62,311 nucleotides of DNA, taken from Pyrinomonadaceae bacterium. Lineage in GTDB: Bacteria > Acidobacteriota > Blastocatellia > Pyrinomonadales > Pyrinomonadaceae. Shown in pieces: positions 1-62,311 of the stretch. The DNA lies in NCBI GenBank assembly GCA_013003215.1, contig JABDKD010000145.1, forward strand, positions 1-62,311, read 5' to 3'. How positions within the stretch are numbered: position 1 is the first letter of the stretch; each line of letters opens with the position of its first letter. The notes below the pieces were generated by a model. The model was not told the origin of the DNA, made no database searches, and worked only from the letters and a program-made list of their open reading frames with translations. The translations under genes and the position numbers were made by a program.

Positions 1-685
1 GTATTCCGGTCGTTGCCGACCGGTTCACTTCCGCAAGTGATTCCGGGCCCGTAACGCCGGCGTCGATCAGCCGATGCGCACCCGCAAAGGTGATGTAACC
101 GCCGACCGTTCCACCAACGAGCGTGACTATCGCGAATGGCGACACGGTCTCGGGCCAAAATGTCCGGAAGGCAGCTTCTCCGACGGGTGGTGCTGATACA
201 AACACGACAAAGATGATCAGCGCCAGCATCAGAAAACCCAAGACCTTTACAAAAAAATCCATTGCTTTTGACGCATCGGGAAAGGAGAAGATGCCGACAG
301 CGATTAAACCGCTAATAACTGCACCCCATTCAGGGGCAATGCCGAAAATAACCTCCATTCCGAGTCCGGCGCCGGCGATATTTCCGATGTTGAAGGCTAG
401 CCCGCCGAATACGATCAGGGCCGCAAGCACAAAACCGCTGAAGGGAACCGTTTCATTCGCCAGGTCCTGACCGCGTTTTCCGGTTACTGACAAAATCCGC
501 CAAATATTGAGCTGTGCGAAGATGTCGATCACGACCGAGACAAGGATTACGAATCCAAAACTCGCCGCCAGGTCCTTTGTAAATTTTGCTGTTTGGGTAA
601 GGAACCCCGGACCAACGGCAGAGGTCGCCATAAGAAATGCGGCCCCAAGTATCACAGCTGAATATGACCTTTTAGAATTGCTCAA
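1..685 (-). CDS. NRAMP-family divalent metal transporter-like protein (partial, C-terminus off window)
   Basis: Partial membrane protein of 228 visible residues, open to the window edge. The start is taken as a TTG at 685 that overlaps the pxpA stop codon (TTGA), which signals translational coupling. Seen: an N-terminal SAVGPGF segment like the DPGN-type first helix of NRAMP proteins, then several hydrophobic helices with polar Gly/Asn-rich turns such as FNIGNIAGAG. Family knowledge: NRAMP-like permeases are often encoded beside 5-oxoprolinase subunits, where they may carry the substrate or a cation rather than Mn/Fe. The context favours a role in pyroglutamate use, but the substrate is inferred. 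Confidence 0.82.
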   Translation of the reverse strand, partial: MSNSKRSYSAVILGAAFLMATSAVGPGFLTQTAKFTKDLAASFGFVILVSVVIDIFAQLNIWRILSVTGKRGQDLANETVPFSGFVLAALIVFGGLAFNIGNIAGAGLGMEVIFGIAPEWGAVISGLIAVGIFSFPDASKAMDFFVKVLGFLMLALIIFVVFVSAPPVGEAAFRTFWPETVSPFAIVTLVGGTVGGYITFAGAHRLIDAGVTGPESLAEVNRSATTGI

Positions 686-1452
686 AATTCTGAAGATACC
701 TCTATACCCCGCGTATCGAGCCCGCTCCTGATCGCCTCCGCGAACTTCAGCGCATGAGGGCCGTCACCATGAATACAAACCGTGTCCGACTCCAATTCAA
801 CGCGCGAACCGTCGGCAGCTGTTACCGTTCCGTTTTCAACAATCGAAACAACCTGATCCAACGCAAGGTCAGATTTGGAAATCAAGGCACCTGTTTCGGT
901 ACGGGGTGTGAGAGAACCGTCGGACGAATACGTCCTGTCGGCGAACACTTCGCTGGCGGTTTCTAAGCCGATCTCTTTGGCTTCTGAGATTGAGAGACTT
1001 CCCGATAAGCCATATAGAATCAGTGAGTTATCAAAATCAAGAACCGCTGTTGCAACGGCATTCGCAACGGCGCTGTCTCTGGCGGATCGGTTGTAAAGTG
1101 CCCCGTGCGGCTTCACGTGGCGCAGCTTCGTACCTTGGATTGCACATATACCGGACAACGCGGAGATTTGATATGCGACGGCTTCATAAACCTCTTTTGG
1201 AGACAAGTTCATATCCCTTCTGCCGAATCCCTGAAGATCCGGATAGGAGGGATGGGCCCCAATCGATACATCAAGTTCATCTGCCAAAGAAACGATCTCG
1301 AACATGGTCGCCGGGTCGCCGGCATGAAATCCACAGGCTACGTTTATCGATGAAACAAGCGGGAGTATTTCCGCGTCCCGGCCCATTTTCCAGGAACCGA
1401 AACTTTCGCCCATGTCGCAATTTAGGTCGATTGAGTTATTCACGGTCTGCAT
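682..1452 (-). CDS. pxpA: 5-oxoprolinase subunit A (LamB/YcsF family)
   Basis: 256-residue cytosolic protein with the LamB/YcsF N-terminal signature IDLNCDMGESFG followed by CGFHAGDP and HVKPHGALYN, the polar motifs of this family. With PxpB and PxpC it forms the ATP-dependent 5-oxoprolinase that opens the 5-oxo-L-proline (pyroglutamate) ring to give L-glutamate, a form of metabolite repair. Length matches the family (about 250). It follows pxpC after 30 bp and overlaps the downstream transporter start by a few bases, so the four genes look like one operon. No clear Shine-Dalgarno sequence precedes the ATG. Confidence 0.95.
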   Translation of the reverse strand: MQTVNNSIDLNCDMGESFGSWKMGRDAEILPLVSSINVACGFHAGDPATMFEIVSLADELDVSIGAHPSYPDLQGFGRRDMNLSPKEVYEAVAYQISALSGICAIQGTKLRHVKPHGALYNRSARDSAVANAVATAVLDFDNSLILYGLSGSLSISEAKEIGLETASEVFADRTYSSDGSLTPRTETGALISKSDLALDQVVSIVENGTVTAADGSRVELESDTVCIHGDGPHALKFAEAIRSGLDTRGIEVSSEF

Positions 1453-1482
1453 TGATTAACACAATTCGGGGCAAGAGACAAT

Positions 1483-2424
1483 CTAATTCCGAAAAAGCCG
1501 GAGACCCGTCTTCAGATAACGAAAGCCCTGTTCGTGGATCAAAAACGCCTGTTCCGCTTCCGGGATCGATATCGGAACCAACCGGAATTCATCGCCGGGG
1601 CCAAGCTGGGCTAGCCCTGCTACATCAGGCGCGATAACGGTTCCCAGATCCGGATACCCGCCGTGGGTCTGGTGGTCAGCCATGAGGATTATGACGTTTC
1701 CGTCAGGCAAAAGCTGTATCGTCCCGCGTGTTACGGCTGCCGAGATGCGCTCTTCGTCGTTCAGCAAGTACAAGGGCTCTCCTTTGAGCCGCGAACCCAT
1801 TCGGTCGGAGTCACTTCTGATTTCGAATGGCCTGTTCTTAAGGCTGGCATGGCTTATCGCTGTTAGCTCTGAGAATGAGGGCCCCGGAACAAAACGGACG
1901 ATTTTCGAATTTTCGTAAGGACGTACACCCGCTCTCGGTCCGGTTTCGATCGGTTCCGGTGCCAGGAATTCTAATCTGTCGCCATCATCTAAGGGCCTGC
2001 CTCGAAAACCACCAATTTTCGCTGTAGTGTTTGTTGAACAAGACCCAAGCCACGACTCAATATCAAACCCGTTCCGAACACTCAGATAGCACCTTTCGCC
2101 GCTTATTTTCTTCCGAAACCTCAGTACCGCTCCCTTGTCCGCGGTATAGGCTCGACCCGTCTCCAGGCGTTTTCCATCCAGTTCGGGGCAGAAATCGCCG
2201 CCGGACAAAGAGAAACCGCAAGTTTGTTCAAATCTAAACTCCGATGCGGGAAAATGAAGTTCGACGGACGGCAAATGTTCTTTGTTGCGCATCAGGAGGT
2301 TGCCCGTACGCAATGCACTCAAATCCATCGCGCCGCCCGGATTGATGCCGAATCGGCCAAAGCCGTAACGGCCGCCGTCCTGGACCGTGTCATGAATCCC
2401 CGATTTCAATACGATTACGCTCAT
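1483..2424 (-). CDS. pxpC: 5-oxoprolinase subunit C (biotin-dependent carboxyltransferase-like)
   Basis: 313-residue protein of the KipA/urea-amidolyase-like family. Seen: the N-terminal IHDTVQDGGRYGFGRFGINPGGAMD block and the LMADHQTHGGYP segment near the C-terminus, both diagnostic of the family. It supplies one of the three subunits of 5-oxoprolinase. Only two bases separate the pxpB stop from this ATG, which supports a coupled operon and a stoichiometric PxpB-PxpC complex. Confidence 0.95.
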   Translation of the reverse strand: MSVIVLKSGIHDTVQDGGRYGFGRFGINPGGAMDLSALRTGNLLMRNKEHLPSVELHFPASEFRFEQTCGFSLSGGDFCPELDGKRLETGRAYTADKGAVLRFRKKISGERCYLSVRNGFDIESWLGSCSTNTTAKIGGFRGRPLDDGDRLEFLAPEPIETGPRAGVRPYENSKIVRFVPGPSFSELTAISHASLKNRPFEIRSDSDRMGSRLKGEPLYLLNDEERISAAVTRGTIQLLPDGNVIILMADHQTHGGYPDLGTVIAPDVAGLAQLGPGDEFRLVPISIPEAEQAFLIHEQGFRYLKTGLRLFRN

Positions 2425-2426
2425 TC

Positions 2427-3104
2427 TCAGACCGCCGAAAACCTGACTTTGTCACCTGGAGAAAACAAGACGGGTTTCTCTTCGTGCGGCGTAAACAAGG
2501 GCAGTTCTGTCCGGCCGATAATTCTCCAACCCCCGGGTGAATCCAGCGGATAGATTCCTGTCTGCCTGCCGGCGATTCCAACGCTGCCCGCTTTCACGAC
2601 TTGCCGGGGATTGTTCAATCGAGGCGTCGCAACGCGTCTGTCGAGCGTACCCATGTAAGCAAAGCCCGGTAAGAACCCGAGTAGATAGACCCTGTATTCC
2701 CTGGACAGGAACAGTTCGACGGCCTCCGTCTCGGTCAGGCCATTGTGCTCGCAAACTGTTTCCATGTCCGGCCCGTGATCACCACCGAACCGAACCGGTA
2801 CATCGAATGTCGATGTGTTCTCTGCGGGATCGTTCGATGTCTCCCGGACAATGTCGATAACTGCTTTCAGAACTGTGTCTTGTGCAGAAGTGTAGGTGAG
2901 GTTCTGAATCTGAATGAGGTCAAAAAATACGGTTACAGAAGCATAGGAAGGAACGCAATCGATCAGCCATTCGAAACCTGCAGTCCGTACTTTTTCTGAA
3001 ACTGCGAGAGCTCTTTGGTTGAGCTGCGGATCGATAGCCTTACCAAATTCTACTGTCAGGCCGCATTCGCCAACCGGGTAATGTCTTATTTGGTCGGCGT
3101 TCAT
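2427..3104 (-). CDS. pxpB: 5-oxoprolinase subunit B (KipI family)
   Basis: 225 residues when started at the ATG at 3104, one base after the stop of the upstream ABC gene. An in-frame upstream start would lie inside that gene and is less likely. Seen: YLLGFLPGFAYMGTLD, RVATPRLNNPRQVVKAGSVG-type and GGWRIIGRT elements of the KipI/PxpB fold, with the C-terminal FSPGDKVRF. It pairs with PxpC and PxpA in ATP-dependent cleavage of 5-oxoproline. In Bacillus the homologue KipI was first described as a kinase inhibitor, but the full pxpABC set here points to oxoprolinase. Confidence 0.94.
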   Translation of the reverse strand: MNADQIRHYPVGECGLTVEFGKAIDPQLNQRALAVSEKVRTAGFEWLIDCVPSYASVTVFFDLIQIQNLTYTSAQDTVLKAVIDIVRETSNDPAENTSTFDVPVRFGGDHGPDMETVCEHNGLTETEAVELFLSREYRVYLLGFLPGFAYMGTLDRRVATPRLNNPRQVVKAGSVGIAGRQTGIYPLDSPGGWRIIGRTELPLFTPHEEKPVLFSPGDKVRFSAV

Positions 3105-3105
3105 C

Positions 3106-4074
3106 TTAACTATCGTACTTCTCAAGAACGTCCAGAAGTGTTGCGCGTTCGGTGTCTACGTCCAAAATCTTCGCGCCTTTCGAATTTAGCTCGGAGATCG
3201 CGTTTCCCAACAGTTCATCATTATGTTCGCGTTCGAAAGACACAGACAAACGGTCTCCCGATCTTTCCACTTTGAAATTCCTAAGGTTGTTCAACGTGAT
3301 AAGGCTTTCATCGACTGTACTGTTTAACTCGATCGTTACTGTCTGGGTTTCGGAATTCTGTGCACGCAATTTTGCAGGGGTTCCGATTGTCTTGATCTCA
3401 CCCTTCGAAATCACGGCAACTCTCTCACAAAGCTGCTCTATTTCCGAGAGATTGTGGGATGTCAGCAGAACAGTTACGTCGTCAAAAGAATCTATCAGGC
3501 TTCTCATTTCCGCTGCGGCCACCGGGTCTAAAGACCGCGTTGGTTCGTCAAGCAGGAGGATGGGCGGTTTCGCAAGCATCGCACGCGCTACCGCAAGTTT
3601 CTGTTTATTTCCGGTCGAAAGGTTTGAAAAACGCCGTTTCGCTAGCTCCGTCAGTCCGAATTGTTCGAACAGCTCCGAAGTGCGCATTTTGGCGTCGCTG
3701 TCCCTCATGCCGTAAAGACGCCCAAAAAACAACATGTTTTGGGTACAACTAAGCCGCCAGTAAAAGGAACGCTCTTCAGCAGTTGCGAGGCCAATCAGGG
3801 ACCGGACCTTAACGTCGTCTTCTATTGAGTCGTTTCCAAAAACCTTTACATGACCTGACGTAGGCTGAACAAGGGTCGCAATGATCTTTGTAAGAGTAGT
3901 TTTGCCCGCTCCGTTCCTACCGATAAGGCCAAAAACCTCGCCCTTGTCTATTTCAAGCGTCACATCTGAGAGGGCGTCAACCGGTGCTTTATCGCCCAAG
4001 CCTAAATAGCGGCGCACTTTCTCAAAAGTCGGCGCGTAGGTCTTGGACAGATTTTGGATTGATACAGCGGTCAA
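3106..4074 (-). CDS. ABC transporter ATP-binding protein (NatA/CcmA-like), no partner permease nearby
   Basis: 322-residue nucleotide-binding subunit. Seen: Walker A GRNGAGKTT, signature LSTGNKQKLAVARAM, Walker B ILLLDEPT followed by the D-loop, and the switch His in LLTSHNLSEIE. The C-terminal 100 residues form the regulatory tail common in drug or polysaccharide exporter ATPases (DrrA/NatA type). The likely start is TTG at 4074. Its stop is one base from pxpB, so it may be co-transcribed with the pxp genes, but no membrane subunit of a type-2 exporter is encoded in the window. The neighbouring dppBC permeases belong to the importer class and use a different ATPase type. Transported substrate unknown. 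Confidence 0.9.
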   Translation of the reverse strand: MTAVSIQNLSKTYAPTFEKVRRYLGLGDKAPVDALSDVTLEIDKGEVFGLIGRNGAGKTTLTKIIATLVQPTSGHVKVFGNDSIEDDVKVRSLIGLATAEERSFYWRLSCTQNMLFFGRLYGMRDSDAKMRTSELFEQFGLTELAKRRFSNLSTGNKQKLAVARAMLAKPPILLLDEPTRSLDPVAAAEMRSLIDSFDDVTVLLTSHNLSEIEQLCERVAVISKGEIKTIGTPAKLRAQNSETQTVTIELNSTVDESLITLNNLRNFKVERSGDRLSVSFEREHNDELLGNAISELNSKGAKILDVDTERATLLDVLEKYDS

Positions 4075-4204
4075 ATCAATAGTTCAAAAAAAGGTTTCAC
4101 TGAGTATAGGGAACTAGACAGGTTGTTTCAAAGCAGAACTTGCACCGACGTTCAATTCGTCGCGTCGGCGATCACAAATTCTAAGAATTAGGAAAAGAAT
4201 ACAA

Positions 4205-5071
4205 CTACCGTTTCCTTTGTTTGGGATCGAGAAACTCGCGCAGTCCGTCACCGATGAAGTTGAACGCAAGTACCGTAAGTGCGAGCGCCGCTCCGGGGAA
4301 GAGCAGGTTGTGAGTCGCGTTTGTCAAAACATCGATTCCGCGCGCATCATCAATCATAGTGCCCCACGTCGGGTGCGGCGGCGGAATACCGAGTCCGAGG
4401 AATGACAGGGAAGCCTCAGCCAGAACCGCGCCGGCCATCGCAAGAGAAGCTTGAACAATAAGCGGCTGAACCGCATTTGGGAGAATGTGAACAAAAAGCT
4501 GCCGCATACCGCCGGCGCCCAGCGCTCGAGCTGCCTGGACGTAGTCATATTCACGGACCTTCAAAACCTGTCCGCGCATGACACGCGCGTAACCGACCCA
4601 TCCGGTTATGCACATCGCGATGATTAGGTGGCGGATTCGATCCGAAGGGCTCGGGTTTGAGCCGCTCAGAAAAGCGACGATTGCAATTGCTAGCAACAGC
4701 CCCGGAAAGGCCATAAAGACATTAAAAACATAGCCCGCCAGGAATTTGTCGAGCCATCCACCGTAGAAGCCGGCAATCGCGCCAATAATAATGCCTATAA
4801 TCCCGGAGATTGTTACAACGGAAATGCCCACGAGTAATGAAACTCTTGCGCCGTAAACGATCCGTGAGAAGACATCTCGCCCCAAATTGTCAGTACCAAA
4901 CCAAAACTCAGCGCTTGGAGACTCCCGTTTTCTTGTAGCTTGCCGATCTTCGACGGGATCGTACTTGTTGAACCGTTCAATAGGGTCGTACGGGGCTATT
5001 ACCGGAGCGAATATGGCCGTTCCGATGAAAATGATCGCAAGTGCGAATCCGATGTAACTCAGTCTGTTCAC
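4205..5071 (-). CDS. dppC: Dipeptide/oligopeptide ABC transporter permease, DppC/OppC type
   Basis: 288-residue inner-membrane permease with a GTG start. Seen: an N-terminal TM, the OppC-type N-terminal stretch ending in FGTDNLGRDVFSRIVYGAR, five further TM segments, and the EAA loop EYDYVQAARALGAGG that docks the ATPase. It pairs with the upstream DppB-type subunit (5 bp gap). No periplasmic binding protein or Opp-type ATPases (DppD/DppF) are in the window, so the rest of the importer must be encoded elsewhere. Substrate, whether peptide or nickel or other, cannot be told from the permease alone. Confidence 0.92.
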   Translation of the reverse strand: MNRLSYIGFALAIIFIGTAIFAPVIAPYDPIERFNKYDPVEDRQATRKRESPSAEFWFGTDNLGRDVFSRIVYGARVSLLVGISVVTISGIIGIIIGAIAGFYGGWLDKFLAGYVFNVFMAFPGLLLAIAIVAFLSGSNPSPSDRIRHLIIAMCITGWVGYARVMRGQVLKVREYDYVQAARALGAGGMRQLFVHILPNAVQPLIVQASLAMAGAVLAEASLSFLGLGIPPPHPTWGTMIDDARGIDVLTNATHNLLFPGAALALTVLAFNFIGDGLREFLDPKQRKR

Positions 5072-5076
5072 AACAA

Positions 5077-6057
5077 TCAGGACAATCTGATTCGCGGGTC
5101 GAGACGCCCGTAAACCCAGTCTGTAAATGAATTTGCAAGTATGTAAGTAACGCTGATCACGAGAACGACGCCCTGTACAAGCCTGTGATCTCGAGTGTTT
5201 ATACCGTCCAGCAGGAGAGTTCCGATGCCTCTCCAGTTAAAGATCTTCTCGGTGATGATCGCCCCGGCAAGCAAAACGCCCAACTGGAGGCCGAGTATAG
5301 TGACCACAGGGATCAGTCCGTTCTTCAGCACGTGTTTGTAAATGACCACCTTTTCGCTGAGGCCCTTCGCGCGGGCTGTCCGTACGTAGTCCTCGCCCAG
5401 TTCTTCGATCACGCTCGATCTGACCATTCTTGTCAGAATCGCCGAAAGCGCGGCCCCGAGGGTAATCGCGGGTAAGACGATATCTTCGGGGTTGTAATTC
5501 CCGGTCGGCGCAAAAATCGGAATCTTGACTGCGAACACGTAAACCAGCAGCGGACCGATCACGAATCCGGGCAGGCAGATTCCCATCAACGCGAAGAAAG
5601 AAGCGAAATTGTCTACCAGAGAATTCTTACGGGTGCCGGCAAGTACGCCCAAAGGTAACGAAATACTTATCGCCACCAAAAGTGCAGCCAACGCAAGCTT
5701 GATCGTTGCCGGATAGCGCTCGATTATCATGTCGGAGACCGGCCGGTTTGTGTCAAACGAAATCCCCAGGTCTCCCTGTACCACTCCCGTCCAGTACTTC
5801 CAGTAACGGTTATCGGTTCCGTTCCAGGTCATGCCTGTCTCGGAGTCATAGGTAAAAAAGAATGCCGGGGAGTTCAGATCGTGCCGCTCTCGAAAAGCTT
5901 CCAACTGAGCCGGGGTCGCCTGGTCACCGAGTCGCGCAAGCGCCGGATCACCCGGAACGAGTTCGATCAGGATCGTTACCAACGAAACAACGGTCCATAT
6001 GACGAGTAGGAACAGCCCGATTCGTTTCGCAAGATTTATGAGCTTGTACTTGTTCAT
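5077..6057 (-). CDS. dppB: Dipeptide/oligopeptide ABC transporter permease, DppB/OppB type
   Basis: 326-residue permease. The ATG at 6057 is preferred over the TTG one codon earlier. Seen: N-terminal TM, the family motif LVPGDPA near residue 35, and the EAA motif DYVRTARAKGLSEKVV in the second half. A soluble insert of about 50 residues with YDSETGMTWNGTDNRYW lies in the first periplasmic loop. The C-terminus DWVYGRLDPRIRLS is typical. It forms the channel with DppC, and the pair probably follows a weak GGGAAG ribosome binding site. Confidence 0.92.
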   Translation of the reverse strand: MNKYKLINLAKRIGLFLLVIWTVVSLVTILIELVPGDPALARLGDQATPAQLEAFRERHDLNSPAFFFTYDSETGMTWNGTDNRYWKYWTGVVQGDLGISFDTNRPVSDMIIERYPATIKLALAALLVAISISLPLGVLAGTRKNSLVDNFASFFALMGICLPGFVIGPLLVYVFAVKIPIFAPTGNYNPEDIVLPAITLGAALSAILTRMVRSSVIEELGEDYVRTARAKGLSEKVVIYKHVLKNGLIPVVTILGLQLGVLLAGAIITEKIFNWRGIGTLLLDGINTRDHRLVQGVVLVISVTYILANSFTDWVYGRLDPRIRLS

Positions 6058-6115
6058 CAAAAGCTTCCCGCCAAGGTCTATAAGAGGTTTTGCGGGATAT
6101 CGATGCCGCGGCTAG

Positions 6116-6859
6116 CTAAGTTCTAATCCCTGTATGAATAGCGGCGATGCCACCGGTTAGATTTGTGTATTCTACATCGGAAAAACCTATTTGTCGCATC
6201 AGCTCAGCAAGGCCTTTTTGATCCGGGAATCGGGAAACCGAGTCCGGCAGATATTCATAGGCGCCGCGAGAACCGCTGACGGCTCCTCCGACTCGGGGAA
6301 GCACGTGTGAAAAGTAGAACGAGAATAATTGCCTGAAGCCGGGTACAACCGGTGACGAAAACTCGAGAACGGCTATTCTCCCCGCGGGTTTCAGGACCCT
6401 TCTGAGTTCCTTCAAGCCATTTTCCCAATTTGAGAAATTTCTGAGGCCGAACGCGATCGTAACCGCATCAAACACCGCATCAGGAAAGGAGAGCCTTAGT
6501 CCATCAGCCTCGACATAGGGTATCGAGAGTTCTGCTTCTTCAGATTTGTTTTTTGCGATCGAGAGCATTGGCCGGCAGAAATCTGTGCCGACAATATTCG
6601 CTGATCCCCTTTCCATTAGTTCGATTGCTAGATCCCCGGTTCCGCACGCGACGTCCAAAATCAATCCATCGGGCCGCTCAAGTTCGTCCGCAAGAATCGC
6701 AGAGACTTTTCTTCTCCAGCGCTTATCGATATTCAATGACAAGAAATGGTTCAGGAAGTCGTACTTTCCGGCGATACCCGAAAACATGTCGCGGACTGCG
6801 GCAGCGTGTTCGAGTTCCTTAGCAGATGTCTGATTTGTATCTGTGCTCACCGAACTCAT
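6116..6859 (-). CDS. ubiE: Demethylmenaquinone methyltransferase (UbiE/MenG)
   Basis: 247-residue class I SAM methyltransferase. Seen: the family opener VRDMFSGIAGKYDFLNH, SAM-binding LDVACGTGDLAI, and the second UbiE signature AFGLRNFSNWENGLKE followed by GRIAVLEFSSP. It makes the last C-methylation of menaquinone biosynthesis at the inner face of the membrane. Acidobacteria respire with menaquinone, so MenG activity is likely. A GTG nine codons upstream is an alternative start, but the ATG at 6859 fits the family N-terminus better. It follows the M16-like gene on the same strand. Confidence 0.94.
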   Translation of the reverse strand: MSSVSTDTNQTSAKELEHAAAVRDMFSGIAGKYDFLNHFLSLNIDKRWRRKVSAILADELERPDGLILDVACGTGDLAIELMERGSANIVGTDFCRPMLSIAKNKSEEAELSIPYVEADGLRLSFPDAVFDAVTIAFGLRNFSNWENGLKELRRVLKPAGRIAVLEFSSPVVPGFRQLFSFYFSHVLPRVGGAVSGSRGAYEYLPDSVSRFPDQKGLAELMRQIGFSDVEYTNLTGGIAAIHTGIRT

Positions 6860-6892
6860 TCTACTAGATCGGAATGCATGCGGCACGTGGGG

Positions 6893-8200
6893 TTAGCGAG
6901 GATCATCCGGGTCCCCGTCATTGAGTCTCGCGGGAGCCTCGAGAGGCACAACATCCACGCGAACGATGGGCTTCACGGAGATCTTTTTGGCGAAGTCGTT
7001 AACGTCTTTCAATGTGACCGCTTTGAGTTTTTCAAATTCGGCGGATGCCGACTTCAGACGATACGTTTCAACATCAAACCAATGCTCGATAATACTTTTT
7101 GATTCGAACTCATCTACCACTTGCTGTTTGGACGCGGCAAATTCGGTCTCAGTCACCGGCTGCTCCAGCAGTCTTTGAAATGAGGTTTTGACGACTTCTT
7201 TCGATGCGTCGCCTTTTAGCGGCGGTGGTGCGTTCCCGCTCCTCCATGGAAGCGTTTCACCCAAAACCAGGTAGCCTCTCAGGAAGTGAGAATTCAAAAC
7301 AACGGATCCGCCGTTTTGCCCACGGACCCGTGCATCCAATACTTTTTCAAGTACACGGGCCGCAAAGTATACGGGATCGCGGCGTGAAGCGGCCTCTACG
7401 GCAAACCTTCTTTCGACATTCATGCCGAAGTCTGTATTAACGAGCAATGGCGCGGTCTCCGGTGATTCGGGAAGTGTAAAGTTCGGCGGCACTCTTCCAT
7501 CTCCTTTTTGCCAACCGCCCAGAAGCCTTCTTGCGGCGCGGTATGCAAAACTGGAAGAAACCTTTCCGGAAACAATGAGAGTGGCGTTGTCGGCCGTCAG
7601 GAACCGCTGTTTGGCGAATATCATGTCGGCAAAATCAACTATCTCTAGGCTTTCCAGCGTTCCGACGGGACTCCGGCCGTATGGAAACTCTCCGTACAGT
7701 CTTTCCGCGATCGCCCGGTCCGCAAGAAAACCGGGGTCGCTGTATGCTTTATTGAGATCTTCAATCCGAGATTTCTTAACAATGCCGGCGGTCTCCCTGT
7801 CGATTTGAGTGTTGATGATTGCTCCCGCCAGGATTTCAAGCACGGATACAAGTTTGTCCGGAGAGGCAGTCATATCGAACTGCATGTAATCGAGAGTCGA
7901 CCTGACTTTTAAAGAACCACCGAGATCCTCTTCGAAATCCTCAAAGATGCCGGTATTCGGAAACATTATCTCGGTCAGAAGTTTCGATGTCCCCTCCTTA
8001 TTGACCGGGTCAAAGGCAGCTCCACTGTGGACTCGCAGACTCACAAGAACCTTTTCGGCAGTAGGCTGCGACCAGATCAGCATCTTGAGATCGTTTAAAA
8101 GTTTTTCTTCCCTGGGTTTGGGAAATTTACCGGGCTGTGCGAAACAAATTCCCGCCAAAAGCAGAATTACGAGCGTCAGAACTATGGGTCTTTTAAGCAT
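6893..8200 (-). CDS. Secreted M16 (insulinase)-family protein, catalytically inactive type
   Basis: 435 residues from the ATG at 8200, which begins a clear signal peptide (KRPIVLTLVILLLAGICFAQ). The fold reads as an M16 two-domain unit: an N-terminal VLVSLRVHSGAAFDP strand, a middle domain with ADNATLIVSG, and a C-terminal M16-like half with DVNDFAKKI near the end. The zinc site is lost: where active members have HxxEH, this protein has a SKLLTEI segment. In heterodimeric M16 peptidases one subunit lacks the zinc motif and helps bind substrate. No active partner is in the window, so the role is open. Confidence 0.85.
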   Translation of the reverse strand: MLKRPIVLTLVILLLAGICFAQPGKFPKPREEKLLNDLKMLIWSQPTAEKVLVSLRVHSGAAFDPVNKEGTSKLLTEIMFPNTGIFEDFEEDLGGSLKVRSTLDYMQFDMTASPDKLVSVLEILAGAIINTQIDRETAGIVKKSRIEDLNKAYSDPGFLADRAIAERLYGEFPYGRSPVGTLESLEIVDFADMIFAKQRFLTADNATLIVSGKVSSSFAYRAARRLLGGWQKGDGRVPPNFTLPESPETAPLLVNTDFGMNVERRFAVEAASRRDPVYFAARVLEKVLDARVRGQNGGSVVLNSHFLRGYLVLGETLPWRSGNAPPPLKGDASKEVVKTSFQRLLEQPVTETEFAASKQQVVDEFESKSIIEHWFDVETYRLKSASAEFEKLKAVTLKDVNDFAKKISVKPIVRVDVVPLEAPARLNDGDPDDPR

Positions 8201-8376
8201 GCGAAGAGTTAGAATCGCCTTAGACGGAGATGAGTTGCCAAAATAACGAAGCTTTCTCAAAAGAATTTAAAAAAAGCCTCAAAAAGCATTGAGTTTAGAT
8301 GTCTACGGGCATCGCGTCAAACAAAAATAGCATCTAGAAAGTGTTACCGATTGATAAGTCGGAAGAGTTTTAAGAC

Positions 8377-8406
8377 TTAACAGTTGTCGAAGTGACGTTG
8401 TATAAT
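8377..8406 (+). promoter_or_regulatory. Candidate sigma70-type promoter for the TonB-like gene
   Basis: TTAACA (8377-8382) and a perfect TATAAT (8401-8406) are separated by 18 bp. Transcription would begin near 8413, giving a leader of about 49 nt before the ATG at 8462. Found by eye; no other candidate in this divergent gap is as good. Confidence 0.6.
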
Positions 8407-8461
8407 TGGAAAAGTGGTTCAAACATGTTGTTTGACGCAACAATACCCGAGGCCAAGAAAC

Positions 8462-9877
8462 ATGGGAAAAATTGTTAAATACTGTTCGTCATGCGAAGAA
8501 GGGTTCGCTGAGAAGTTTTCATTTTGTCCTAACTGTGCTTCCGAACTGTCTGCATATGAGATGCAACCAGTTGCGGGCCAGCCGGACAAAGACGTTGTGC
8601 CTAAAGTGTCGGCCGATGAGCCTACTCTTGAGGTTTCCGATCCGGTAGTTCCGGACCCGCCCGTTGTCGCATCTACGGAGCCTGTAATTGAAGAATCGGT
8701 TTTTGAGCCTGTTGATCTGCTCGCAGATGAACCGCTCGAAACAGCTTCAGAAGAACCGGAGGCGGATATCGCTGATCCGGGCCCTGAAGTCGCGGACTCG
8801 ATGCAAGACAGCGACGCAGAACCGGATATCTCCGTTGCGGCTGATACTGCCGATGAAGAGGCTGAAATGGCGGCTGCGTTTTCGTTGTCCGAGCCCGAAG
8901 TTGAGACACAGGAATCTTTTGAAGATGTTTCAGATGAATATGTTCCGGCGCGAGGTGGCGACGAGAATTATGCCGTCACAGTAATCTCTGAACGGAATTC
9001 CGGTGTCCGCAATGGTCTTCTGATGGGTTCTTTTGCGCTTATCCTGGTTGGATTTTTTAGCGTAATGGTCTATTCGCTCTTCAACAACCTTGATGATATC
9101 CCTGCGTTGAATCCTGATCCGAATCTGATTGCGTATTTGAACGATGTTCCGATGACGGTCGAGGAAGAGCAAAAAACGAACAAGAAGGATACTGAACCCG
9201 ACGGCGGCGGCGGTGGTGGCGGAAAGAACGAGCCGAAACCACCATCTGCAGGCGTTCGTCCTCCGATGATGAAGAACCCGACGATTGCGCCTTCGTCAAG
9301 GATGGACAGGGTTACCAATCCTGACATCCCGATCCAGGCAGGCATCCAGGGGCCGATCAACGAAAAGAAAAGACCCGAAGGCCGTTATGGCGTTCCTGGT
9401 TCGTTGGTTTCTGAGCCCTCTGATGGCAGCGGCTCCGGCGGCGGAATTGGTACAGGGAAAGGAAGAGGAGTCGGCCCCGGAAGCGGCGGCGGATTCGGCC
9501 CCGGAAGCGGTGGCGGAATGGGCGGCGGTAACAATGGCGGCATAGGACCCGGTGGTGGAGGAGGCGGAAGACCGGCTTCACCTCGCAGGACACCGAGACC
9601 CCGTGGAGTTTCGTCTCCGATGCAAATACTTTCGAAGCCGCGACCCGGTTACACGGAAGCAGCTCGAAAGAACAGCGTTACAGGAACTGTGCGCTTGCGA
9701 GTGACGTTCAATGCTAATGGCAGGATCGGAAGCATTACGCCGATCACGAGGCTTGGCAACGGGCTTACGGAAAAAGCGATAGCTGCTGCTCGAGCAATCA
9801 AGTTCAAGCCGGAAATGCGAAACGGCAGACCGGTCGGAGTGAAGAAGACGATAGCTTATAACTTCTCGATCTATTAA
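8462..9877 (+). CDS. Zinc-ribbon protein with single TM, Gly-rich linker and C-terminal TonB domain
   Basis: 471 residues from the ATG at 8462. Domains: an N-terminal zinc ribbon (C8, C11, C22, C25); an acidic, Pro/Glu-rich disordered region to about residue 180; one TM helix near 184-206; a periplasmic linker rich in Pro and then Gly (about 325-375); and a C-terminal TonB_C domain with SKPRPGYTEAARKNSVTG and the final KFKPEMRNGRPVGVKKT pattern. The TonB-type C-terminus implies contact with an outer-membrane partner. The long cytoplasmic part is unlike classical TonB, which has only a short cytoplasmic tail, so this may be a sensor or signalling link rather than an ExbBD-driven energiser. Ends at a strong terminator. 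Confidence 0.88.
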   Translation: MGKIVKYCSSCEEGFAEKFSFCPNCASELSAYEMQPVAGQPDKDVVPKVSADEPTLEVSDPVVPDPPVVASTEPVIEESVFEPVDLLADEPLETASEEPEADIADPGPEVADSMQDSDAEPDISVAADTADEEAEMAAAFSLSEPEVETQESFEDVSDEYVPARGGDENYAVTVISERNSGVRNGLLMGSFALILVGFFSVMVYSLFNNLDDIPALNPDPNLIAYLNDVPMTVEEEQKTNKKDTEPDGGGGGGGKNEPKPPSAGVRPPMMKNPTIAPSSRMDRVTNPDIPIQAGIQGPINEKKRPEGRYGVPGSLVSEPSDGSGSGGGIGTGKGRGVGPGSGGGFGPGSGGGMGGGNNGGIGPGGGGGGRPASPRRTPRPRGVSSPMQILSKPRPGYTEAARKNSVTGTVRLRVTFNANGRIGSITPITRLGNGLTEKAIAAARAIKFKPEMRNGRPVGVKKTIAYNFSIY

Positions 9878-9896
9878 TAGAGAAAGGAATAAATTG

Positions 9897-9932
9897 AAAA
9901 GGACTGCCAGGATCGGCAGTCCTTTTATTTTT
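9897..9932. terminator. Rho-independent terminator, probably bidirectional
   Basis: A 12-bp perfect stem (AAAAGGACTGCC / GGCAGTCCTTTT) with loop aggatc is followed by a T-rich run on the plus strand. The A/T ends of the stem give a U-tract on either strand, serving the TonB-like gene (+) and the converging MscS gene (-). Confidence 0.85.
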
Positions 9933-9964
9933 TAAAATCGCGTAGCGATTTGAAAAATATCCCG

Positions 9965-11485
9965 CTACTCAATTCCAAAAAATTTCTTGATCTTGAATAC
10001 CGGTCCGCTGGTGTCGGATTCGGTCATCTCTTGTTCCTGTGTTCTCTGAGCATCGAGCATTTCGCGGCGTTCCGTAATGATCTCTCCGATGACCCGGGCC
10101 AATTCCGGATTGGATTCGAACAGAGGCTTCAGGATGATGCTGCTGATTTCGATCACAGTGGTTTCGGCGTCCGCGATCACGTCCGCGGTTCTTGGCTGAC
10201 CCGTTAGAAGACTCATCTCGCCAAAGAAGTCGCCGGGTTTTAGCGTCGTAATCGCTTTCGAAACCCCGTTCTCTTTAACCTGGACCGATACCCGGCCTTT
10301 ATGAACTATGAACATCGAACTATCTGTTTGGCCGGCCTCGATTATGGGTTCTTCCGGCGCAAAGACCCTTACGAAGCAAGCACTTGAAATCCGCTTGGTC
10401 TCTTCACTTGAGAGGGGCGCAAAGACCGAGACGCTGTTGATTCTTTCGCAAATCTCATCAGCGGTGTCTACAAATACAGCCTCTTCTTCGGATTGTTTCG
10501 CCGTATAGATAGTCCTGGTCGGATACGCGAAATCGATTCCTTCGCGTTGGAACGCATACCAAACGCGCTGCCGGATTAATGCGTCCGTATCGTTGTGACG
10601 ACGGTAGTTTGTTGTCCAGTACTTAATCTCCCAATCAATACCATTGTCCCCCAGGTTCCAAATCCGAACCTTTGGCCGCCTTTTTGGAGAAACGTTGTCA
10701 ATCTGCCTTACAGCTTCGCGAACAATCTGGATCACTCTAGCGGGAGACGTCGTATAGATCGTGTTGAATCTGACTATGCGTGCGTTCAGGTTTTCTTTCG
10801 GAGCGATCTCAAGCGTTTCCTTCCCAATTACGCTGTTGCTGATAACGAGCATCTTATTTTGAAAAGTTCGTATTTTGACCCCTCGCCAGGAGACGCTCTC
10901 GATTGTTCCCATACCCTGTTCGCCAACTTGAACGACGTCGCCAACCTGAAAAGACTGGTCAGCCTGAATCGCAATACCGGCAAAGAGGTTCCCAAGCGTG
11001 TCCTGCAGAGCGAGACCGACGACGATACCGATGATCGCGGAACCGGTAAACAATGGGGCAAGCTCAACTTTCGGAAACTGCGTCTGAAAAATGATAAAAA
11101 ACGCGACGATATAAATTCCTACGGTCAGGACTGTTCTCAGGAGTGACGATATTTCCTGTTCTCCCGCTTTTCGAAGCGCGGCACCGAAAATCAGGTAGCT
11201 TAGATATCTGACGACGCTTATAACTATTCCCATCCAAAGAAGGAGTCTGAGAACACGGAATGTCGTATCGAGGAATGAAATTGTAGCCCGGCCCCAGGCG
11301 GCAGCTTGTTGAACTTGCTGACCGTCGACGTTGACTACGACCTCTTTGGCAACCAGCACGCCCTCGGCATTTCTGACGAGACCCATCCAGCTCTGAAGGG
11401 CAGGAATAAAAAAGATAGCCGTGCCGAGCAGTACCAGCCAGATAACAAATATTGTCGTTCGCCTTTGAAATTGGTCGGAAAGCAT
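9965..11485 (-). CDS. MscS-family mechanosensitive channel with C-terminal cyclic-nucleotide-binding domain
   Basis: 506 residues. Seen: TM segments near residues 10-30, 72-95, 110-135 and 140-160; the MscS pore and beta domain with GLALQDTLGNLFAGIAIQ then FQVGDVVQVG; and a C-terminal cNMP/Crp-like domain (about 355-475) with GDFFGEMSLLTGQPRTADVIA, which carries the phosphate-binding-cassette Glu and Arg. The protein is likely an ion or osmolyte channel gated or tuned by cAMP, cGMP or c-di-nucleotide at the inner membrane, as in the bCNG branch of MscS. It lies 14 bp downstream of the Nramp gene, so the two may be co-expressed. Confidence 0.9.
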   Translation of the reverse strand: MLSDQFQRRTTIFVIWLVLLGTAIFFIPALQSWMGLVRNAEGVLVAKEVVVNVDGQQVQQAAAWGRATISFLDTTFRVLRLLLWMGIVISVVRYLSYLIFGAALRKAGEQEISSLLRTVLTVGIYIVAFFIIFQTQFPKVELAPLFTGSAIIGIVVGLALQDTLGNLFAGIAIQADQSFQVGDVVQVGEQGMGTIESVSWRGVKIRTFQNKMLVISNSVIGKETLEIAPKENLNARIVRFNTIYTTSPARVIQIVREAVRQIDNVSPKRRPKVRIWNLGDNGIDWEIKYWTTNYRRHNDTDALIRQRVWYAFQREGIDFAYPTRTIYTAKQSEEEAVFVDTADEICERINSVSVFAPLSSEETKRISSACFVRVFAPEEPIIEAGQTDSSMFIVHKGRVSVQVKENGVSKAITTLKPGDFFGEMSLLTGQPRTADVIADAETTVIEISSIILKPLFESNPELARVIGEIITERREMLDAQRTQEQEMTESDTSGPVFKIKKFFGIE

Positions 11486-11499
11486 AATGTTCTGCGTTG

Positions 11500-12807
11500 C
11501 TAAAAAATAGCAACAAAGCTACGGGCAAGCAACAAAATTGAAAGCAGAGAGATTACTACCGTTATAAACCACGCGAAAAGATTAAAGATTCGGCCATTCT
11601 TAAATCTGCCCATGATCTCTTGACTGCCCGAAAGCCTGACGATCGAAACGAGGATAATCGGCAGCAGAACTCCGTTGATTGCCTGGGTTACAAGGAGTAC
11701 CTGGATCTGCGGAATCTGAGGGATCAGCGCGATCGCGGCACCCAGGAATAGCAAAGAGGTAAATATCCCCAAGAAGATCGGGGCTTCTCTGAAGCTCCTC
11801 GACAGGCCCTTTTCGAACCCAAGTGCCTCACTAACTGAATACGCCGTCGCGAGGGGAAGTACCCCCATTGCCAGCATTGAGGCTCCAAAGAGCCCGAATC
11901 CGAACAGATATTGGGCATATCGTCCTGCAACCGGAGCCAATGCTTCGGCAGCGGTCGCGGCGGAATCAATATTTGTTATTCCGGCTTTATTAAGCGTCGC
12001 AGCGGCCGCAATGACAATAAACGCCGCAATCATCATCGCGAAGGTCGTTCCAACGATAACATCGGCTCGCGCGAGCCCCAGATCTTCCTCGTCGAGTCCC
12101 TTCTCCACAGCTGAAGACTGGACAAAGAACTGCATAAACGGGGTAATTGTCGTTCCGATCATAGCCATAACCGTAAACAGGTATACCGGGTCCGCGCTGA
12201 TCGTTGGCGATACAAACTGCCTGCCGACCTCGCCCCAATCAGGTCGGGCCAGAATTGCCGATGCTATGTAGCAAAGGAAAATCAGCGAGATTCCCAAAAA
12301 AACCTGCTCTACCCGTTCCTGCGATCCCTTCGCGACAACAAGCCAAATCAGGATCGCAATAAGAGGCACACTGATGTATCTCGGCACCCCAAACAACTCG
12401 GACACCTGGGAGATCCCAATGAACTGTGAAATGATAACTCCTGCGTTTGCAACAAGAAGCGCAATCATTACAATTGCCGTCAACCGGACTCCAAAACGTT
12501 CCCGGATGAGGTCGGCAAGACCCTGTCCGGTTGCTACACCCATCCGAATGCACATTTCCTGGACGACAATGAGCGTCAAAACCATGGGCACAAAGGTCCA
12601 GAGCATTGTGTAGCCGTATGCAGCGCCCACAGTCGAATAGGTCGCAATACCACCGGCATCATTCCCGGCATTGGCGGCGATAATACCCGGACCCAGAAAT
12701 GCGAGATAAACATAAAAACGGTTGGCCGAGAGCGACCTGCGCAGCCGGCCGGTGGTTCGCGAAGCGAGTTCACGTATGTTCTTAAATGGTTTTTGAAGCC
12801 TGGACAT
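11500..12807 (-). CDS. Nramp-family divalent metal ion transporter
   Basis: 435-residue inner-membrane protein with about 11 TM helices. Seen: GPGIIAANAGNDAGGIATYS in TM1, an NDAGG variant of the DPGN metal site, and the MIGTTITPFMQFF segment in TM6, where the usual MPH becomes MIG/PFM. The altered TM6 Met suggests a relative of the NRAMP-related Mg or Al transporters or the broad Nramp-like clade rather than strict Mn2+/Fe2+ MntH. Proton-coupled import is inferred from family. Divergent from acnA with a 223-bp shared upstream region. Confidence 0.85.
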   Translation of the reverse strand: MSRLQKPFKNIRELASRTTGRLRRSLSANRFYVYLAFLGPGIIAANAGNDAGGIATYSTVGAAYGYTMLWTFVPMVLTLIVVQEMCIRMGVATGQGLADLIRERFGVRLTAIVMIALLVANAGVIISQFIGISQVSELFGVPRYISVPLIAILIWLVVAKGSQERVEQVFLGISLIFLCYIASAILARPDWGEVGRQFVSPTISADPVYLFTVMAMIGTTITPFMQFFVQSSAVEKGLDEEDLGLARADVIVGTTFAMMIAAFIVIAAAATLNKAGITNIDSAATAAEALAPVAGRYAQYLFGFGLFGASMLAMGVLPLATAYSVSEALGFEKGLSRSFREAPIFLGIFTSLLFLGAAIALIPQIPQIQVLLVTQAINGVLLPIILVSIVRLSGSQEIMGRFKNGRIFNLFAWFITVVISLLSILLLARSFVAIF

Positions 12808-12951
12808 TTTGATTTGGTCGATTTGGTGCTGAAAGACGGATTGTAGGCTTTTCCCAACAGCAATTGCAAAGTATTGAGTATTAATGAGGTTATTAGATTC
12901 CCGTATTCGCGGCTAATGTACATGAAAAATCCTAATTCGAGGCGTAAACGC

Positions 12952-12980
12952 TTGAGTTTTGATACCTGCGGCACTAGACT
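12952..12980 (+). promoter_or_regulatory. Candidate promoter for acnA
   Basis: TTGAGT (12952-12957) and TAGACT (12975-12980) are spaced by 17 bp, each matching four of six consensus bases. The predicted start near 12987 would give a leader of about 44 nt that includes the AGAGGA ribosome binding site at about 13017. Confidence 0.5.
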
Positions 12981-13030
12981 TTGAATTAAGAAATACGGAT
13001 TTTTTGACCACAATTTTAGAGGAAATTTTG

Positions 13031-15778
13031 ATGTCCCATAACCTATTTGAAACCAGGCAAGAATTTGAAACGGGCTCCGGCGGAACCGGTAGCCTCTACT
13101 CGCTTCCGCGACTTGAAAAAGCGGGATTGGGAACCGTATCCAGGCTCCCAATTTCGATAAGGATCGTACTTGAATCATTATTGCGGAATTTTGACGGGGG
13201 CCGGACCATTTCGGAAGACGATATAAAAGGACTGGCAAACTGGTCCGCGACTGCTGAAAGAACCGAAGAGGTGCCGTTTGTGATCGCAAGGGTCATTCTT
13301 CAGGACTTCACGGGCGTGCCTTTGCTTGTTGATCTTGCTGCCATGCGTTCTGCAGTCGAAAGGCTCGGAAAAGATCCGGGTCTCATCGAACCCCTCGTTC
13401 CGGTGGATCTTGTAATCGATCATTCGGTTCAGGTTGATTATGCAGGGAGCGAACAGGCTTTTGAGCGAAACATGGCAAAAGAGTTTGAGCGGAATGAGCA
13501 GCGGTACAGGTTCTTAAAATGGGGCACACAGGCGTTTAACGGGTTTCGCGTAGTGCCTCCGGGGATTGGCATCGTCCACCAGGTAAATCTCGAGTACCTC
13601 GCGCGCGGAGTGTTCGAAAAAGACGGAGTCTATTTTCCCGATTCACTGGTCGGAACGGATTCACATACCACAATGATCAATGGTCTTGGGATTGTGGGCT
13701 GGGGAGTCGGCGGAATCGAGGCTGAGGCAGGAATGCTTGGTCAGCCAATTTATATTCTTACGCCCGATGTGATCGGAATGAACCTCAAAGGGACTCTCTC
13801 GCAAGGTGCGACCGCAACCGACCTCGTTCTGCGGGTTGTGGAAATACTTCGCGAAGCAAAAGTTGTAGGCAAGTTTGTTGAGTTCTTTGGCGAGGGGGCT
13901 GCGGCTCTTCCTGTCACGGATCGGGCCACGATTTCAAACATGGCGCCGGAATACGGAGCGACAATGGGATATTTCGGGGTTGATGAAAAGACCCTGGAAT
14001 ACTTCCGAGCCACCGGGCGGCCCGATGATCAGGTTGAAACAATTCGCAACTACTTCACGGCGCAGGAGATGTTCGGAATTCCCAGAAGCGGGGAAGTTGA
14101 TTATACGAAAGTGATCGAGCTCGACCTAAGTACTGTCACACCGTCAGTGTCAGGACCGCGCCGTCCTCAGGATCGGATCGATCTAGATGCATTTAAATCT
14201 AAATTCTCGGAGCTCCTGGATAAGCCGATAACTGACGGCGGTTTTAGCGCAAGCTCGGCGGATGTGGATAAGAAGTACGACGTTTTGTTTGGGAATGGCA
14301 ACGGGCTTCCGATTTACGGCGACAACCAGCCTGACGCCGGAAAGACAGCAATTGGCCATGGCGATGTGCTCATTGCCGCAATTACCTCTTGTACAAACAC
14401 CTCGAATCCGAGCGTAATGCTTGCCGCTGGAATTGTCGCCAAGAAGGCATTCGAAAAAGGGCTCAAGGTCCCGGCATATGTAAAAACATCTCTGGGTCCG
14501 GGGTCGAGGGTAGTAACGGAGTATCTCGAGAGGACGGGGCTACAGCATTTTCTCAATGAAATCGGATTCGATCTTGTCGGTTATGGGTGTACGACATGTA
14601 TCGGAAATTCGGGCCCGCTGGACAAAGGCATCGAAAAGGCGATTCTCGAGCATGATCTCGTAACAGCGTCGGTGTTGTCCGGAAACAGAAATTTCGAGGC
14701 TCGCATACACCAGAACATCAAGGCGAACTTCCTTATGTCACCCCCACTTGTCGTCGCCTATGCACTTGCAGGTACCGTAAATATCGATCTTTCGAAGGAA
14801 CCGCTGGGTAAGGACGGAGAAGGAAATGATGTTTACCTTAGTGACATATGGGCGGATCTCGAAGAGGTAAGGGAAATGATGTCCGCCGCGTTTGACCCTG
14901 AAACGTACAAAAAGATGTACGGGGACTTTGCCGAGCGGAACCCAATGTGGAATTCAATTCCCTCCACGGTAGGAAAGGTCTACGAATGGGACGCCGATTC
15001 GACCTATATTCAGGAGCCTCCTTATTTTGACGGTTTTTCGATGGAAGTCGGCTCATTCTCTGACGTCAGAAATGCAAGACCGCTCGCCCTTTTCGGGGAT
15101 TCGGTAACTACTGACCACATTTCTCCCGCTGGAGCGATAAAGCCGGATTCGCCTGCCGGCAGGTATTTGCAGGAAAATGGCGTAGAACCCAAGGACTTCA
15201 ATTCTTACGGGTCCAGACGTGGTAATGACCGTGTCATGCTCCGTGGCACATTTGCCAATGTTCGTATAAAGAACCTTCTGGTTTCGCCAAAGGAAGGCGG
15301 GTACACCATTCACCAGCCCAGCGGGGAAGAAATGTCCATTTATGATGCTGCGATGCGATATTCCTCGGAGTCTGTGCCGCTTGTAGTTCTTGCCGGAACC
15401 GAATACGGGACCGGCAGCTCGAGGGACTGGGCTGCGAAGGGAACGCTCTTGATGGGAGTGAAAGCCGTCGTTGCCAAGAGTTTTGAGCGGATCCATCGCT
15501 CGAATCTTATTGGGATGGGCGTATTGCCGCTTCAGTTCAAAGATCAGGACACAGTAGAAAGCCTCGGTCTCGACGGTTCAGAGACATTCGATTTGACGGG
15601 CCTTGAAGAAACGGATGTAAATCCCGGTCAGGATGTAAAGTTGAGCATTAGGAAGTCTGATGGAACTGTTGCGGATACAATGGTTACACTTCGGATTGAC
15701 ACTCCCATCGAGGTTGAATACTTCAAGAATGGCGGGATTCTTCAGTTTGTTCTCAGACAATTGATCGAGCAGGGTTGA
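13031..15778 (+). CDS. acnA: Aconitate hydratase (AcnA type)
   Basis: 915-residue TCA-cycle enzyme that interconverts citrate and isocitrate through cis-aconitate. The start at 13031 has AGAGGA about 8 bases upstream; the reading frame stays open further up but without a ribosome binding site. The 4Fe-4S ligands are visible as C454 in SCTNTSNPS and C520/C523 in [12 protein letters not shown]. The VGTDSHTTM motif and the C-terminal swivel domain with [15 protein letters not shown] are intact. The length agrees with AcnA/IRP1-type enzymes (about 890-920). Monocistronic, closed by a terminator. Confidence 0.97.
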
Positions 15779-15809
15779 AGTGATTTTGCAGACTGTGTTG
15801 GAAAGTTAG

Positions 15810-15839
15810 AAAGGCCGATCCCGAATGGGAGCGGCCTTT
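15810..15839. terminator. Hairpin terminator shared by acnA (+) and zinc-ribbon gene (-)
   Basis: Perfect AAAGGCCG / CGGCCTTT stem extended by TCCC/GGGA around loop gaat. The T-tracts are short on both sides, but the placement between convergent stop codons supports a bidirectional terminator. Confidence 0.75.
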
Positions 15840-15865
15840 CGCTTAAATCTAATGTTTAGAGAGGG

Positions 15866-16063
15866 TTACGCTGCTTTTGGCAACGCCTCCGGGACAGGGG
15901 CTTCGATCTCAGAAACCATGACCCCGACAGCGGCGTTGGGACGCGGCTTTTCCTTCCGGATCTCGAACCAACTGTCACAATCCTCGCAATGATAGACTTT
16001 CGATACGAAATCAGCCGTGTGATAGCTAATTTCCAATGATTCGTTACAGTGCCAACAGTTCAT
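15866..16063 (-). CDS. Small zinc-ribbon protein, function unknown
   Basis: 65 residues. Two CxxC knuckles (CWHC at residues 3-6 and CEDC at about 26-29) with aromatic residues between them suggest a single structural zinc site. The C-terminal half is Pro/Ala-rich. No enzymatic motif is present. Such proteins often bind RNA or act as protein adapters, but no function can be assigned. The gene stands alone between acnA and the divergent HAD gene. Confidence 0.72.
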   Translation of the reverse strand: MNCWHCNESLEISYHTADFVSKVYHCEDCDSWFEIRKEKPRPNAAVGVMVSEIEAPVPEALPKAA

Positions 16064-16161
16064 ATGCTTTTCGTGGGAACTCCTCTTTTTCTTAAGTAAC
16101 GTGTCATATTAACACATAACTGTGGAAAATTGCCAAACTTTTTTTTCAAGGTGGCAAATAT

Positions 16162-16190
16162 TACACAGTTTTCGCCGTTTTCGATACAAT
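16162..16190 (+). promoter_or_regulatory. Candidate promoter producing a leaderless HAD transcript
   Basis: TACACA (16162-16167) and TACAAT (16185-16190) are spaced by 17 bp. The ATG follows the -10 box after only 10 nt, so the predicted 5' end lies 3-4 nt before the start codon. No Shine-Dalgarno sequence is present, consistent with leaderless translation. Confidence 0.5.
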
Positions 16191-16200
16191 TGGTCCTTCA

Positions 16201-16899
16201 ATGATAAACACGGTCGCATTTGATGCTGATGACACGCTCTGGCACAACGAGCGCATCTTTCTGTCAGCAAAAGAGAAGTACAAGGCGCTCCTCGCGCGTT
16301 ATCACGAACCTGCGTGGATAGAAGAGCGGCTGGACGCAACCGAAATGCGAAACATCAAGCATTTTGGCTATGGAATCAAAGGATTTACCCTTTCGATGAT
16401 CGAAACTGCGGTTGAACTCACCGAGGGTCGAGTAAAAGGGCACGAAATCAAGGACATAGTGGGATTCGCCCATGAAATGCTCGCCTCACCGATCAATTTG
16501 CTTGAGGGCGTACGAGAGACGGTAGAGTCCCTTCACAATAACTATCGCTTGATGGTAATAACAAAAGGAGATCTCTTCGACCAGGAAACAAAGATCGCGC
16601 GGTCAGGGCTGGGGGATTATTTTGATGAGGTGGAAATAGTTTCTGAAAAAACGAAAGGGGTTTATGAAACTGTTCTAAGCCGGCATCAAGTACCAAAATT
16701 CGAGTTTGTAATGGTCGGGAACTCTTTGAAATCTGATGTCCTGCCGGTACTTGAACTGGGTGCCAAAGCGGTGCACGTGCCTTATGAGACTGAATGGTTT
16801 CATGAACGTGTTAATCCCGAGAAGCTTGGAGATCTTGCGATCGACACACTTCCTTCCATCGATGGCCTGACGGAATGGCTCGAAGCGCGCGCCGGGTAG
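16201..16899 (+). CDS. HAD-superfamily hydrolase (phosphatase-like)
   Basis: 232 residues. Seen: motif I AFDADDTLW with both catalytic Asp, the helical cap (about 20-95), motif II VITKGD (the Thr), and motifs III/IV with a Lys in SEKTKGVY and VGNSLKSDVLP. All four HAD motifs are present, so it is probably an active soluble phosphatase. Substrate unknown. It converges with the next gene, with 9 bp between the stop codons. Confidence 0.9.
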   Translation: MINTVAFDADDTLWHNERIFLSAKEKYKALLARYHEPAWIEERLDATEMRNIKHFGYGIKGFTLSMIETAVELTEGRVKGHEIKDIVGFAHEMLASPINLLEGVRETVESLHNNYRLMVITKGDLFDQETKIARSGLGDYFDEVEIVSEKTKGVYETVLSRHQVPKFEFVMVGNSLKSDVLPVLELGAKAVHVPYETEWFHERVNPEKLGDLAIDTLPSIDGLTEWLEARAG

Positions 16900-16908
16900 G
16901 TTCACGCG

Positions 16909-18024
16909 TCAATCCAGTGACTGAACTACGCTTATTACAAGGACAACAAATACGATAAAAGCAAGAATAGCAGCAATTAGACACCCAATTTTCAGTGCGC
17001 TGTAAGGGCGCTCGCCATAAACTTCGCCGGTCCTGCCGTTTACGATTACCTGATATGTCTTTGAGTTGAACTTATACGCACCCGCATAAACCGGTACGAG
17101 GATATGTTTGAAAGTTAGGTTGGAGTAGGACGTATCCATTGAACCAATCCGCTGACGGTCTCCCCCAATATCCGAGCGTACATCTCCACGAATTATTGAT
17201 TCAGCGATCTCCCTAAACCGTTCAAAACCCTCTTCAAGGCTTACCTGGTAGGTTTGGGCTTTATGACCTGAAAGGTAGCCCGGGTCATAAGAGGCCAGAG
17301 ATCCGAAATCCCATTGCAGGCGTTCCAGATAGTCCGGGAGGACCGAAACGGTGGCCGGTACCGGCGTATCGTCAAAATGCCGCGAGACTCTACCGGCCGT
17401 TTGATACCAGTTTGTCCTTGTCTGAGTACGAGTCTTCCGGTTTCCTTCCGAATCTGTGTAATGTTCAGTTTCCTGGTAGTCTTCGCCCCGCTGGCCCGTA
17501 TATTCAGTATTGGTATCAGAATCAAAGGTCCAATAGGGCACATATATGCTCTCCGCCTTGTCATGACGAGCCATGGTCTTTAGGGCGCCGGGCGCAAACC
17601 AGCGGGTCGTGGTCCAGGTGCGGAGCGCCTTCGCTGCCTCTCTACTCTCAAAACTAAAGGGAAGCACACCTTCCGGGGCCACCAACGGATCCGCCGCTTT
17701 TGGCTGTGCCACAAGTTTCGCAGCGCAAAAGTCACAACTGGTGGCGGTTGTTGGCGGTATAAATGTAACGGTTGCTCCGCAGCTATCGCAGGTGATCTGC
17801 AGAGCGTCTTTGGCAAGAGGCTGTAAATCTTCTTTACCTGGAGCCATGAAACTTTCCAGGTCCTGTTCGACGATATCAGCGAGGTTTGTAGCTATGGTTT
17901 TGCTGGAGTCGCAGTACGGGCAGAGAAGTTTGCCAAAACCGGGGTCGAAGACCATGTCAGCGCCGCAGCTGGAACAGAGATGACGTTTAACTTTTTCCTC
18001 GGGGGACCCTTTTTCTTCACTCAT
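16909..18024 (-). CDS. Tandem zinc-ribbon membrane protein (TFIIB-like zinc ribbons, C-terminal anchor)
   Basis: 371 residues. Two zinc ribbons at the N-terminus: CSSCGADMVFDPGFGKLLCPYC (residues 17-38) and a second CDSCG...CDFC about 60 residues later. A long middle domain has YVPYWTFDSDTNTEYTGQRG and VPVYAGAYKFNSKTYQVIVNGRTGEV, and there is a single C-terminal TM helix. The pattern fits tail-anchored proteins often annotated as TFIIB-type zinc-ribbon or primosomal-N-like proteins. There is no helicase motif, so the latter name is misleading. Real function unknown. Confidence 0.82.
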   Translation of the reverse strand: MSEEKGSPEEKVKRHLCSSCGADMVFDPGFGKLLCPYCDSSKTIATNLADIVEQDLESFMAPGKEDLQPLAKDALQITCDSCGATVTFIPPTTATSCDFCAAKLVAQPKAADPLVAPEGVLPFSFESREAAKALRTWTTTRWFAPGALKTMARHDKAESIYVPYWTFDSDTNTEYTGQRGEDYQETEHYTDSEGNRKTRTQTRTNWYQTAGRVSRHFDDTPVPATVSVLPDYLERLQWDFGSLASYDPGYLSGHKAQTYQVSLEEGFERFREIAESIIRGDVRSDIGGDRQRIGSMDTSYSNLTFKHILVPVYAGAYKFNSKTYQVIVNGRTGEVYGERPYSALKIGCLIAAILAFIVFVVLVISVVQSLD

Positions 18025-18033
18025 ATGTCTGAC

Positions 18034-19125
18034 CTAGGGGATTAGAGCGCTCTTTCCATTCCGACCGATTCTTAAAGCGAGCAGGCGATTAAGCCATTTA
18101 TTCTTTAACGGACCGGGGAGCACGTATTCGGAAACTCCGGAAGCCTCCTCGATCTGACCATTATAGTCCAGGCTTATGTCACTTCGAAAACGAATACAAA
18201 AGAAGGAGGAATCGATAACTACTGTGTTTTCAACGTTAAGGGTGATTTCATCAGCCTTTATCGTAAATCGCGCAGGGGAGCTCAAACCGAAACGGCTGGT
18301 CTTTGTTGACCCATCGAACTCAAACTCGCAGTCATACTCGATCAGCTTATTATCCCGCACAAGCATCAATCTCGAGACAGGATCCGGATTTCCTTTTTCA
18401 AGCAAACGGTAATAAACGGCGGTAGTGTGCGGAAAATGGGCCCGTCCCCAATACCACTCCTCGATCGCGTCCGGCATCCATCGGTCATCGGAACGATGGT
18501 CGTGATAACCGGTGCCGCGGAATTTTTGTTTGGTAGTTTTTCCCCGGCGGTCGACGATCGAGATCTTTCCGGTGACATCTGAACGAGGCGATACGAGGTT
18601 CCAGCGGTGTTTGCCCGCTTCTGATCCGGATGGCGCTGCCAGATTACTCTCGATGGAGAGCCATTCGAACTCGGCTGTAAGCCTTCGACGCCTTGAAAGC
18701 GGGAGATCGATTTGAACAAAAAAACCGGTTCCGTATGACGCCTTCTTGTATTCAAATTTGTTCGAACCGATTCGGCAGATTGTTACTTCGTCAGAGGCCT
18801 CAAACTCAGCCTCTGAATATTCACATATCGATCTATATACCGGCTTGCCATCTCGATGATAGGTGAACGCAACTGCCGGTGTGGAGGATGGCTCCTCGTC
18901 AACCTCTGCCGCGCCGTTTCGGCCGCAGCGGAGATTGTAGGCTGGAGAAAAAACGCAGTTGTCCAGAAAAACGATCGAGATGACCTCGTCGCCATCGTCG
19001 CTCAGGGCGTCAAAATACCACCACTCGTATTCGCTCCCGGATTTTCTTCCGCACCATGCGTCATTCTTTACAGACGAAAAGAACTCGAGGGCCCCGGAAT
19101 TGTTTTCCTCTCTGTTTGAAGTCAT
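18034..19125 (-). CDS. CrtC-like hydratase family protein (hydroxyneurosporene synthase-like)
   Basis: 363 residues from an ATG at 19125. The frame is open further upstream, but that part would overlap the well-initiated lipoprotein gene on the other strand. Seen: the family opener EYEWWYFDA, a central GTGYHDHRSDDRW followed by EEWYWGRAHF, which match the lipocalin-like double-barrel of carotenoid 1,2-hydratase CrtC, including its His and Asp-containing motifs. No carotenoid genes are in the window, and many homologues have unrelated lipid or isoprenoid substrates, so the reaction is uncertain. Confidence 0.8.
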   Translation of the reverse strand: MTSNREENNSGALEFFSSVKNDAWCGRKSGSEYEWWYFDALSDDGDEVISIVFLDNCVFSPAYNLRCGRNGAAEVDEEPSSTPAVAFTYHRDGKPVYRSICEYSEAEFEASDEVTICRIGSNKFEYKKASYGTGFFVQIDLPLSRRRRLTAEFEWLSIESNLAAPSGSEAGKHRWNLVSPRSDVTGKISIVDRRGKTTKQKFRGTGYHDHRSDDRWMPDAIEEWYWGRAHFPHTTAVYYRLLEKGNPDPVSRLMLVRDNKLIEYDCEFEFDGSTKTSRFGLSSPARFTIKADEITLNVENTVVIDSSFFCIRFRSDISLDYNGQIEEASGVSEYVLPGPLKNKWLNRLLALRIGRNGKSALIP

Positions 19126-19246
19126 AAAGTTGGCAGTTGAAGTAAAAAAAGAATCGCAGAATCGGACAAAGATGGCAAACTTTGAATTGAACGTTGAATC
19201 ATTTAAGTAAAACTCTCTCCAAAAAGAACATCTCGGAGGGAATAAA

Positions 19247-19615
19247 ATGAGCTTAAAGAAAGTTGCATTATGGATCTTTATCATCACGTTGACGTTATTT
19301 GCGTCCGCATGTCCAAAGAGGGTCAAGATTGGCGAGATTAAGGCTGATCCGGGCCGATTTGAAAACAAGGATGTCGCGGTCGCCGGGACTGTTACGGACA
19401 GTTACGGTATTTCTGTGCCGTTCCGGGACGAAAAAGGCGGGATTTACGAAATTGAAGATGAAAGCGGCTCGATTTGGGTCGTAACAGATCGCGCGGTTCC
19501 CGGGAAAGATATCCAACTTGGCGTAAAAGGGAGGATCGAAAGAGGGTTTACTTACAAGGGAAAGAATTACGGCCTTGTCTTGATAGAAGAGGGACGTAAG
19601 TACAGGAAAGATTGA
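19247..19615 (+). CDS. Small lipoprotein with OB-fold-like domain
   Basis: 122 residues. A strong ribosome binding site (TCGGAGGG) precedes the ATG. The signal peptide ends in a lipobox ASAC near residue 21, so the mature protein would be an acylated envelope lipoprotein. The remainder, with KDVAVAGTVTDSYG, YEIEDESGSIWVVTD and GVKGRIERG, resembles the small OB-fold (tRNA_anti-like / bOB) domains found in bacterial lipoproteins. Ligand unknown. Confidence 0.85.
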   Translation: MSLKKVALWIFIITLTLFASACPKRVKIGEIKADPGRFENKDVAVAGTVTDSYGISVPFRDEKGGIYEIEDESGSIWVVTDRAVPGKDIQLGVKGRIERGFTYKGKNYGLVLIEEGRKYRKD

Positions 19616-19646
19616 TCTTTGGTCGCGCGTCACCTGCTTGCGGGTC

Positions 19647-19652
19647 TATAAT
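19647..19652 (+). promoter_or_regulatory. Perfect -10 box 7 nt before a start codon
   Basis: TATAAT at 19647-19652, then seven bases, then ATG at 19660. This spacing would put the transcript 5' end on or beside the start codon. No convincing -35 box is seen at 16-18 bp. Confidence 0.4.
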
Positions 19653-19659
19653 TTATGTG

Positions 19660-20109
19660 ATGAACGTCATTTGCCGTGAGCTCGAACATTCTTTTCATAC
19701 GAGGATCGAAGATATCCGTTCGGTCATAGAAAAGGAGGATACTGACGCCCTGTTTGGAAGCAATGCTGATGCTCCCGGATATGCTTTGATTCGCAGCGCT
19801 GCAGTGCTGGAGCAATGCTTCGGCGGGATTACGACCAGGCTGTGGGATGATCCTTTCGAATGGACCCTCGTTGAACAAATGGCGCGCGGACCGAGGTTCA
19901 TCGAATACATCGATGAGGTGGGAGCTGCATGCAACCGTTGTTTTCTTGCGATTTCTGATGACAATGCTCTAACCCGGGAAATTCCGGCACCGGAAAAAAT
20001 GGCAAGTGTTTTTTCGGTGCTGCTAACTGCGTATACGAAGTCCACGGGGCATTTGACTGAAGCAAGGGTCAAGCTCGCATTTGGCAATACCACAAAGAGG
20101 GCGCGGTAA
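19660..20109 (+). CDS. Hypothetical helical protein
   Basis: 149 residues from the ATG at 19660, 45 bp after the lipoprotein stop. Predicted all-alpha by inspection, with an Arg/Glu-rich first helix, three Cys (in VICREL, EQCFGG, AACNRCF) and a basic C-terminus. I recognise no family. The upstream frame is open to 19612, but the perfect -10 box 7 nt before this ATG favours it as a leaderless start. Confidence 0.65.
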   Translation: MNVICRELEHSFHTRIEDIRSVIEKEDTDALFGSNADAPGYALIRSAAVLEQCFGGITTRLWDDPFEWTLVEQMARGPRFIEYIDEVGAACNRCFLAISDDNALTREIPAPEKMASVFSVLLTAYTKSTGHLTEARVKLAFGNTTKRAR

Positions 20110-20224
20110 GGCAAGGGCTGCTGTAGATCACGCTTGATTTTGTTCGAACTCTCGGCAATAGTCTTTCGTAGGAACTGTAAAGCGCTTACGGCGCTTCAAC
20201 TCTGAGTTTGAAAGAATAGTCCAT

Positions 20225-20770
20225 ATGCATTGTCCAAGATGCGGTCAGGAACAGGCCGCCGGAAACCTAAAGTTTTGCTCAAAATGCGGGATGCCGTTGA
20301 CCCTTGTCGCGGAGGTAGTCGCCAATGGGGGCGATATGCCGAGATTGCGTGAATTGGCGGCGAAGCCGGGAATTTTGACCCGTTCGTTGGGTTTAAAACT
20401 AGCACTTTGCTGGTTTCTCGTCTTGGACTTTTTGCTTGTTCCTTTGGTGGCATTGGCCGGCGGCGAGGAGATTGTCGCTGTAATAGCGATTCTAGGTTTC
20501 GTCGGAGCGATGCTCATCGCTGTGGTGTCGATCTTGTTTTTGAAGAATCCATCGACACAATATGACGTTCCGGTTCAGGGCGTTCAGGAACTAAATGCTC
20601 CGCCAATTGCTAACGAGGCACTTCCTGCGGCCCAGACTCAGTCGGCAGAAGACTATGCGGCTCCGGCCGGAAGTTGGAAGGCCCCTGACACAGGCGATCT
20701 CGTTAGGCCCGGAAGCGTTACTGAAGGTACTACCCGACTACTCAAGAAGGAAGACGAGACAACGGAGTAA
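20225..20770 (+). CDS. Zinc-ribbon membrane protein, paralogue 1
   Basis: 181 residues. N-terminal zinc ribbon (C3, C6, C18, C21; CPRCGQ and CSKCGM), a short amphipathic stretch, two TM helices (about residues 56-78 and 83-103), and a disordered Pro/Ala/Glu-rich cytoplasmic tail. It lies directly upstream of a paralogue with the same cysteine spacing, so the pair arose by tandem duplication. Role unknown; the layout suggests a membrane-tethered adapter. Confidence 0.8.
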   Translation: MHCPRCGQEQAAGNLKFCSKCGMPLTLVAEVVANGGDMPRLRELAAKPGILTRSLGLKLALCWFLVLDFLLVPLVALAGGEEIVAVIAILGFVGAMLIAVVSILFLKNPSTQYDVPVQGVQELNAPPIANEALPAAQTQSAEDYAAPAGSWKAPDTGDLVRPGSVTEGTTRLLKKEDETTE

Positions 20771-20782
20771 GGAGTTCTAACT

Positions 20783-21319
20783 ATGTATTGTCCAAGATGC
20801 GGGCAGCCGCAATCACATGAGCAAACAAGGTTTTGTTCCAAGTGTGGGTTTCTTATGGCCGGTGTGGGGGAATTCGTGCGAAACGGGGGACAGCCTTCGG
20901 TAGTAAGGCCAATAGTTGATGAAAATGCGGTTTCACCAAAGAAGCGTGGACTTAAGCAGGGCGGTATCATGTTTTTGTCCGGCATGATCGTTGTACCGAT
21001 TCTCGCGATACTTTCCGAGTTGGTTAACGCTGAGCCTGTGCTTGCGGGAGCAGCGGCCGTCATATTGTTTTGGGGAGGCATTCTTAGAATGGTCTACGCC
21101 CTGATTTTTCAGCCCGGGAAACCTACCTCACCTGAAAAATCGGGTCTGGTTGCTTCGTTAAAGGATACTTTCGTCGGGTCGCAGGATCCTCAGCGATTGC
21201 CTCAGGCAACCCAGCAGCCGGCCGATTTTTCGTTTGAGAACAGGGAGTTCAATTGGAGGGAAACTGAAGACCTCGAACCAAGCGGTCGCGAACCTAATAG
21301 AACAACCAGGATCGGTTAG
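20783..21319 (+). CDS. Zinc-ribbon membrane protein, paralogue 2
   Basis: 178 residues, beginning 12 bp after paralogue 1, with a GGAG ribosome binding site spaced 8 nt from the ATG. Same architecture: zinc ribbon at C3, C6, C18, C21, a VRNGGQP stretch matching VANGGDM of paralogue 1, two TM helices (about 68-103), then a polar tail. Sequence identity is confined largely to the ribbon and flanking segment, so the duplication is old. Confidence 0.8.
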   Translation: MYCPRCGQPQSHEQTRFCSKCGFLMAGVGEFVRNGGQPSVVRPIVDENAVSPKKRGLKQGGIMFLSGMIVVPILAILSELVNAEPVLAGAAAVILFWGGILRMVYALIFQPGKPTSPEKSGLVASLKDTFVGSQDPQRLPQATQQPADFSFENREFNWRETEDLEPSGREPNRTTRIG

Positions 21320-21350
21320 GCCAAAAGAAGCAATGGTTTTAAAATAAGAA

Positions 21351-21383
21351 AGAGGCCGCTCGACAGCGGCCTCTATTCTTTTT
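21351..21383. terminator. Strong rho-independent terminator, bidirectional
   Basis: AGAGGCCGCT / AGCGGCCTCT 10-bp perfect stem with a cgac loop, then ATTCTTTTT on the plus strand. The minus strand also reads into a T-rich run (CTTTCTTATTTT), so it serves both the zinc-ribbon pair and the converging lipoprotein gene. Confidence 0.88.
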
Positions 21384-21399
21384 GTAAAAATTCGGAAGA

Positions 21400-21987
21400 C
21401 TAGCTGTCAGAAGCGGGTTTAGAACCGCTGTCAGCATCGGATTCTTTTTCCTTGCCGTCACCGTCCTTTTTGGATTTATCCATTTCTTCAAGTCTCTTCG
21501 TCATTTCTTCGTATTCTTTCTCATACTCCTTGTCTGCGAGTGCGACCTTCCAGCTTCCGCCTTCCTTTACGCACTCAATCGGGGTCCATTCCTCATCCTT
21601 TGGACCTTTGACCTCAATCGTGGCTTTCTCGCCTTCGATCTTTTCGTTTCGCGTTTCAGGCATTTTATTCATGTCTTCGAATTCTTCGGATGCGAAGAAA
21701 TCAACAACAGTCTTGCCTGTGATCTTGGACTGAAGCTCCAAAAGCTTGTTCGTCTTTTCAGAAAGCGCGGCCTTGATCGCATCGCCATCTTTCGCTTCTA
21801 TCGCATCGACGAATGCAGCGATCGCATCCTTTGGTGAAGCGTTTGTTTTACCTGTTTCTCCACTTTTTTCATCGTTCTTTTCACTTGCGGCGGTATCTCC
21901 GTCCTTTTTGTCCTCAGCGGTTTGTGGTGTTGTGTTACATCCGGCAAATGCCAAAAGTGCAATCATTACTACAAGATAAAATTTCAT
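21400..21987 (-). CDS. Secreted lipoprotein with DUF4878-like domain
   Basis: 195 residues with a strong CCGGAGGA ribosome binding site. The signal peptide ends in a lipobox FAGC (C17). A Lys/Asp/Glu-rich linker precedes a domain of about 100 residues with SPKDAIAAFVDAIEAKDGDAIKAAL and a C-terminal GGSWKVAL element, the NTF2-like pattern of DUF4878 lipoproteins. The last 40 residues are highly charged and low complexity. Function unknown. Confidence 0.85.
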   Translation of the reverse strand: MKFYLVVMIALLAFAGCNTTPQTAEDKKDGDTAASEKNDEKSGETGKTNASPKDAIAAFVDAIEAKDGDAIKAALSEKTNKLLELQSKITGKTVVDFFASEEFEDMNKMPETRNEKIEGEKATIEVKGPKDEEWTPIECVKEGGSWKVALADKEYEKEYEEMTKRLEEMDKSKKDGDGKEKESDADSGSKPASDS

Positions 21988-22338
21988 TTTTCCTCCGGTT
22001 GTTTCTTATTCGGATTAAAATCCGAGGTTGTAAAAATAACACTCCTCGGCACAGAACGAATTGGCTGCCAAAGCTTGCATATTTTATTATCTAGTTTTAG
22101 AAAAAAAGCTTATTGATGTCGCTATTTGATCCGGATAAGACTCAATAACCACATGGGTTCGCATCTTCTCAATCCGGCGGTCCATCCGTCGACCGGCAGA
22201 ATTCTACTATATTGCTGATTAATCGGCATTTATCGAATATTTTGACCATCATTCAATATTCAAAAAAATTATGTACCTATTAGTCGTTTATGCTAATCTG
22301 AGAGACCAAGAAATTAGTTTTTGCCCTATTAGTTTGTT
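21988..22338. other. 351-bp divergent intergenic region
   Basis: AT-rich gap between the minus-strand lipoprotein and the C25 peptidase. It holds the lipoprotein ribosome binding site, a TCGGATT-aa-AATCCGA inverted repeat at 22010-22025 and a TGCTAATCT extended -10-like element at 22291-22299. I see no gene or stable RNA-like structure in the central part (22060-22280). Confidence 0.6.
22010..22025. repeat. Inverted repeat TCGGATT-aa-AATCCGA upstream of lipoprotein gene
   Basis: Seven-base perfect arms with a two-base centre, 23 bp upstream of the lipoprotein start codon. The tight centre fits a dimeric DNA-binding site better than an RNA hairpin. No regulator is identified. Confidence 0.35.
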
Positions 22339-24909
22339 ATGAAATCACGAATAGCGCTGTTTCTGCTCGCGATTGCCGCGTCAGTATATTTTGTACCTGG
22401 AACCGGTGCCCGTTTCGAGTCTGCCAAGTTTTCTCCAAGTAAGGCCTCAATCACATTTGAGTCAGCCTTGGCCGGAAATGATTCGGCAGGCATCAAGTGG
22501 CGGGTCACAAACGGGTATAACATCATTGGTTACAATGTTTATCGGTTATCTGGCAAAGACTGGACCCGGATTAATCCTGCCATGATTCCGGGAAGTTATG
22601 TGTCTACTTCAACTCCTGCGGATTTCGATTTTGCTTATTTTGATAGAGAAGGTGAGGCAGGGGCTTCATATCGGCTGGAAGTGGTCGAGGTTGGTACCGG
22701 CAACTACTTCACCGATACAGTGAAGACGAGCTTTGATTCTTCATTTAACGCGCCGGTTCAAGGGCGTTTAGTACGTCCGGGAGACGGAATCTCGGTAAAA
22801 AATGTTCCTGAGGGACATTTTTTCCGGGAAGGGCAAAACGAACTTACCGGAAGTCAGACCACTCAGTTTTGGGTGGCAGCTCAAACGGGAGCAAAGATCA
22901 AGGTCAGTACAGAGGGCCTTTTTAAAGTTTCACGCACTGATCTCGAGAACGCTGGGTTTGATGTGAATGCGCCGATTTCAGACTGGCAACTCTATAACCG
23001 TGGAATCGAGGTACCGATTATCGTTCCCAACGATGGCTCGTATATCGAGTTTCTGGGCAAAGGAATCGATACTCCGGAGTCGGGTGAAGGCGTGTACTTC
23101 CTCGTGGTCGGGAATTCCGCCGGAAAAAGAATCGGGTCTCGCAGGATCAGGAATTTGCGTGCCCCCGTTGATTCGCAAAGATTCGAGGGCACATTTTTTC
23201 GACAAAATAGATTTCTTTATGTTTCTACCGTAAGAAACGGACTTGACGGTAATTTCTTTGGTGAAGTTGTTGGCCCGACTGCGGGCAGCATCAATTTTGA
23301 CCTGGAGGGGTTTAATCCGGGAAGTGGAAACGCAGAATTGACCATCAGGGTCCAGGGACTATCGGTCAGCGCGCACCAATCGCAATTCACGATTAACGGT
23401 CTGGTGCTTGATCCAATTGACGGAATTAATCGAAGTAGCTCGGTGAAGAGTTTTGTAATTCCGAACAGCTCGCTTTTGGAAACCGGAAATACGCTTGAGT
23501 TTTCTTCTCAGCTAGGCGGTGGAGATTTTAGCCTCCTGGACACTGTCGAGATTAAATACGACAGGAACTACATTGCTTCGGGGGATGGGTTGAACTTTAA
23601 GTCTCCCTCTTACAGGCGGTCTGAGATTACGGGGTTCACGGATTCCAATATAAGGGTCTTTGATGTCAGCGACACTGATGATCCGAAAGTGGTTTCAGGG
23701 CTGGCACCGGTAGCCGAAGGCGGGAGCACATTCAAGGTCAAACTGCCGGGATACCGTAGCCGTGACCTGTTTGCAGTTAGTGACGCGGGACTTGAATCAG
23801 CTGATTCGGTCGAGCCGATTGGACCCTCATCGTTATCGTCCACTGCGAATGCAGCGAATTATGTGATTATTACGCACCCTGATTTCATGACGGAAGCCCA
23901 AACCTGGGAGACATACAGGTCTAATGAAGGCTACCAAACTCTGGTTGCGAGTATCGAAGACGTTCTGGACGAGTTTTCATTCGGTGAATCTACAGCTGAA
24001 GGTATCCGCTCTTTTCTTGAGTATGCAGAGAATAGTTGGGCCACAGATCCGGATTACGTACTTTTGGTTGGGGACGGAAGTTACGATCCGAGGAACTTCG
24101 AAGGCAACGGCAACTTTAACCTAATGCCGATCATGAGAGCGGACACGCTCTACGAGGAAACTGCCAGTGATGATGTGATTACGGACTTCAATGACGATGG
24201 TCTGGCGGAGATCGCGATCGGCAGGATACCTGCAAGGATACCTTCCGATGTGACCGATGCACTGGCAAAAGTAACGACTTTTGAGTCCTCGCTGGCCGGT
24301 GCTCCCGCTCGCGGTTCGCTTTGTGCGAGTGATCATCCTGTCGGATATGATTTTGAGGCACTTTGCGGGAGAATTCACGACGAGCTTCCCGGAACAATTC
24401 CGCTCGATGAAGTCAACAGGGCAGATCCGAACGCAAAAACCACACTGCTCGCTTCGATGAACACAGGAAAGTACATCGTAAATTATTCGGGTCACGGCGC
24501 ATCCGGAATCTGGGCTTCAACCTCGTTTTTTGGAAACGCGGATGTTCCCTCGCTTACGAATTCGAGTGATCTTTCACTATTCACAATGCTCACATGCTTG
24601 AACGGGTACTTTATTAGGCCCATTCCGGACAGTCTTTCCGAGCATCTGCTGAAATCGGATCTTGGTGGCGGAGTCGCTGTCTGGTCATCATCGGGGAGTA
24701 CTACTCCCGATGTGCAGGAAGTCATGGCGAAACGGTTCTTTAATCAGCTGGGTTCCGGCCCTGATGACAGGTTGGGAGACCTCGTGAATGATGCGAAGGC
24801 GACTATCATTGGTGGTGCGGATGTGCGGAGATCCTGGGTGTTGTTAGGCGATCCGGCGCTGAAGGTAAAAGAGATTCCTCCGCCGAAGCCTCCTAAGGCT
24901 GGATCCTGA
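22339..24909 (+). CDS. Secreted gingipain-like C25 cysteine peptidase
   Basis: 856 residues with an N-terminal signal peptide (MKSRIALFLLAIAASVYFVPG). The region to about residue 130 resembles a fibronectin-III module (NIIGYNVYRLSG... FAYFDREGE). A beta-rich propeptide-like section follows. The peptidase C25 caspase-like domain occupies about 525-850, with LVGDGSYDPRNFEGN, the catalytic His719 in NYSGHGASG and Cys753 in LTCLNG. The protein ends just after GDPALKVKE, without the Ig-like or type IX sorting domains common after C25 domains. No Shine-Dalgarno sequence is seen. The last 17 bp overlap the converging FHA gene. Confidence 0.9.
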   Translation: MKSRIALFLLAIAASVYFVPGTGARFESAKFSPSKASITFESALAGNDSAGIKWRVTNGYNIIGYNVYRLSGKDWTRINPAMIPGSYVSTSTPADFDFAYFDREGEAGASYRLEVVEVGTGNYFTDTVKTSFDSSFNAPVQGRLVRPGDGISVKNVPEGHFFREGQNELTGSQTTQFWVAAQTGAKIKVSTEGLFKVSRTDLENAGFDVNAPISDWQLYNRGIEVPIIVPNDGSYIEFLGKGIDTPESGEGVYFLVVGNSAGKRIGSRRIRNLRAPVDSQRFEGTFFRQNRFLYVSTVRNGLDGNFFGEVVGPTAGSINFDLEGFNPGSGNAELTIRVQGLSVSAHQSQFTINGLVLDPIDGINRSSSVKSFVIPNSSLLETGNTLEFSSQLGGGDFSLLDTVEIKYDRNYIASGDGLNFKSPSYRRSEITGFTDSNIRVFDVSDTDDPKVVSGLAPVAEGGSTFKVKLPGYRSRDLFAVSDAGLESADSVEPIGPSSLSSTANAANYVIITHPDFMTEAQTWETYRSNEGYQTLVASIEDVLDEFSFGESTAEGIRSFLEYAENSWATDPDYVLLVGDGSYDPRNFEGNGNFNLMPIMRADTLYEETASDDVITDFNDDGLAEIAIGRIPARIPSDVTDALAKVTTFESSLAGAPARGSLCASDHPVGYDFEALCGRIHDELPGTIPLDEVNRADPNAKTTLLASMNTGKYIVNYSGHGASGIWASTSFFGNADVPSLTNSSDLSLFTMLTCLNGYFIRPIPDSLSEHLLKSDLGGGVAVWSSSGSTTPDVQEVMAKRFFNQLGSGPDDRLGDLVNDAKATIIGGADVRRSWVLLGDPALKVKEIPPPKPPKAGS

Positions 24910-25819
24910 GCATGTAGCTGCAAACCATTATAGGCTGGCCGGGAGTGACCGAAACTGCCTGGCCGATTGGCAATTCGGCGTTGTTTATCATCGCCGGATT
25001 CCGGCCCTCATTTACGACAGAGTAATTCCCCAACTGATCAAGATAAACTACCAAGTGCCGGCGGCTGACCTCAGGGTCGCCCGGTAGAGCGATGTCAACG
25101 GGTTTCGATTTCGACCCTCTTCCGACAACTGTCTCATTCTTATAAACCGGCAAAACGTTCTGCCGGATTCCCGATCTCCAAACTTCGAGGAAAAAGAGTG
25201 TCTGTTTTCTCGGGCTTACGGCCGTCAACTCTTCGGGCGGATTTGCACCCGCAACCGGCGTGGATGGAGGATTCTGCGACTGAACCGGCGCTGCCGGAGG
25301 CTGCGAGGTGAAATTTGGAGGCGGGGCCTGAGGAGGAACAGGATTATCCAATTTAGGCGTGATCCCGCCGCCTTTTCTTGACAGGACGGAAGTTTTGCCG
25401 GAAGAAGTTTCTTCCCACCCGTGCTGCACTCTTACTTCACCTTCTTCGAGCGTTCCGTCGACACGAAGCTCCACGGCAAAGGACTTGGTTTCGAGCTTCT
25501 TTTTACCAGCGATTTCCTTGGCGCGCTCCGCCAAGACATGGTAGAGACCCTGCTCGAGCCCACGGCGTTTCGCACCCTGCCACTCGCTGTCGTCCTTTTC
25601 CCCCAGAAAAATAATATATTCGGTTGGAATGATGGTGGTGCCCTGCGGCAACGGAACCATTTCACGCTCCATTACCTCTTCGACCGCCTTGGCAATCTTT
25701 ACAATGAATTCTTCAGCAGAGCTTCTGGGTTTGACCTGCGCATCGCGCGCGGCTTTCTCCAGAACCAGTTCCGCGGATTCTCCATCTATCCAGCGCCTGA
25801 CTTTCTCGAGAACACTCAC
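24893..25819 (-). CDS. FhaA-like FHA-domain protein (DUF3662 + FHA)
   Basis: 308 residues with a GTG start. The N-terminal 120 residues match the DUF3662/FhaA domain (VMEREMVPLPQGT, PTEYIIFLGEKD). A Pro-rich linker leads to a C-terminal FHA domain (about 225-305) with phosphothreonine-binding GRGSK, SRRHL and the conserved NNAEL loop. The kinase gene ends 9 bp upstream, so it is probably co-transcribed with its cognate kinase. In actinobacteria FhaA binds phosphorylated partners such as MviN in peptidoglycan synthesis. The same role here is inference. Confidence 0.9.
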   Translation of the reverse strand: MSVLEKVRRWIDGESAELVLEKAARDAQVKPRSSAEEFIVKIAKAVEEVMEREMVPLPQGTTIIPTEYIIFLGEKDDSEWQGAKRRGLEQGLYHVLAERAKEIAGKKKLETKSFAVELRVDGTLEEGEVRVQHGWEETSSGKTSVLSRKGGGITPKLDNPVPPQAPPPNFTSQPPAAPVQSQNPPSTPVAGANPPEELTAVSPRKQTLFFLEVWRSGIRQNVLPVYKNETVVGRGSKSKPVDIALPGDPEVSRRHLVVYLDQLGNYSVVNEGRNPAMINNAELPIGQAVSVTPGQPIMVCSYMLRIQP

Positions 25820-25828
25820 GTTTGGTTA

Positions 25829-27349
25829 TTATTCCTCCGCAATATAACTGCCATAAACCCAGCCTTTATCCGGCCGGGAGCCATTGTTTTGGGGTCTTCC
25901 GTGCTGGATTATAACAACTTCGTGCCAATTGTTCGAAGTTCGCAGAATTCGCACCCTCGAGTTTTTTGTCACCAATCCGATCGGGCGATTCGCCGTGGTG
26001 GGTCCTGGCCTTAGATTGATATCCGTCGTTGCGGTGCCCGAACGGGTTGCTGTCCTGCCAAATCCTGAAAACAAAGGGTTTCCAAGAAAATAATTGTACG
26101 TGGCAAAAAGACTTCCGGCAAAGACCACGAGTAGAATCGCCAGAATCCCAAACGCCCTCAGGGATCTGCGCCTTCTGGGCTTCTTCAGGGGAGAGTCATC
26201 AACTTGTTCGGCAATAGGCTCAGATGGCGGCATTGGGATCTGCGGCATTGCCTTGGGCTCTTTTCTCGAGGGCAACGGATGCTTAATTTGTGCCGAATCC
26301 AAACGTGTTGTTGGCGCAACTTCCTTTAATTTCAGGTTCTTTGACGTATCGAACGCGGGTTTTACAGGGGCCATGGGCGTAAACCCCTTAGCGATCTGGG
26401 CTTTCGGAGTAGTACTGAATGACTGTCGTATACCGCTTTCGATCGGAATACCGGCGGCCTCCGCGCTGACATCCATGGTGCCGATCTCCGATAGTTCACG
26501 CCAGAACTCTGAAACGTCTTGATATCGGTCACGGGAATCTGTGGCTGTTGCTTTTGAAAGCACTTCCACAAGCTTATCCGCCCAAGGAAGCGGCCTCATC
26601 GCATGTGGCAGTTCTGTTAACGGCTGATTTGCTGAGAACCTCGGCGATTCGCCGGTGAATAGAACATAGGCCGTCTTTGCGAGTGAATAAACGTCCGCTG
26701 CTGGGGTCAGCTTGGAAAACTCCAGTAATCCGGTCTGGCCGGCCAACAAAGGTGAGTGTTCGGGCGGTGCGTAGATATTGGTCCCGACACGTGTTATCGG
26801 TGAATCGGATGAATCGGAGCGGGCAACTCCAAAATCAGCGATCTTCACAATCTTCTTGTCCGCTGTGAGAAGAATGTTTTGAGGCTTGATGTCACGGTGG
26901 ATAATTCCATGTTTGTGGGCGTTAGAAAGACCGGCGCAAACCTGCTCGATATACGAAAGCGCCTGTTTTACCGAAAGCTTGTTTGAACGGCAATGTTTGG
27001 CCAGATCTCCGCCGGGGAGATACTCGACTACCAGGTAATGAAAAACGGTCCCCCGCAGGTCTTTTGCCGATCCGTGACCCAAACGGCTGAGAATATTGGG
27101 ATGTCTTACACGGTCGAGCGCGATCGCTTCGTTCTGAAAATTCTCGACAAGGGTCCTTTCAAGGTCAAGATCAAGATCATTTTGCAGGAATACGTTAAGA
27201 GCTTTAATGACAACAGTTTTGTGGGATGACTCGCTTGAAGCAAGACTGTCGGTTGCCAAAAAGATCTCGGCATAGCTGCCACGGCCGAGCCTTTCACCGA
27301 CATCGTATCTGCCATCTAAGCGGCAATTCTGCAAAACGAGATCTTTCAT
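25829..27349 (-). CDS. Membrane Ser/Thr protein kinase (PknB-like) with C-terminal SH3 domain
   Basis: 506 residues from the ATG at 27349. Kinase domain about 12-290: Gly loop GRGSYAE, catalytic Lys49, HRDIKPQN with Asp153, and DFG Asp172, so it should be active. A Pro-rich juxtamembrane stretch follows, then one TM helix near 395-418 and a periplasmic bacterial SH3 domain with TDINLRPGPT and SNNWHEVV. Actinobacterial and Firmicute kinases of this context carry PASTA repeats instead. An SH3b domain could likewise sense cell-wall peptides. It lies in a divergent pair with the FHA-PBP-FtsW-PP2C operon. Confidence 0.93.
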   Translation of the reverse strand: MKDLVLQNCRLDGRYDVGERLGRGSYAEIFLATDSLASSESSHKTVVIKALNVFLQNDLDLDLERTLVENFQNEAIALDRVRHPNILSRLGHGSAKDLRGTVFHYLVVEYLPGGDLAKHCRSNKLSVKQALSYIEQVCAGLSNAHKHGIIHRDIKPQNILLTADKKIVKIADFGVARSDSSDSPITRVGTNIYAPPEHSPLLAGQTGLLEFSKLTPAADVYSLAKTAYVLFTGESPRFSANQPLTELPHAMRPLPWADKLVEVLSKATATDSRDRYQDVSEFWRELSEIGTMDVSAEAAGIPIESGIRQSFSTTPKAQIAKGFTPMAPVKPAFDTSKNLKLKEVAPTTRLDSAQIKHPLPSRKEPKAMPQIPMPPSEPIAEQVDDSPLKKPRRRRSLRAFGILAILLVVFAGSLFATYNYFLGNPLFSGFGRTATRSGTATTDINLRPGPTTANRPIGLVTKNSRVRILRTSNNWHEVVIIQHGRPQNNGSRPDKGWVYGSYIAEE

Positions 27350-27485
27350 CAAATCAACGGGTATTATACCAAAGAACGATTCCCACTATTTGTACGTATT
27401 AATGATGTCAAAGTTCGTGATTGCGAGCGGAAACCGCTTTCTAACGAACGTTGTTTCGTATAACATTGGATAATTCAGATCCGCC

Positions 27486-28613
27486 ATGGCCGAATCGGAA
27501 AAAAACTCAAAGAATAGCGGTTTCTCACTGGACTGGCTTGTCGGTGGTGTCCTAACAAAAATTGGGGATACTTTTGACAGAATTACCGGTCGGGGCTGGA
27601 ATCCGTCCAGCAGTCTGGCGACGAGTCGGCTCGTCGAGAAGATCCAGTTTCTACTTGATCAGGAGGCACGCGAAGAAGGCGGCGGTAAATTTGCTCCACA
27701 CATACTTACGCTGAAGATGCAGTGGAATAAGTTCGCGGATGGCTCTGACGATGAGCTCGAGAAGCTGAGAACAGAATTGCACGCGGCCACGATCGATCAC
27801 ATCAACGACAAGCTATACCATACATTTGGTCCTATCGAGATCGATATCAAAAAGGATTACTTTACCGATGGGGTAAGGCTAATCGGGAGTTTTGGAGAGT
27901 TTGGAGAAGAGGAGGACGAAGCGGCAGTGAATGTGACTCTTCCCAACATTACGATAGATCACCTTCCGGACGGCACTAGAGCGTCAATAAATCTTTACGA
28001 AGATGAAATCCCGTTCGAAGTTAAGCCCTCCTACACCGTGACGTACGCACTGAACGGGAAACATTTTTCGAAAGAAATCGATCAGTCGGATGGTGGCCGT
28101 TATTCCGTGGGACGCGTGAAAGAGAATGAAATCGCTCTTGATGATCCAAGCGTTTCAAAGGTGCATGCATCACTTGTATTCAATAGTGCAGGTGATCTGG
28201 TTGTTGCGGACACAGGTTCAACCAACGGAACATATATCGATGGTAAGCGTATTGCGTATGGAAAGGCTGTGCCGGTGCCGGATGTCGCCAAAATGAAGTT
28301 TGGGTCGGTTGAGGTTGAGCTCAAAAAGAACGAATTGCCGGAACCGGTTACAGACGTAATGGACGTGGCTGTGACACCGGCGGCAGAAACAGTTGCTGTG
28401 CCTGTCGAAAGTGCTGCAAAACGACCCGTTTCCGAACAGATTGAACAGGCCCAAGGCAATGTTCCGGATTCCGAGCCAATGTCTACAATTGAGACGCCGA
28501 AAACTGCGACGAACGAAAGTGGTGACTGGGGCAGTTTTGAAAACGATCCGGGATCTTCACCGGAGATTGAGTCTGAGGCGGAACCGAAGAGTAGGGAGGA
28601 CTGGGAAATCTAG
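27486..28613 (+). CDS. FhaA-like FHA-domain protein, second copy
   Basis: 375 residues. N-terminal DUF3662/FhaA-like domain (about 20-170, with VEKIQFLLDQEAREEGG and DHINDKLYHTF); FHA domain about 205-275 with YSVGRVKEN, SKVHASL and GSTNGTYIDGK, which keeps the Arg, Ser and Asn residues that bind pThr; then a long acidic disordered tail. Domain order parallels the 24893-25819 protein but the sequences are well diverged. First gene of the plus-strand operon; the PBP start is 2 bp after its stop. Confidence 0.92.
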   Translation: MAESEKNSKNSGFSLDWLVGGVLTKIGDTFDRITGRGWNPSSSLATSRLVEKIQFLLDQEAREEGGGKFAPHILTLKMQWNKFADGSDDELEKLRTELHAATIDHINDKLYHTFGPIEIDIKKDYFTDGVRLIGSFGEFGEEEDEAAVNVTLPNITIDHLPDGTRASINLYEDEIPFEVKPSYTVTYALNGKHFSKEIDQSDGGRYSVGRVKENEIALDDPSVSKVHASLVFNSAGDLVVADTGSTNGTYIDGKRIAYGKAVPVPDVAKMKFGSVEVELKKNELPEPVTDVMDVAVTPAAETVAVPVESAAKRPVSEQIEQAQGNVPDSEPMSTIETPKTATNESGDWGSFENDPGSSPEIESEAEPKSREDWEI

Positions 28614-28615
28614 AG

Positions 28616-30463
28616 ATGCTTTATTTATTTCTCCAGATCGATTGGGAAAGTCTGCAGCCTGAGAAACTCTTTGGTGTTCAGGTGTTGGAGCGCACACCCG
28701 CTGGGCTTTCCCTTGCATTTATTATAGGCACCGTTATTCTCCTATCCCTCCTGTTTGTCTCATTTATAGGTAATTTCAACCGTCCTAAGTTTAATTTCGA
28801 ACTGGGACTTCCAAGGACTGTTAGGAAGCGGCTGAGCAGCACGGCAACAAACAAGAGCCTTCGGATCTGGCAGACCGTCTTCATACTGCTTGCCCTTACC
28901 GTCTACGGTTATCACGTTTACTGGACGTACTACGCGGACGAATATAATGAGCAGTTTCAGGCGCTAAGTTACAAAGATCTACGCTATCGCCGAACAACTG
29001 CGGCCAATCTGCGTGGCTGGATGTTTGATCGTTCCGGAGAACTGGAGAAGGCGCTCGCTTATTACGAAGTAGATGGCGACGGGGATATCGTCCGCGGATA
29101 CTCGCTAAAACGAGAGATGGCGCATCTGCTTGGAACAGAAAGGGGCACACCGGGACTGGAGCGGACGCTCTACCGAAAGAACTCTGATCCCATGCCGGAA
29201 GCGTTTGAAGTACTTACGAAAATTAAAGAAAAAGACGAATCGAAAAGGGATGTCAGGGTCACTATCGACCGCGACCTTCAAATCTACCTGGCAGAAAAAC
29301 TTAAGAACAGGAAGGGTGCGATCGTTGTTCTGAATCCGCAAACGGGCGAATTGCTCGGAATGTACTCGAATCCAACTTTTGATATCGCGAAAGCCCAGGG
29401 TATTGACGAATGGCTGCGCTTAGAGGGGAACAATCGTGACAAACCTCTGCTGAACAGGGCCCTGCGCGAGTATTACGTTCCAGGCTCGACATTTAAAACG
29501 TTCACGATGATCGCGGCATTCAGAGACAACCGGCAGCGATCAGTGTTTGTTGCGCGGCCCGAAGGGTTTCTTGCAAGGGGTTCAGGCCGGCCGATTCGGG
29601 ATTACGGCGGTAGCTGCGGTCGCTGCGGGCCGTTGGGGATCAACGAGGCATACCAGTACTCAAGCAACCAGTATTTCGCGCAGTTGGCAATCGCGGTTGG
29701 GAAGAAAGGGATCTCGGACACCGCGAAATTGGCGGCCATCAAACCCGTGGAGACACCCGCAGATGCCGTACGTGCCGGATTTCTTTCTGAGATATGGAAT
29801 ACGAGCGACGATCGTATTGCTAATTCCATCGCACCTAGGCAATCGACGATCGTAACCGGCAAAAAGGTATCAGCTTATGACGTGGGATTGGAAGGAATCG
29901 GGCAGGGATATTCCGGCCAGATGACTCCCTTTCAAATGGCCTTGCTTGCTTCGATCCCCGCGAATCTTCGTGGCAGGCTGATGAAGCCGATGATCGAGTT
30001 CGATCGGAAACCGGAAGTGTACTCCCAGGTCGTGACGCCTCAACAGGCTGCTCAAATGCGGCAGATCATGTCCCTGGTTCCGAGCGCCGGAACAGCAAGA
30101 GGGGCGTTTGCAAAAGTAAACCGGGCCGGAATCAGGACCGGTGGCAAAACAGGATCCGCCGAAAAGGTAGCTCCGCTGTATGACAAAAAAACTGGCAAAC
30201 TAAGGACCGTAACGAAGCGAAGGCGAAATTCAGAAGGCAAGCTGGAGAGTTACGAAGCGCCCGCAACTTATATGCGGACCGACAGTTGGTATATCTCGGT
30301 TGCTCCTATTGACCGTCCCGAAATTGTAATCGCTGTAGTGGTTGAGTCCGGAGGGGGAGGGAGTAGAACCGCTGCGCCGATCGCCGCGGATATCGTTCTC
30401 AAGGCAAGGTCCTTGGGGCTCATCAAGAGCCGAAGTTCAAACACGAGGAGGAAACGAAGATGA
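28616..30463 (+). CDS. Class B penicillin-binding protein (PbpA/PBP2-like transpeptidase)
   Basis: 615 residues. Two N-terminal TM helices (about 31-52 and 83-103) rather than the usual one. Transpeptidase domain with active-site S291-T-F-K294, S349-S-N351 and K511-T-G513, all intact. An SCGRCG cysteine pair (C334, C337) precedes the SxN motif and is unusual. It should cross-link peptidoglycan in the periplasm together with the FtsW/RodA protein, whose ATG overlaps its TGA by 4 bp. Position after an FhaA-like gene resembles pbpA in the actinobacterial pknAB locus. Confidence 0.94.
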   Translation: MLYLFLQIDWESLQPEKLFGVQVLERTPAGLSLAFIIGTVILLSLLFVSFIGNFNRPKFNFELGLPRTVRKRLSSTATNKSLRIWQTVFILLALTVYGYHVYWTYYADEYNEQFQALSYKDLRYRRTTAANLRGWMFDRSGELEKALAYYEVDGDGDIVRGYSLKREMAHLLGTERGTPGLERTLYRKNSDPMPEAFEVLTKIKEKDESKRDVRVTIDRDLQIYLAEKLKNRKGAIVVLNPQTGELLGMYSNPTFDIAKAQGIDEWLRLEGNNRDKPLLNRALREYYVPGSTFKTFTMIAAFRDNRQRSVFVARPEGFLARGSGRPIRDYGGSCGRCGPLGINEAYQYSSNQYFAQLAIAVGKKGISDTAKLAAIKPVETPADAVRAGFLSEIWNTSDDRIANSIAPRQSTIVTGKKVSAYDVGLEGIGQGYSGQMTPFQMALLASIPANLRGRLMKPMIEFDRKPEVYSQVVTPQQAAQMRQIMSLVPSAGTARGAFAKVNRAGIRTGGKTGSAEKVAPLYDKKTGKLRTVTKRRRNSEGKLESYEAPATYMRTDSWYISVAPIDRPEIVIAVVVESGGGGSRTAAPIAADIVLKARSLGLIKSRSSNTRRKRR

Positions 30464-32121
30464 AGAGCCGTGCATCCTCCCATTTCTTCATTCTTGTGCT
30501 GCTCGTCGCGCTGACTGGCATCGCGCACTATTCCGTCCACTATGGCGCCTTGATCAGAGGATACGAGGCATCGCCTATTACAGCATTTAGAAACCTGGCT
30601 TTGTTAGCCTTGCTCGCATTTTTTCCCGTTGTCTTCGCAAAGGTCTTTAAGTACAAAGGCAACTGGACCATCTACACATCTGCGATCTTGTTGTTTGCCG
30701 TTGGGTTAACTGCTCAGTACCGGCTGTTCAGTGACCCCGAATATACTTCCCGAAGCGACAAAGCGGAGGCCAGGAAACAAAAGGTCAAGACGATCCAGGA
30801 ACACTACATTCAGGAGAATTATACAGCCGACAAGAAAGAGAAGATGGGCCTGCCGGGTACGCCACCTTCACCGGTTGATCTTTCCGATGAGTCTCCTAGG
30901 AAATCGACGATCGATGTGATGGAAGTCGCGACGAGCGGAAAGACGCTAATCCCGCTATTCGCCATTTTCTGCTTTGCTGCGGCCTTTCTTTTCACACGGC
31001 AGGAAAAAGTCCTGGATCTATTGCAAAAGAACGGTTTTCTGATCGTTTTGCTGACCCTCGGGCCTTTGTTTCTGGCGGCGATAACTTCGAGGGCGGGAAA
31101 ATCGATTGGAAACATGACTCCGTGGGAACTGTCCAAAATACCGTTTTTGATCGGTTTCGCGGCTGTTCTGGCAGTGTTATACCAGAATCTGGCTCGGACC
31201 TATTGGGGTATGCCGAGGGCGAAAGACGTTGTTCCGCTTGTATTTATGGCCGTGCTCCCGTTTTTTCCATTCTTCGTTCTAAAGGACTTCGGTCAAATGA
31301 TGGTCTTTAGTTCAGTGTATGTGACGCTGTATTTCATCGCAGTTCGACGTTTTCCGCAGAGGTTCGTGTTGATTGGAAGCGTTCTGCTTCTGTTGAGCGT
31401 GCTTGTTGTCAGTGCGCTCCCGGTGAAGACACAGGAGAATATCCCGCTCCTTCCCACGCTCGCGAAGCCCGTCAAGAAGGTGCTCCCAGATCGAATCCAA
31501 CAACGCTTTCATTTATGGTTAGACGGCTTCAATCCCCCGGATCCGGAGACCGACTGGTGGAAGGACAGCTATGACAACTATTACAAACGGCTGGTAAAAA
31601 GAAACCCGGATCTGCCGCAGATGATCGAGGAAGACCCTGCTTTGAAGAAGTCTATCAATGTTGACGCATGGTTTGATGTACTGGCGTTCCAGCCTGCTCA
31701 AGCCACTTTTGGACTTGCGTCAGGAGGTACAACCGGCCGGGGACTTGGGCTTGGTTATGTTGAGCTGATTCCGGTTGCGGACTCCGATTATATTTACGCT
31801 GCCATAGCGGAAGAACTTGGACTTTTAGGGGGTTTGTTGATAATCTTTGCGCTGATTATCTTCGTCAACGCAGGGGTTCGTACAGCGCTTGATTCAAGGG
31901 ATATGTTCGGCAAACTTTGTTCGGTTGGCCTTACAGCTTTCATTGGATTTCAAGCACTTGTAAACGTGGGCGGCATAACAAGGGCTTTGCCAATGACTGG
32001 CATTACACTACCGTTCGTGAGTCACGGCGGGTTCAGCCTCATAACCAGCTTTGTGATGCTGGGTATGTTGATGGCCTTTTCCCACCGAAATGCAGTCGAC
32101 AGGCAGCTCAGTCAAAATTGA
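30460..32121 (+). CDS. SEDS-family peptidoglycan glycosyltransferase (FtsW/RodA)
   Basis: 553-residue polytopic membrane protein. Seen: the SEDS signature in the second half, FGLASGGTTGRGLGLGYVELIPVADSD (read as motif), IAEELGLLGG and the C-terminal PFVSHGGFS; and FVLKDFGQ, which carries the catalytic Asp of SEDS polymerases. Hydrophilic inserts near residues 86-150 (after TM3) and 345-390 (large extracellular loop) make it longer than usual (380-480). It polymerises lipid II and works with the adjacent class B PBP. Translationally coupled to it by an ATGA overlap. Confidence 0.93.
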   Translation: MKSRASSHFFILVLLVALTGIAHYSVHYGALIRGYEASPITAFRNLALLALLAFFPVVFAKVFKYKGNWTIYTSAILLFAVGLTAQYRLFSDPEYTSRSDKAEARKQKVKTIQEHYIQENYTADKKEKMGLPGTPPSPVDLSDESPRKSTIDVMEVATSGKTLIPLFAIFCFAAAFLFTRQEKVLDLLQKNGFLIVLLTLGPLFLAAITSRAGKSIGNMTPWELSKIPFLIGFAAVLAVLYQNLARTYWGMPRAKDVVPLVFMAVLPFFPFFVLKDFGQMMVFSSVYVTLYFIAVRRFPQRFVLIGSVLLLLSVLVVSALPVKTQENIPLLPTLAKPVKKVLPDRIQQRFHLWLDGFNPPDPETDWWKDSYDNYYKRLVKRNPDLPQMIEEDPALKKSINVDAWFDVLAFQPAQATFGLASGGTTGRGLGLGYVELIPVADSDYIYAAIAEELGLLGGLLIIFALIIFVNAGVRTALDSRDMFGKLCSVGLTAFIGFQALVNVGGITRALPMTGITLPFVSHGGFSLITSFVMLGMLMAFSHRNAVDRQLSQN

Positions 32122-32170
32122 TTCGGGTCAGGTCCATCAAGGTTTGAATTTGTAGTATTGGGAGAAGTCG

Positions 32171-33796
32171 ATGACACAGGGTAATACTATTGTCAGTTTT
32201 GCATCAATTTCGGATAAAGGTCTCAGCGAGAAACGCCCGCAGAACGAGGACTCATATTTGGTTCTCGAGGACAGCGGGCTATTTGCTGTCGCTGATGGAG
32301 TTGGCGGCGCACAGGCCGGCGACGTTGCATCCGAGATGGCCGTTGAGATTCTGGGTGAGGCATTTATAAATCTTGGCGAAGACGGGGATGTAGAAGACCG
32401 AATGCGCGAGGCCTTCGAAAAGGCCAATGCTGCTGTCTATCAAATGTCACGAGACCTTCCGCAGCTAAGCACTATGGCGACAACTCTTGTCGCGATACAC
32501 GTAAGTGGGAATATCGCATCGATTGGGCATGTCGGAGATTCGCGTTTGTATCGTCTCGATAGCGCCGGTTTGCTGTTCCAGGAAACCCAGGACCATTCTG
32601 TCGTTGAAGAGGAGGTGCGCGCCGGCCGTATGACACGCGAACAAGCTGAGACCCACCCAAGCAGAAATGTGATCAGCAGGGCAATTGGTGCTGAGGAATC
32701 CGTTGAAATCGACATGAAGACGATCATGTTCGAAACGAATTCGCGTTTCCTGCTTTGTTCGGATGGAGTGACCAGACACATTCCGGATGATGAACTCCGC
32801 GATCTTTTGTTTCTTGAATCTGACAACGACGCTGTTTGCAGGATAATCAAGGAAAAGTGTTTTGAGCGTGGTGCCGAAGACAACTTAACAGCTGTTGTGA
32901 TCAAAGTTGCTTCAGCCGATGCCTCGCAAGATCCTCGTCATGAAACGCGTGAAATAGAAGAGGAAACAGTCGCCACCGCCCGCGCGGGCGCTACCTCGGG
33001 TCAGACATTTACTGAGCCGGCGGCACCGGAAAGTCCGGTTTTAAATAATCCGGACTCAGGATTCGAACTTGATGACATTGAAGGTCTGGAGGATTTTGAT
33101 CAGTCCACTGCAGAAGGCAAAAATGATGAAGTCGAAACGATTAGTGACATAACGGTTGATGACGACTCCGACGATATTGACGATGCCGGCGATATTTCGA
33201 TTCCTACACGAGACGATATCGAAGACAGTTCCCAACAAGCCGAGACCGTTTCAGACAGGCAAGAGGTCAGTTCAGACCTATCTGCCGTAAAGGATGTCAG
33301 GTCATACAGAGTCGATGAGAATATGGGCGGCGGGTTTATAGGCAAGCTTGTGTCCGGACTCGCCTGGCTATTGGTAGGCGTTCTGCTGGGGGTTCTTGGT
33401 TTCTTTCTTTATTCGACCCAATTCGCAGTCCCGGCGGAGAACCCCGCTCAGGCAGCGAATCAGGCTTTGCTGACCTATGAGCAGCAACGAAGGATTGTAG
33501 ACGCAGATCCGGCGACGTACATTGCAGCCCATTCGACGGCAGAACTGAAGACTGCCGGGGAGAACTACCTTGTCGGCCGGGCCTATTTGATCCAGGGAAA
33601 TTACGGTGCTGCCAAAACCTCCTTTGAAAAAGCTCTCGAAAAGCTTGATGCTGAAGATGTTTCGAATAGAGCGGTTCTCAAGAATGACATCTCAACTGGA
33701 ATGACAATTGTTAGCAGTGAAGACGCGCAAAAAACATTTGAATCCTCCAATGGCGAAAAAAGCGATGACGCTGATTCTGAAGAGCCTAAGGGCTAG
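32171..33796 (+). CDS. PP2C-family Ser/Thr phosphatase with TM anchor and periplasmic tail
   Basis: 541 residues. PP2C domain about 8-250 with KRPQNEDSY, VADGVGGAQAGD, HVGDSRLYRL, LLCSDGVTRHI and GAEDNLTAVVI, so all metal-binding Asp are present. An acidic disordered linker (about 255-385) leads to a TM helix (about 395-417) and a C-terminal periplasmic segment with a TPR-like stretch (YLVGRAYLIQGNYGAAKTSFEKALEKL region). It should oppose the divergently encoded kinase. The neighbours fit PstP of actinobacteria. Stop overlaps the converging methyltransferase gene by 4 bp. Confidence 0.92.
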   Translation: MTQGNTIVSFASISDKGLSEKRPQNEDSYLVLEDSGLFAVADGVGGAQAGDVASEMAVEILGEAFINLGEDGDVEDRMREAFEKANAAVYQMSRDLPQLSTMATTLVAIHVSGNIASIGHVGDSRLYRLDSAGLLFQETQDHSVVEEEVRAGRMTREQAETHPSRNVISRAIGAEESVEIDMKTIMFETNSRFLLCSDGVTRHIPDDELRDLLFLESDNDAVCRIIKEKCFERGAEDNLTAVVIKVASADASQDPRHETREIEEETVATARAGATSGQTFTEPAAPESPVLNNPDSGFELDDIEGLEDFDQSTAEGKNDEVETISDITVDDDSDDIDDAGDISIPTRDDIEDSSQQAETVSDRQEVSSDLSAVKDVRSYRVDENMGGGFIGKLVSGLAWLLVGVLLGVLGFFLYSTQFAVPAENPAQAANQALLTYEQQRRIVDADPATYIAAHSTAELKTAGENYLVGRAYLIQGNYGAAKTSFEKALEKLDAEDVSNRAVLKNDISTGMTIVSSEDAQKTFESSNGEKSDDADSEEPKG

Positions 33797-34584
33797 CTAA
33801 CAGTTCTGCAAGATTCGTAAAAAACAATTCCGACTGCAACCGCAAGATTCAGGCTCTCGACCTCGGGAGCCATTCTTATTTTAAATGATTCACTTATCAT
33901 CGACGTTTCTGATGGCATGAGGCCATGGGCCTCGGAGCCAAAAACGATTAGCATACCGCGCTTCCAGTCTATAGAGCTCAGTTCGGTGCCGGCTTGCGGT
34001 TCGGCACAAACAGATACAAGACCCAGCTCCTTGCTCCATTCAACAATAGAGGTGAAACCCTCACCGCTCCAGACCGGCATTCGGAAGATCGCTCCCATAG
34101 AACCCCTTACTGCCGTTGTCCCAAAAGGCGAGGTGGACTTGTCGGTTACGATAACGCCGTCAATACCAAAGGCCTCGGCCGATCGAAGTACCGCTCCCAG
34201 GTTACCCGGGTTTGAGATCCCGTGGAGAACAGCAACTCTTGGGACGGGTGATCCGCCTATCCTTTCCTGAATTTCTTCTTTTCCATTCTTTGGTCTCGCG
34301 CATATGGCCGCTACGCCCTGTGGATTCTTTGTATCGGAGATCGTAGGAAAGACGGAATCTGAAACAGTGAAAACGCGTTCGCTTCTTTTTTTTAGCAATT
34401 CGATCGGGTTGTGGGCGCGACTTAATGTAGATTCGCTGAGAAATAGGAAATCAACGGAAATATTAGAACCAATCAGTTCAGAAACTAAACGGACCCCTTC
34501 AACAAAAAATTTGTCCGCGACCTTGCCGTCGCGGACCATTCTCGCAAATTTCAAATGTTGATTGGAACGGCTGGTGATCGTCAT
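33793..34584 (-). CDS. TrmH/SpoU-family RNA methyltransferase
   Basis: 263 residues. N-terminal substrate-binding domain (FFVEGVRLVSELI), then the SPOUT catalytic domain with VLHGISNPGNLGAVLRSAEAFGIDGVI, IVFGSEAHGL and the C-terminal ESLNLAVAVGIVFYE. These are the three SpoU motifs, so it is a SAM-dependent 2'-O-ribose methyltransferase acting on tRNA or 23S rRNA. Which nucleotide cannot be told. Confidence 0.93.
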   Translation of the reverse strand: MTITSRSNQHLKFARMVRDGKVADKFFVEGVRLVSELIGSNISVDFLFLSESTLSRAHNPIELLKKRSERVFTVSDSVFPTISDTKNPQGVAAICARPKNGKEEIQERIGGSPVPRVAVLHGISNPGNLGAVLRSAEAFGIDGVIVTDKSTSPFGTTAVRGSMGAIFRMPVWSGEGFTSIVEWSKELGLVSVCAEPQAGTELSSIDWKRGMLIVFGSEAHGLMPSETSMISESFKIRMAPEVESLNLAVAVGIVFYESCRTVS

Positions 34585-34589
34585 AACAA

Positions 34590-35204
34590 TCAGCTCTTGG
34601 GCCTAATCGTAATCTTCTTGATCACGATCTTGGACATTGGTTTCTCACCCTGGACCGGTGCCCCTCCGATCGTTGTCACGTTATTCATGCCATCGATAAC
34701 TTTCCCAAACACGGTGTATCGGTTGTTAAAATTTGGCTGCCGCTTCTTCATAATAAAAAACTGGGAGTTGGCAGAGTTGAAATCGGGTCCTCGTGCGGCG
34801 CCAACGATGCCGGCATCAAATTCGATATCGCTGAATTCCGCCTCAACGTTGGGTTTGTCCGAAGAGCCCTTACCGTCATTCGTAGGATCGTCATCTTTTG
34901 AATTGGGATCGCCTGACTGAATGACATCCGCGCTGACACGGTGAAACGTTACTCCGTTATAAACTCCTTCCTTCGCGAGTTCCTTGAATCTGGCAACCAT
35001 CTTCGGTGCTATGTTTGAATAGAGCTCGATTGTTATCGTCCCATATGCCGACGCGTCTTCCATCTCGATTACCGCGATTTCATCATCAGCTACGGGTTTA
35101 ATACCCTTTTTCACTGTCGGCTCAGCGGTATTTGTCCCCGTACCCGTTTCGCATGCAGTTATGGCAATACAAATCAACGCCAGGAGAAATCCAAGTTTCT
35201 TCAT
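34590..35204 (-). CDS. Cyclophilin-type peptidyl-prolyl isomerase, lipoprotein
   Basis: 204 residues. The signal peptide ends in lipobox ITAC (about C18), so it is envelope-anchored. Cyclophilin domain with FHRVSADVIQSGDP, a short charged insert (KDDDPTNDG), FNSANSQFFIM and FGKVIDGMNNV. The usual active-site Arg (FHR) and the QFF motif are present. It is one of two cyclophilins in the neighbourhood, with the cytosolic copy just upstream across dtd. Confidence 0.93.
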   Translation of the reverse strand: MKKLGFLLALICIAITACETGTGTNTAEPTVKKGIKPVADDEIAVIEMEDASAYGTITIELYSNIAPKMVARFKELAKEGVYNGVTFHRVSADVIQSGDPNSKDDDPTNDGKGSSDKPNVEAEFSDIEFDAGIVGAARGPDFNSANSQFFIMKKRQPNFNNRYTVFGKVIDGMNNVTTIGGAPVQGEKPMSKIVIKKITIRPKS

Positions 35205-35209
35205 ATTTT

Positions 35210-35659
35210 CTAAAACCCCTTTTCGCTATCAATAAGAATTGTAACGGGCCCGTCGTTTACTAACTCAACATCCATCATGGCACCAAATCTTCCCGTTTCA
35301 ACCTTGTCTACAACGGTTTTCGCCTTTTCGACGAAGTATTCATAAAGTGCATTTGCTGTATCCGGTGATGCGGCACGTACAAACGATGGCCTAAGACCTT
35401 TTCTCACGTCACCGTAGAGGGTGAATTGCGAGACGACCAACAGGTCACCGGCAATATCAGTCAGGGCCCTGTTCATACGCCCTTCGTTATCTTCAAATAT
35501 CCGGAGATTTACCGTCTTGTTCAATACATAATCGGCGTTTGCCTCAGTATCATCTTCGCTTACGCCCAAAAGGAGGAGGATGCCCTTGCCGATTTCACCG
35601 GTAACCTCACCATCAACGGTGACCCTGGCACGCGATACTCTTTGAACTACTCCTCTCAT
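35210..35659 (-). CDS. dtd: D-aminoacyl-tRNA deacylase
   Basis: 149 residues from the ATG at 35659; a TTG one codon earlier is an alternative. Seen: SQFTLYGDVRKGLRPSF and the NDGPVTILID C-terminal motif (the Gly-cisPro element in variant NDGPVT form), which together define DTD. It hydrolyses D-Tyr-tRNA and other D-aminoacyl-tRNAs in the cytosol. The start codon has no Shine-Dalgarno sequence and follows a terminator-like hairpin directly. Confidence 0.95.
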   Translation of the reverse strand: MRGVVQRVSRARVTVDGEVTGEIGKGILLLLGVSEDDTEANADYVLNKTVNLRIFEDNEGRMNRALTDIAGDLLVVSQFTLYGDVRKGLRPSFVRAASPDTANALYEYFVEKAKTVVDKVETGRFGAMMDVELVNDGPVTILIDSEKGF

Positions 35660-35660
35660 C

Positions 35661-35687
35661 AAAGAAAAACCGGCTCCGAAGCCGGTT
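35661..35687 (-). terminator. Rho-independent terminator-like hairpin directly before dtd
   Basis: On the minus strand AACCGGCT-tcgg-AGCCGGTT followed by TTTCTTT, an 8-bp perfect stem with the stable UUCG-type loop and a U-tract. It probably ends the PPIase transcript (stop at 35725), but the U-tract runs into the dtd start codon. Confidence 0.78.
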
Positions 35688-35724
35688 GTTTGAATGGATT
35701 CCCGGCGCAGCCGGCGATCCTTGT

Positions 35725-36210
35725 TTACCCTTCGATCGTGACGCTTGACATTACCACGGGATCAAGCGGCTTGTCCGATGCGTTTGTCTCCACGACTGCG
35801 ATCGCATCTACTACATCCTGCCCTTCGATCACACGTCCAAACTTCGTGTAGCTTGGCGGAAGCGGGTAGTCGCCGTGCATGATAAAGAACTGTGAACCGT
35901 TCGTGTTCGGACCCGCGTTTGCCATAGCTACTGTCCCTTTTTCATAGGGGCCCTGGTAGAGCGCAGAGGATTTGTCTATTTCGTCGTCAAACTTACCGCC
36001 CCAGGCCGATTCGCCACCATATCCTTCTCCGAGCGGATCACCGCCCTGAATCATGAAGTTCGTAATGACGCGGTGAAAAATAACGTCGTCGTAATAATTC
36101 TTCTCGGCCAAAAGTCGAAAGTTTTCGGTCGTTTTTGGTGCGTCTTCTTCGAGCAACTCGAACTTGATCGTACCTTTATTCGTTTCGATAACTGCAATTT
36201 TATTAGACAT
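35725..36210 (-). CDS. Cytosolic cyclophilin-type peptidyl-prolyl isomerase
   Basis: 161 residues, no signal peptide. Complete cyclophilin core: VIFHRVITNFMIQGGDPLG with the catalytic Arg, MANAGPNTNGSQFFIM, FGRVIEGQDVVDAI. It catalyses cis/trans isomerisation of prolyl bonds in protein folding. The start overlaps the upstream HAD gene by 8 bp, so the two are coupled. Confidence 0.95.
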   Translation of the reverse strand: MSNKIAVIETNKGTIKFELLEEDAPKTTENFRLLAEKNYYDDVIFHRVITNFMIQGGDPLGEGYGGESAWGGKFDDEIDKSSALYQGPYEKGTVAMANAGPNTNGSQFFIMHGDYPLPPSYTKFGRVIEGQDVVDAIAVVETNASDKPLDPVVMSSVTIEG

Positions 36211-37081
36211 TTGCGACTCCCAATATGTGTTTCTTAATAGCTGCGGCTACGCCGCTCTGATCATTTCTTAATGTTGTATAAAATTCTTTTCTCTTAAGCA
36301 AACTGCTGTCTGCGTTTCCCATAACGACCGGCGTGCCCGCATACTCGAGCATCTCCAGATCGTTAAAATTATCTCCGACAGCCATCACATCCGAAGCCGA
36401 AATCCCGTGGATGGTAGCCAGGGTCTTAAGACCTTCCGCCTTGGAGCTTTCATGCGGTATGAGGTCGAGAAGTGTGAAATCGAGATGCGGATAAACCGTC
36501 GCTAAAAGGTTCACCTCCTCATTCATTTCGTTCTTGAGTCTTTTTGCCAGTCTTTCCATTGGGTCGCATTTCCCGGAAAAAGAAATATGGATCACCTCAA
36601 GATCCCGATAGACATCAAACAGATCCTTAACCCGATGCACGGATTCCTCCGCATCGTCCCCATGGAGCCTTGTTGCCCACTCGACGTATCTACGCAGCGG
36701 GACGTTATCACCTGAGATGGAATCGTAAAAAAGAGTTCCTTTGCCGTGGGGATCCGAACTTACCAATGCGTCGCCCCCGTACTTTTTTCCAATCTTGAGT
36801 ATCTCCTTGATGACATCAGGACCCAGCAATTCGTAGGCCACCGTTTCAAGTGATTCCGCCACCTTGATCAAGGCGCCGTTGTGAGTGAGCATCGGCGCGT
36901 TGAGTTCGGCGTCGAGCGCAACAGGTCGTGCGTCGCGAAACCGACGCCCGGTAGCAATCGTCACGAGAACGCCCGTGTCCTCTGCTTCCCGGATCGCGGT
37001 CCTGTTTTCTTCGGAAATTTCGCCGTTGGCGTCCAACAGGGTCCCATCGAGGTCCAGAGCCAGCAGTTTGATATCAGGCAT
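36203..37081 (-). CDS. Cof-type HAD-IIB phosphatase
   Basis: 292 residues. Seen: motif I ALDLDGTLLDANG, motif II TIATGRR, C2-type cap, and motifs III/IV with a Lys in HESSKAEGL and AVGDNFNDLEML. Typical of Cof/YidA sugar-phosphate or nucleotide phosphatases. Substrate unknown. Overlaps mltG by one base and the PPIase by 8, inside a short operon mltG-HAD-PPIase. Confidence 0.94.
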   Translation of the reverse strand: MPDIKLLALDLDGTLLDANGEISEENRTAIREAEDTGVLVTIATGRRFRDARPVALDAELNAPMLTHNGALIKVAESLETVAYELLGPDVIKEILKIGKKYGGDALVSSDPHGKGTLFYDSISGDNVPLRRYVEWATRLHGDDAEESVHRVKDLFDVYRDLEVIHISFSGKCDPMERLAKRLKNEMNEEVNLLATVYPHLDFTLLDLIPHESSKAEGLKTLATIHGISASDVMAVGDNFNDLEMLEYAGTPVVMGNADSSLLKRKEFYTTLRNDQSGVAAAIKKHILGVANV

Positions 37082-38133
37082 TACTTTTTCTTTCGCTGTT
37101 CGGCGAGCCAGCGTTGATATTTTGCTTTTCCACGTTCAAACGCTGCGGCACTCGCGAAAAAGCTGTGTGAGCCGTCGTTCTTATCTACATCAAGGACATA
37201 AAACAGATATTCAGTCTGTTCCGGATTGAGTGCCGCTTCGAGGGATGACTCGCTTGCGGAAGAGATGGGGCCGGGAGGCAGGCCCTGAATCTTACGAGTG
37301 TTGTATGGATGATTTATTTCCACATCGCTCTTATTTATAACGCCGTCCCAGCGTCCCAGCATCTTGGCGATATAAACGTTGGTCGCGTCAATTCCAAGCG
37401 CCATGCCCCGTTTCAAGCGGTTGTGGATCACGGAAGATACCAATCTTCGCTCTTTTTGATATTTAGATTCGTTTTCAATGAGGCTTGCGATTGTGACGAC
37501 CTGACGGTTCGTTAATCCCATTTCCCTGGCACGTTGTGACCATTCGGGTTTCCATGTCTTTCGAAATTGCTCGACCATGCGCTTGATCGCATCCTGAGGA
37601 GTCGCGTCTAATCCGAATTCATAGGTTGTAGGGTAAAGATACCCTTCGAGGTTATCCGCTTGAGGATCTATGTCTTTTATCAAGGATGTGTCGCTCATGA
37701 GATAAAGAACGGCCTTTTCATCCATCGGCGGGTCGGAACCGAAATTGGCTGCGACCCTTTTTGCGATCTCATATCGGGTCCATCCTTCCGGGATTGTCAG
37801 AGTCTTGGCACGGGCTTTTCCATTTTCGAGTTCTTCGATCACTTCAAGCAAAGAGATCGGGTTCTTAAATTTGTACTCACCTGCCTGCAAATTTGCCGAG
37901 CGGCCGGACAATCTCAAATAGATCGATGCTGTAAAGGCGTTGTTAATCACGCCCTTGTCTTCCAGATCAGAAAGTATACGGGACGGGGATTGTCCCTTTG
38001 CGACAGTAATGTAGACTTCTGATTTGTCGTGTTCTACGGGGGCGGACACGCTTCGGTAGGTCCAAAACGCAAACGCGCCAAAGACGACCGCTGTCAATGC
38101 GGCCAGAATGCCTACTATCTTGATTATCTTCAT
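37081..38133 (-). CDS. mltG: Endolytic murein transglycosylase MltG
   Basis: 350 residues. One N-terminal TM helix (about 5-25), LysM-like section with VAKGQSPSRILSDLEDKG, and the YceG catalytic domain with IASLIENESKYQ carrying the catalytic Glu, and GLPPGPISSASESSLEAAL near the C-terminus. It cleaves nascent glycan strands at the inner membrane, setting glycan length beside SEDS/PBP synthases. The length is typical. Confidence 0.96.
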   Translation of the reverse strand: MKIIKIVGILAALTAVVFGAFAFWTYRSVSAPVEHDKSEVYITVAKGQSPSRILSDLEDKGVINNAFTASIYLRLSGRSANLQAGEYKFKNPISLLEVIEELENGKARAKTLTIPEGWTRYEIAKRVAANFGSDPPMDEKAVLYLMSDTSLIKDIDPQADNLEGYLYPTTYEFGLDATPQDAIKRMVEQFRKTWKPEWSQRAREMGLTNRQVVTIASLIENESKYQKERRLVSSVIHNRLKRGMALGIDATNVYIAKMLGRWDGVINKSDVEINHPYNTRKIQGLPPGPISSASESSLEAALNPEQTEYLFYVLDVDKNDGSHSFFASAAAFERGKAKYQRWLAEQRKKK

Positions 38134-38163
38134 CGGAATCAGAGGATTGCTTCAGAATTGAAA

Positions 38164-38778
38164 CTACTTTGCCATCGCCTCCTCGCGAGCGGTCAACGCA
38201 GCTTCTATCGCATCCGTAACCTCTTTACTTTCAGGAGTTTCTTTCGAGGAGAAACGGTTGATGATCCCGCCATCATGGCTCGCCAGGAATTTATTGAAAT
38301 TCCAGGTCACATCACCGGCAAACTCCCCGCTCGCATCTTTGCTGGTCAGGTATTTGTAGAGCTGGTGCTGGTCCTCACCCTTGACCGATATCTTTGCGAA
38401 CATAGGAAATGTCACTTTGTATCGGAGGGTACAGAATTCCTTGATCTCCTTGTTGGAACCCGGTTCCTGTCCCCCAAAATTATTGGCGGGGAAGCCGAGG
38501 ATCACGAATCCGCGATCTTTGTATTTGTCGTAGATCTTCTGCAGTCCTTTGTATTGGGGAGTGTAACCGCATTGGCTCGCGGTGTTTACGAACATGACGA
38601 CATGGTCCTTGTATTTTCCAAGGTTCACGTTGTTTCCGTCAATATCCATGACATCGATCTCGTAAAACGAAGACACGTTGCGCTCCTTTGAAACCGAGGA
38701 ACCACTGGTTGCAAGTATTCCGGCGCTTACGGCCAAAACAACAGCGGCTAATGTTAGAAATCCAATTTTGTTTCGCAT
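38164..38778 (-). CDS. Glutathione peroxidase-family protein, exported
   Basis: 204 residues with an N-terminal signal peptide or anchor (about 1-25). The catalytic triad of the family is visible: C70 in NTASQCGYT, Q104 in FPANNFGGQEPG and W159 in VTWNFNKF. The peroxidatic residue is Cys, not selenocysteine. Bacterial members usually act as thioredoxin-dependent peroxidases. Export implies action on envelope peroxides. Confidence 0.93.
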   Translation of the reverse strand: MRNKIGFLTLAAVVLAVSAGILATSGSSVSKERNVSSFYEIDVMDIDGNNVNLGKYKDHVVMFVNTASQCGYTPQYKGLQKIYDKYKDRGFVILGFPANNFGGQEPGSNKEIKEFCTLRYKVTFPMFAKISVKGEDQHQLYKYLTSKDASGEFAGDVTWNFNKFLASHDGGIINRFSSKETPESKEVTDAIEAALTAREEAMAK

Positions 38779-38792
38779 TTTTCCGTTCCCGA

Positions 38793-39806
38793 TTATTCCC
38801 TTAGTTTTGGAACCCGCGGTCTCTTGGGATTATCTTCTTCATCCTGACCCGTTGCCGCCAGCACCTCTTTGATGGCACCTACGCTGGAAAGAACATTGGA
38901 AGTTTCCGTCGGCATAAATATGACCTTCGAGTTTTGGGTGCGGGTCATATCTCTGAGCGAATCCACGTAGCGCGAAGTGATCAGGTAATCGGCTGTTTTG
39001 CCGGGGTTGCCTATCGAGGTACTTATCTGAGCGATCGCTGCAGCCTCTGCTTCGGCGGCCTTCAGTCTCGCCTGCGCGGCACCTTCAGCTTCCAGGATCG
39101 CAGACTCCTTCTGACCTTCCGCCCGCGTAATCGCAGACTGTTTCTCACCTTCGGCCCTTGCGATCGCGGCCTGCTTGTCACCTTCGGCCTGGAGGACAAG
39201 CGCACGGCGGTTGCGTTCCGCAGTCATCTGTTTCTCCATCGTGATCCGCACATCCTCAGGCGGATTGATGTTCTTGACGTCGACACGCGTGACCTTAACA
39301 CCCCATTTATCGGTAGCTTCGTCGAGAATGATCTGCAGTTTGTTGTTTATCTGGTCTCGCGAAGACAGCGTCGAGTCGAGATCCATCTCTCCCATAACTG
39401 CGCGCATTCCCGTAATGGTCAGCTGCACCAGACCACCCACAAGGTCATTGACCTCGTAGACCGCCTTGACCGGATCCGTAATCTGCCAATAGACAACTGA
39501 GTCAACATTGATCGTGACGTTGTCTCTTGTAATCACGGGCTGGGGCGGCAGATCGATATATTGCTCACGAAGATCAATGTATGTCAGTCCCGGCCTGTTG
39601 TTTGTCCAAAAAACACCGCGTGGCGCCTCAAAGAAAGGAACGATCATATTCAGACCGCTCTTTGCGACACGGCTGAACCTTCCGAGCCTCTCGATTAACA
39701 GCACCGACGACTGGGGGACGATCTTGATCGTCTTCCAGGCAACGGTCAAAGCCGCGATACCGATGATCCCAAGCAGGAACATCCCAAAAAACAGGCCTAT
39801 CTCCAT
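38793..39806 (-). CDS. SPFH/band-7 protein (stomatin/paraslipin type)
   Basis: 337 residues from the ATG at 39806, which has a GGAGGA site 8 nt upstream; a TTG 15 bp earlier lies in front of that site. One N-terminal TM helix, SPFH domain (about 25-190) with VPQSSVLLIERLGRFSR, a coiled coil rich in AEGEKQ/AEGQKESA repeats (about 195-255), and an Ala-rich C-terminal segment. It forms membrane microdomain scaffolds. The usual NfeD partner is not adjacent. Confidence 0.94.
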   Translation of the reverse strand: MEIGLFFGMFLLGIIGIAALTVAWKTIKIVPQSSVLLIERLGRFSRVAKSGLNMIVPFFEAPRGVFWTNNRPGLTYIDLREQYIDLPPQPVITRDNVTINVDSVVYWQITDPVKAVYEVNDLVGGLVQLTITGMRAVMGEMDLDSTLSSRDQINNKLQIILDEATDKWGVKVTRVDVKNINPPEDVRITMEKQMTAERNRRALVLQAEGDKQAAIARAEGEKQSAITRAEGQKESAILEAEGAAQARLKAAEAEAAAIAQISTSIGNPGKTADYLITSRYVDSLRDMTRTQNSKVIFMPTETSNVLSSVGAIKEVLAATGQDEEDNPKRPRVPKLRE

Positions 39807-39906
39807 AACAAATTCCTCCAAAGCGCACCTAAATATATAGAAGCATTATATCTCATCCGAAGACAAAACCTTAACAAGCGGTTGGCGAATCACAATGGGG
39901 TTTACA

Positions 39907-39912
39907 TATAAT
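39907..39912 (+). promoter_or_regulatory. Perfect -10 box 7 nt before the ilvA start codon
   Basis: TATAAT at 39907-39912 followed by seven bases and the ATG at 39920. A TTGGCG at 39882-39887 could be the -35 with a long 19-bp spacer. The predicted mRNA would begin at or within a base of the ATG. Confidence 0.5.
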
Positions 39913-39919
39913 CGCTCAT

Positions 39920-41146
39920 ATGAGCCTGTCATATCAAGACATTGAAGCCGCGGCCGGGCGGCTTACGGGGGTCGCTGCAAAGACACCGATTATCACTGAT
40001 AATCGTTTGTCCGCAAAGCTTGACGCGGATATTCACTTCAAGGCTGAGTGCCTCCAGAGAAGCGGGTCGTTCAAGATCCGCGGAGCATACAACAAGATTT
40101 CCCAGCTGTCTGACGAGGAAAAAAGGCGGGGTGTCATTGCTGCTTCCGCCGGGAACCATGCACAGGGAGTTGCGCTTGCGGCACGTCTTAATGGAATCGA
40201 ATCGACTATCGTACTCCCTGAATTCGCACCATTAACCAAGATAAACGCGACACGTGAATTCGGGGCCCGGGTGGTGCTGCATGGCTCTAGTTTTGATGAA
40301 GCTGTGGACCATTCCCGGGAGCTTCAAAAGGAACATGGTTTCACCTATGTCCACGCTTTTGAGGATGAGCAGATTATCGCCGGGCAAGGCACGATCGGAA
40401 TGGAGATTGCCGAATTTCTTGCGGATGTGACCAAAGTGATAGTTCCGATTGGTGGTGGAGGAGTGATCGCGGGTACAGCGTTGGCGATCAAACATCTAGT
40501 TCCCGATGTAAGAGTGATCGGTGTCGAGGCTTCGAATATCGCGGTAATCAACCGTTCTATTGATGCCGGTGAACCCGTAGAGGTGCCGTTCAAGCCGACT
40601 ATTGCGGACGGGATTGCTATCAAGAGACCAGGCTCAATTCCTCTGAAAATAATCGAAGAAAATGTCGATGAGGTTGTCGAGGTAACGGAAGAAGAGATCG
40701 CGACCGGTATCTATCATTGCGTACAAAACAACCACCTCGTAGTTGAAGGTGCGGGGGCGGCCGGCGCGGCGGCACTTCTGGCAGGGAAGATTGACGTCGC
40801 TCAGGGTGATGTCGTCTGCGCGGTTCTGTGCGGCGGGAATATCGATGCGAACCTGCTTGCCCGTGTGCTGGAGCATGTGCTCGTAAGACAGGGCAGATAT
40901 CTTATCGTCAAGGCGCTTGTCGATGACAGGCCCGGAAAGCTGTCGGCGCTCTTGGACAGGGTTGCGAAGAAAGGTGCGAGCGTGATGGAGGTTTATCACC
41001 GAAGGGCGATGTACCTCGCACCGCTCGGCAGCGTCGGGATCGAACTGCTATTGGAAGTGCGAAATGAAGAACATGGTGTCGAAATACTCGAGTACCTCGA
41101 AGAATCGGGTTACGACGTGACGCGAAAGGTTGTGGACGAGTGGTAA
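39920..41146 (+). CDS. ilvA: Threonine ammonia-lyase with ACT-like domain
   Basis: 408 residues, PLP-dependent. Seen: SGSFKIRGAYNKI with the PLP Lys, AASAGNHAQGVAL, the phosphate-binding IGGGGVIAG, and a C-terminal ACT-like regulatory domain (about 325-405). It deaminates threonine to 2-oxobutyrate for isoleucine synthesis or catabolism. The length and single ACT-like domain resemble the shorter type (about 400 residues, TdcB/IlvA1-like) rather than the 514-residue E. coli IlvA. Confidence 0.94.
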   Translation: MSLSYQDIEAAAGRLTGVAAKTPIITDNRLSAKLDADIHFKAECLQRSGSFKIRGAYNKISQLSDEEKRRGVIAASAGNHAQGVALAARLNGIESTIVLPEFAPLTKINATREFGARVVLHGSSFDEAVDHSRELQKEHGFTYVHAFEDEQIIAGQGTIGMEIAEFLADVTKVIVPIGGGGVIAGTALAIKHLVPDVRVIGVEASNIAVINRSIDAGEPVEVPFKPTIADGIAIKRPGSIPLKIIEENVDEVVEVTEEEIATGIYHCVQNNHLVVEGAGAAGAAALLAGKIDVAQGDVVCAVLCGGNIDANLLARVLEHVLVRQGRYLIVKALVDDRPGKLSALLDRVAKKGASVMEVYHRRAMYLAPLGSVGIELLLEVRNEEHGVEILEYLEESGYDVTRKVVDEW

Positions 41147-41164
41147 GCGGGCTAATTTTCCGAT

Positions 41165-42556
41165 CTACCGAAGCGTCAGGTTCGGGTTGTATAACTCCCT
41201 GTAAACCCTATAGTTACCCATCACCTTGAAGACATATCTCTTAGTTTCCGAAAAGCCCACTTCAGACGCGAAAATCGCCGGCTCTTTGGGTTTGCTTCTG
41301 GCAAGCCAACGAGCGGAGTTGTCCTCGCCGCCGTTGTAGGAAGCGGCAATCGCTTCGTAGAGTCCACCGAATTCTCGTTTTAATTCGGCAATATACTCGG
41401 TGCCGATGGCGATGTTTATTTCAGGAGAATAGAGGTCGGTTCCCTTAATACTCGGGTAGCCGGCTTTTTGGTTATATTTGAGCGCCGTGTCATAGGTCAG
41501 TTGAAGTAGCCCTCTCGCGGCCGCGGGAGATTTCGCCCGCGGTCGGAAGCTGCTTTCCTGCTTCATGATTGCCAATACAAATCTCGGATCAACGCCGCGT
41601 GCAGACGCATGTCTCAGCAGCGACCTGCGGTATTTTACCGGGTAGTTGCCCGCAACCCTTCTCGCCTTCGTTTTCATTGCCCTTTCCCTGGCAGCCGTAT
41701 TGACACCTAGGTTACCCATGCGGTCCGTGGCAAGTCCACCAAAATATGACGACGGGTTTGCAGGGATCTTTGCATACTCGTAACCGGCCGCCGTCTTGCT
41801 GCCGAGTTTCTCAAGTGCGTAGCCTTTGAGGTATCTGACCTCATATTCGAAAGCCATCGAGTCCCTGAAATTGTCCATCCGCAAAAGATCGTTCGCGGTT
41901 TTTACAACCGACTGCCAGTTCGCCCTGTACACCTCCATCCGAAGACGCGCATGATAAGCATTGGTGGTAGTTGGCAGACTACCGAACCGTTTTGCTGTTT
42001 TATCAACCCATTGATTCGCAAGTTCATACTTCCCATCCTCACGATAGGCGTCGAGGATATTCAGATAAGACGAAGCGATCCGTTTTCCAAACGGAAACAT
42101 GACAGTGTACTTCTCGTACGCGGCTACCGCTTTTGTGTTTTGCCCCAGCCGCACGTGACAGGCGCCCATATAAGCGAGGCCCTCCTGCCCATCCAGCGTA
42201 TAGGGATGTTCCTTTACAAGCCTTTGAAACCAGCTGATCGCGACTTCATAGTTTCGTTCCCACATATTCGAACGTCCCATACCAAAAAGAGCCTTCGGTA
42301 CCGATTCCGAAGTAGGGTGCAGGGCGAGAACATTTTGCCAATGCTCGCGAGCGGTCGAAAACTGGCGGTTCGACATGTATACGTCTGCGCGGAACATATG
42401 CTCCTTAACAGGAAGAGCAATGAGCTTGCCGGAAGAATCGCGGCTCAACTTGTCTTTGCTCATCACCGAAGCCAACGTCCGATCGTTATAGGTCTGCGCA
42501 ACTGAGGTTGACACAGCGAAAGTGGCGATAATAAATGCGAGTAATAATTTGTACAT
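41165..42556 (-). CDS. Soluble lytic murein transglycosylase (Slt-like) with TPR-like region
   Basis: 463 residues from the ATG at 42556, chosen because a clean signal peptide (YKLLLAFIIATFAVSTSVAQ) begins there. Middle region (about 60-290) of helical TPR-like repeats. C-terminal SLT domain (about 310-450): catalytic Glu in MKQESSFRP, then AARGLLQLTYDTA and AIAASYNGGEDN. It cleaves peptidoglycan to 1,6-anhydro-muropeptides in the periplasm. Resembles Slt70 in domain order but is shorter. Confidence 0.93.
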   Translation of the reverse strand: MYKLLLAFIIATFAVSTSVAQTYNDRTLASVMSKDKLSRDSSGKLIALPVKEHMFRADVYMSNRQFSTAREHWQNVLALHPTSESVPKALFGMGRSNMWERNYEVAISWFQRLVKEHPYTLDGQEGLAYMGACHVRLGQNTKAVAAYEKYTVMFPFGKRIASSYLNILDAYREDGKYELANQWVDKTAKRFGSLPTTTNAYHARLRMEVYRANWQSVVKTANDLLRMDNFRDSMAFEYEVRYLKGYALEKLGSKTAAGYEYAKIPANPSSYFGGLATDRMGNLGVNTAARERAMKTKARRVAGNYPVKYRRSLLRHASARGVDPRFVLAIMKQESSFRPRAKSPAAARGLLQLTYDTALKYNQKAGYPSIKGTDLYSPEINIAIGTEYIAELKREFGGLYEAIAASYNGGEDNSARWLARSKPKEPAIFASEVGFSETKRYVFKVMGNYRVYRELYNPNLTLR

Positions 42557-42752
42557 ATTGTGTTGCCGGTCAAGGGGCCTGAGACAGCATTCTAGCAGAT
42601 AATTAGACGGGAAATCATGTCGTGCAGTTGCAGGAAATTTGCGCATCGACAAACCCGGGGGGCGAGGACTTCAAAAGGCACTTCGAACGGTTTAGGTAGC
42701 ATAGGGCCGCGTGTTAATATCGAGTCGATTTCTCAACGATACGGAGTTTACT

Positions 42753-43592
42753 ATGAAAATTGCGCTCAATGGAGCAACAACGATGCATGCCGACCTCGAA
42801 ACCGATATTAAGGCCGCTGCTGCCGCAGGTTACGATCTAATCGAGATTTGGGCGGCAAAGCTCAGAAGGTTTCTAAAGGAAAAGACAGTCTCCGACCTCG
42901 CCGGACTGCTCAAGGAGAGCGGACTAGAGCCGTACAGCATTAATTCGATTGAACACATCACCTACCGCACGCCGGAGGAGTATGAGGGCATAAAGGCGGA
43001 GTGCAGGGAACTCTCCAGGATTGCCGGAGAAATAGGGTGTCCCTATGTCGTCGTCGTTCCGGGCAAACTGCCGGCCGATGGCGACCGCCAGTCGATTACC
43101 GCAGAATCTGTGAGGGTTTTGAACGAACTGGCGGATATCTCGTCGGAATACGGCGTTTCACTCGCGTTTGAGTTCCTGGGTCAAACGGATTGCTCTGTTC
43201 AGACGCTCGGACATTGTGCCGAGATCGTCGAAAGGTGTGCACGGCCGGAAATCGGCCTCGTTCTCGATTCATTTCACTTCTACGCCGGGGGCTCGAAGTT
43301 TGAGGAAATCCGCGCACTCGATCCTGCAAAGTTGTTCATTTTCCATATAAATGATGCTGAGGACCTACCCAAAGAAGAATTGACCGACGCGGAACGGCTT
43401 TACCCGGGACTCGGAATCCTGCCTCTTGCGGAAATTAAGAGGGAATTCGACTCGATTGGTTATGACCGAATGGTTTCAATTGAGATCTTTCGACCCGAGT
43501 ACTGGGGACACGACCCATTCGAGGTGGCAATGAAGGCCCGGGCGACAACGATCGAATCACTTGGACTCGAGAACCAGGCAGCGGGCGCATAG
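42753..43592 (+). CDS. Sugar phosphate isomerase/epimerase (AP endonuclease 2-like TIM barrel)
   Basis: 279 residues from the ATG at 42753, with a GGAG site 8 nt upstream. TIM-barrel fold of the IolE/xylose-isomerase-like group: DLIEIWAAKL, CPYVVVVPGK, SLAFEFLGQ with metal Glu, LVLDSFHFYAGG with Asp/His, and VSIEIFRPEYW with the last metal Glu. It is paired with the Gfo/Idh/MocA oxidoreductase 3 bp downstream, as in inositol or oxidised-sugar catabolism. Substrate not determinable. Confidence 0.9.
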   Translation: MKIALNGATTMHADLETDIKAAAAAGYDLIEIWAAKLRRFLKEKTVSDLAGLLKESGLEPYSINSIEHITYRTPEEYEGIKAECRELSRIAGEIGCPYVVVVPGKLPADGDRQSITAESVRVLNELADISSEYGVSLAFEFLGQTDCSVQTLGHCAEIVERCARPEIGLVLDSFHFYAGGSKFEEIRALDPAKLFIFHINDAEDLPKEELTDAERLYPGLGILPLAEIKREFDSIGYDRMVSIEIFRPEYWGHDPFEVAMKARATTIESLGLENQAAGA

Positions 43593-43595
43593 TCT

Positions 43596-44564
43596 ATGAG
43601 AAGAATCAAGATTGGAATTATTGGGACCGGCTATATAGGAAACGTTCACGCACGAATCCACTCGGCCAATTCTGACGCCGAGGTATCAGCGCTCTTCGAC
43701 ATCGTTCCCGAAAAAGCTGAGAAAGCGGCAAGTTCTGTGGGCGGAAAGGTTTGCACTTCAAGAGAAGAGCTTTTCGAACATTCCGACGCGGTATTGGTGT
43801 GTACCCCGAACAAGACCCATGTTGAGATCGCGCTCGATGCCCTCGATCACGAAAAGCATGTTTTTTGTGAAAAACCGTTTGCGATCGGTATCGGGGACGC
43901 GGAAAAGCTTCGATCCGCAGCAGATGCATCGGGAAGGATTTTTCAAGTGGGACACAACCGCCGGTTTGCCCCCGTTTACGAGACCCTACAAGAGTTAGTA
44001 GCAGGTGATAGTCCGCATTCCGCCCATATCAAGATGAATCGCGGGGAGCTGCTTAATCCGGCGTGGACCGGTGACGTTAATGTTACCGGCGGGTTTCTCT
44101 ACGAAACTACAATCCACTTGTTTGATATGATGCGGTTTCAGTTCGGCGAGATTGATGAGCTAGTGGCGTATGGTTCGACCCACGAATACCCGGAACCCGA
44201 TGAGTTTTCGATAATTTTCCGATTCAAGAACGGATTCCACTGCACATTCGCTTCTTCATCTGACGCCAGTTGGCTTTTTCCGTTTGAGAGGATCGAGGTG
44301 TTTTGCCATCACCGGACTATTCTTACTGAGGAAATGGAACGGCTGCTCGACTCAAAGGGACACGATCCGAACTTCGAAACACATTCGTTCCATATGTTTG
44401 AAAAAGAAGAGCGTTGGGGATATGTGCAAGAGGATAAAGCGTTTATCGATTCAATTCTGAATGGAACCGATCCTCCTGTAACGGCAACGGACGGCTTTAA
44501 GTCGGTCGAACTTGTAGAATCCGTTTATCGCGCTATTGAATCCGGTGATAGAGTAAGGTTTTGA
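43596..44564 (+). CDS. Gfo/Idh/MocA-family NAD(P)-dependent oxidoreductase
   Basis: 322 residues. Rossmann motif GIIGTGYIGNVHA at the N-terminus, the family EKP motif in VFCEKPFAIG, and a GFLYETTIHLFDMMRF segment containing the conserved catalytic His. It oxidises a sugar or cyclitol. Forms an operon with the isomerase gene (3 bp gap), suggesting consecutive steps on one substrate. Confidence 0.93.
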   Translation: MRRIKIGIIGTGYIGNVHARIHSANSDAEVSALFDIVPEKAEKAASSVGGKVCTSREELFEHSDAVLVCTPNKTHVEIALDALDHEKHVFCEKPFAIGIGDAEKLRSAADASGRIFQVGHNRRFAPVYETLQELVAGDSPHSAHIKMNRGELLNPAWTGDVNVTGGFLYETTIHLFDMMRFQFGEIDELVAYGSTHEYPEPDEFSIIFRFKNGFHCTFASSSDASWLFPFERIEVFCHHRTILTEEMERLLDSKGHDPNFETHSFHMFEKEERWGYVQEDKAFIDSILNGTDPPVTATDGFKSVELVESVYRAIESGDRVRF

Positions 44565-44623
44565 CAACTGATATACCGAACTCTTATCACTTTTTCGGCG
44601 TATTTATTATGTAAGAGACCCCT

Positions 44624-45124
44624 ATGATCAACTGCGGTAACTGTGGACAATCGAACGCTCCCGAAAGCAATTTCTGTCGATATTGCGGGGTGAAGTTTGG
44701 TCAGGCACCACCAGCTAATGTGCGACAGACACCGCCACCAAGGCCTCAACAGCAGCAGCGTCAAAGACAACCTGAGGTTCGCCGGGCTCCTCGTCCTTAT
44801 TCATGGAAAACCGACGAGTTAAAGGTCAATAAGGGATCCGCACGGCAGACGCGCCAGATAGAGAACCTGCCGGTCGTGCCGCAGTCCGGTGATGCGCAGC
44901 TGACTCGGCCGCTTGTCGGCAACACGAGCCATGAAATTACGCACGGCTATCGCTGTCCGCGTTGCTCATCAAATGCGGTCCCGCATCAAACGAGAAAGAT
45001 CTCGTCGGCCGGCTGGATCGTGTTTGCTGTGCTTCTGGTATTCTTCTTTCCGCTTTTCTGGATTGGCTTCCTGATGAAAGAAGACGTTATCGTCTGCCCT
45101 GTATGCAATTTCAGGGTAAACTGA
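44624..45124 (+). CDS. Zinc-ribbon protein with C-terminal membrane-inserted cysteine motif
   Basis: 166 residues. N-terminal zinc ribbon (C4, C7, C18, C21; CGNCGQ and CRYCG), Pro/Gln-rich disordered middle, then a second CPRCSS knuckle separated by a 20-residue hydrophobic hairpin from CPVCNF at the C-terminus. That last layout resembles LITAF-type domains, in which two CxxC knuckles flank a membrane-embedded segment. Function unknown. Stop codons of this gene and the VWA gene abut. Confidence 0.8.
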   Translation: MINCGNCGQSNAPESNFCRYCGVKFGQAPPANVRQTPPPRPQQQQRQRQPEVRRAPRPYSWKTDELKVNKGSARQTRQIENLPVVPQSGDAQLTRPLVGNTSHEITHGYRCPRCSSNAVPHQTRKISSAGWIVFAVLLVFFFPLFWIGFLMKEDVIVCPVCNFRVN

Positions 45125-46108
45125 TCAGCGTTTCTTGATCTTCCGGTAATAATAACCACGGGGATGATCAATTCGTATTTCGGGGTTCGAACTCTCCACC
45201 TTAACTTTGTAAAAACCGCTATCCATATGGGTGGACAGGTATGTGAGTGCAAATTGCCTGTTTAAGGTGCGATCAAGGTTCTGAAAGAAAGGCCTGAACG
45301 AAACGGGCGCGCCGGTACCTGAAAAGAAGGCCCTTCCACCGGTTTCATCAGAAAACTTCTGGAGTGAACTCTGTCCGTTTAATATCAAACGGGAGCTGCC
45401 GTTCCGTGTGTATGTGGCCGGCGAATAAAATGAGTAAACCGCGACTCCACGCCTTTGCGCAGAGCGGATCGCCCGGTCGAGTTCGTTGTTAAGGCCCGGT
45501 GTCGAGCTCTGGAGGCCCTGCGAGACATCAAGACCATCCGAAACAAACAAAACCGCCCTTCTCCCATTCGGAAGCCCGTCAAAGCGTTTGAACGCGTTTC
45601 GCGCGCTTTCAAATGGACTTCGCGGCGCAACCGCTGCGGTACCCGGTATTACCCGTATAGACTTGGCTGCGGCGTCCAGGTCTCTTGTAAACGACTGGCG
45701 TACCTGCAGCGATCCTCCCCTCAGGTAAGCAACCATGACCCTCGAATTCTCTGGCAGTCTCCGAATAAATTTCTTGATGCCGTCTAGTTGCAGGTTTATG
45801 TTCGAAGTCAGGTCATCCTGCAGAAGTATCGCAATAGCCATCGGTTGATTGCTGACACTCCGGATCGAGAGAATCTCCTGCTCATCCTTGTCTTCCTCGA
45901 CGGACAGCCGACCAGCCTGAACAAATTCTTCGATCTCACCTTTCTTGACCTCTTTTTCGGTGAATATCGATATCGGAATGGTCATAAGGCGAACCTGTTC
46001 GTCCTGAAGGGGACGATCAGGCGACTGGGCATTCAAAATGGACGCGGAACAGATAAACAGCATTGTTCCAACCGCTAGTACGGTTTTTCGGAAGCTTCTA
46101 AGCAGCAT
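45125..46108 (-). CDS. Secreted VWFA-related domain protein (acidobacterial type)
   Basis: 327 residues from the ATG at 46108, which begins a signal peptide (MLLRSFRKTVLAVGTMLF...). A 150-residue VWA domain follows, with LPENSRVMVAYLRGG and RRAVLFVSDGLDVSQG. The first MIDAS element reads ILLQDDLTSN rather than DxSxS. The C-terminus adds a beta-rich segment with DSGFYKVKVESSNPEIRID. Proteins of this type (related to TIGR03436) are multiplied in Acidobacteria. Role unknown, probably envelope adhesion or assembly. Confidence 0.87.
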   Translation of the reverse strand: MLLRSFRKTVLAVGTMLFICSASILNAQSPDRPLQDEQVRLMTIPISIFTEKEVKKGEIEEFVQAGRLSVEEDKDEQEILSIRSVSNQPMAIAILLQDDLTSNINLQLDGIKKFIRRLPENSRVMVAYLRGGSLQVRQSFTRDLDAAAKSIRVIPGTAAVAPRSPFESARNAFKRFDGLPNGRRAVLFVSDGLDVSQGLQSSTPGLNNELDRAIRSAQRRGVAVYSFYSPATYTRNGSSRLILNGQSSLQKFSDETGGRAFFSGTGAPVSFRPFFQNLDRTLNRQFALTYLSTHMDSGFYKVKVESSNPEIRIDHPRGYYYRKIKKR

Positions 46109-46188
46109 AGGATCTACCAGTGTAATCACGTCTAAAAGGTTGATAATAGCACTAAATACATTTGCTCTCAGAGTCAGATGCTTCCAGT

Positions 46189-46217
46189 TTGAATAAAGGT
46201 TGTAGAATCTGTAGAGT
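46189..46217 (+). promoter_or_regulatory. Candidate promoter for the 46228 gene
   Basis: TTGAAT (46189-46194) and TAGAGT (46212-46217) at 17-bp spacing. The ATG follows 10 nt after the -10, so the leader would be about 4 nt and the message effectively leaderless. Confidence 0.5.
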
Positions 46218-46227
46218 ATTTTCGAAC

Positions 46228-47013
46228 ATGAGCGAGGAACTAACCCGCTACGAGATTACGAAAGCGGACGTAAGAAAAGACAAGTTGTTAAAACTGGGAG
46301 GCGTTTCAGCGCCCCTTGCGGGCACTGCCATTGGCGGCCTCATTTTCTTTGTTCCATTCTTGCTTTCCGTAACTACCCCAATCGCGGGGATGTTTCTAAT
46401 TCTTACGCTGATTGGCCTTGTAGCCGGTCTCTTGGTTGGTGGTGTCGGTTCAGCCGCGACGTTCCTGTATCGGTCAAGATGGCTTGGAAGAGTGCGGGAA
46501 AGGGTAGCGGTCGATGGCATTCGTGCCGAAGAAGTTACCTGGTTTTGGAATGAATTAAAAAGCGAGGAGAAGCGGGCTCTTAAAGAAATCGATTCAAAAA
46601 ACCTAATGCTTGGCGACGCATACAGGGAAACCCTCGCATCACGACTCACTGCCACCAGGATTATAAAGTCAACGACCCATGAACTAGTTCTCGCGAAACG
46701 TCGGAGAAACAAGCTTAAATACCTAAAAAGTGAGCGTTTAGAAGAGTTTAAGGAAGAAATCGAACGCGATATTGAGAACCTTCAAAAGATCAAGGCCGAG
46801 GCGAGAGAAATGCTGATTGAGGCCGAGTCGAGATTGCAGATGATCGAAGCCGCTTCGCGTCGGGGTTCAGAACTCGCGGGTACAGAACTGGCGTTAAAGA
46901 AGCTCTCTGCCCGATCTGAACAATTGCCGCTCGCTCTCGAAGCCGCCAAGATGGAAGAGGAGATAAAAAGGGAAATTGAAAGGGAGACGGCGGATATTCT
47001 CGACTCTGATTAA
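46228..47013 (+). CDS. Hypothetical membrane protein with long coiled coil
   Basis: 261 residues from the ATG at 46228. Two adjacent TM helices (about residues 24-46 and 51-75) joined by a tight turn, then a long charged helical region (about 95-255) rich in Glu, Lys and Arg with heptad-like spacing, probably a coiled coil. No enzyme motif. Could tether a cytoplasmic coiled coil to the membrane. I recognise no family. Confidence 0.75.
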   Translation: MSEELTRYEITKADVRKDKLLKLGGVSAPLAGTAIGGLIFFVPFLLSVTTPIAGMFLILTLIGLVAGLLVGGVGSAATFLYRSRWLGRVRERVAVDGIRAEEVTWFWNELKSEEKRALKEIDSKNLMLGDAYRETLASRLTATRIIKSTTHELVLAKRRRNKLKYLKSERLEEFKEEIERDIENLQKIKAEAREMLIEAESRLQMIEAASRRGSELAGTELALKKLSARSEQLPLALEAAKMEEEIKREIERETADILDSD

Positions 47014-47014
47014 C

Positions 47015-47797
47015 TCAAGCAATCTCTTTGCGAAAACGCGTAATTGAATTCGCACGACCTGTTTCTTCGTCGATATCTACAACCACAAAACAGATCCAGA
47101 TATTGCCTTTCGAATGTGCCGCACGCTTGGTCGGAAATTTTGTAAACCGCTCGATTACATCCTCCCGTTTCATACCAATTACACCTGCATAGCTGCCCGT
47201 CATTCCAAGGTCGGTAATGTAAGCGGTTCCTTTTTCAAGTATTCTCTCGTCCGCAGTTTGAACATGGGTGTGTGTGCCGACAACAACCGAAACCCTGCCG
47301 TCAAGAAACCAGCCCATCGCGTACTTTTCTGAGGTGGCCTCGCAATGCATATCCACCAACCTGATTACTACATCATCAGGAATTGAGGAGATCATTTCAT
47401 CGGCTTTCTTAAACGGATCGTCGACATTCGGAGCCATGAATACACGCCCAAGCAGATTCAAGACCGCGATTTTGTGGCCATTCACCCCTCCGACAAACAA
47501 GCCGTTACCCGGCGTGTTTTCAGGGTAATTTGCAGGTCGCAGCAAGCGCTCGTCTTTCTTAATGAACGGGATCACTTCCTGCTTGTCGAAAATGTGGTTA
47601 CCTGAGGTCATCAGATCGATCCCCGAGTCAAACAGCTCCAGCGCCAATTCCGGAGTGATCGAAAACCCTCCAGCCGCATTCTCAGCGTTCATAACCACGA
47701 TTTCGGCGCCAAACTCGTCTCGCAGGCCGCCAATATTGTTTAGGACAGCCCTGCGGCCCGACCTCGCGACAACGTCGCCGATAATCAACATTTTCAT
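47015..47797 (-). CDS. ymdB: TIGR00282-family metallophosphoesterase (YmdB-like)
   Basis: 260 residues. Seen: IIGDVVARSGRRAV with the first metal Asp, NAENAAGGFSI, TSGNHIFDKQEV, VDMHCEATSEK and VVGTHTHVQTADERIL, the metal-binding motifs of the YmdB phosphodiesterase family (2',3'-cyclic nucleotide phosphodiesterase in Bacillus, linked to biofilm and RNA turnover). The ATG lies 3 nt after the U-tract of a strong terminator and has no Shine-Dalgarno sequence. The second Met (residue 3) is an alternative start. Confidence 0.93.
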   Translation of the reverse strand: MKMLIIGDVVARSGRRAVLNNIGGLRDEFGAEIVVMNAENAAGGFSITPELALELFDSGIDLMTSGNHIFDKQEVIPFIKKDERLLRPANYPENTPGNGLFVGGVNGHKIAVLNLLGRVFMAPNVDDPFKKADEMISSIPDDVVIRLVDMHCEATSEKYAMGWFLDGRVSVVVGTHTHVQTADERILEKGTAYITDLGMTGSYAGVIGMKREDVIERFTKFPTKRAAHSKGNIWICFVVVDIDEETGRANSITRFRKEIA

Positions 47798-47800
47798 AAC

Positions 47801-47847
47801 AAAAAAAAACTAATGAGCGGCTGCATAACAATCAGGCCGGTCATTAG
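47801..47847 (-). terminator. Strong terminator immediately upstream of ymdB
   Basis: On the minus strand CTAATGACCGGC ... GCCG-C-TCATTAG forms a stem of 7 perfect bp plus a GC-rich inner helix, followed by nine T. It lies downstream of the 6S RNA and ends 3 nt before the ymdB ATG. Confidence 0.85.
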
Positions 47848-47884
47848 AAAAAAAGGCGATGAAACCGATTGGTCGTGTAAGAAC

Positions 47885-48070
47885 AAGTGAATTGAACCTG
47901 TTTTTACAGGTGGGTGGCCTTTTGCCCGAAGGCATCGGAGCTGCGCTCTATGGCATTCTTTAACCTCGAAAGATTGCACCGAACAGCAGCGTTGGCCTCC
48001 CGTACATTCAAGTGTTGGCTCAATATGTATATTGCCTTATCACAAACTTCTCAGAAGCTCGTCGCCACTT
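47885..48070 (-). ncRNA. ssrS: 6S RNA (approximate ends)
   Basis: About 186 nt directly downstream of zapA on the same strand, the classical ssrS position. The order of elements follows E. coli 6S by eye: a 5' arm, AAGGCAATATACATATTGAG on the 5' side of the bubble, GAATGTACGGGAGGCCAACG, a terminal stem with GCTGC/GCAGC pairing, then GCCTT to close against AAGGC, and the 3' hairpin with CCACCCACCTG...CAGGTTCAA, typical of 6S 3' regions. The outer ends AAGTG and CACTT can pair. It binds sigma70 RNA polymerase and represses housekeeping promoters in stationary phase. A covariance search would settle the ends. Confidence 0.78.
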
Positions 48071-48073
48071 AAG

Positions 48074-48098
48074 AGTGTAGCATATGGCAGGTCGCCCA
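48074..48098 (-). promoter_or_regulatory. Extended -10 promoter for 6S RNA
   Basis: On the minus strand TATGCTACACT gives an extended -10 (TGC-TACACT, 48079-48074), with a weak TTCTTG-like -35 at 17-bp spacing just upstream. The start would fall near 48068, matching the predicted RNA 5' end. Confidence 0.55.
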
Positions 48099-48161
48099 AG
48101 AAACAAATAAACCCGCCAATCGGAAGCTCCGATGAGCGGATTTGAATCCATTTGAAAGTTT

Positions 48162-48512
48162 TTATTGCTCGGTTTCAAACTCCTGTGGAGCGTTTTCTTT
48201 TTGCTTCATAAAACGGTCCAGCATTTCTGCGCACTCGGCACTTCGGGATGCCAAAAGTGCGTCATTCTTTTCAAGCTCAGTCTTGAGTCTTTGGTATTCG
48301 TCGGCGATGTGAAGTGCGGCCAATATCGCAACTTTCAGCGAATCGACCGTCAAAGTACCGGAAGATATCTCGCGCATCTTGCCATCTACAAATTCGGCTA
48401 GGTTTAGGATGTAATCGTTATCCCCGTCTGACCTTATGTTGTACGTCTGATTGTAGATTTCAACCCGAATTGACTGGGAAGCATCGTCTGCCTTTTCTTT
48501 TCCGACCACCAT
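48162..48512 (-). CDS. zapA: Cell division protein ZapA
   Basis: 116 residues. N-terminal ZapA head (SIRVEIYNQTYNIRSDGDNDYILNLAEFVDGKM) followed by a long helix with KVAILAALHIADEYQRLKTELEK for the coiled-coil tetramer. ZapA bundles FtsZ at midcell. It follows the ZapB-like gene with no gap (the ATG starts right after the stop codon) and sits downstream of pheT, as in many bacteria. Confidence 0.93.
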   Translation of the reverse strand: MVVGKEKADDASQSIRVEIYNQTYNIRSDGDNDYILNLAEFVDGKMREISSGTLTVDSLKVAILAALHIADEYQRLKTELEKNDALLASRSAECAEMLDRFMKQKENAPQEFETEQ

Positions 48513-48800
48513 TTATTGACCTCCGCGCAGAACCTCTGAAACCTCTGGTTCTATTACAGTTATCGCATCCAGCATTGCCTCGATCTTTAGTTGGATCGCA
48601 TCGCGCTCACTCATAAGCTCTTCGATCTTACCTTCAAGGCGTTCATTTTCATTCGACAGATCAGCGGTTTCGCGGCGTACAGAAACCATCTCGCTTTCGA
48701 GTTTTTCTTTTTCCTCGCGCATCTTCTTTGCGAATTCAATCGTTAAGTAGATCTTGTCCTCGAGATGCGAAAACTTATCCATTCCTGCCAAACCGTTCAT
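48513..48800 (-). CDS. ZapB-like coiled-coil cell division protein
   Basis: 95 residues from the ATG at 48800, preceded by GGTGGAG at 7 nt; a GTG 12 bp earlier overlaps that site and is rejected. Almost the whole chain is a heptad-rich coiled coil (EEKEKLESEMVSVRRETAD, ENERLEGKIEELMSERD). With zapA directly downstream, a ZapB-like role is likely, but coiled-coil similarity alone is weak evidence. Confidence 0.78.
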   Translation of the reverse strand: MNGLAGMDKFSHLEDKIYLTIEFAKKMREEKEKLESEMVSVRRETADLSNENERLEGKIEELMSERDAIQLKIEAMLDAITVIEPEVSEVLRGGQ

Positions 48801-48893
48801 CTGTTTCTCCACCTAACCGACAAAAATTTTGGGTTGATTATTGGAAGATTATAGTTTCTTTGTCCCGAACTTCAAAACGATTCGAGTTTCGCC

Positions 48894-50939
48894 TTAACGC
48901 AATGCAGCATTCAGCTTTGATTTGAGGGTGTTTCGCACATCTTCATGTGCCATGTCGACCTCGTCATCTGTAAGGGTGCGTGCGCCTGAGCGGTACTCAA
49001 TTCTTATCGTTATCGACCTCTCTCCCGACTCCATTCCTTTACCGGAATAGGTATCGACATAAGAGACTGAATCGAGATTCTTGAATCCACCTCCAGAAAC
49101 GGTGCGCAGGATTTGATCAAGACTAACCTCATCACTTACGACAAGGGATATATCTCTTGTGATCGAAGGGAACACATCGAGAGGACTATATGTGGCCGCT
49201 GTCTCATCGGTTTCCAGTATCGCGGTCAAATCCAACTCAGCGATGTAGACCGGCTGCTTGAACTTATAGGTATTTGCTATCTCCGCCGAAAGCTTGCCGG
49301 CACTTCCTACCGGTTGTCCATTAAGCAAGATCTCTGCCGACTGCCCCTTCTGAAGATGTTCGATCTCAGCCGCTCTAAACACGAGCGCAGGGGTGCCAAG
49401 AGAATCACCGGCCGTTTCAATTGCTCCTTTCAGGTCAAAAAAGTCCATCTCACGACCGCGTAGTGCCGTATTCGCATGAGCCTCCCGGCCGGTAATCACA
49501 AAACCAAGCAGCTCGCGTTCGAGCGGTGGAGCGCCGGCGTCGTCTGTTGCAAACGCCTTTCCGATTTCGAAAAGCGACAGATCGAGGGCTTTATGATTGA
49601 AATTTGTTTGGACAGCGTCTATCAGGCCCGAAACTAGCGAAGGACGCATCAAATCAGCGCCTTCAATGATCGGATCCTTTATGCGCACTTCCCGTTCGTT
49701 TTCAGCGCCCATGGCCTTTACTTTTGCGAATGCCCCGGCCTTCTGCGCATCAACAAAACTGTACGACATGGCCTCATCGAACCCGTTCGATGCCAAGACC
49801 TCTCGCAACCTTCGCTTTCTTGGTTCAAGGCTGTGGTATTCCCCTGCGCTTGAAGCCCTCGGAAGTTCTTCGCCAATCTTTTCGTACCCGTGCATTCTTG
49901 CAGCCTCTTCAACGAGGTCTTCCGGAATTGACATATCATGTCGCCATGAAGGAATCCTGTAGGCCCCATCAGAGTCCTTGTGTATACCGAGTCCTTCTAA
50001 AGATCCGTCGATTTTCTCAATTGAAAGAGCGATTCCGCTGAGTCGCTCAAACTCCGCCGCCAGATCCGGGGCAGAAATCGAAACCGGCTTGTGCCGCTTG
50101 GGATAGACATCAGAAAACTCCGTGAGCGTACCGTTTGTTAATTCCGCTATCAACGAGGCCGCCCGGTTTGAGGCCCTTACAACGCCTTCGATATCAACAC
50201 CGCGTTCAAACCGGTAGCTCGCTTCTGTAGAAAGGTTAAGCCGGGAAGAAGTTGAGCGGATAGAATCCCGGTCGAAGCAAGCGACTTCCAGCAGGACATT
50301 TTTTGTTTCTTCGGTTACACCTGAGTCCAGACCGCCCATAACGCCCGCGACGGCAACAGGAGATTCAGCGTCGCAGATTGCGAGAACCGAAACATCCAGT
50401 TTTCGATCTTCTTCATCAAGTGTTTTGATCGACTCGCCTTTTCTTGCCTTTCTGACAACTATACGCTGCTCTTTTAACTTATCTAGATCGAATGCGTGCA
50501 TCGGCTGGCCGAGCTCGTGCATTACATAATTGGTGATATCGGCGATGTTGTTGATCGATCGCTCTCCGACCGCGTCCAGTTTTCGGACCAGCCAATCGGG
50601 CGATGGGCCTACTTTTACACCCTCGATGATTCGCGCTGTAAACCGGTAGCAGTCTTTAGGGTCTTCGATAACAACACGTGAAGTCTCAGACGGTGAATCG
50701 GAAGGAATTTCCGGAATATTAATGGGTTTCGCAAGTGCCGCCGAAAGCTCCCGTGCTACTCCCAGATGCGAAAGGCAGTCGCCCCGGTTTGATGTCACCT
50801 CAATATCGAAAATCGTGTCGTCGTCTTTGGCATGGATTCCGTCAATTTCGAGGCCGATCAACGTGAGTTTTTCGGAAAGTTCTTCGGCGTCGAGTCCCGT
50901 CGAGACGAGTTCGTTCAACCATTTGTAACTGATAAGCAT
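48894..50939 (-). CDS. pheT: Phenylalanyl-tRNA synthetase beta subunit, short form without the N-terminal tRNA-binding domain
   Basis: 681 residues against about 790-800 for most bacterial PheT. The start MLISYKWLNELV is the usual B1 opening, but after the GLEIDGIHAKDD stretch the chain runs directly into VTSNRGDCLSHLGVARE, skipping the 110-residue EMAP/OB-type tRNA-binding insert. B3/B4 editing region, B5, catalytic-like module (FEIGKAF) and the C-terminal anticodon-binding ferredoxin-like domain (PSITRDISLVVSDEV) remain. It charges tRNA-Phe with PheS. Confidence 0.95.
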   Translation of the reverse strand: MLISYKWLNELVSTGLDAEELSEKLTLIGLEIDGIHAKDDDTIFDIEVTSNRGDCLSHLGVARELSAALAKPINIPEIPSDSPSETSRVVIEDPKDCYRFTARIIEGVKVGPSPDWLVRKLDAVGERSINNIADITNYVMHELGQPMHAFDLDKLKEQRIVVRKARKGESIKTLDEEDRKLDVSVLAICDAESPVAVAGVMGGLDSGVTEETKNVLLEVACFDRDSIRSTSSRLNLSTEASYRFERGVDIEGVVRASNRAASLIAELTNGTLTEFSDVYPKRHKPVSISAPDLAAEFERLSGIALSIEKIDGSLEGLGIHKDSDGAYRIPSWRHDMSIPEDLVEEAARMHGYEKIGEELPRASSAGEYHSLEPRKRRLREVLASNGFDEAMSYSFVDAQKAGAFAKVKAMGAENEREVRIKDPIIEGADLMRPSLVSGLIDAVQTNFNHKALDLSLFEIGKAFATDDAGAPPLERELLGFVITGREAHANTALRGREMDFFDLKGAIETAGDSLGTPALVFRAAEIEHLQKGQSAEILLNGQPVGSAGKLSAEIANTYKFKQPVYIAELDLTAILETDETAATYSPLDVFPSITRDISLVVSDEVSLDQILRTVSGGGFKNLDSVSYVDTYSGKGMESGERSITIRIEYRSGARTLTDDEVDMAHEDVRNTLKSKLNAALR

Positions 50940-51066
50940 AATGAAATCCGATTCTCCAGTTTATCTGCTGCCGGCGCCGATGGGATAACCGCAGGGCGTT
51001 TGGGCAACCTGATAAAAATAAATCAGTTCAGTGCTTTTGTAAATTCTAAAGGGCCGTAAATTGTAG

Positions 51067-54000
51067 TTACTGCGAGACCAGTTCAGATTCCGTTACTACG
51101 TCGTTCGAATTGGCGCGGATTTCTGAATAGACGGGCATCAGGAAACGGATCTCATTTTTGACCTGTTTTATCAGAGGATTAATTTTTTCGTAGGACTCGT
51201 TTTCGGCGAATCGCATGATGGCCTGACAAATCTTGGGGAGCCTTGTCGCACCCATATTTGCTGCGCTGCCTTTTAATTTGTGAGCCTCTCGTTCGAGTCC
51301 TTCGGTGTCTTCTTGAGACCAGAGCTTCTCAAGGCTCTCGACTGCGGTCGCTGTGTCTTCTACAAAGAGGTCGATGCATTCATCGACAACCTCTGCACCG
51401 CAGACATCGCTCAGTTCCTCAAGACGTGCTCTGATTTTGTCTTCTTCCGAGACAGATCCTTTGAATGTTCTGGGCTTTTCTTCGGGAGGGGCTTTTTCGG
51501 TCTTTGTGGGAAGTTGAACCGGAGCATAACCAATCCACTTCGAGATCACTTCCTGAAGCGTCCGTTGATCGGTCGGTTTGCTAATGTAGTCGTCCATTCC
51601 ATGATTCAGGCATCGCTCCCTGTCTCCTGAAATCGCATGGGCTGTGACGGCCACAATCGGAATTCGCGTTTTGCCTTCGTTTTCGCCGGTTCTGATCTTT
51701 GTCGTCGCTTCGAAACCATCCATCACGGGCATCTGGCAGTCCATCAAAACAAGAGAATAGTCCTTGACCGCGAGTGCATCGAGGACTTCCTGGCCATTTT
51801 CAACAAGCTCTACGGAGTATCCCAGTCGGGTGACCTGGTTCAGTATGACCTTTTGGTTTACGAGGTTGTCTTCCGCAATGAGGATGCGGGGGGTTGAATT
51901 GTTCATGGTGGGAGAGTCTGCTATTCCGCTCTTTTGTTTGATTAATGGCGCTACCTGAGCGAAAACGGGTTCGGACTTTTCACGCTTCTTTTGCCCTGGT
52001 TTATCTTTTGTAATTGCCTTGGCCACATAAGACGCCTTGATGGGCTTAAAGATGAACCGCTCAATTCCCGCTGTTTTTCCGGCTTCATAGCCTGTTCTAT
52101 CGTCTGCTTTCAGCAAAAGGATTGTTTCGGTGCTTCGGAGCCTTGGGTCCTGCTTGATTTCGTCCGCCAGGGATATTCCATCCTTTCTCGGAAGATCATT
52201 CTTTATGATCGCGGCGTCAAATGGCTCGTTTAGTTCGGCAGCGCCCGAAAGCATCGAGAGTGCCGATGATGTTGAGGAGGCCTGCTCTCCGCTTAATCCC
52301 ATTGCTTTGAGTTGATAAACAAGCATCGCAGATATGGTCGGGTTGTTTTCCACGACGAGAATTCTCTCAGGTGCTTTTCCGCGTAAATCTTCATAGACCG
52401 ATCCGGGCTTCAAGCCGGTGGTAGAAAATGGAATTGTGAAAAAGAAGTTAGAGCCCTCACCCTCCACGCTTTCGAAGCCGATCTCACCTCCCATTAATGT
52501 TACGAGTTGCTTGCAGATCGCGAGCCCCAGACCGGTACCACCAAATTTGCCCGCTATTGAAGAGTGTGTCTGCCCGAAAGCGGTAAACAGTATTGATTGA
52601 TCCTCTTCGGGAATGCCAATGCCGGTATCTCGGACCGAGAAACGGAGCTTCTGATTCTCGACCGAGATCCGAGCCGAAACCTCACCGTTTCGAGTAAACT
52701 TAACCGCATTACCGACCAGGTTTGTTAACACCTGCCGGAGTCTTCCTGTGTCACCCTGGATTTCCGCAGGAGCATCCTTTCGGATCAGGAGGGAAAGCTC
52801 TATATTCTTCTGGAATGCCTGATGTGCAAAAAGATCCAGAACTGATTCCGCAGTTTCCCGCAGGTCGAAAGGCTTGTTGTCAAACTCGAGTTTTCCTGCC
52901 TCGATCTTGGAAAAGTCGAGAATATCGTTCACGATCGTCAAGAGTGCTTCACCGCTTTTCGCTATGGATGTGACGTAATCTTGCTGCTCATCGTCGAGTT
53001 CAGTCCCGGAAAGCAATTCCGAAATACCGATGATCCCATTCATGGGAGTTCGGATCTCGTGGGACATGTTCGCCAGAAACTCAGATTTGAGCTTCGTGGC
53101 GTTTATCGCCGCATCTCTTGCGTCCGCCAGTTCTTCCTCAAGGAGTTTTTCACTCGTTCGGTTTCGAGCGACGGTCGAAATGAACTCAAGCTTACCTTCC
53201 GCGTTCTTGTGCGAAAGAATCATCTGCGATGTAGGGATCTCAACTTTGTCGACGGTCCGCAAAGCGGTATTACCTAACCAGGAGCCGTATTTAACAGCAT
53301 TCGGAATTCCTTCAGTCTGAATCAGTTCGCGGGCCCATTCAGGATGACAGCTCTGCAGTCTCAGTTGGGATACGTCTGAATCGGGGCTCAGGCCGAGAAC
53401 CAGCCTCCCGGCTTTGTTCAAATAAACGATTTGTCCCTGCAGGTCGGCGATGCTAATGAAATCGTCCGAGTTCTCAAGAATCGCGAGCATGCGGTTTCTT
53501 GCCGTTTCAAATTCGTGTTTTTCCGTGATGTCGATTCCGGTCGCAACGATAAACTCAACAGCACCGTTCTCATCTTTGATGCATGAGGTTTTCCACGAGA
53601 TGAGTTTCAACCTTTCATCTTTGGTTATCCAGTTGTTAACCCATTCTTCATCAGTTTCCTGATCCGTTCCGATTTTTCTGAAATTCGATTTGACCTCTTT
53701 GATGTCTTCGGCAGGAAGAAGCACATTCCAGAAAACTCGTCCCTTGATCTCTTCGACCCGAAAGCCCGAGAGTTTTTCAGCCGCCCTGTTGAACCTGACA
53801 ATGCGCCCTTCGCGGTCAAGGACAATTACAAGTGAAGAGCTCACATCAAACGCTGCCGATACAAAATCCCTTTCCTGCTTCAGTTTTTCGGCAGTCAGAA
53901 TGCGGTCGGTCGAATCACGGGTTATCTGGCAGGCGCCGATCACATTGCCTTCTTCGTCCTTGATCGGATTGTATGAGAGTTCAAAGTGAACAGCGTCGCC

Positions 54001-54660
54001 GGAAACGCCCTCGAAAACTTGTTCAGCCGTGAATCGCTCACCTGTAAGCGCCCGGTCCCAGAGCTCTTTTGAGCGGGCCATCATTTCCGGGAATTCAGAC
54101 TGCGCTTCCAATGCGTTTGAGCCATATCTGATTTGGATTCCAAAGAGGCTCTCTATTTCTTTTTCGTAAGATTCGTTGAATGAAATCAATCCATAATTGC
54201 AGTCGATTGCCGCGATCAGATCAGAGGTGCCTTCGAGCAGACCGCCCAACTGTCCATTAGTTTCGGCCAGCTTTTCGTGGATCGCTTTTAAGGAGTCGTT
54301 CGCCTTCTCACTTTTTTCGATTTCCTTCTTGAGTGCTTTGTTTGTTCTTTCTATGGTTCGCTGGCTTCTTATCGACTTAAACAGGAGTATGATCGTCCAG
54401 CTCAAGAGCAATGATACGACGGCAGAGATGAAGAGGATAATGCGCGTTCCGCTCGATAAACCTGTTGCGTTCGATACCGAACCAAGTGACCCTCCCTCGT
54501 TGATTTCGGTTACGAGTTCGCCCGTTTCAAAAGCTGTAATCGAGGCCGCGTTCAAGCCGACTAGATACCCGAAACCGAGCAGCGCAAAAACACCCGCAAA
54601 AAGAACAAAGGCTCCAAGCAGCTGGATGGCGAGGTTTGAGTTGAAGAATCTTCTAAGCAA
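51067..54660 (-). CDS. Hybrid sensor histidine kinase (PAS x3, HisKA, HATPase, pseudo-REC, REC, HPt)
   Basis: 1197 residues with a probable TTG start. Two TM helices (about 11-35 and 72-94) enclose a short periplasmic loop. Three PAS domains at about 130-250, 265-375 and 385-500; HisKA with H534 in MSHEIRTPMNG; HATPase with N647/N651, DTGIGIPEED and GGTGLGLAI; a first receiver-like domain (about 765-885) with Lys820 where the phospho-Asp should be; a second receiver with D974 in LMDCQMPVMDG; and an HPt domain with H1127 in EAHKLKGSAANMG. BarA/EvgS-like phosphorelay. It sits between pheS and pheT, which it presumably does not serve directly. Confidence 0.93.
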   Translation of the reverse strand: MLRRFFNSNLAIQLLGAFVLFAGVFALLGFGYLVGLNAASITAFETGELVTEINEGGSLGSVSNATGLSSGTRIILFISAVVSLLLSWTIILLFKSIRSQRTIERTNKALKKEIEKSEKANDSLKAIHEKLAETNGQLGGLLEGTSDLIAAIDCNYGLISFNESYEKEIESLFGIQIRYGSNALEAQSEFPEMMARSKELWDRALTGERFTAEQVFEGVSGDAVHFELSYNPIKDEEGNVIGACQITRDSTDRILTAEKLKQERDFVSAAFDVSSSLVIVLDREGRIVRFNRAAEKLSGFRVEEIKGRVFWNVLLPAEDIKEVKSNFRKIGTDQETDEEWVNNWITKDERLKLISWKTSCIKDENGAVEFIVATGIDITEKHEFETARNRMLAILENSDDFISIADLQGQIVYLNKAGRLVLGLSPDSDVSQLRLQSCHPEWARELIQTEGIPNAVKYGSWLGNTALRTVDKVEIPTSQMILSHKNAEGKLEFISTVARNRTSEKLLEEELADARDAAINATKLKSEFLANMSHEIRTPMNGIIGISELLSGTELDDEQQDYVTSIAKSGEALLTIVNDILDFSKIEAGKLEFDNKPFDLRETAESVLDLFAHQAFQKNIELSLLIRKDAPAEIQGDTGRLRQVLTNLVGNAVKFTRNGEVSARISVENQKLRFSVRDTGIGIPEEDQSILFTAFGQTHSSIAGKFGGTGLGLAICKQLVTLMGGEIGFESVEGEGSNFFFTIPFSTTGLKPGSVYEDLRGKAPERILVVENNPTISAMLVYQLKAMGLSGEQASSTSSALSMLSGAAELNEPFDAAIIKNDLPRKDGISLADEIKQDPRLRSTETILLLKADDRTGYEAGKTAGIERFIFKPIKASYVAKAITKDKPGQKKREKSEPVFAQVAPLIKQKSGIADSPTMNNSTPRILIAEDNLVNQKVILNQVTRLGYSVELVENGQEVLDALAVKDYSLVLMDCQMPVMDGFEATTKIRTGENEGKTRIPIVAVTAHAISGDRERCLNHGMDDYISKPTDQRTLQEVISKWIGYAPVQLPTKTEKAPPEEKPRTFKGSVSEEDKIRARLEELSDVCGAEVVDECIDLFVEDTATAVESLEKLWSQEDTEGLEREAHKLKGSAANMGATRLPKICQAIMRFAENESYEKINPLIKQVKNEIRFLMPVYSEIRANSNDVVTESELVSQ

Positions 54661-54884
54661 TCGTAGGGAAGTCCAGAGGCACGGATCAGCAAATCACTGC
54701 CTAGTGGACCGGGAGTAGAATTAGTGATTTCGCCGGATGTTATGAGGCCGGCATTTAGGAGGGAAAATGCGTGCGATCAAGGCACAATTCATCCTTAAAC
54801 AGTGTAAAACACCGTTGTTAATTGTGCAAGTAATTCATTGATCCGAATCGTGAGAGATTTCGCGCCGTTAAATACCCAAGGGGC

Positions 54885-55985
54885 TTAATAGAACTGACGA
54901 AGGAACCTGACATCGTTCTCAAACATAAGTCTAATGTCATCGAGGTTGTACATTAGGGCGCACATGCGTTCGAGGCCAAATCCGAATGCGAATCCTGAGT
55001 AAACCTTGTGATCGATTCCGCAGCCTTCGAGCACATTGGGGTGGACCATTCCGCAGCCACCCAGTTCAATCCAGCCGGAACCCCTGCAGGTTCCGCATTT
55101 ATCTCCCTCGAATTCTCCTGTTCCGGAACATTTGAAGCATGAGAAATCAAATTCCGCGCTGGGCTCAGTAAACGGGAAATAACTGGGGCGAAATCGAGTC
55201 TTTGTCTCTCGGCCGTACATTCTTCGCAGCCATTCCGACACGGTACCTTTCAAATGCGCCATCGTGATGTCCTTGTCGACGCATAAACCCTCTATTTGAT
55301 GGAACATAGGAGTGTGAGTCTGATCCGGAGTATCCCGCCGGTAGACCCTGCCCGGAGCAATAATCCTGATCGGAGCGCCGCGGCGTTCCATAGCCCTGAT
55401 CTGAACCGTAGAAGTTTGTGATCTGAGGGCGAGGCCATCCGTCGTATAAAATGTGTCTTTAGAATCCCTCGCAGGATGATCTTTCGGAATATTCAGCGCA
55501 TCAAAATTGTAATAATCCGTTTCGATTTCGCGGTCATCCTCGATCGCGTATCCCATAGAAACAAAAATATCTTCAATCTTCTGTCGCAAGATCGTCATTG
55601 GATGAAGATGACCTTTTTGGTGTCTTCGTCCGGGAAGAGTAACGTCAATTCGCTCGCTTTCCGTCTTAGAACTTTCTATATATCTGTTTAATGAAGACTC
55701 AGCTTCGTCAATTCTTCCCTCGATCTTCGAACGGATTCCCTGAACTGATTTACCGAAATCAGCACGTTTTTCCGGCGCTACCTTCCCGATCAGTTTCATG
55801 GCACCTGAAATCGGGCTCTTCTTACCGGTATGCTTCACACGGAAATCGGAAAGCTCCTTCGAAAGCTTTTCGGCCGCAGTGAGTTTCATTCCTTTGAAAC
55901 CATCTTTCAAAAGGCCCGAAAACCGGTCAAATTCACTTTCGAACGATTCCTTTATCGAATCCAATTGGTCTTTCTCTTCGGACAT
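54885..55985 (-). CDS. pheS: Phenylalanyl-tRNA synthetase alpha subunit
   Basis: 366 residues, class II synthetase core. N-terminal coiled-coil arm (about 1-105), motif 2 in [22 protein letters not shown] and motif 3 in [18 protein letters not shown] DnaJ-like Cys cluster ([17 protein letters not shown]) precedes [13 protein letters not shown] and may bind zinc, as in other bacterial PheS of this type. Encoded downstream of rplT, separated from pheT by the hybrid kinase. Confidence 0.96.
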
Positions 55986-56063
55986 CTGCTTGATCTCGAG
56001 TCAAAATTAATGACGGCTCCGGTTCGAGTTCCAAAGCCGTCACCTCTGATTTCAACGTTCAGG

Positions 56064-56426
56064 CTATTTACTTTCCAACGCTTCTTTGGCTTTTCCGGCA
56101 ATTGTCTCAAACGCTTCAGGCTGCTTCACGGCAAGATCAGCAAGGATCTTCCTGTCGAGATCGATCTCGGCAAGTTTCATCCCGTGCATAAACTGTGAAT
56201 AGCTCATCCCATGCTGCCTGGCCGCCGCATTGATTCGTACGATCCAGATGCGTCTGAAATCTCGTTTTTTGCGTTTTCGTCCAATATAGGCGTATTGCAG
56301 CCCTTTCTCGACCGATTCTTTAGCTGACCTGTACAGCTTCGACTTCGTACCGCGGTAACCTTTTGCCCGCGAAAGTATCTTTCTTCTCTTTTCTGTTCTC
56401 TTGTTACCGCGTTTTGCTCTCGGCAT
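56064..56426 (-). CDS. rplT: 50S ribosomal protein L20
   Basis: 120 residues, full length. The basic N-terminus [17 protein letters not shown] and [22 protein letters not shown] are diagnostic. In many bacteria L20 represses its own operon through the mRNA leader; no such leader pseudoknot was identified here. GGAG lies 8-11 nt upstream of the ATG. Confidence 0.97.
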
Positions 56427-56509
56427 AATTCCACACTCCGACTTTCAATGATTTCAACCCCGACGCCGTCAGTTACACGCGTGCGAAGCAATCAAAATTC
56501 TAAAAAATT

Positions 56510-56713
56510 CTACTTTCGGCCGTAGGGAAGCATTTCTTCCACAAGTTTCTGGTCGGCCTTTGATACATATGTATCGATATCCAGGTTGCGCTTACGCTTC
56601 GTCGTCTTTTTCGTAAGAATGTGACGCGCGTGCGACTTGCCACGCTTGAACTTGCCCGTAGCTGTTTTACGGAATCTCTTCGCGGCACCCTTATGTGTCT
56701 TTAATTTCGGCAT
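56510..56713 (-). CDS. rpmI: 50S ribosomal protein L35
   Basis: 67 residues from the ATG at 56713 ([14 protein letters not shown]), the usual L35 start; the frame is open for nine more codons behind a TTG. Highly basic, with [14 protein letters not shown] typical of L35. Confidence 0.96.
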
Positions 56714-56755
56714 TTCTTCTATTCCTCGTGTAACCGCCAAAGGGCAGCCACTTCT

Positions 56756-57313
56756 TTATTTCGTAGTTTTCCTCGGAGTAAATATCGTAAACATCTGATA
56801 GCCTTCCATCTTGGGCGCTACTTCGATCTCCGCTACTTCTTCCAATTCTTTGGCAAGCCTTTCAAGGATCTTGCGACCCAAATCGCGGTGAGCCATCTCA
56901 CGGCCGCGAAAGGCGATTGTTGCCCTTACCTTGTCCCCGTCTTCGATCCAGCCCAGGGCTCTTTTGGCCCGGTAGCTGTAATCATGCTCATCAGTCGAGG
57001 GCCTAAACTTGATTTCCTTTACGGTCACAGTTGTCTGTTTTTTCTTGGACTCCTGTTTTTTCTTCTTTTCCTCGTAAAGAAACTTTCCGTAGTCGATAAT
57101 CTTGCAGACCGGCGGTCTTGCGCGCGGTGCGATTTCAACGAGGTCAAGTCCCATATCGCGTGCTTTTCTAACTGCATCGCGCGTATCCATTACTCCCAAC
57201 TGCTCGCCATTTGGATCAATGACTCGCACGGCGGGAATTCGTATACGTTCGTTTGTACGATGTTTCGGGCCGCGAAACCTTCGGTTCCGATTCCCTCTAA
57301 ATCTTCTAGCTAT
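56756..57313 (-). CDS. infC: Translation initiation factor IF-3 with non-canonical AUA start
   Basis: 185 residues if started at the ATA at 57313. A near-perfect Shine-Dalgarno AGGAGGTG lies 4 nt upstream of that ATA, and the resulting N-terminus (ARRFRGNRNRRFRG then HRTNERIRIPAVRVID) supplies the conserved NERIR element of IF-3. An internal GTG at 57229 would drop this element and has no ribosome binding site. IF-3 genes characteristically use AUU, AUC or AUA so that IF-3 represses its own translation. The C-terminal domain (EIKFRPSTDEHDY, KVRATIAFRGREM) is intact. Confidence 0.92.
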   Translation of the reverse strand: MARRFRGNRNRRFRGPKHRTNERIRIPAVRVIDPNGEQLGVMDTRDAVRKARDMGLDLVEIAPRARPPVCKIIDYGKFLYEEKKKKQESKKKQTTVTVKEIKFRPSTDEHDYSYRAKRALGWIEDGDKVRATIAFRGREMAHRDLGRKILERLAKELEEVAEIEVAPKMEGYQMFTIFTPRKTTK

Positions 57314-57317
57314 TTCA

Positions 57318-57325
57318 CACCTCCT
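57318..57325 (-). promoter_or_regulatory. Strong Shine-Dalgarno sequence that fixes the infC start
   Basis: AGGAGGTG on the minus strand, complementary to the 3' end of 16S rRNA over eight bases, 4 nt before the ATA codon at 57313-57311. No AUG, GUG or UUG lies at suitable spacing. Confidence 0.8.
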
Positions 57326-57370
57326 GTGTTCTTAGTTAATGATCTTGCCCTTTTCGAACCTTCGTTATTC

Positions 57371-59374
57371 TTATTCGTTCGAGTATGAAATCGCCCGCGT
57401 CTTCTTAAGGCGCTCTGCGATGGCAATAAAATCTTCCAATTTCATGGCTCCAAGGTCTCCTGCTTTCCGTTCGCGGACACTTATCGAACCATCTTCCTTC
57501 TCGCGGTCACCAAGGACCAGCATAAAAGGAACCTTTTGCATTTGGGCATCTCTGATTTTAGCACCAATTTTGTCGCTCTTGGTATTTGCATCAACCCGAA
57601 AGCCCGATTTCTTCAGTTCACGGGTAATCTCTTCCGCGTAATCGTTAATTCTGTCAGTAATTGGCAGAACCGCGACCTGAACCGGCGCCAGCCATAACGG
57701 GAAAGCACCGGCGTAGTGCTCAACCATCACCCCGAAGAATCTCTCAATCGAGCCAAACAGGGCACGATGGATCATTACCGGCCGGTGAGTTTCATTATCG
57801 TCGCCGACATATTCGAGGCCAAACCGTTCAGGCAGGTTAAAATCAACCTGAATAGTTCCTAGTTGCCATGTCCGCCCGATTGCATCCTCAACTTTGATAT
57901 CTATCTTCGGGCCGTAGAACGCAGCTTCACCCTCAATTCTCTCAAAATTGATATCGCGCGCTTTCAGGGCGTCAGCAAGGGAACTCTCAGCGTTTTCCCA
58001 ATCTTCATCACGACCAAGATACTTCTCTGCATCCTTTTCGCCCCGTACCGACAACTCAAAGTTCACCGTTTCGAAACCATAGGTATCAAAAACCTCAATT
58101 GCAAAATTCAAGCAAGCTTCGACTTCATCAAGTACCTGATCAGGCCTGACGAAGAGATGCGCATCATCAACGGTAAACCCGCGAGCCCGCATCAACCCTT
58201 GCAAGGTACCGGAAAGTTCGGCCCTGTAAACAGTGCCAAGCTCTGAATACCTTTGCGGAAGATCCCTGTACGAACGAGGCAAAGCTTTATAAATGCCTAT
58301 ATGCAAAGGGCAGTTCATTGGCTTCAATCGATATTCTTCGTCTTCGATCGTAGTTGGGGCATACATTCCGTCCGCATAGTTTTGTTCGTGGCCACTTTGC
58401 TCCCAAAGTTCCCGTTTCGCGATGTGCGGAGTATACACAAAACTGTAGTCGTACTCCTGGAGCTTCTCCTTTAGAAAATTCTCCATTTCCATACGTACGA
58501 TCGATCCTTTGGGATGCCAGAGGACAAGCCCTTTGCCATAGTCTTCCTGAAATGAAAAGAGGTCCAGGTCCTGACCGATTCGCCGGTGATCACGTTTTTT
58601 GGCTTCCTCGCGCTGCTTAATCCAGGTTTCGAGTTCCTCCCTGGAGAAAAACGCGGTGCCATAGATACGCTGCATCTGGTCACGTTCCGAGTCGCCCTTC
58701 CAGTAGGCGCCGGAAATCGCCAAAAGCTTAAAAGCCTTTAGTTTGCCGGTATGCGGAACATGAGGCCCAAGACAGAAATCGATAAACGGGGAGTCGTCGA
58801 TGTAATAAACGCTCGCGTCACCTTCGACTTTTTCGTCAATCAGTTCGCATTTGAGCGGTTCTTCACGTTCTTTGAACACGTTCAGAATCTCAGGTTTCTC
58901 GATCACCTCTCGCCTGTATTTCAAATTACGCTTCGCCATCTGAAGCATTCGCTTTTCGATTTTCGGCAAATCATCTTCAGAGAGCGGTTCGGGAGTAATC
59001 ACGTCATAAAAGAACCCATATCTCGGGTCTTCCAAAAGCGCCGGGCCAATACCGAGCTTCGTTCCCGGGTACAGATCAAGCACCGCGGCCGCAAGTAAGT
59101 GCGCGGTCGAATGCCTAAGCACCTCGAGGCCGTCCTTTGTATTCGGCATAATAGCCTCGACCGTGACTTCGTCATCGGACTCAATCGTCCGCTCCAGGTC
59201 GATCTCCTCGCCGTTTACCTTTGCGGCGAGCGCCTTTTTGGAAGCCTTCCGGTCAAACCTCTTGATTACGTCAAGGGCGGACACGGACTCCTCAAATTCA
59301 ATAGAATTCTCTCCGTATTTTACGTTTAGATTATTCATCGTTTTGTTAGTCGGCTCCGTAGAAACATCGGGCAT
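57371..59374 (-). CDS. thrS: Threonyl-tRNA synthetase
   Basis: 667 residues from the ATG at 59374; an in-frame ATG at 59338 (655 residues) is an alternative, and the choice is uncertain. TGS domain at the N-terminus (KYGENSIEFEESVSALDVIKRF), editing domain with HSTAHLLAAAV and its HxxxH, class II core with YKALPRSYRDLPQRYSELGTVYR, the zinc-binding Cys in LKPMNCPLHI, and the anticodon-binding domain (VAVLPITDRINDY). First protein gene of the translation block. Confidence 0.96.
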   Translation of the reverse strand: MPDVSTEPTNKTMNNLNVKYGENSIEFEESVSALDVIKRFDRKASKKALAAKVNGEEIDLERTIESDDEVTVEAIMPNTKDGLEVLRHSTAHLLAAAVLDLYPGTKLGIGPALLEDPRYGFFYDVITPEPLSEDDLPKIEKRMLQMAKRNLKYRREVIEKPEILNVFKEREEPLKCELIDEKVEGDASVYYIDDSPFIDFCLGPHVPHTGKLKAFKLLAISGAYWKGDSERDQMQRIYGTAFFSREELETWIKQREEAKKRDHRRIGQDLDLFSFQEDYGKGLVLWHPKGSIVRMEMENFLKEKLQEYDYSFVYTPHIAKRELWEQSGHEQNYADGMYAPTTIEDEEYRLKPMNCPLHIGIYKALPRSYRDLPQRYSELGTVYRAELSGTLQGLMRARGFTVDDAHLFVRPDQVLDEVEACLNFAIEVFDTYGFETVNFELSVRGEKDAEKYLGRDEDWENAESSLADALKARDINFERIEGEAAFYGPKIDIKVEDAIGRTWQLGTIQVDFNLPERFGLEYVGDDNETHRPVMIHRALFGSIERFFGVMVEHYAGAFPLWLAPVQVAVLPITDRINDYAEEITRELKKSGFRVDANTKSDKIGAKIRDAQMQKVPFMLVLGDREKEDGSISVRERKAGDLGAMKLEDFIAIAERLKKTRAISYSNE

Positions 59375-59512
59375 TGCCCCACGCTTCACGTGCCCGAAAC
59401 GGCAAAACGGTCTCGGTTAAAATTGACTAACGTTTAGCTTTACCAACTACTAAATGATCAGTTCCAATGAGAGCGACTTTGCCTGCGGATTGCGTAAAGC
59501 GAACCGCTATTT

Positions 59513-59531
59513 ACGCGCCAAGGGGGCGCGT
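59513..59531. other. GC-rich inverted repeat between tRNA-Val and thrS
   Basis: ACGCGCC-aaggg-GGCGCGT, seven perfect pairs with a five-base loop. No U-tract follows on either strand, so it is not a convincing terminator. It could protect the tRNA 3' trailer or act in the thrS leader. Confidence 0.35.
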
Positions 59532-59592
59532 CGTAGTTGCGTTCAAAAAAGCAAAGTTCTTTTCTAGCATCTCACCAAAAATTTGAAATATA

Positions 59593-59667
<75 letters not shown>

Positions 59668-59696
59668 ACTTTGATCGCTTGTTTTAGCGAACTAAT

Positions 59697-59725
59697 AAGA
59701 TACCGATTTCATTCTCAACGGTCAA
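59697..59725 (-). promoter_or_regulatory. Promoter for tRNA-Val
   Basis: On the minus strand TTGACC (59725-59720) and TATCTT (59702-59697) at 17-bp spacing, about 30 nt upstream of the mature tRNA 5' end. Confidence 0.65.
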
Positions 59726-59854
59726 GCAAGAATCAGCCCCAAAAATCGCTGGTTGGCTTATAAAATTCCCCGAAAATATTGTTATTAATTCTGTTCCTTG
59801 ATAGCATCCGATAATTCAAACAAATTGGCTAACTCTTTTAGGAGGAACAGATCG

Positions 59855-60418
59855 ATGGGAAACTCTACCCCTTACACCCCCGAAGAACGCGTGTTTCCGA
59901 AGGCAAGAACTGACCAGATCGTCCAGCAACCGGCCGGCGATGAGCTTCTCATCTATGACCTGCGAAAGAATGTCGCGCACAATTTGGATGCCTCCGCGGC
60001 AGAAATTTGGAAGCTTTGCGACGGAAACCGGTCTGTGAGCGCAATCGCAGCGGGCTTAGGATCTGATCAGGGCGCAGAGGTTTCCAAAGAATTTGTGATT
60101 CGCGGCCTCGAGCAGCTTCAGAATGTTGAATTGCTCGAAGACAGCTCCTTGCGGATAGGTCGCCGAACTGTCATTGCGGGCGCTTTGCCGATGCTTGCCG
60201 CTGTCCCCGTTGTACTTACTCTTAAAGCGCCTCTCGCCGCACAGCAGCAGAGCTGTGTGCCAAACGGCGGGAACTGTGATGTTGATGCCAATTGCTGCGA
60301 ATTCTTTTGTGCCGATGGTGTTTGTATCGGCAAGGCAAAGATCAAAGTCGAAGAAACTGGAACCGCTGAGGACAGGAAAGCGGGCAAGAAAAAGACCAAA
60401 ATCTATATTGAGCGGTAA
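59855..60418 (+). CDS. PqqD-like protein fused to a Tat-like segment and six-Cys knottin-like tail
   Basis: 187 residues. The ATG at 59855 has an AGGAGGA site 8 nt upstream; the frame is open further up without one. Residues about 12-95 match the PqqD winged-helix pattern (DELLIYDLRKN, NLDASAAEIWKLCDG, and the helix with VSKEFVIRGLEQLQNVELL), a peptide-binding RRE-like fold. Then RIGRRTVIAGALPMLAAVPVV (as a motif: R103-R104 plus a hydrophobic helix) resembles a twin-arginine signal, ending in PLAAQ. The tail has cysteines 134, 141, 147, 148, 152 and 157, spacing C-x6-C-x5-CC-x3-C-x4-C, the inhibitor-cystine-knot pattern, followed by a Lys-rich end. No maturation enzymes are next to it. Function unknown. 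Confidence 0.88.
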   Translation: MGNSTPYTPEERVFPKARTDQIVQQPAGDELLIYDLRKNVAHNLDASAAEIWKLCDGNRSVSAIAAGLGSDQGAEVSKEFVIRGLEQLQNVELLEDSSLRIGRRTVIAGALPMLAAVPVVLTLKAPLAAQQQSCVPNGGNCDVDANCCEFFCADGVCIGKAKIKVEETGTAEDRKAGKKKTKIYIER

Positions 60419-60462
60419 GTCACTGACCCGGATTTTCGGTTAGTAAATCGAGATCAGCTCGG

Positions 60463-60942
60463 TTATTCGATCTTCTTTTTCTGAATTTTGCCGTGGATTT
60501 CATTGATCATCATTAGGGCGGCTGAGCTGTAAAGCTTTGTGAGTTCGTAATCGAAGATCCCCGATTTGACGCCGGGATCGGATTCAACGTATTTCTTCGC
60601 GTCTTCGACATTGTCCACGTTGAAGATGTAGAACCCGCGTTTCACCTTTTTGGGGTCATCAAATGGTCCTGCAGCGACAAGGATGCCTTTTTCCGCAAGT
60701 TTTCCCATGTTCGCGAAGTGTCCCCGGAAGATCTCGTTTCGCTTCTTCTCATCTGTAATATCTGCGGGCCCTGTTTTGAGAAGCACATATACATAACTCC
60801 GCATGCCGTAGTCGTCGGCCCCCAGGCGGGCCGCGAGTTCGGCGTCGAAGGTGTTCGTGGTCTTGTCCTCGGCCTTCTGACCAAAGGCAGGAACTGTCAG
60901 AAATAAGATACAAAACGCGATAAATGCAATAATTCGATTCAT
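60463..60942 (-). CDS. Exported YciI-like protein
   Basis: 159 residues with a signal peptide ending PAFGQ. The mature part fits the YCII ferredoxin-like fold: SYVYVLLKTGP, a GHFANMGKLAEKGILVAAGPFDD segment with the conserved His, and the YVESDPGVKSGIFDYEL element with an Asp-Pro turn. YciI proteins are usually cytosolic small enzymes or dimers of unclear role; export is unusual. Divergent from hutU. Confidence 0.86.
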   Translation of the reverse strand: MNRIIAFIAFCILFLTVPAFGQKAEDKTTNTFDAELAARLGADDYGMRSYVYVLLKTGPADITDEKKRNEIFRGHFANMGKLAEKGILVAAGPFDDPKKVKRGFYIFNVDNVEDAKKYVESDPGVKSGIFDYELTKLYSSAALMMINEIHGKIQKKKIE

Positions 60943-61038
60943 TTGGTAATCCCCGTGATTTCTGATTAAATTTTATCTACGTACAAAATACAGAATCGGT
61001 TCAAAACGTTATTGGAAAAAATTAACCCACACTCCTCT

Positions 61039-62311
61039 ATGAAGACAAATATCAAAGCACCGACGGGTACAGACCTCACCTGTAAGAACTGGCTTTCCGA
61101 AGCCGCGTATCGAATGATCCAAAACAATCTGGACCCGCAGGTCGCTTTCGACCCCGATAATCTGATCGTCTATGGAGGCAGGGGAAAAGCAGCCCGCGAC
61201 TGGGAGTCCTACGAGGCGATTCTTGAGAGTTTGAAAGAACTTGAAGCTGACGAAACGCTTCTCGTCCAATCAGGCAAGCCTGTCGCCGTCTTTAAATCAC
61301 ACACCGATGCGCCGAAGGTCCTTATCGCCAATACGAATATTGTGCCTCACTGGGCAACTCAGGAGCAGTTTGACCAATACGAGCGTGACGGCTTGATGAT
61401 GTACGGCCAGATGACGGCCGGAAGCTGGATCTACATCGGTACCCAGGGAATTCTGCAGGGGACTTACGAGACATTCGGTTCGTTAGCGCGTGAGATGGGT
61501 TGGGGAAGTCTCGAAGGCAAGTTTGTTTTGACCGCCGGACTTGGTGAAATGGGCGGTGCTCAGGCACAGGCGATCACATTTAACGGCGGTGTCGGGCTGC
61601 TGGTTGATGTTGACCCCTGGCGCATCGAAAGAAGGCTTGAATTAAAGCAAATCGACACTTCGGCAGGCAGTCTCGAAGAAGCTTTAAGTATGGTTTCGGA
61701 AGCTGTTGAAAATAAAGAGGCTAAGTCGATCGGATTGTGCGGGAACGCGGCGACCATTCATCACGGGATCCTCGACAAGGGAATCATTCCTGATGTGGTC
61801 ACCGATCAGACCTCTGCCCACGACGTTTTGTATGGATACGTTCCTGAAGGCCTTTCTCTTAAGGAAGCGGATGAATTACGGGAGTCTGATCAGGCGGAAT
61901 ATGAGAAGAGGGCGATGGACTCGATGGCGAAACACGTTGAGGCTATGCTCGAATTCCAGCAAAAAGGATCGATCGTTTTCGATTACGGCAATAATTTGAG
62001 GCAAAGGGCGCTCGATAACGGTGTTTCAAACGCTTTTGATTACCCCGGTTTTGTACCGGCATACATAAGGCCTTTGTTTTGTGAGGGTAAGGGGCCGTTT
62101 CGCTGGGTCGCCCTATCCGGCGATAAAGAGGACATATACAAGACCGATGAAGCGATTATGAACCTTTTTCCGGAAGATGATCATCTTTGCCGCTGGCTGA
62201 CGATGGCGCAGGAAGAGGTCGAGTTTCAGGGGCTCCCGGCGCGGATCTGCTGGCTCGGCTATGGGGCGCGTGCAAAAGCAGGACTCAAGTTTAACGAAAT
62301 GGTCGCTTCAG
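61039..62311 (+). CDS. hutU: Urocanate hydratase (partial, C-terminus off window)
   Basis: 424 residues visible, open to the window edge. Seen: [13 protein letters not shown], the [18 protein letters not shown] active-site segment, Rossmann [12 protein letters not shown] for tightly bound NAD+, DQTSAHD, and [21 protein letters not shown]. It converts urocanate to imidazolonepropionate in histidine degradation. Other hut genes should lie beyond 62311. The full protein is normally about 550-680 residues; this N-terminal spacing fits the longer form. Confidence 0.95.

What the first reader, a model, noticed from the sequence alone, without database searches (positions are those of the whole stretch)
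59855..60418. PqqD/RRE-like domain fused to a twin-arginine segment and a knottin-like cysteine tail
Seen: a PqqD-type winged helix (about residues 12-95), then an RR-containing hydrophobic helix, then cysteines spaced C-x6-C-x5-CC-x3-C-x4-C. PqqD-like domains (RRE) bind precursor peptides for modifying enzymes. Inference: this chain may carry its own recognition element and be exported as a disulfide-rich mini-protein, or the internal Tat-like helix may anchor it with the knot outside. A self-recognising precursor of this layout is not a system I can name. It has a strong ribosome binding site, so it is well expressed in principle.
Basis: partly seen in the sequence, partly recalled or inferred. 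Interest (0 to 1): 0.82.

Follow-up and report, generated by a model that had tools for sequence, protein, structure and literature searches.

The report
Self-tagged, Tat-exported bacterial knottin precursor
This gene belongs to a large, apparently undescribed bacterial family in which a small disulfide-rich, venom-peptide-shaped tail is made as one chain with its own docking domain and an export signal, and which is tied to a protein kinase and a nucleotidyltransferase, so many soil bacteria may secrete sets of modified mini-proteins.

Summary
The 187-residue protein has a PqqD/RRE domain (Pfam E 7e-8; best structural match the leader-bound lasso RRE TbiB1), an internal twin-arginine signal, then six cysteines spaced C-x6-C-x5-CC-x3-C-x4-C. 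It is one of seven copies in its genome and belongs to a family found in Acidobacteriota, Gemmatimonadota, Chloroflexota, Methylomirabilota and Myxococcota; two genomes carry 37 and 41 copies. All three parts are conserved. The tail is the variable part: 138 cysteine frameworks among 155 tails, and 151 of the 155 have an even cysteine count, as paired disulfides require. Window-type tails match inhibitor-cystine-knot peptides.

Neighbours are not radical SAM or YcaO. The conserved cassette is HprK-like kinase - this protein - NTP_transf_5, with no room for another precursor. Kinase and family co-occur across genomes (32/33 versus 3/27, p 2e-12), usually one kinase per genome, so orphan copies such as the window's are probably served in trans. 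Closest known: LPP RiPPs and paeninodin/pseudomycoidin lasso peptides, which use the same enzymes but a separate RRE and precursor. Best reading: a fused RRE-Tat-core precursor, (glyco)phosphorylated in the cytosol, exported by Tat and cleaved to a disulfide mini-protein. The modification is inferred, not shown.

The parts
59840..59845 (+). Shine-Dalgarno AGGAGG, 9 nt before the ATG
   Evidence: sequence read directly
59855..60418 (+). CDS, 187 aa: PqqD/RRE domain + internal twin-arginine signal + six-Cys tail + basic C-terminal extension (orphan member of the family)
   Evidence: homologues
59891..60142 (+). PqqD/RRE winged-helix domain, residues 13-96
   Evidence: PF05402 E 7.1e-8; AF2 pLDDT over 90 for most of the domain; TbiB1 5v1v Z 9.9 over 86 residues
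60152..60241 (+). internal Tat-type signal, residues 100-129: RIGRRTVIAGALPMLAAVPVVLTLKAPLAA; RR at 103-104, candidate signal-peptidase site near APLAA/Q
   Evidence: family motif [S/T/N]-R-R-x-phi-phi-[K/R]; R103, R104, P118, P126 invariant; TatC present in this genome
60254..60325 (+). knottin-like core C134-C157, C-x6-C-x5-CC-x3-C-x4-C
   Evidence: profile of window-type tails matches ICK peptides in the PDB, best 1.3e-6; weak structural matches are mostly ICK peptides
60326..60415 (+). basic C-terminal extension, residues 158-187, not seen in the homologues examined
   Evidence: alignments

Best explanation
The protein is a self-contained precursor. An N-terminal PqqD-type RRE domain stays in the cytosol and docks the precursor to modifying enzymes, in the first place an HprK-like kinase and an NTP_transf_5 nucleotidyltransferase encoded elsewhere in this genome. 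These phosphorylate, and probably glycosylate or nucleotidylate, a Ser/Thr of the C-terminal tail. The internal twin-arginine signal then takes the tail across the inner membrane by the Tat route, signal peptidase I cuts near the A-x-A-type site, and a disulfide-bonded mini-protein is released; in this copy it has the inhibitor-cystine-knot framework. Shown by computation: the three parts and their conservation, the variability and even cysteine parity of the tails, the kinase-precursor-transferase cassette, and the genome-level co-occurrence. Inferred: that the tail is the substrate, the chemistry, the Tat route, the cleavage, and service in trans for orphan copies such as this one.
For: PqqD fold: (33/33 members match PF05402). 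Tat motif, RR in 160/161. Even Cys counts in 151/155 tails and 134/138 distinct frameworks (nominal p 1e-39 and 9e-35); 120/123 with one tail per locus. The tail is the least conserved part within the genomes with 37 and 41 copies (31-32% versus 44-47% for PqqD and 53-57% for the Tat helix). ICK profile match for window-type tails. Cassette kinase-family-transferase on one strand, median gaps 59 and 53 nt, in several phyla; kinase next to the family gene in an isolate. Kinase/family co-occurrence 32/33 versus 3/27, p 1.9e-12, usually one kinase per genome; seen again in a phylum-wide sample (five of six genomes with the family have a strong kinase match, p 2e-7). Own genome: kinase at G000:C179:39240-40058 beside three family members, transferase at G000:C247:43953-44804, TatC. 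Precedent: LppK, in a kinase + RRE + NTP-transferase cluster, puts several phosphates on a core serine (PMC13381572); PsmK/PsmN phosphorylate and glycosylate pseudomycoidin (PMC8498205).
Against: No chemistry has been observed. The RRE could bind something other than its own chain. The window copy has no kinase or transferase beside it, and most family copies examined (116 of 167) have neither directly adjacent. Tat signals are normally N-terminal; a folded domain of about 95 residues in front is unusual, and the window copy has G rather than S/T before RR and A in place of K/R at the end of the motif. Tail matches to ICK structures are weak by fold (Z 2-2.7), and Cys patterns alone carry much of the profile score. 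A few relatives (L095, L192) have Thr-rich tails without cysteine, so disulfides are not obligatory. G001 (37 copies) has only a weak NTP_transf_5 match.
Confidence: 0.62

Rival explanations
1. Membrane-anchored version: the RR helix is not cleaved and the protein stays as a single-pass protein with the RRE domain inside and the Cys-rich domain outside, working as a surface or sensor protein whose cytosolic PqqD domain is served or regulated by the kinase.
For: Conserved prolines inside the helix and a bitopic layout; many cassettes lie in polysaccharide loci, where a surface-attached protein would fit.
Against: The helix is followed by a short Ala-rich segment with A-x-A-type sites just before the first Cys, and the motif is that of a cleavable Tat signal; the tails vary far more than an anchored sensor domain usually would.
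Confidence: 0.2
2. The PqqD-Tat-Cys protein is not the substrate but an exported accessory; the kinase and transferase act on another molecule, for instance a cell-surface polysaccharide, and the RRE is an adaptor for that reaction.
For: Several cassettes sit in exopolysaccharide gene clusters.
Against: The family protein is the only non-enzymatic member of the cassette and the gaps leave no room for another precursor; genomes with a single kinase carry up to 41 diversified copies, which fits many substrates of one enzyme. The known homologous enzyme sets act on peptides.
Confidence: 0.13
3. The window copy is a decayed or unused orphan paralogue whose layout is inherited but no longer functional.
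For: No partner genes nearby; divergent motif residues (GRR, and HNLD in place of HCLN); the thrS - tRNA-Val - YciI site is empty in three congeners.
Against: Intact ORF, strong ribosome binding site, all six cysteines and all invariant residues kept; the same site holds four intact copies in G001.
Confidence: 0.05

Closest known systems
Linear polyphosphorylated peptides (LPP), Paenibacillus lpp cluster (PMC13381572)
   Same: PqqD-fold RRE, HprK-like kinase and uncharacterised NTP transferase; conserved N-terminal part and highly variable C-terminus of the precursor; clusters often in polysaccharide loci
   Different: In LPP the RRE (LppB) and precursor (LppA) are separate proteins, with a SipW-like signal peptidase and an MsbA-like exporter; here the RRE is fused to the precursor, the export signal is Tat-type, the tail is cysteine-rich, and no peptidase or transporter is in the cassette
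Paeninodin / pseudomycoidin lasso peptides (kinase K, nucleotidyltransferase N; PMC8498205)
   Same: HprK-like kinase plus nucleotidyltransferase with a B1-type RRE; the best structural match is a lasso B1 RRE
   Different: No lasso cyclase or B2 protease in the cassette; disulfide-type tail; fused RRE
HPr-rel-A system (NCBIfam TIGR04352 kinase, TIGR04353 PqqD family)
   Same: The kinase matches TIGR04352 at E 1e-13 and 16 of 33 family members match TIGR04353 weakly
   Different: Scores lie far below the curated cut-offs (51 versus 200 bits for the kinase); TIGR04353 is a 74-position model of the domain alone
Inhibitor cystine knot (knottin) peptides of venoms and plants
   Same: Framework C-C-CC-C-C, CCSG motif in many relatives, length; PDB profile matches to Aca toxin 1 and omega-conotoxin MVIIC
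   Different: Bacterial, made behind an RRE and a Tat signal; shared ancestry not shown and convergence likely; activity unknown

Membership tests
PqqD / RiPP recognition element | PF05402 match above cut-off | tested here: met
   33.1 bits versus cut-off 23.4, E 7.1e-8; 33/33 family members match
PqqD / RiPP recognition element | winged-helix fold like leader-bound RREs (three strands, three helices) | tested here: met
   AF2 model; 5v1v Z 9.9, 6jx3 Z 9.7
PqqD / RiPP recognition element | binds a leader or precursor peptide | not testable with these tools
   needs a binding assay or complex prediction
PQQ biosynthesis PqqD (TIGR03859 equivalog) | score above equivalog cut-off | tested here: not met
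   23.1 versus 46 bits
Twin-arginine signal peptide | [S/T]-R-R-x-phi-phi-[K/R], hydrophobic stretch, A-x-A-type site | tested here: met
   family level: S/T before RR in 124/160, K/R at the motif's last place in 134/160; strict A-x-A pattern in 74/160. The window copy itself is a weaker match (G-R-R-T-V-I-A)
Twin-arginine signal peptide | position at the protein N-terminus | tested here: not met
   RR at residues 103-104, behind the RRE domain
Inhibitor cystine knot | six Cys in framework C-C-CC-C-C | tested here: met
   C-x6-C-x5-CC-x3-C-x4-C; PDB profile search
Inhibitor cystine knot | knotted 1-4, 2-5, 3-6 disulfides | tested here: inconclusive
   AF2 tail model pLDDT 74, ICK matches at Z 2-2.7
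LPP RiPP (PMC13381572) | HprK-like kinase and NTP transferase genes with the RRE | tested here: met
   family cassettes and co-occurrence; the partners are on other contigs for the window copy
LPP RiPP (PMC13381572) | separate precursor peptide and discrete RRE protein | tested here: not met
   RRE and tail are one chain; median gaps of 59 and 53 nt leave no separate precursor inside the cassette
LPP RiPP (PMC13381572) | SipW-like peptidase and MsbA-like exporter in the cluster | not tested
   not seen among recurrent neighbours, but not searched for genome-wide

The most novel reading that the evidence does not exclude
A new class of modified peptides in which each precursor carries its own recognition domain, so that one kinase and one transferase can serve dozens of scattered genes (up to 41 per genome), producing libraries of Tat-exported, (glyco)phosphorylated disulfide mini-proteins, including bacterial knottins.
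Probability: 0.45. Interest if true: 0.88.

Novelty: new variant of a known kind. Interest (0 to 1): 0.76.

Why it matters
An RRE fused to its own substrate would free the precursor from a gene cluster: any new copy is recognised at once, which would explain 37-41 dispersed copies with one kinase. It would link RiPP-type enzymes to Tat export and to disulfide-rich mini-proteins of knottin type, which I could not find described from bacteria in the held library. Cassettes in many uncultured soil phyla, and one in the cultured Gemmatirosa kalamazoonensis, make it directly testable. It also gives a natural system for asking what a fused RRE contacts.

Tried and rejected
Conserved radical SAM, YcaO, ABC or disulfide-forming neighbours: not found as conserved partners (the radical-SAM proteins near some copies look like MiaB- and HemN-type housekeeping enzymes by sequence, and one with a B12-binding look lies next to L043 only). 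True PqqD of PQQ synthesis: rejected by score. Phage origin: no PHROGs match. PDB sequence searches with the kinase and transferase profiles gave nothing. Literature: no paper in the held library combines PqqD, twin-arginine and cysteine-rich, or HprK and PqqD with precursor, and none names bacterial knottins; subscription papers and preprints are mostly absent, so this is weak evidence of novelty. C-terminal serine as kinase site (the lasso rule): only 9 tails end in Ser, so that rule does not carry over.

Full report
What is there. Window 59855-60418 (+) is an intact ORF of 187 residues with AGGAGG 9 nt upstream. Residues 13-96 are a PqqD-type winged helix: PF05402 at E 7.1e-8, above the curated cut-off. 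The AF2 model (mean pLDDT 84, over 90 for most of this domain) matches leader-bound lasso RREs best (TbiB1 5v1v Z 9.9 over 86 residues; lasso B1 6jx3 Z 9.7). It does not pass the PQQ-specific PqqD model. RR at 103-104 opens a hydrophobic helix, and C134, C141, C147, C148, C152 and C157 follow with the stated spacing. A basic 30-residue extension after the last cysteine is peculiar to this copy among those examined.

It is a family. The genome holds seven matches to the protein (one, at C98, is a PqqD domain alone). Thirty-three of 60 related genomes have it, with 37 matches in G001 and 41 in G032. Contigs shared by length with named records suggest that the window's family is Pyrinomonadaceae, class Blastocatellia, Acidobacteriota; this is inference. 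Named records also place the family in Gemmatimonadota, Chloroflexota, Methylomirabilota and Myxococcota MAGs, and in the isolate Gemmatirosa kalamazoonensis KBS708. In an even sample of 119 genomes of the phylum only 6 have it, so it is patchy.

All three parts are conserved, in different ways. In 33 aligned members R103, R104, P118, P126, C141 and C152 are invariant. Of 161 distinct members of at least 110 aa, 160 have the RR-helix module (the other is masked by N) and 151 have six or more tail cysteines. The residues around RR give [S/T/N]-R-R-x-phi-phi-[K/R], the Tat consensus; TatC is present in this genome. The signal lies behind a folded domain, which is unusual.

The tail is variable but its cysteines pair. 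Within G001 and G032 mean pairwise identity is 44-47% for the PqqD part, 53-57% for the helix and 31-32% for the tail. Among 155 tails with three or more cysteines there are 138 different spacings, and 151 have an even number (6, 8, 10, 12, 14 ...); 134 of 138 distinct spacings are even (nominal p 9e-35), as are 120 of 123 with one tail per locus. Relatedness makes the p-values nominal, but the spacings differ so much that the parity is most simply explained by selection. Disulfide pairing outside the cytosol explains it; paired metal sites are a less likely alternative.

Window-type tails look like knottins. A profile of 18 such tails matches almost only inhibitor-cystine-knot peptides in the PDB (Aca toxin 1, 1.3e-6; omega-conotoxin MVIIC, 4.4e-5). 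Structure search of the modelled tail returns mostly such peptides, but with insignificant scores. The cysteine framework drives much of this, so it supports a shared shape, not shared ancestry or activity. Other tails are of other types: a C-x1-C-x5-C type, long multi-cysteine types, and a few Thr-rich tails without cysteine.

The partners. Recurrent neighbours are a P-loop protein matching HprK-related kinase A (TIGR04352, E 1e-13, below its cut-off) and an NTP_transf_5 protein (PF14907, E 1e-25). The order kinase - family protein - transferase on one strand, with median gaps of 59 and 53 nt, recurs across phyla. No other precursor fits inside the cassette. Of 167 distinct family members examined, 51 have one or both partners directly adjacent; the rest, like the window's, are orphans, a count weighted by the two expanded genomes. 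Kinase presence follows family presence: 32 of 33 genomes with the family have it, against 3 of 27 without (p 1.9e-12); the one exception is 71% complete. The transferase follows too (31/33 versus 5/27). Most of these genomes have a single kinase, including those with 37 and 41 copies. In the window's own genome the kinase sits beside three family members on contig C179 and the transferase on C247. Hence I infer that the window copy is served in trans.

The locus. In the genus, YciI - tRNA-Val - thrS is an old neighbourhood. Between YciI and tRNA-Val it holds no family member in G002, G004 and G006, one in G000 (the window), and four in G001, with two 2OG-Fe(II) oxygenases. G005 has other genes instead. 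The site gains and loses copies. The oxygenases (PF13640) recur next to family genes in G001, and a PRMT/PrmA-like methyltransferase lies beside family genes in L055 and L071; these may be further modifying enzymes.

How it most likely works. Known enzymes of this pair act on peptides: LppK transfers several phosphates to a core serine in LPP clusters that also hold a discrete RRE and an NTP transferase (PMC13381572), and in pseudomycoidin the nucleotidyltransferase adds hexose to the phosphate (PMC8498205). By analogy the fused RRE docks the precursor, the tail is phosphorylated and further decorated in the cytosol, Tat exports it, and signal peptidase releases it. Ser/Thr within three residues before the first Cys occurs in 127 of 154 tails, which might be the acceptor or simply a signal-peptidase preference. 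Tat suits a cargo that is modified or folded before export (established knowledge of the Tat pathway). Docking, chemistry, export and release are all inferred.

Membership and novelty. The domain is an RRE by sequence and fold. The system shares its enzymes with LPP and paeninodin-type RiPPs but has no separate precursor or discrete RRE in the cassette, so it is not filed as an LPP. A 2025 RRE survey notes that 21% of PF05402 proteins exceed discrete-RRE size with no other annotation (PMC12710340), which is where this family would hide. No held paper found by these searches describes the fused layout, but the library is incomplete.

Noticed in passing
L216 (G001:C8:375500-386500) and window 59593-60942: The thrS - tRNA-Val - YciI site has 0, 1 or 4 copies of the family in different congeners; in G001 two 2OG-Fe(II) oxygenases are interleaved with the copies.
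   Followed up: partly
L042 5101-5715 and 6286-6900, L046 5923-6537, L041 5095-5727 and 6354-6983: 2OG-Fe(II) oxygenases sit next to family genes with six-Cys tails at three loci of G001, possibly a hydroxylation step.
   Followed up: no
L055 7068-8219, L071 6559-7713: A PRMT/PrmA-like methyltransferase lies beside family genes in two congeners.
   Followed up: no
L191, L192 (G071), L095 (G001): Relatives with divergent tails; in L192 and L095 they are Thr-rich and cysteine-free. In L192 a kinase and a weak NTP_transf_5 match lie close by, so disulfides are not obligatory for the system.
   Followed up: partly
L039 7629-10201, L056, L184, L194: A second recurring tail type (C-x1-C-x5-C-x4/5-C-x5-C type, with a CPST segment) is shared by Pyrinomonadaceae and Vicinamibacteria and looks much less variable than the other tails.
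   Followed up: no
L195 5966-6500: In G018 the kinase lies near a discrete PqqD-like protein directly followed by a truncated radical-SAM-like ORF, perhaps a different peptide-modifying system.
   Followed up: no
L194, L069, L074, L075: Kinase - family - transferase cassettes lie inside or beside exopolysaccharide loci (glycosyltransferases, UDP-GlcNAc 2-epimerase, WecA-like), as reported for LPP clusters.
   Followed up: partly
L040 4476-4730 (G000:C98): An 84-residue stand-alone PqqD paralogue in the window's genome, without helix and tail.
   Followed up: no
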